A DNA stretch of 19,290 nucleotides, from contig CANIAV010000001.1 in the NCBI GenBank assembly GCA_947465365.1, positions 1-19,290 on the forward strand, in the 5' to 3' direction. This DNA comes from Actinomycetota bacterium (GTDB taxonomy: Bacteria; Actinomycetota; Actinomycetes; Nanopelagicales; Nanopelagicaceae). Positions 1 through 19,290 of this stretch are shown one piece after another. The notes beneath the pieces were generated by a model. The model searched no databases and was not told the origin of the DNA. It worked only from the letters and a program-made list of their open reading frames with translations. How positions within the stretch are numbered: the stretch's first letter is position 1; every line of letters starts with the position of its first letter. The position numbers and the translations under genes were made by a program.

Positions 1-431
1 AAACCGGTCATTGAGCCGATAATTAAGGACATTACTATTAAGAATGGCAGTGGTGCCCGCCTATGTTCATCCAATTTTGGGGGACGTAACATCGAGACTC
101 CAGCTAATAATAAAATTCCAGCAAAGCCAGTTGTGATAATTGAATCTGGAATTTGGTCAACGATTGATGAGAAACCTAAATTTGTGATTGATCCTATTGC
201 CCAGATTACAAAGGCATCACGATAGAGAATTTGCTTATTGCGGGCTTTGGGAATTAAGCCTGATAATGCGGCGAGAAAGACCACCGCTAGAGCTGCAGTT
301 GTCGCAGGTTTTGGATCAAAACCAAATATATACATCAGGATTGGCACGGATAACATCGCACCACCGGCGCCAACAAAGCCAAGTACGGCGCCTATAAATC
401 CGCCGGCGATTAGCGCAACTGCTATATCCAT
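1..431 (-). CDS. TauE/SafE-family membrane permease, N-terminal part (runs off left edge)
   Basis: Translating the minus strand from the ATG at 431 gives 143 residues with no stop up to the window edge, so the C-terminal part (about 100 residues for a usual 250-residue member) is missing. Residues 19-32 carry the glycine-rich stretch followed by a proline (GFVGAGGAMLSVPI) typical of the first helix of TauE/SafE (DUF81) proteins. Hydrophobic segments lie near residues 4-36, 44-61, 72-88, 98-114 and from 128 on. The family comprises inner-membrane permeases linked to export of sulfite, sulfoacetate and other small anions; the substrate here cannot be read from the sequence. It lies downstream of doxX on the same strand, separated by a terminator-like hairpin. 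A GAGAG about 9 nt before the ATG may be its ribosome binding site. Plus-strand reading frames over this stretch are shadows. Confidence 0.8.
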   Translation of the reverse strand, partial: MDIAVALIAGGFIGAVLGFVGAGGAMLSVPILMYIFGFDPKPATTAALAVVFLAALSGLIPKARNKQILYRDAFVIWAIGSITNLGFSSIVDQIPDSIITTGFAGILLLAGVSMLRPPKLDEHRRAPLPFLIVMSLIIGSMTG

Positions 432-449
432 TTCTTAATACTCTCACCG

Positions 450-490
450 AAAAGCGAAACGGCCCCCATTGCTGGGAGCCGTTTCGGTGA
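450..490 (-). terminator. Intrinsic terminator or attenuator between doxX and the TauE/SafE gene
   Basis: Arms 455-463 (CGAAACGGC on plus) and 478-486 (GCCGTTTCG) pair over 9 bp. After one mismatch, 4 more pairs close a small loop. On the minus strand the hairpin is followed by CTTTT, so it can end doxX transcripts. The arm at 482-490 can also pair perfectly over 9 bp with 444-452, which covers the U-run, so two exclusive folds are possible. The U-run is short, so termination may be partial. Confidence 0.6.
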
Positions 491-511
491 AGGTTTTATA
501 CCTTATGGAAT

Positions 512-940
512 TTACTTATTGAAGAATGAGATATTTCCGAGGTGTGGCCCGAAAGCATCTGCTGAAACCGCACCGCTGTAGATAAGTGCGAAGATAATTA
601 GCGCAGCTCCTGCAAGAGCTAGATCCTTATTGAAAGCGATCATTTCGTTCTGCTTTGCAGTTGCATCGGCTTCTTTCCAGTAGTTATGGAAGATAACTGC
701 GGCAAGAACCAAAGTGATTGCTAGCAATAGCGCACCTAGGTCTACCCAGAAGCCAAGTGCTACATATACGCCGCCGAGAAGGAAGAAGAGGCCGCTGGCG
801 ATTACGCCAAGCTTTGCAGCAGGAAGCTTCTTGTACTTGGCATAGCCGGTCATCATCTCAAGCTTTGCAAAGTGAGCGATTCCTGATGTGATGAAGATAA
901 AGGCGAAGAGGATTCGGCCTATTACGAGTACTGCGTTCAT
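512..940 (-). CDS. DoxX-family membrane protein
   Basis: The gene encodes 142 residues with four predicted membrane helices near residues 3-23, 44-64, 66-85 and 104-123, the usual DoxX layout and length. The N-terminal pattern (GRILFAFIFITSGIAHFAK) and the HNYWKE stretch after helix 3 fit the family. DoxX proteins are membrane-bound redox-associated proteins. Some archaeal members are part of thiosulfate:quinone oxidoreductase, and the mycobacterial member works in oxidative stress complexes. The reaction here is not known. The start at 940 is supported by an AAGGAG at 945-950, 4 nt before the ATG. It has its own minus-strand promoter with an overlapping palindrome, and a hairpin follows its stop. 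Confidence 0.85.
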   Translation of the reverse strand: MNAVLVIGRILFAFIFITSGIAHFAKLEMMTGYAKYKKLPAAKLGVIASGLFFLLGGVYVALGFWVDLGALLLAITLVLAAVIFHNYWKEADATAKQNEMIAFNKDLALAGAALIIFALIYSGAVSADAFGPHLGNISFFNK

Positions 941-986
941 GGATCTCCTTGTTGGTAACTGGTTAGCAATTGTCCTGACTCGTGTA

Positions 987-1014
987 ATTGTAGGGGAGAT
1001 AGTTGAACTTTCAA
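987..1014 (-). promoter_or_regulatory. Predicted promoter of doxX
   Basis: On the minus strand, TTGAAA (1014-1009) and TACAAT (992-987) are separated by 16 bp, a good sigma-70/SigA-like pair about 46 bp upstream of the doxX ATG. The -35 hexamer lies inside the palindrome at 997-1020. Confidence 0.6.
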
Positions 1015-1020
1015 CTATCT
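997..1020. promoter_or_regulatory. Perfect inverted repeat, likely operator for doxX
   Basis: Arms AGATAGTTGAA (997-1007) and TTCAACTATCT (1010-1020) are exact reverse complements around a 2-bp centre. The repeat covers the -35 element and most of the spacer of the doxX promoter, so a bound dimer would block RNA polymerase. The TTGAA-N2-TTCAA core resembles sites of MarR-type dimeric repressors. That assignment is inference, since no regulator gene is in the window. Confidence 0.6.
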
Positions 1021-1042
1021 CAGGCGTTGCGACACGCCCACC

Positions 1043-1071
1043 TTGACCCTGTCAGCGCCTTGGGCTACTTT
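1043..1071 (+). promoter_or_regulatory. Predicted promoter of the DUF6504-dnaE2-dinB operon
   Basis: TTGACC (1043-1048) and TACTTT (1066-1071) are separated by 17 bp, which is optimal spacing. Transcription would start near 1078, inside the LexA box, giving a leader of about 40 nt before the first gene. Confidence 0.6.
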
Positions 1072-1088
1072 TCGAACACTTGTTCGAA
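1071..1088. promoter_or_regulatory. LexA-binding SOS box
   Basis: TTCGAAC-ACTT-GTTCGAA is a perfect 7-bp inverted repeat with a 4-bp centre. It contains the TCGAAC-N4-GTTCGA core recognised by LexA in Mycobacterium and other Actinobacteria. It abuts the -10 hexamer and spans the predicted start site, so LexA would repress the polymerase operon until DNA damage. Confidence 0.9.
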
Positions 1089-1118
1089 TATCCACAGGAA
1101 AGCCCGAGGCGGTAGAAA

Positions 1119-1400
1119 ATGTCAGTCCCAGAGATCAACCCAACTCACGATGTGATCGCAGATGGGTCGGCTACTCCTATCGAATTTACCTTTCGCGGCA
1201 AACGCTTTCGCATCCACGCTGTTCTCTCGCGCTGGTGTGAAGCAGGTGGCTGGTGGAACCGGGTTAGCGATGGCATCTATCGCCCTGATGATGGTGCGCG
1301 CGCTTTGTGGACCGTTGAAGCAGCACCTATCGGTGCGCTAAATACCTTTCAACTCGAACGCGATGAGATCACAGGTTCCTGGATCGTAAAACAAGTATGA
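1119..1400 (+). CDS. DUF6504 family protein, first gene of the SOS operon
   Basis: This 93-residue protein matches the small DUF6504 family seen beside translesion polymerase genes in Actinobacteria (recognised from memory). It has a beta-rich pattern: an IEFTFRGKRFRIHAVLSRW segment at residues 21-39, GGWW at 43-46, and a C-terminal LERDEITGSWIV segment that pairs with the WTVEA strand. There is no signal peptide or membrane segment. The biochemical role is unknown; its position as leader gene of a LexA-controlled operon with two polymerases suggests a part in damage tolerance. The ATG at 1119 has only a weak purine-rich stretch (GAGGCGG) upstream, but no better start exists before the conserved core. 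Seven bases separate its stop from dnaE2. Confidence 0.75.
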   Translation: MSVPEINPTHDVIADGSATPIEFTFRGKRFRIHAVLSRWCEAGGWWNRVSDGIYRPDDGARALWTVEAAPIGALNTFQLERDEITGSWIVKQV

Positions 1401-1407
1401 GTTAAAG

Positions 1408-4400
1408 ATGAGTTTTATACATTTACGAACATCAAGTGCCTTCTCACTTAAATATGGCACCACTCAACCACGTGATCTTGTCGAACGAGCTGCGCAATTT
1501 GAATCACCGGCGCTCGCACTTACTGATCGCGATGGTTTATCTGGTGCGATCCGTTTTGCTAGCGCATGTCTGGAATTCGGCATCGCTCCAATTATCGGAA
1601 TCAACTTAGCTATCGATTTATTGGCTGATCCAAATCTTAAAAGCGCACCAGTTAAAGATTTACCACGCGTGACTATCTTGGCCCATGGCGATGGGGGATG
1701 GCGCGCACTGGTGCGTTTATTAAGCGGACTTAACATGAACGCCGCTGATCGCACACCAGTTTTGACTTTAGATTTCTTACAACGCTTTAGCCAATATTCA
1801 ACGCAGCTGCATTTACTGCACGGCCCAGAATCACCAGTTAGTCAAGCCCTGACATTGCACCGCAGCGATATCGCACTTGAGATATTTAATAAGACTCGCT
1901 CGCTCTTCGGCGATCACGCTATAGATTGCGTATCGCACCTAGTTGCGGGCAATGGACCTTTCTCAACTGGGCATGCTGCCAGATCTCTTATCTTCGCCCG
2001 CGATCACGATATCGATGCGGTAATTACCAATGCGGTGCGGATGCGCGATGCCGCAGATGGGCCAGTTGCCGATATTTTAGATTGCGCCCGGCAATTAGTT
2101 CCGTTGCACCAACGCCATCTAGAACGCCGTAATGCCGAAGGTTATTTAAAATCTAACGATCAGATGGTTTCACTCGCTGCTGAAATCGCACGCGCCGCCG
2201 GAGAACGCACCCCACGTGATCTCTTAAATACAACCCGCAAATGGGCCGAACGCGCACTTCTTTCGCCACAACGCGATCTTGGTTTAGGCGGCATTCACTT
2301 ACCCGAGGCCCATGTAGTCGGCGCCGATTCGGCGAATGCAATGCGCACTTTGCTACGCACGCGCTGTGAATCCGGAATCAATTGGCGCTACAACGATTCC
2401 GCCACCATCAATAAAGCGCGTGCTCGTTTAGATGATGAGCTCGCTACCGTTGCAACTCTTGGGTATGAGCCATATTTTTTAACCGTTGCAGATATCACCG
2501 ATATGGCGCGGGGTAAAAATATTCGCGTGGCAGCTCGCGGCAGCGGTGCGGGTTCCTTGATCTGTCACTTGCTCGGAATTTCTGGCGTTGATCCGATGCA
2601 ACATGGTTTATTGATGGAGCGCTTCTGTTCACCGTTGCGCCGAGCGCTTCCTGATATCGATATAGATGTGGAATCTGCCCGGCGTTTAGAAATTTATGAC
2701 CTGGTCTTTAAGAGATATGGCGATACTGATTGGCAGTCCCCGCAAGCACTTTCGCGCTGCGCAACCGTTTCGATGATCGATACCTATCGTGCGCGCAATG
2801 CGATTCGCGATGTCGGTGCAGCACTTGGCTTGCCTGCGATGGAGATAGATCTAATCGCAAAATCCCTGCCACATGTGCGCGCCCGCAATATTGAGGCGAC
2901 CCTTAAATCACTTCCTGAACTTCGCTCACTTAATTTATCCGCACCGCTTACCATGATGGCAATTTCGCTGGCCCAACGTTTGGATGGTCTGCCCCGCCAT
3001 TTAGCGATGCATCCTTGCGCTGTTGTTCTATCTGATGCCGGTCTTTTAGATCGTGCGCCAGTTCAATTTAACGCCAGCGGTTATCCGATGGTCGAATTTG
3101 ATAAAGATGGCGTAGAAGAAATTGGTTTACTCAAATTAGATATCTTGGGTGTGCGGATGCAATCGACAATTGCCCATGCGGTGCACGAGATAAAACGCGT
3201 TGCCGATATTGATCTAGATATCGATGCCGTGCCACTTGATGACACCGCAACCTATGAGTTAATCCAATCAACGCGCACCTTAGGTATCTTCCAAGTCGAA
3301 AGCCCCGGACAACGCGAACTAGTCGGCAAGTTAGCGCCGAAAACTTTTAGCGATTTAATAATTGATATCTCACTCTTTCGTCCCGGGCCCGTTAAGAGCG
3401 ACATGATCCGACCATTTCTTAACGCGCGCCATGGCTGGACAAGTGCGCAGATAATCCACCCTGACCTGTATTCGATCTTGGCGCAGACCGAAGGAGTGGT
3501 GGTCTTTCACGAACAAGTTATCTCGATTATCGCAACGATGACCGGTATCTCACTTGCTGCCGCTGATGAGAAACGGCGGGCTTTAGGCAGCAAGGAAGGC
3601 CAACAAGAAGTCTGCGATTGGTTCTTTCCTGCCGCCACCGCCCGCGGTTATGAGCTGACCACAATTACCGAAATCTGGGATGTCCTTCGCGCCTTTGCCT
3701 CCTTTGGTTTCTGTAAAGCACATGCGGCAGCTTTCGCACTTCCGACATATCAATCTGCTTATTTAAAGACGCATTACCCGGCTGCATTTATTGCAGGTGT
3801 CTTAACCCATGATCCAGGTATGTATCCCAAACGTTTGATGATCGATGAAGCTCGCCAACTTGGTGTTGGTTTAGCACCGTTAGATATTAATTATTCAGGT
3901 AGCCAATACACGGTAGAGAAAAACGAGACGGGGCAAGACAGTGTGCGGATTGCACTTACCTCAGTCTCAGGAATTAGCGATAAGGAAGTAACCTCGATAA
4001 TCGCCGGTCGTCCTTATATTGACCTCGCTGATTTCTATCGCAGATCAGGTGCATCACATCCAGTTATCGAAACTTTAATTATGACTGGGGCCTTTGACCA
4101 AGTGCATTCTTTAAATGATGGAACTATCAACCATCGCGATTTATTGCTGCACTTATCTGATTTAACTCGCTCACCAGTTGCCACAGTTGCGGGATCACAG
4201 ATGGTCTTTGGCTTTGCACCTCCTGATGTTGCGGCAAGTGGCCTGCCTGCAATGGGGCCTGCGGAAAAGGTGCGCAATGAAGTAGAACGTTTAGGTATGG
4301 ATATCACCCACCATATGCTCGAGTTCTACGCCCCATTTCTAAATGCGATTGGTGCGGTTAAATCATCGGATCTACTTTCACTGCGATCACAAAGTGAAGT

Positions 4401-4692
4401 GTTAGTTGCCGGAATTAAAGTTGCGATGCAGACCCCACCTGTACGTTCGGGGCGGCGCGTTATCTTCTTAACTCTAGATGATGGTTATGGATGTACTGAT
4501 TCGACATTTTTTAGTGGCGCCCAAGAGGGTTTTGCTTCCACTCTCTACAGTTCATCCATATTGTTAGTCCGTGGCAAAACTCGCAGAACCGGTGATCGCG
4601 GTATCTCTATCAACGCCAGTGGTGCCTGGGACCTACGCGCCGCATATGAAAAATGGTCACGCCAATTAATACAGCAAGCGATCCAGAAATGA
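1408..4692 (+). CDS. dnaE2: Error-prone DNA polymerase III alpha subunit, DnaE2/ImuC type
   Basis: The protein has 1094 residues, in the DnaE2 range and shorter than replicative DnaE1. Domains in order are PHP (about 1-280), polymerase palm and fingers (about 300-800), helix-hairpin-helix (about 800-930) and an OB fold (about 985-1070). The palm carries PDIDID with D416 and D418, and the LLKLDILG stretch carries D578, matching the three catalytic aspartates of E. coli DnaE. The GSGAGS motif and FRPGP segment are intact. QMVFG at 931-935 looks like a beta-clamp binding motif. The PHP site is degenerate: HxH is H5-L-R7, and the usual TDH is TDR (R41), so PHP exonuclease activity is unlikely. 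DnaE2 enzymes extend past lesions and cause damage-induced mutation. The gene is under a LexA box. Its start lacks a strong Shine-Dalgarno and probably depends on coupling to the gene before it. Confidence 0.88.
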   Translation: MSFIHLRTSSAFSLKYGTTQPRDLVERAAQFESPALALTDRDGLSGAIRFASACLEFGIAPIIGINLAIDLLADPNLKSAPVKDLPRVTILAHGDGGWRALVRLLSGLNMNAADRTPVLTLDFLQRFSQYSTQLHLLHGPESPVSQALTLHRSDIALEIFNKTRSLFGDHAIDCVSHLVAGNGPFSTGHAARSLIFARDHDIDAVITNAVRMRDAADGPVADILDCARQLVPLHQRHLERRNAEGYLKSNDQMVSLAAEIARAAGERTPRDLLNTTRKWAERALLSPQRDLGLGGIHLPEAHVVGADSANAMRTLLRTRCESGINWRYNDSATINKARARLDDELATVATLGYEPYFLTVADITDMARGKNIRVAARGSGAGSLICHLLGISGVDPMQHGLLMERFCSPLRRALPDIDIDVESARRLEIYDLVFKRYGDTDWQSPQALSRCATVSMIDTYRARNAIRDVGAALGLPAMEIDLIAKSLPHVRARNIEATLKSLPELRSLNLSAPLTMMAISLAQRLDGLPRHLAMHPCAVVLSDAGLLDRAPVQFNASGYPMVEFDKDGVEEIGLLKLDILGVRMQSTIAHAVHEIKRVADIDLDIDAVPLDDTATYELIQSTRTLGIFQVESPGQRELVGKLAPKTFSDLIIDISLFRPGPVKSDMIRPFLNARHGWTSAQIIHPDLYSILAQTEGVVVFHEQVISIIATMTGISLAAADEKRRALGSKEGQQEVCDWFFPAATARGYELTTITEIWDVLRAFASFGFCKAHAAAFALPTYQSAYLKTHYPAAFIAGVLTHDPGMYPKRLMIDEARQLGVGLAPLDINYSGSQYTVEKNETGQDSVRIALTSVSGISDKEVTSIIAGRPYIDLADFYRRSGASHPVIETLIMTGAFDQVHSLNDGTINHRDLLLHLSDLTRSPVATVAGSQMVFGFAPPDVAASGLPAMGPAEKVRNEVERLGMDITHHMLEFYAPFLNAIGAVKSSDLLSLRSQSEVLVAGIKVAMQTPPVRSGRRVIFLTLDDGYGCTDSTFFSGAQEGFASTLYSSSILLVRGKTRRTGDRGISINASGAWDLRAAYEKWSRQLIQQAIQK

Positions 4693-5873
4693 CGCAGGCC
4701 ACGATTTTGCATGTAGATATGGATGCCTTCTATGCCTCAGTTGCTGAACTCGATCATCCAGAACTACGTGGCAAGGCAGTTGTTGTTGGTGCAGGCGCGC
4801 GCGGAGTTGTCTTATCTGCCAACTATGCGGCACGTAAATTTGGAATTCGCGCTGCCATGCCCGTTGGCCGCGCACAACGTATGGCGCCACAAGCGATCTT
4901 TATCGCACCCGATCACCATCGTTACTCTGAAATATCAGAACGCGTCATGCAAATCTTTGCTGCATATACACCGCTAGTTGAACCGATTTCACTCGATGAA
5001 GCATTTCTTGATGTAACAGGTGCGCGCAAACTACTTGGCACAGGTCGCGAGATCGCGACTGCTATCCGCGCCCGCGTTGAGAAAGAGGAAGGCATTACTT
5101 GTTCGGTGGGAATTGCGCCCTCCAAATTTATCGCCAAGTTAGCCTCACAACACTGCAAACCAAATGGCATGCTCGAGATAACCGCTGATCGCATCCTTAC
5201 CTTCTTGCATCCGCTTCCGGTTGGTGCAATCTGGGGGGTCGGTCTTAAGACAGCAGAACAGCTTGAAAGACTGGGTTTACATACCGTTGCCGATATCGCA
5301 AATACTCCACGCGCTACTTTAATTCGCGCACTCGGAGACGCTGCTGGTGCCTCTCTTTATGAACTTGCCTGGGGGCGCGACTATCGCGATGTGACACCTG
5401 AGGAACCAGATAAAAGTATTTCATCGGCTGAAACTTTTCCCAGTGATCTAGATGATCCAACTGAAATCTTGCAAGAGTTCCTGCGGATGACGGAAAGATC
5501 AACGGCGCGTTTGCGTGAGAAAGGTTTATTTGCCAAGACGATTTCAATCAAGGTGCGCTTTGCAGATTTCTCAACTATCAATCGCTCTAAGACTTTGCCG
5601 CTGCCAATTGACAGTACCCACGAAGTTTATGAAGTTGTTAAATCACTTTATCTAGCGTTAAAGATAGAACGAGCACGTCTGCGTTTAGTCGGAGTCTCAC
5701 TTGAGAATTTGCAGGAAGATTCACCTGAACAACTCGTCCTGGGAGCGCGTGAAAAGGGTTGGCGCGATGCTGAAAGTGCGATTGATCAGGCCAAAGCGCG
5801 CTTTGGACGGGGCAGCGTTCGCCCGGGGCGTTTGATCAAACCAGGGGATGAGCCAGAACATCACGGGGATTAA
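4689..5873 (+). CDS. dinB: DNA polymerase IV (Y-family translesion polymerase)
   Basis: From the ATG at 4689 the protein has 394 residues. This start overlaps the dnaE2 stop as ATGA and gives the usual N-terminus leading into HVDMDAFYASV; an earlier in-frame ATG at 4653 would add 12 non-conserved residues. Metal ligands D10, D103 and E104 (SLDEAFLDVT) are all present, and Y15 sits at the steric gate position that excludes ribonucleotides. The palm motif SVGIAPSKFIAKLAS and a helix-hairpin-helix (GAIWGVGLKTAEQL) follow, then the little-finger domain. QLVLG at 348-352 may bind the beta clamp. The enzyme should bypass lesions and is predicted to be LexA-controlled through the shared operon. It is a catalytically competent polymerase, not an ImuB-type inactive one. 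Confidence 0.93.
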   Translation: MTQATILHVDMDAFYASVAELDHPELRGKAVVVGAGARGVVLSANYAARKFGIRAAMPVGRAQRMAPQAIFIAPDHHRYSEISERVMQIFAAYTPLVEPISLDEAFLDVTGARKLLGTGREIATAIRARVEKEEGITCSVGIAPSKFIAKLASQHCKPNGMLEITADRILTFLHPLPVGAIWGVGLKTAEQLERLGLHTVADIANTPRATLIRALGDAAGASLYELAWGRDYRDVTPEEPDKSISSAETFPSDLDDPTEILQEFLRMTERSTARLREKGLFAKTISIKVRFADFSTINRSKTLPLPIDSTHEVYEVVKSLYLALKIERARLRLVGVSLENLQEDSPEQLVLGAREKGWRDAESAIDQAKARFGRGSVRPGRLIKPGDEPEHHGD

Positions 5874-5916
5874 CTATCAACTAGCCCAGAAGGCAAAGTT
5901 GTTCTATTGTGGGGAT

Positions 5917-6285
5917 ATGGCTCTATCTGATCGCGAACAACGCCTATTAGCTGAGATGGAAGAGGCGCTCTCTGCCGATGATCCACGTCTGGTCTCGACT
6001 TTAAACGGCACATCTACTCGCTTTAGCGCCTCAATCGGTATCGCCATCGCCGCAATTCTGGGTGGCTTCTCAATTCTCTTTGCCGGACTTATCGCTCAGC
6101 TGACCTTGGTTGGAGTAGGTGGCTTTCTCGTCGCCCTCGTAGGCGTAATCCTGCTTATCAATGGCCTGACCAAGCGCACATCAAAGTTTGGCCAGGGTGG
6201 CTCGCCAAAGCGCGCTCGCCGCTCATTTACCCAAGGCTTTACCAAAGGGATGGAAGATCGCTGGGATCAGCGCAATAACGGCTAA
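5917..6285 (+). CDS. DUF3040 small membrane protein
   Basis: The protein has 122 residues from the ATG at 5917, giving the DUF3040 N-terminus (MALSDREQRLLAEMEEAL, then the DDPR stretch). Two membrane helices lie near residues 37-60 and 62-84, followed by a basic, arginine- and lysine-rich C-terminal tail. Its function is unknown. This family often lies between dinB and mraZ in Actinobacteria (from memory). A longer in-frame reading begins at 5848 inside dinB but adds residues unlike the family. A TATTGT 6 bp before the ATG could be a -10 element of a leaderless transcript; otherwise the gene is the tail of the SOS operon, 43 bases after dinB. A strong terminator follows. Confidence 0.83.
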   Translation: MALSDREQRLLAEMEEALSADDPRLVSTLNGTSTRFSASIGIAIAAILGGFSILFAGLIAQLTLVGVGGFLVALVGVILLINGLTKRTSKFGQGGSPKRARRSFTQGFTKGMEDRWDQRNNG

Positions 6286-6303
6286 ATCCAGTTAAACCAT
6301 CTT

Positions 6304-6331
6304 GCCCTCGCCGTTGGCGGGGGCTTTTTTT
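6304..6331 (+). terminator. Intrinsic terminator ending the dnaE2-dinB-DUF3040 unit
   Basis: Arms GCCCTCGCC (6304-6312) and GGCGGGGGC (6316-6324) form a 9-bp stem with one G-U pair and a GTT loop, followed directly by seven T. It isolates the SOS operon from the dcw cluster. Confidence 0.9.
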
Positions 6332-6340
6332 ATACCCAAA

Positions 6341-6420
6341 TTAGGTGGGGAGGACTGGGGTGCAGGCGGGAGATTAGTGGCGAAAGGTGGTTGAAAAAGG
6401 AGGAAAGTGGAGTAAAGTGG
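6341..6420 (+). repeat. Array of eight phased 10-bp MraZ-box-like repeats
   Basis: Eight consecutive 10-bp units each end in a G-rich pentamer: TGGGG / TGGGG / GCGGG / AGTGG / GGTGG / AAAGG / AGTGG / AGTGG. The 5-bp gaps between pentamers match the spacing of E. coli MraZ boxes (TGGGN repeated with 5-nt spacers), and the last two units contain AAAGTGG, as in mollicute MraZ boxes. The array lies just upstream of mraZ and overlaps the predicted promoter, so autoregulation by the MraZ ring is likely. The match is read by eye; binding is inferred. Confidence 0.75.
6391..6418 (+). promoter_or_regulatory. Predicted mraZ/dcw promoter inside the repeat array
   Basis: TTGAAA (6391-6396) and TAAAGT (6413-6418) are separated by 16 bp. 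Transcription would start near 6425, 45 nt before the mraZ ATG. Both hexamers lie within the last three MraZ-box-like units, so MraZ binding would occlude polymerase. Confidence 0.5.
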
Positions 6421-6469
6421 GGGATTAAGCGGGTTTTCCGCCTTGGCACCTGGGGAAGGGGGCCGCAAA

Positions 6470-6901
6470 ATGTTTCTCGGCACCCACGAGCCACGCCTTG
6501 ATGAAAAGGGCCGCCTCATCCTTCCCGCGAAATTTCGCGAAGAGCTCTCTGCTGGATTGGTAATTACCAAGGGGCAAGAGCGTTGTTTATATGTCTTCCC
6601 ATCGTCTGAATTTGCAACGATTACCGAAACTCTGCGCCAAGCACCTGTTACATCAAAGAATGCGCGCGATTACATGCGCGTGATGTTCGCCGGCGCACAC
6701 GATGAAATTCCAGATCGCCAAGGTCGCGTAACTATTCCTGCAGGCCTTCGCACATATGCCGGACTTGAAAAAGATTGCGTTGTTATCGGTGCAAATACCC
6801 GCGTTGAAATTTGGGATAACGCCGCTTGGAATACATATCTAACTGATCGTGAAAAAGGTTTCTCTGATGTATCTGAGGAGATCTTCCCCGGCCTCTTCTA
6901 G
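6470..6901 (+). CDS. mraZ: Transcriptional regulator MraZ
   Basis: The protein has 143 residues, the standard MraZ length, and is made of two AbrB-type half-domains with the DxxGR signatures at 11-15 (DEKGR) and 82-86 (DRQGR), each followed by a beta strand and proline. MraZ assembles into rings and binds direct repeats in front of its own gene to control the dcw cluster. The start at 6470 gives the conserved [12 protein letters not shown]-terminus and has a GGAAGGGGG stretch upstream; a TTG at 6443 would only add nine non-conserved residues. It is the first gene of the cluster, 139 bp after the terminator of the SOS operon. A structured RNA separates it from rsmH. Confidence 0.95.
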
Positions 6902-6937
6902 CAGTTTTAAAAAACTTAATAAAAGTAAATAAAACAA

Positions 6938-6943
6938 TTTAAT
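6938..6943 (+). promoter_or_regulatory. Possible -10 element before the rsmH leader RNA
   Basis: TTTAAT in an A/T-rich stretch lies 4 bp before the first stem of the leader RNA, so transcription could begin almost exactly at the base of the structure. No convincing -35 hexamer is seen, so this is weak. Confidence 0.25.
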
Positions 6944-6947
6944 AGCG

Positions 6948-7048
6948 CTCTCATTTGTGGCCACCGCCGACCTAAAGCCGGCAGTGACACCCCTTCCCCG
7001 GTGTCACTTTCGTTAGATCCGTCGGCCGGCGGTGACCAGAGATGAGAG
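6948..7048 (+). ncRNA. mraW RNA motif-like structured leader of rsmH
   Basis: The interval folds as a closed structure. CTCTCAT (6948-6954) pairs with ATGAGAG (7042-7048). An inner stem, 6958-6969 with 7027-7038, has one mismatch. A perfect 8-bp hairpin, GTGACACC (6984-6991) with GGTGTCAC (7000-7007), carries an 8-nt C-rich loop. It sits 41 nt upstream of rsmH (formerly mraW), the place of the actinobacterial mraW RNA motif in Rfam, a candidate cis-regulator of cell-wall genes. The match is from position and fold; no covariance model was run. No terminator lies between the structure and rsmH, so any control would be translational or act on RNA stability. Confidence 0.72.
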
Positions 7049-7089
7049 AAGCAAAAATATAAAACAACGAAGTAGAAACGGGGGAGTAG

Positions 7090-8046
7090 ATGAACGATGC
7101 AAGTACGCAACATATATCTGTAATGCTAGATCGTTGCATTGAGCTACTTTCCCCAACGGTTTTATTAAATGAAAAACCAGTCATTGTGGATTGCACACTT
7201 GGTTTAGGTGGACACACTGAAGCTCTACTTGAAAAATTTCCCACATTAACTGTTATCGGAATCGATCGTGATCAAATTGCCCTAGAACGTGCCGGCGCAC
7301 GATTGGCTCGCTTTGGTGATCGCTTTAAGAGCGCACACGCCGTCTTTGATGAAATCGGCGAAGTTGTTACATCGCTTGGTTTGAAAGAAGTAAATGGCGT
7401 CTTATTTGATCTCGGTGTTTCTTCAATTCAATTAGATGAAGTAGAACGTGGATTCTCATATTCGCAAGATGCCCCACTTGATATGCGGATGGATCGCAGC
7501 CGGGGGATTACCGCATCAGAGATAGTAAATACCTACGCACCTGGTGCGCTGGTCAAGATTCTGCGCACCTTTGGCGAGGAAAAGTTTGCAACTCGAATCG
7601 TTGAAAATATCGTTAAAGCGCGCGCTAAGGCTCCTCTTAACTCAACCCAAGAACTCGCCACCTTGGTTAAAGAGAGTATTCCTGCCGCAACCCGTCGTAC
7701 TGGTGGCAATCCGGCAAAGCGCACCTTCCAAGCCTTACGTATTGAAGCAAATGATGAACTTGGTGCGATCACACGCGCTCTGCCAATAGCACTTGATCTA
7801 ATCGCAGTCGGTGGACGCGTTGTCGTTCTCTCATTCCAGTCACTAGAAGATCGCATCGTTAAAGAGATCTTTGTGGACCGATCCACATCTAAGAGCCCAC
7901 GTAAATTGCCAGTGGACCTTCCCGAATTCGCCGCCAAATTTGCCATGGTTTCAAAATCTGGTGAAACACCAACAGATCAAGAGTTAGCTGCTAATCCGCG
8001 GTCGGCTTCAGTACGTCTGCGCGCAATTGAAAAGGTGGCGGCATAA
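7090..8046 (+). CDS. rsmH: 16S rRNA (cytosine-1402 N4) methyltransferase RsmH
   Basis: The protein has 318 residues, the usual size. The SAM-binding motif DCTLGLGGHTEALL is at 34-47 and GIDRDQIAL at 57-65. VLFDLGVSSIQLDEVERGFSY (from 104), PLDMRMD (129-135), the RTFQALRIEAND segment at 211-222 and SFQSLEDRIVK (248-258) are RsmH hallmarks. It N4-methylates C1402 of 16S rRNA in the ribosomal P site. Its place at the head of the dcw cluster is conserved in bacteria, though it is not a wall enzyme. The start at 7090 follows a GGGGGAG Shine-Dalgarno. The structured leader upstream probably affects its expression. The ftsL-like gene begins at the base after its stop. Confidence 0.95.
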   Translation: MNDASTQHISVMLDRCIELLSPTVLLNEKPVIVDCTLGLGGHTEALLEKFPTLTVIGIDRDQIALERAGARLARFGDRFKSAHAVFDEIGEVVTSLGLKEVNGVLFDLGVSSIQLDEVERGFSYSQDAPLDMRMDRSRGITASEIVNTYAPGALVKILRTFGEEKFATRIVENIVKARAKAPLNSTQELATLVKESIPAATRRTGGNPAKRTFQALRIEANDELGAITRALPIALDLIAVGGRVVVLSFQSLEDRIVKEIFVDRSTSKSPRKLPVDLPEFAAKFAMVSKSGETPTDQELAANPRSASVRLRAIEKVAA

Positions 8047-8466
8047 ATGGCGCTATTGAATTCAGCAGCTACCAAAACATCTCGGGTACCCCGCCAGAAG
8101 TTAACTGAAAAATCTGCTGAAGTATTTTTAAAGTTAGTTCCCAACGTGTCTGAAGGTGCGCAAGCAACTCACCGCTTCTTCGCCACCTTCTTATCTTCAG
8201 TTGCCGCAATTGGGCTGCTAATTCTGCTGGCGGTCAACATTCTTCTGGCACAGGATGCCTTCACCCTCTCTGGTTTAAAGGCGGAAGCAAAGATTGTGGC
8301 AGATCAACGGGAAGCAATTAACCGTCAAATAGAGGCGGTCTCTTCACCTGAAGCGTTAGCTGCCAAAGCGCAAGCATTGGGAATGCGCCCTTCAGAGTCA
8401 CCTGTTTTTCTAAATCTGGATTCACAGGCGCAAGCGCTAGCAAATGGAGAAATCAAACGTGGGTAA
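8047..8466 (+). CDS. ftsL: FtsL-like divisome protein
   Basis: The protein has 139 residues with a basic cytoplasmic N-terminus (about 1-44), one membrane helix (about 45-68) ending in LLAQDAF, and an extracytoplasmic coiled coil (about 76-112) ending in SSPEALAAKAQALGM. This layout and the SPEALAxxAxxLGM pattern are typical of actinobacterial FtsL/septum formation initiator proteins between rsmH and ftsI. By analogy it should form the FtsQLB scaffold and activate FtsW-FtsI at the septum. FtsL sequences diverge strongly, so the name rests on topology and position as well as motif. The ATG follows the rsmH stop with no spacer; the 3' end overlaps ftsI. Confidence 0.8.
   Translation: MALLNSAATKTSRVPRQKLTEKSAEVFLKLVPNVSEGAQATHRFFATFLSSVAAIGLLILLAVNILLAQDAFTLSGLKAEAKIVADQREAINRQIEAVSSPEALAAKAQALGMRPSESPVFLNLDSQAQALANGEIKRG
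8446..8449 (+). promoter_or_regulatory. Ribosome binding site deciding the ftsI start
   Basis: GGAG lies 9 nt before the GTG at 8459 and inside the ftsL coding end. An alternative ATG at 8444 overlaps this element and has no Shine-Dalgarno of its own, so GTG 8459 is the better start. Confidence 0.55.
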
Positions 8467-10285
8467 TTTAAGCCTCTCCGCCTCACGTATTCGCATACTT
8501 TTAATCTTTATCTTGACCTTCTTCTTACTATTTACCTTTCGCTTAATTCAGATCCAAGGAATTCAAGCCAGTGAATATCGCAATAAAGCCGCCAATGAGA
8601 TGGAATCGACTCGGGCGATACCGGCAGCTCGCGGTGAGATTACCGATATCAATGGAATTGATTTCGCACGAAGTGTTTCCGCTATCAATATTGTTGTAGA
8701 TCAAACGTTAGTAACGGATGCCGCGCAGACTGCAAACTTTGCGGCGCCTTATCTGGGAATGACGGTTGCACAAGTACAGAGCGCAATTTCAGGCACGAAG
8801 CGTTATGCCATGGTGGCAAAGAGCGCTAAACCTGCTATTTGGCGCAACCTAAGCGACGCGGTTGATAGTTACAACGCAGCTTTAACTAAAGAAAATTTTG
8901 ATAAGCGCATTGTTGGATTCTTTGCCGAGCGAAACTACATTCGCGAATATCCATCAGGCTCGCTGATCTCATCTTTAGTTGGCTTCGTCCGCCAAGATGG
9001 GATTGGCGCAACCGGAATTGAATCAAGTCTTAACTCCACGATCTCGGGCACCGATGGAAGATATTCATATGCCCGCGGCTTAGGCGCAGAAATTCCAGGA
9101 TCGCAGAATGAAATTGTTGCGGCGAAAAAGGGAACGACGATTCGCTTAACAATTGATCGTGATGTGCAATGGGTGGCATCGAAGGCGATCCAAGAAGCGG
9201 TATCAAACGCCCGTGCGGTAAGCGGCACGGTAATTGTGATGGATCCCAAGACTGGACATATCTTGGCTCATGCGACTGCGCCAACTTTTGATCCAAATAA
9301 CACTAAGAATGTATCTCCAGCGTTGATGCGTAACCCATCAGTTCAGGATGTTTACGAACCTGGTTCAACTGGAAAAGTAATGACCCTTGCAGCGGCTCTA
9401 GAAGAGAAGAAGATAACTCCTGAGACGGTATTGACCGTTCCTTACTCGATTAAACGCGGCGGAGATACCTTTCACGACCATGAACATCACGCGGTACAAC
9501 AGCTAACAACATCTGGAATTTTAGCCGTCTCATCAAATACTGGAACAATTCAGATTGGTGAGATGCTCTCTAACAACTCTTTGCACGACTACCTAACTAA
9601 ATTTGGAATTGGAATATCAACTGGTTCTGGTCTGCCTGGAGAATCTGCCGGTCTCTTCCGTCCCGTAAGTGATTGGTCTGGAACTACTGCACCGACGGTG
9701 GCTTTTGGCCAGGGTTATTCCGTTACAGCGATGCAGGCAACTAGCGTCTTTGCAACAATTGCCAATGACGGTGTTCGTGTATCTCCAACTGTTATTGCAG
9801 GCACAACAGATTCCTCTGGAAAATACACAGCAGCGGCAGGTCGAACTTCTGAGCGAGTAGTCAGCGCGCAGACGGCGCAACAATTACGCATAATGATGGA
9901 ATCAGTTGTTTCGGGGCAAGGAACGGCACCAAGTGCAGCTATTCCTGGATATCGCGTAGCCGGCAAAACCGGTACGGCGATGCGCTATAACTCTGCATGT
10001 TCTTGTTACAGCGGCTACACCGCATCCTTTATTGGATTTGCACCAGCAGATGCACCAAAGTATGTAATCAGCGTAACGATCCAAGATCCTAAAGGTGCTC
10101 ACTATGGTGGATCACTTGCTGGTCCGGTATTTAAGAAGGTTATGACTTTCGTTCTTCAATCTGAACATGTAGCACCTACAGGAACTCAAGTAATGCCAGT
10201 TGCGCTAACCCAGAGCGAGCTACTTAAGAAGCAGCGCCAAAGTACCGTTATTCAGGCCAAACAAGCTAGCGCAAAGAAGCCATGA
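8459..10285 (+). CDS. ftsI: Septal peptidoglycan transpeptidase FtsI (class B penicillin-binding protein)
   Basis: From GTG 8459 the protein has 608 residues: a short cytoplasmic tail, one membrane anchor (about 11-30), a PBP dimer/pedestal domain (about 50-220, including RGEITDINGIDFA at 59-70) and a transpeptidase domain. The three active-site motifs are present: S303-T-G-K306 (SxxK), S358-S-N360 (SxN) and K503-T-G505 (KTG). It cross-links septal peptidoglycan as partner of the glycosyltransferase FtsW, encoded further down the cluster. There is no C-terminal PASTA domain. The start could instead be ATG 8444, adding five residues. The gene overlaps ftsL by 8 bp and murE by 4 bp. The catalytic set makes it a target of beta-lactams. 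Confidence 0.93.
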   Translation: MGNLSLSASRIRILLIFILTFFLLFTFRLIQIQGIQASEYRNKAANEMESTRAIPAARGEITDINGIDFARSVSAINIVVDQTLVTDAAQTANFAAPYLGMTVAQVQSAISGTKRYAMVAKSAKPAIWRNLSDAVDSYNAALTKENFDKRIVGFFAERNYIREYPSGSLISSLVGFVRQDGIGATGIESSLNSTISGTDGRYSYARGLGAEIPGSQNEIVAAKKGTTIRLTIDRDVQWVASKAIQEAVSNARAVSGTVIVMDPKTGHILAHATAPTFDPNNTKNVSPALMRNPSVQDVYEPGSTGKVMTLAAALEEKKITPETVLTVPYSIKRGGDTFHDHEHHAVQQLTTSGILAVSSNTGTIQIGEMLSNNSLHDYLTKFGIGISTGSGLPGESAGLFRPVSDWSGTTAPTVAFGQGYSVTAMQATSVFATIANDGVRVSPTVIAGTTDSSGKYTAAAGRTSERVVSAQTAQQLRIMMESVVSGQGTAPSAAIPGYRVAGKTGTAMRYNSACSCYSGYTASFIGFAPADAPKYVISVTIQDPKGAHYGGSLAGPVFKKVMTFVLQSEHVAPTGTQVMPVALTQSELLKKQRQSTVIQAKQASAKKP

Positions 10286-11790
10286 TGCGCCCATTTAATT
10301 CGCCTGCAGTAACGCTTTCGAAGATTGCCCAAACTTGTAGCGCTACAAGTACAACAAGTGAAAAAGACCTTGCCAAAATTAACGTCACTGGTGCAACTCA
10401 TTCTGATAGCCAAGTACAGCCAGGTGATCTTTTTATTGCCATGCCAGGGGCAAATCGACATGGTGCAGAATTTATTATTAGTGCAAAGAAAAATGGGGCG
10501 GTAGCGGCGTTAACAGATGCCACTGGTGCAAATCAAATAGCAGAACTAGTACCTGGATTTCCAGTTTTAGTCGTAACAAATCCGCGGCTAATAGCCGGTC
10601 GTATTGCAGCCCTTATCTATAGCGAACCTATGCGAGATTTAAACTGTATTGGAATTACTGGAACAAATGGCAAGACCACCGTAACCACCTTGCTCCACCA
10701 GATCTTTGAAGCAGCTCACCGTGATTGCGGTTTAATTGGGACAGTTGAAACTCGTATTGGGAACGAGGCGATAGCTAGTCAACGCACAACCCCGGAAGCC
10801 ACCGATTTACAGTCACTTGCCGCTGTTATGAGAGAGCGCCATATGCGCCATTTAGTACTAGAGGCATCAAGTCACGCCCTTGCTTTGCATCGCTTGGAAG
10901 GTGCGCACTTTGCTATCGCCGGCTTTACAAATTTGACACAAGATCACTTAGATTTCCATGGAGATATGGAGAGTTACTTTGCGGCCAAAGCCGCTCTCTT
11001 TAACTTTGCAATTGCAGATTTAGCCTGCATTAATATCGATGATCCTTACGGTGTCAGACTTTCTGAATCAACCGAGCTTCCTGTAATAACTCTCTCGCGC
11101 ACCAACCCGAAAGCTACTTGGCACTTTATAGAGATTGATACCTCAGCTAAGCGTGTGCAGTTAAAAGTGCGCGGTTCTGGTGGAATTTTAATTGAAACCA
11201 CAACAACTCTTCGGGGCGGCTATAACTTCGATAACTTATTGATGGCTATTGCGATCGCGGTCGAATCTGGAGTTGATCCAATTGATATTGCAGCAATCGT
11301 TCCGCATATTTCAGGTGCTGCCGGACGAATGGAAGAAGTAGTTGTTGGCCAGAACTTCTCCGCTTTCGTCGACTATGCCCATACTCCCGATGCAGTTTCA
11401 AATGTTCTCTCTTCAATACGCGAATTTACCTCTGGCAAAGTAATCGCCGTATTAGGATGCGGGGGAGATCGAGATTCAAGTAAGCGCCCCCTGATGGGTA
11501 AGGCGCTTTCGGCCGGAGCTGATATCGCGATCTTCACCAGCGATAATCCACGATCGGAAGATCCAGAAGTTATATTGCAAGCTATGACAAATGGGCTAAA
11601 AATTGCCGATCCGTCAAAGGTTATAACTGATCGAGCTGCGGCAATCGCATATGCAGTCTCTATTGCTAACGCGGGCGATAGCGTTGCAGTTCTTGGTAAA
11701 GGTCATGAATTAGGCCAAGCGATTAAAGGCAAGACCTTGGATTTTGATGATCGCTTAGTTCTTGCGCAAGCAATCGAGGCGAAGCGATGA
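10282..11790 (+). CDS. murE: UDP-N-acetylmuramoyl-L-alanyl-D-glutamate--2,6-diaminopimelate ligase
   Basis: The protein has 502 residues in the usual three Mur-ligase domains. The ATP P-loop GTNGKTT is at 127-133, followed by TTPEATDLQ and the NLTQDHLDFHG motif of the central domain. In the C-terminal domain D421-N-P-R424 is the DNPR signature that binds meso-diaminopimelate, whereas lysine-adding enzymes carry a different residue at the arginine. It adds the third residue of the stem peptide, so the wall should be of the meso-DAP type. The ATG at 10282 overlaps the ftsI stop as ATGA; a second ATG at 10285 is possible and changes only one residue. Confidence 0.95.
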   Translation: MMRPFNSPAVTLSKIAQTCSATSTTSEKDLAKINVTGATHSDSQVQPGDLFIAMPGANRHGAEFIISAKKNGAVAALTDATGANQIAELVPGFPVLVVTNPRLIAGRIAALIYSEPMRDLNCIGITGTNGKTTVTTLLHQIFEAAHRDCGLIGTVETRIGNEAIASQRTTPEATDLQSLAAVMRERHMRHLVLEASSHALALHRLEGAHFAIAGFTNLTQDHLDFHGDMESYFAAKAALFNFAIADLACINIDDPYGVRLSESTELPVITLSRTNPKATWHFIEIDTSAKRVQLKVRGSGGILIETTTTLRGGYNFDNLLMAIAIAVESGVDPIDIAAIVPHISGAAGRMEEVVVGQNFSAFVDYAHTPDAVSNVLSSIREFTSGKVIAVLGCGGDRDSSKRPLMGKALSAGADIAIFTSDNPRSEDPEVILQAMTNGLKIADPSKVITDRAAAIAYAVSIANAGDSVAVLGKGHELGQAIKGKTLDFDDRLVLAQAIEAKR

Positions 11791-13184
11791 TCGCACTCAA
11801 AGCATCTGAGATCGCTCAAATAGTTGGTGGCGAACTAATCGGTGGCGATGTCACGGTTACCGCAGCCCCTGTCTTTGATTCAACGCATGCAATCCCAGGC
11901 TCTATCTTTCTGGCGCTACGTGGCGAAAAGACTGATGGACATAAATTTATTGAAGATGCCTTCAACCACGGCGCAGTTTTAGCCTTGGTGACAGCAGCCT
12001 CGCCACAACGCTGCATAGTTGTATCAGATGTATTGGCGGCGTTAAATAAATTGGCGGCCCATGTTCGGAGCGAACTTAAAGAGTTACAAGTTATCGCACT
12101 TACTGGGTCACAAGGAAAGACGACAACTAAAGATTTACTGCAACATATTTTGGAATCAGTTGGAAAGACAGTTGCGCCAATCGGTAACTTCAATAATGAA
12201 TTGGGAACTCCGATCACATTATTGCAATGTGATGAAGAGACAAAATTTTGTATCCTGGAGATGGGAGCGCGACATATAGGAGATATCGCGCTTTTGTGCG
12301 AAATGGCCAAGCCCAATATAGGTATGGTTTTGCGAGTCGGTACGGCGCATATCGGAGAGTTTGGCTCTCCTGAGGCCGTTGCCAAAGCAAAATCTGAAAT
12401 GATTTCTTCACTTGCTCCAGAGGCAATAGCAATTCTCGGTCAATATGACACATTCACTCCAAAGATGAAGTCACTTCATAAAGGCGATGTTATTTCCTTT
12501 GGTGAGACAACTGCGGCGGATATTCGTGCAACAGATATTGAGATTCGCGAAGGGCGTCCGCACTTTGATTTAGTAACTCCGGCAGGGCGAGCGGCAGTTG
12601 GATTACGTATCGTTGGAATTCATCAAGTTGCTAACGCACTTGCTGCCGCAGCTGCAGCAACAGCGCTTGGTGCCTCCATTGATCAAATCGCAGTAGCACT
12701 CTCAACTGCGGAAGTTCACAGTAAGTGGCGTATGGAAATTCACGAGCTTGGCAATGTCGTGTTGATAAATGATGCTTACAACTCAAGCCCCGAATCTGCT
12801 GAAGCTGCACTGCGTACCTTGGTGCTATTTGCACAAGAACGTGGTGGACAATCTTGGGCATTTCTAGGAAAGATGCATGAACTCGGCGAGTCCTCAGCCG
12901 ATCGCCATGCAGATATTGGCACCCTTGCCTCAGAGTTAGGGATAGACCACTTAGTCTGCATTGGAGCCCCGGAGTATTCCGCTAATTTGGCCAAGAGTAA
13001 TGCGATGGCGATCCATCTCTGTGCAAACAAAGAAGCGGCCTTGCAATTAGCTCAAGAGATGAGAGCTGGAGATGTAGTTCTAGTAAAGGCATCTCGCGCA
13101 GAAAAGTTTGAAGAGATTGCGCAAGGAATTCAAGCGCAGATAGCGTTGCTGATAGCAGAGAATAATGAAGAAGGGGAGCGTTAA
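11787..13184 (+). CDS. murF: UDP-N-acetylmuramoyl-tripeptide--D-alanyl-D-alanine ligase
   Basis: The protein has 465 residues, normal for MurF. The P-loop GSQGKTT at 107-113, the GNFNNELGTP segment (about 133-142) and the LINDAYNSSPESAEAAL segment of the C-terminal domain are MurF signatures. It attaches the D-Ala-D-Ala dipeptide to the UDP-MurNAc-tripeptide in the cytoplasm, finishing the soluble precursor that MraY uses next. The start overlaps the murE stop as ATGA, so translation is probably coupled. Six bases separate its stop from mraY. Confidence 0.95.
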   Translation: MIALKASEIAQIVGGELIGGDVTVTAAPVFDSTHAIPGSIFLALRGEKTDGHKFIEDAFNHGAVLALVTAASPQRCIVVSDVLAALNKLAAHVRSELKELQVIALTGSQGKTTTKDLLQHILESVGKTVAPIGNFNNELGTPITLLQCDEETKFCILEMGARHIGDIALLCEMAKPNIGMVLRVGTAHIGEFGSPEAVAKAKSEMISSLAPEAIAILGQYDTFTPKMKSLHKGDVISFGETTAADIRATDIEIREGRPHFDLVTPAGRAAVGLRIVGIHQVANALAAAAAATALGASIDQIAVALSTAEVHSKWRMEIHELGNVVLINDAYNSSPESAEAALRTLVLFAQERGGQSWAFLGKMHELGESSADRHADIGTLASELGIDHLVCIGAPEYSANLAKSNAMAIHLCANKEAALQLAQEMRAGDVVLVKASRAEKFEEIAQGIQAQIALLIAENNEEGER

Positions 13185-13190
13185 AAGAAG

Positions 13191-14249
13191 ATGAGAGAAA
13201 TTCTAATTGCTGGTGCGATCGCTCTCTTCTTATCCCTCTTTGGTACACCTGGCCTTATACGAATCCTTGCCCGTCGTGGATACGGCCAGATAATTCGTGA
13301 CGATGGCCCTTCTTCGCATCACACCAAGCGCGGAACGCCAACAATGGGTGGAATCATTATTATCTTTGCATCTGCTGCTGGTTATTTCATTGCACATGCG
13401 CTGACCCGAAATACGATCAGTACATCTGCCCTTTTAGTTCTTGGCTTGATGGCGTCACTGGGATTTGTCGGTTTCTTAGATGACTGGTTAAAAGTTTCAC
13501 GTCAGAAATCACTTGGTCTAAATGCAAAGCAGAAGATTTTTGGACAAGTGTTATTTGCCGCCATCTTTGGCTACCTTGGAATCCATTTTCCAGATGGCGA
13601 TGGCCTAACTCCAATCTCCCAAAATCTTTCTACCGTGCGCGATACTTCAATAGTTTTGGGTAGCGTACTCGTGATCATCTGGGTTGTTCTTATGGTTACA
13701 GCTACAAGTAACGGTGTAAATCTCACCGATGGTTTAGATGGTTTAGCAACGGGCGCAGCGGTTATGACCTTTATCGCTTTCATTTTGATTGGTGTTTGGG
13801 AGTTTGGACAAAGTTGTGCGATTGCGCCAAGTTCTAATTGTTATATGGTGCGAGATCCCCTTGATTTAGCGGTCTTATCGGCGGCGCTGGCTGGTTCGTG
13901 CGCAGGATTTCTCTGGTGGAATGCATCCCCAGCGAAGATATTTATGGGAGATACCGGTTCGCTTGCTCTAGGTGGAGCACTTGCAGGAATAGCGACTTCG
14001 CTGCGCATTGAACTTTTACTTATTCCATTGGGTGGGCTATTTGTAATCATTAGCGCATCGGTGATTCTGCAAGTTGCCTACTTTAAAATTACTGGTGGAA
14101 AGCGCATCTTTAAGATGGCGCCGTTGCAACATCACTTTGAACTTATGGGTTGGGGCGAAGTCACGATTGTGCTGCGCTTCTGGATAATCGCTGGCCTATG
14201 TGTTGCCGCCGGCCTAGGCCTCTTCTATGCCCAATGGGTAACTAAATAA
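13191..14249 (+). CDS. mraY: Phospho-N-acetylmuramoyl-pentapeptide transferase (lipid I synthase)
   Basis: The protein has 352 residues with about ten membrane helices. Diagnostic motifs are D97-D98 in the [16 protein letters not shown] loop, [15 protein letters not shown] at 174-188 with D180 and D183, [12 protein letters not shown] at 251-262 with D254, and the histidine motif [13 protein letters not shown] (309-321). These surround the Mg2+/UDP-MurNAc-pentapeptide site on the cytoplasmic face. MraY transfers phospho-MurNAc-pentapeptide to undecaprenyl phosphate, making lipid I, the substrate of MurG encoded downstream. The GGGGAG in the last codons of murF and the AAAAGAAG just before the ATG may serve as ribosome binding site. 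Confidence 0.96.
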
Positions 14250-14261
14250 GTAAGGCGCGTT

Positions 14262-15647
14262 ATGGCAACCAACTTCTCTGGCAAGAAAATACTAATCCTG
14301 GGTGCAGGAGTTACTGGATTAGCGGTTGCTGGCTCACTTTCCAAACGTGGCGCGGAAATTTCATTTGCCGATGATCAAGTTACAGAAGTTGTTGGCTTCG
14401 CAGTTGAACCTTCCAATAAATATAAAGCAACGAACTTCGATGCGCTCGTGGTCTCACCTGGCTGGAAGAGCGATCACCCTTTAATTACACAAGCGATTGC
14501 TGGCGGAATTGAATTACTAAATGAAGTAGACCTAGCCTGGCAAATTCGTAATGAACTAGCTCCAAGCCAGCGCTGGATCGCCCTTACAGGCACCAATGGC
14601 AAGACAACAACTGTCGAGATGGCCGCTGCCATGTTACGTGAGGGTGGAATATCAGCTAGCGCTTGCGGAAATGTTGGTACGACAGTTATTGAGAGTGTAG
14701 AAAGTGCTGAAAAATTTGATGTGCTTGTTCTTGAGCTCTCCTCATTTCAACTCCACTGGATGCGTGAGGCATCTTTTGTAGCGGCAGCGATTTTAAATAT
14801 TGCACAAGATCACGTTGATTGGCATGGTGGATTTGAAGCATATGCACAAGCGAAGATGTCTATTCTGGATCGTGCCAGCACTGGAATATTCAATGGTGAT
14901 GATGCCGAAGTAGTTGCTAGAGCAACACACTGGCGGGGTAGAAAAGTCTTCTTCTCGCTCGATACTCCAGGACCCGGCGAGATCGGTGTCGTAGAAGAAC
15001 TTTTGGTAGATCGCGCCTTTGTAAGTGATCCACAAGAAGCAGCGATGATTTCAGAAGTTATTGATGTGATTCCCACTGTTCCACATAACGTATCCAATGC
15101 TCTGGCTGCTGCTGGCTTAGCGCGTGCGGTAGGTGTAAACCATGCGCCAATTCAAGCCGCTCTTCAAAAGTTTAAATTGGGGCGCCATCGGATTGAAAAC
15201 ATTTTCTCTAAAGATGAGATCAACTGGGTAGATGACTCCAAGGCAACTAACCCACATGCTGCCGCAGCATCACTTATGGCAACCCTTTCCGCCATTTGGA
15301 TTGCGGGGGGCTTAGCCAAGGGCGCAGAAATGTCCGATTTAATTTCGCGCTGTAAGTCTCGCATTAAGACAGCGATATTAATCGGGGCCGATCGTGAATT
15401 AATTGCTGCAGAGCTTAGAGCGCAAGCACCTAACATTGAAATTCTTTATATCGATGCACCTGTGTCGTATCAACGTGGTGGTGGCGATAACTCTCTAATG
15501 GAGGAAGTCGTGAAAGCCGCCAAAGTTCGCGCCGTTTCGGGCGATACTGTGCTGCTGGCTCCGGCATGCGCATCAATGGATCAATTCATCTCTTACGCGG
15601 ACCGCGGCGATCGTTTTGCAAAAGCTGTACTAAAGGAGAACTCATGA
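14262..15647 (+). CDS. murD: UDP-N-acetylmuramoyl-L-alanine--D-glutamate ligase
   Basis: The protein has 461 residues. The N-terminal Rossmann-like domain has GAGVTG at 14-19 and the SPGWKSDHP loop (65-73). The P-loop GTNGKTT is at 110-116, followed by LELSSFQL and the NIAQDHVDWHG motif. The C-terminal domain has the WVDDSKATNPHAA segment. It adds D-glutamate to UDP-MurNAc-L-alanine, the second stem-peptide step. The start follows an AAGG 8 nt upstream and a 12-bp gap after mraY. Its end overlaps ftsW as ATGA. Confidence 0.95.
   Translation: MATNFSGKKILILGAGVTGLAVAGSLSKRGAEISFADDQVTEVVGFAVEPSNKYKATNFDALVVSPGWKSDHPLITQAIAGGIELLNEVDLAWQIRNELAPSQRWIALTGTNGKTTTVEMAAAMLREGGISASACGNVGTTVIESVESAEKFDVLVLELSSFQLHWMREASFVAAAILNIAQDHVDWHGGFEAYAQAKMSILDRASTGIFNGDDAEVVARATHWRGRKVFFSLDTPGPGEIGVVEELLVDRAFVSDPQEAAMISEVIDVIPTVPHNVSNALAAAGLARAVGVNHAPIQAALQKFKLGRHRIENIFSKDEINWVDDSKATNPHAAAASLMATLSAIWIAGGLAKGAEMSDLISRCKSRIKTAILIGADRELIAAELRAQAPNIEILYIDAPVSYQRGGGDNSLMEEVVKAAKVRAVSGDTVLLAPACASMDQFISYADRGDRFAKAVLKENS
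15632..15638 (+). promoter_or_regulatory. Ribosome binding site deciding the ftsW start
   Basis: AAAGGAG ends 5 nt before the ATG at 15644. This is one of the clearest Shine-Dalgarno sequences in the cluster and rules out the in-frame start at 15566 inside murD. Confidence 0.7.
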
Positions 15648-16822
15648 ACGCAACGGGACAGAAATTTCTGGCAAAGCCAGTTAATAACTTCTATATCTTG
15701 GCGATTAGTGCACTCTCGTTATCGGTCATCGGATTGGTTATGGTCTTCTCGGCCTCATCGATCCATTCATTAGATACAAAGGGCAACGCGGTCGCAATTG
15801 TCTTGCGCCAACTAGCATTCTTTATAATTTCAATTCCCTTGGCGGTTTATCTCTCGCAGCGCACTTTGCCGCAGTGGCGATTGCTCGCCCGTTTTGGTCT
15901 ACTAATCTCTGCAGCGATCTTGATAATTCTGCAAATTCCGGGGGTCGGCAAGACGGTAAATGGAAATACCAACTGGATTGCGCTGCCCTTTGTAGATATT
16001 CAACCAAGTGAGCTCTCTAAGTTCCTCTTGATCTTGTGGGCTAGTTATATGTTGGCTAATCAAGAGCGCAATGGGAAAACCCGTGTAAATGTCTTCCTGT
16101 TAATCGGACCAGGCTTCGTTGTAATCATGGCTTTTGTAATGCTGGGCCATGATTTAGGAACAACTTGCGTGATCGCCGCCATTCTTGGTGGCTTACTCTT
16201 CGTCTCTGGAATTGAATTGCGAATCCTGGGCACCTTGGTTGCAGTCGGTGCAATTGGTTTGGCAGTCTCTATCGTCACGGCAAGTTATCGCGCTAGCCGC
16301 TTCCTAGTAGTTCTTGATCCCTTCGCGGCCGCCGATTATAAAAATGCAGGTTGGCAACCAGCACATAGTCTTCTTGGTTTAGCCAGTGGTGGAATCTTTG
16401 GAGTTGGATTAGGCGGAAGCCGCCAGAAATGGGGCAATCTCGCTGAAGCACATACCGATTTTATCTTTGCAGTAATTGGCGAGGAACTTGGATTACTAGG
16501 CACACTATTAGTTCTATCTCTTTTAGCAGCGTTGATCTACTCCATATTTAAAATTGCGCTGCGCTGTAAAGATCCGATGTCTCGCTATGTTGGCGCTGGT
16601 ATCGGTTGCTGGATCGCAGTACAAACAGTTCTCAATGTTGGTTCAGCTACCAGCGTTCTTCCGGTTGTCGGTGTGACCCTGCCCTTTGTTTCTTATGGTG
16701 GCTCAGCTTTAATCTCGCTCTATATTGGATTGGGATATGTATTTGGTAGCGCCTTACGCGATCCAGAAGTCAAAGGCGAACTACAAAAAGCGATAGAACG
16801 GCGTAGATTAAGCACATCATGA
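15644..16822 (+). CDS. ftsW: Septal peptidoglycan glycosyltransferase FtsW (SEDS family)
   Basis: The protein has 392 residues from the ATG at 15644 and about ten membrane helices. SEDS motifs seen are DIQPSELSKF, GHDLGTT, the DPFAAADYKNAGWQPAHS loop, GLGGSRQKWGNLAEAHTDFIFAVIGEELG (residues near the fourth extracytoplasmic loop) and LPFVSYGGSALIS. D231 in the extracytoplasmic loop aligns by eye with the essential aspartate of FtsW/RodA (D297 in E. coli FtsW). It polymerises glycan strands from lipid II together with FtsI. Position in the dcw cluster between murD and murG identifies it as FtsW and not RodA. It overlaps murD and murG by ATGA each. Confidence 0.95.
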   Translation: MNATGQKFLAKPVNNFYILAISALSLSVIGLVMVFSASSIHSLDTKGNAVAIVLRQLAFFIISIPLAVYLSQRTLPQWRLLARFGLLISAAILIILQIPGVGKTVNGNTNWIALPFVDIQPSELSKFLLILWASYMLANQERNGKTRVNVFLLIGPGFVVIMAFVMLGHDLGTTCVIAAILGGLLFVSGIELRILGTLVAVGAIGLAVSIVTASYRASRFLVVLDPFAAADYKNAGWQPAHSLLGLASGGIFGVGLGGSRQKWGNLAEAHTDFIFAVIGEELGLLGTLLVLSLLAALIYSIFKIALRCKDPMSRYVGAGIGCWIAVQTVLNVGSATSVLPVVGVTLPFVSYGGSALISLYIGLGYVFGSALRDPEVKGELQKAIERRRLSTS

Positions 16823-17901
16823 GAGTTATCTTTGCCGGTGGCGGAACTGCAGGTCACGTAGAGCCGGCCCTGGCAGTTGCCCGCCTTTGGCGAGAAAAAC
16901 ACCCCGAAGATTTAATCGAATTTGTTGGCACCGCCAAGGGTCTAGAGAATCAATTAGTTCCAGCAGCAAGATTTGAATTGCACCAAATTCCAAAGGTGAT
17001 TCTGCCACGCAAGATCAGCCTCGCACTTTTTATCGCACCATTTACCCTTTTTAAATCTTTCGCGAGCGCACGTCAGATAATGAAGGGCGCTGATCTCTTG
17101 ATTGGTTTTGGGGGATATGTATCGGCTCCTGCTTATCTTGCCGCCAAGTCACTGCAAATTCCCTTTGTGGTGCATGAAGCAAATGCCAAAGCTGGATTTG
17201 CCAATCGCTTAGGTGCGCGGCTTACTCCATATGTTGCAATCGCACAGGCGACCCAGAACAGGTTGATGGCAAAAGCTTTGATTACTGGCATTCCACTTCG
17301 GCCAGATGTTGCTACCGCTTTTAACAATTGCGGCTCCGAATGGTCGGCGGCTCGAGCCAAGGCAAAGTCGGATCTCGGTTTTTCAGCAAATGCACCGCTA
17401 ATTCTTGCTTTCTTCGGTTCACAAGGGTCGGTCGCTCTAAATAAAGTTATAGCGGAATCTCTTCCTACTTTGCTATCGCAAGGCAGCCAACTTATGCATG
17501 CGGTCGGAAAGTTAAATCCATTGCCGGCAGCGCAAGAGCGCTATAAATCTGTGGCTTATATTGAAGATATGGCAACGGCGTATCTAGCTGCAGATCTGAT
17601 CATCAGCCGCAGTGGCGCAATCTCGTGCTCTGAAATAAGCGCCCTTGGCAGATACGCGTTATTTATTCCACTACCAATTGGAAATGGCGAACAACGCTTT
17701 AACGCAAGTCAGGTAATAGAACAAGGACGCGGCGAACTAATTGAGCAGAACCTTTTTTCAGCAGCGTGGTTAGCTAGCAATTTAAATCGACTCTTATCGC
17801 AGGCAGATGGCTCACCAATTGCTGGTTCAGGAAGTGATTTGCAAGCAACGGAGAAGATAGTTAATTTCATGGAACACGCGCATATGGCAAGAGTGAGTTA
17901 A
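16819..17901 (+). CDS. murG: UDP-GlcNAc:lipid I GlcNAc transferase (lipid II synthase)
   Basis: The protein has 360 residues of the GT28/GT-B fold. The N-terminal glycine loop GGGTAGHVEPAL is at 7-18 with H13. VVHEANAKAGFANRLGAR starts at 117. The C-terminal half has GSQGSVALNKVI, YIEDMATAYLAADLIISRSGA and PIGNGEQRFNA, which bind UDP-GlcNAc. It converts lipid I to lipid II at the inner membrane face. The A in GGGTAGH is common in Actinobacteria. The ATG overlaps the ftsW stop by 4 bp, and its stop shares one base with the murC start. Confidence 0.95.
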   Translation: MRVIFAGGGTAGHVEPALAVARLWREKHPEDLIEFVGTAKGLENQLVPAARFELHQIPKVILPRKISLALFIAPFTLFKSFASARQIMKGADLLIGFGGYVSAPAYLAAKSLQIPFVVHEANAKAGFANRLGARLTPYVAIAQATQNRLMAKALITGIPLRPDVATAFNNCGSEWSAARAKAKSDLGFSANAPLILAFFGSQGSVALNKVIAESLPTLLSQGSQLMHAVGKLNPLPAAQERYKSVAYIEDMATAYLAADLIISRSGAISCSEISALGRYALFIPLPIGNGEQRFNASQVIEQGRGELIEQNLFSAAWLASNLNRLLSQADGSPIAGSGSDLQATEKIVNFMEHAHMARVS

Positions 17902-19286
17902 TGGCTAGCCAATTGAGCCAGTGGTCTGGCAAGCGCTTGCACTTCATCGGAATAGGTGGAGCCGGAATGAGCGGCCTTGCGCGTATCGCACTTTCCCATG
18001 GCATCACTGTCTCTGGTTCTGATGCTAAAGATTCAACGGTCTTAAGTGCGCTGAGCGCCCTTGGTGCTCAAGTACATCCTGCGCATCTGGCCGATCAGGT
18101 AAATGGCGCTGATTTTGTAATTTACTCAACTGCAATTAGCCAAACAAATGTCGAGCTAGTTCGCGCGCATGAATTGAGTTTGCCAGTGTTGACTCGCGCC
18201 CAAGCACTCGCGACTTTGATGTCTGAATCAAAGAGTATTGCCGTTGCCGGCACTCATGGAAAAACGACAACCTCATCAATGCTTACCGTTGCGCTACAAG
18301 CATGTGGCTTGGATCCATCTTTTGCAATTGGTGGCACTTTGACTTCATCTGGTTCAAACGCCCATCGTGGAACCGGAAACCTATTCGTTGCCGAGGCTGA
18401 CGAATCCGATGGTTCTTTTATTGAATACCGCCCATTTGCAGCTATCGTCACAAATGTTGAACATGACCACGTTGATTACTTTGCTACCGAAGCTGATGTA
18501 ACTAAAGCTTTCACTGCGTTTGTCGAAACCATCGCCAAGGATGGCTACCTGATCTATTGCGCAGACGATCATGGATCGGCAGATCTAGCTGGAACCGTTA
18601 CTGATTTGAATCTGATCTCTTATGGCACTCGCGAAGGTGCAGATCTATTTATTGATTCAATCAATTTGTTGCCTATGGGTTCGACCGCGCGAGTTCTTTG
18701 GAAGGGTCGCACTATCGGCAACCTTTCATTGCAGGTGCCAGGTCTACACAATGTTTTAAATGCTGGTGCAGCACTTGCTATGGCGCTAGTACTGGGCGCA
18801 CCTGCCGCAGAGGCGCTGACTGGACTGGCAAGTTTTCATGGCACCGGAAGACGTTTTGAGTTAAAGGCAACCGTCCACGGGATTCGCGTCGTCGATGATT
18901 ATGGACACCATCCAACTGAAATTGATGTCACGCTAAACGCGGCAAAGCGATATGCCGGCGAGGGGCGAGTTTTAGTTGTTTTTCAACCGCATCGATATTC
19001 ACGAACCCAAGCATTTATGAATCAATTTGCCAAAGCTCTAAGTATTGCTGACGAAGTGGTGCTGCTTGAAGTTTACGCAGCAAGTGAGAAGCCGATACCT
19101 GGTATTACTTCGCAAACAATCACTGAACAGATGACCAACGGCCATTTCATTCCCAATTTTTTAGAGGCGACCGAATGGGTGATTGCAGAAGCCAAGCCTG
19201 GTGATGTAATCCTCACTCTCGGTGCGGGAGATGTTAATTCACTTGCGCCAATTATTAGCGATGGCCTAGCGCGGCGATTTAATTAA
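17901..19286 (+). CDS. murC: UDP-N-acetylmuramate--L-alanine ligase
   Basis: The protein has 461 residues. The N-terminal nucleotide-binding domain has HFIGIGGAGMSGLA at 14-27, the central domain the P-loop GTHGKTT at 117-123 and EADESDGSF, and the C-terminal domain DDYGHHPTEI with the following FQPHRYSRT motif. It adds L-alanine to UDP-MurNAc, the first stem-peptide step. Placement after murG and before the ftsQ/ftsZ end of the cluster is usual for Actinobacteria. The start shares one base with the murG stop (TAATG). The ORF is complete, ending four bases before the window edge. Confidence 0.95.
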   Translation: MASQLSQWSGKRLHFIGIGGAGMSGLARIALSHGITVSGSDAKDSTVLSALSALGAQVHPAHLADQVNGADFVIYSTAISQTNVELVRAHELSLPVLTRAQALATLMSESKSIAVAGTHGKTTTSSMLTVALQACGLDPSFAIGGTLTSSGSNAHRGTGNLFVAEADESDGSFIEYRPFAAIVTNVEHDHVDYFATEADVTKAFTAFVETIAKDGYLIYCADDHGSADLAGTVTDLNLISYGTREGADLFIDSINLLPMGSTARVLWKGRTIGNLSLQVPGLHNVLNAGAALAMALVLGAPAAEALTGLASFHGTGRRFELKATVHGIRVVDDYGHHPTEIDVTLNAAKRYAGEGRVLVVFQPHRYSRTQAFMNQFAKALSIADEVVLLEVYAASEKPIPGITSQTITEQMTNGHFIPNFLEATEWVIAEAKPGDVILTLGAGDVNSLAPIISDGLARRFN

Positions 19287-19290
19287 ATGC
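19287..19290 (+). CDS. Possible start codon of the next dcw gene (ftsQ or murB), cut by the window edge
   Basis: ATG follows the murC TAA with no spacer, and only one further base is visible. In related gene orders ftsQ (or murB) comes next. The call rests on position alone. Confidence 0.3.

Follow-up and report, generated by a model that had tools for sequence, protein, structure and literature searches.

The 80 bp at 6341-6420 on the forward strand of the window, the whole 19,290-bp stretch of DNA that was analysed, probably form an extended autoregulatory operator for MraZ in front of the dcw cluster, as judged from position, phase and consensus. Eight 10-bp units follow each other in a row and GG closes every one of them (8/8), bearing out the proposal of eight consecutive units before mraZ made in an earlier, sequence-only reading of this DNA. 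About 50 bp separate the end of the array from the mraZ start (Table 1). In what we regard as the best reading, a five-box core (6371-6420) lies over the predicted -35/-10 pair, with three weaker boxes (6341-6370) upstream.

The protein encoded downstream carries the marks of the MraZ family, namely a model score above the cut-off, two halves and the D..GR loops (D11-R15 and D82-R86), which we take to have a DNA-binding role and which are invariant in all 21 of the 21 aligned sequences. Among its nearest named relatives are the proteins of Actinobacteria bacterium IMCC26103 (98% identity) and Candidatus Planktophila lacus (97%), from which we infer that the host is Candidatus Planktophila or very close kin; the protein search for deeper MraZ relatives returned only close ones among the matches listed. 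Solved structures of MraZ homologues exist, and an AlphaFold single-chain model built from 21 close sequences was too poor to use (mean pLDDT 47.8). Further cell-wall genes follow ftsL, judged by ORF content. On the other side of the array, the upstream gene (5848-6285) has its best match in the SCO2097 family, under the model cut-off, and the T-run of a terminator-like hairpin ends about 10 bases before the first unit. Further upstream, 1119-5873 encodes a DUF6504 protein, a DNA polymerase III alpha subunit (1094 aa) and an overlapping Y-family DNA polymerase, a gene group that looks like a mutagenesis cassette adjoining the division cluster.

Table 1. Features at and around the GG array. Offsets are relative to the GTGG at 6417, box scores are in-phase PWM scores, and counts of loci refer to the same genus unless stated otherwise.
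Feature	Position	Strand	Offset	Box score (bits)	Basis and conservation
Terminator-like hairpin with T-run	6304-6324	+			Scan, count within chance range; after the upstream gene
Box unit 1, TTAGGTGGGG	6341-6350	+	-70	-4.1 (4.8 with a shift of 2)	GTGG at 6345, 2 bp early; GG in 45/56
Box unit 2, AGGACTGGGG	6351-6360	+	-60	3.1	GG in 50/56
Box unit 3, TGCAGGCGGG, weak	6361-6370	+	-50	-0.4	GG in 50/56
Box unit 4, AGATTAGTGG, start of conserved core	6371-6380	+	-40	4.5	GG in 56/57, and in 100% of other family loci
Box unit 5, CGAAAGGTGG	6381-6390	+	-30	0.9	GG in 57/57
Box unit 6, TTGAAAAAGG, degenerate	6391-6400	+	-20	-0.8	Ends in AAGG; holds -35 hexamer; GG in 57/57
Predicted -35 hexamer, TTGAAA	6391-6396	+			Scan; TTGAAA in 34/57, TGTAAA in 16/57
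Box unit 7, AGGAAAGTGG	6401-6410	+	-10	8.6	Perfect AAAGTGG; GG in 57/57, GTGG in 46/57
Box unit 8, AGTAAAGTGG	6411-6420	+	0	8.6	Perfect AAAGTGG; holds -10 hexamer; GTGG in 57/57 (loci anchored on GTGG here)
Predicted -10 hexamer, TAAAGT	6413-6418	+			Scan; 57/57
Possible 4-bp hairpin GCGG-GTTTT-CCGC, start of mraZ leader	6429-6441	+			Read from sequence; script ranked another pairing first
G-rich Shine-Dalgarno region	6453-6462	+			Sequence; very G-rich over 6452-6463 (TGGGGAAGGGGG), common to many loci
mraZ, 143 aa, first gene of dcw cluster	6470-6901	+			TIGR00242 132.4 bits; PF02381 in two stretches; ORFs
rsmH	at 7090				Profile model match, downstream of mraZ
ftsL	at 8047				Profile model match, downstream of mraZ

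GG units in 10-bp phase over the predicted promoter

The chain of eight GG at a spacing of 10 occurs a single time in the 19,290 bp with both strands scanned, and among GG chains at periods 6 to 15 in the whole window none besides the array is longer than four. Dinucleotide shuffles reached eight in 1/5000 cases for 6333-6469 and in 0/5000 for 6333-6425. Across 101 genus and family loci (655,006 bases with both strands counted and 13 stretches included twice), all 100 chains of at least five units directly precede mraZ on the mraZ strand. Tandem Repeats Finder returned only 2.6 copies (6399-6424), and the peaks of a Fourier scan, around 10.0-10.5 bp, are too broad to tell 10.0 from 10.5.

The units had been described as ending in G-rich motifs of the GTGG or TGGGG type, a description that holds for GG throughout and for the full GTGG in part: strict in-phase GTGG is present in 4/8 units (6377, 6387, 6407 and 6417), unit 6 departs from it and units 1-3 are G-runs. 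Requiring G/T before GG, in frame with GTGG, leaves a strict 10-bp chain of just 2 in the window, a length that 4122/5000 shuffles of 6333-6469 and 3302/5000 of 6333-6425 reach, so that the regular element is GG and not the full GTGG.

Box quality was scored with a PWM built from boxes of other class families (67 of their 72 loci; Table 1). The highest-scoring units, the 8.6-bit AAAGTGG copies, sit over the promoter spacer and the -10 hexamer, and the upstream TGGGG units are weak and variable. This is the reverse of the affinity gradient drawn in the sequence-only reading, with strong anchoring sites upstream and weak sites over the promoter; caution is due because the hexamers of the promoter fall inside units 6 and 8. 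Measured against the Mollicutes consensus AAAGTGK in phase, units 7 and 8 match at 7/7 bases, unit 5 at 6 and the other five at 3-5. In same-genus loci the GTGG of upstream units 1-3 often lies 1-2 bp early, and the genus mean scores at -70, -60 and -50 (-5.1, -2.9 and -4.1 bits) are above the off-phase mean of -11.7.

As had been proposed, the MraZ-box-like direct repeats overlap the predicted promoter, its hexamers lying within units 6 and 8. The -35/-10 pair (spacer 16, 9/12 matches) is within chance, with 2 pairs found against a shuffle mean of 1.0 (sd 0.9), and the prediction is credited because TAAAGT is kept in every same-genus locus.

A possible hairpin opens the mraZ leader near the expected start of transcription, as placed from the sequence. 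Many same-genus loci have a hairpin at the leader start with other loops, and in several sister genera a leader hairpin with a GGGG loop follows the last box, its stem varying with pairing kept (e.g. L077, L081, L092, L095, L105 and L115). A leader stem of at least five pairs was counted in 27/38 loci of three genus groups and in 23/7600 mononucleotide shuffles of the same leaders; it was also counted in 5/57 same-genus loci, where it corresponds to the Shine-Dalgarno region, and in none of genera g18 and g19. A search of 6250-6620 against Rfam gave three chance-level matches, all far under the gathering scores.

Conservation of the array in genus, family and class

The sequence-only reading had proposed comparing the mraZ upstream regions of relatives for period and unit number, and had named a lack of periodic conservation as evidence against itself. 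Such a lack was not what we saw. In 57 loci from 61 same-genus genomes, aligned by their GTGG corresponding to 6417, with GG counted per offset, GG occurs at offsets -70 to 0 in 80, 89, 89, 98, 100, 100, 100 and 100% of the 56-57 loci reaching there, against a mean of 18% at the remaining offsets. The 10-bp period is kept and the number usually so, without being fixed at eight: counted from the anchor, eight units are in step in 38 of the 57 loci, nine in 3, seven in 9, five in 6 (including one truncated where its contig stops) and four in 1. In 56 loci of other family genera (59 genomes), the five-unit core has GG without exception, and upstream of it GG reaches 35, 67 and 53%; five to seven units are found in 43/56 of these sister-genus loci. 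Because promoter function constrains the core as well, not all of its conservation can be credited to MraZ.

Upstream of the core, GG keeps its phase even among 14 representatives of less than 75% identity (64, 79 and 79%, then 100%, against 16% at other offsets). Per-column information in 35 representatives is highest at the G runs, with maxima 10 bp apart (upstream at -69/-67, -59/-57 and -49/-47), and is low in the drifting upstream spacers, and composition-matched shuffles of the genus loci reach a chain of 6 in 0.2% and nothing longer. These observations argue against a plain four- or five-box MraZ operator in which units 1-3 would be a G-rich tract without a binding role. We regard that reading as possible, if on the unlikely side, since units 1-3 are degenerate and partly off phase, 7/57 same-genus loci have no continuous upstream array, genus g19 of the family has just five units in step in 6/6 loci, and the genus chain is short under the full-box rule.

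For the class, the longest strict GG chain within the 200 bases preceding mraZ was taken in 72 loci of other families. Its median is 5 (range 3-8), with 7 or 8 units in step in 17/72, so that the array length seen here is not unique; shuffles of these loci gave a chain of 6 in 0.3% and nothing longer, and outside the class the median is 3, taken over 29 loci that comprise only the best-scoring ones. Long GG arrays are commoner in the genus than in the class, yet not unique to the genus. Under the stricter rule, which asks for G/T before GG in frame, the chain is 2 long in 42/57 same-genus loci, where the class median is 5; if spacings may vary from 9 to 12, the medians become 4 for the genus and 5 for the class. 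Units in step are more numerous in the genus and units are fuller in the class; by full boxes the genus operator is no longer than that of the class, and these stricter-rule counts weigh against the reading as an extended operator.

When 16 class loci were compared by offset, GG stood at -20, -10, 0 and +10 in 14, 16, 16 and 13 of them, and GTGG in 12, 15, 16 and 9. At +10, GG is present in fewer than a quarter of the same-genus loci and in 4/6 loci of genus g19. With the +10 box present in the class and gone in the genus, and GG units added upstream, the operator of this streamlined freshwater genus appears to have shifted upstream and lengthened relative to a promoter that stayed in place. 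Elsewhere, mraZ was unmatched in all 12 genomes of a large-genome genus (g30, family f19) and matched in 135/136 of the others searched; the gene seems to have been lost in the g30 lineage.

Genome scans with the five-box core pattern (at most 2 mismatches) gave one match per genome in 45 of 61 family genomes, and the reversed pattern gave none in the 61 scanned. In 42 of the 45, the genomes that the comparison covered, the match fits the place of mraZ; 16/61 had no match, partly as the core there diverges further from the pattern. An exact-spaced three-box GTGG pattern with 1 mismatch allowed found nothing in the host's own genome, because unit 6 reads AAGG. A looser three-box pattern, with at most 2 mismatches, gave 15 scattered matches away from mraZ in 41 same-genus genomes (a hand count, excluding matches at or much like the mraZ core) against 8 for the reversed control. 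One of these matches, in genome G368, is a zero-mismatch three-box GTGG array in 10-bp steps; it lies in a spacer flanked by open frames on the small contig C172 (locus L324, 2,142 bases), where mraZ gave no match. This site may be a second MraZ target, the end of a foreign contig or a product of chance.

Proposed repression and competing readings

MraZ is described as a repressor of its own operon that binds direct repeats with a GTG core (PMC8475190, PMC5282649 and PMC7761207, in the portions of text available). On the reading as an extended operator, MraZ from the gene downstream would bind the GTGG/AAAGTGG boxes on one helix face, in 10-bp steps. Seated on the five core boxes, from upstream of -35 to -10, it would block RNA polymerase; since the core covers -35 to -10, occlusion of the polymerase is the simplest reading, and it would limit the expression of mraZ itself and of the division genes. 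The three weak upstream boxes most likely add avidity or space for a second ring. With one ring seated on the strong boxes of the promoter, the weak boxes upstream may be gripped by adjacent subunits or by another ring, and occupancy of these weak boxes would render repression tighter and steeper with MraZ level.

The sequence-only reading, noting that MraZ rings are octamers or dodecamers depending on the species, had suggested that eight copies would match one box per subunit of an octamer and wrap about 80 bp. Taken further, all eight boxes would make one turn around a single ring. For Planktophila, this would mean a single octamer in a nucleosome-like turn that includes the promoter, with strong boxes nucleating and weak upstream boxes closing the wrap, in a histone-like repressor complex. 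A length of 80 bp is close to one nucleosomal turn, so that a single wrapped octamer is geometrically appealing; eight is the commonest unit count in the genus, and A/T-rich steps lie opposite G-G steps in the core, as in bent DNA, an opposition that weakens in the upstream half of the array. MraZ octamers are named in the available text of PMC7761207 and PMC5282649. The one-box-per-subunit assignment is possible and found no support: loci of the genus have anything between 4 and 9 units, the medians elsewhere are lower (5 for other families of the class, 3 for other classes), and PMC5282649, in the part at hand, gives the core site of Mollicutes three repeats and says, in ambiguous wording, that a single MraZ octamer binds the related HsdC motif, all of which speak against a strict rule. 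We consider both the octamer wrap and its Planktophila version improbable.

Control of mraZ by a G-quadruplex, which the available part of PMC11796246 reports for S. aureus, is very hard to credit for this array. The region is 43-45% G on one strand, with two-tetrad motifs at 6344 and 6445, and G3+ four-tract motifs occur in 23/57 same-genus loci; against this, the window has no such motif even with 12-base loops, 0/16 other class loci have one, and a quadruplex does not need the 10-bp phase. The G-rich tract before S. aureus mraZ that this source calls a G-quadruplex may itself partly correspond to MraZ boxes. An array for some other regulator is just as improbable, e.g. MtrA, for which control of mraZ through promoter binding is reported in the actinobacterium Dietzia (PMC9602371, as far as its text was available), given that the units match the MraZ consensus, precede mraZ and did not turn up as a recurrent array at other sites in the genomes scanned.

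The literature searched yielded no description of an eight-box MraZ operator and nothing on mraZ together with Planktophila. Its described MraZ sites have three or four repeats, against which the eight units are longer, as the sequence-only reading had stated, and how the ring protein reads its boxes is unsettled there. Eight in-phase units here and relatives with 3 to 9 offer a natural dosage series for ring number and DNA wrapping.

Comparison with known MraZ sites

The Mollicutes MraZ site is given as (AAAGTGK N3)3 in the available text of PMC5282649. It resembles the present array in its AAAGTGG units, 10-bp steps and place at the mraZ promoter, and units 7 and 8 match it perfectly; it differs in having three repeats against eight, of which five here retain 3-5 of the seven consensus bases and one retains 6. 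E. coli K-12, used as a positive control with the same counts, shows GTGGG three times in 10-bp steps, with one further GG in the same phase. Its mraZ operator shares with the array direct GTGGG repeats at exactly 10 bp on the sense strand, close before mraZ, whereas its three boxes are said to lie downstream of -10 (PMC7761207, in part) and the eight units here end at -10. According to the same portion of that paper, MraZ binding to a fragment of the Burkholderia cenocepacia dcw promoter has been shown; that promoter likewise has heptamer direct repeats with 3-base spacers, but its four repeats lie downstream of -10. In other families of the class, mraZ has a promoter with the same -35/-10 frame and the same boxes; theirs stand mainly at -20, -10, 0 and +10 with fuller GTGG, whereas the genus is without the +10 box and has GG units added to -70.
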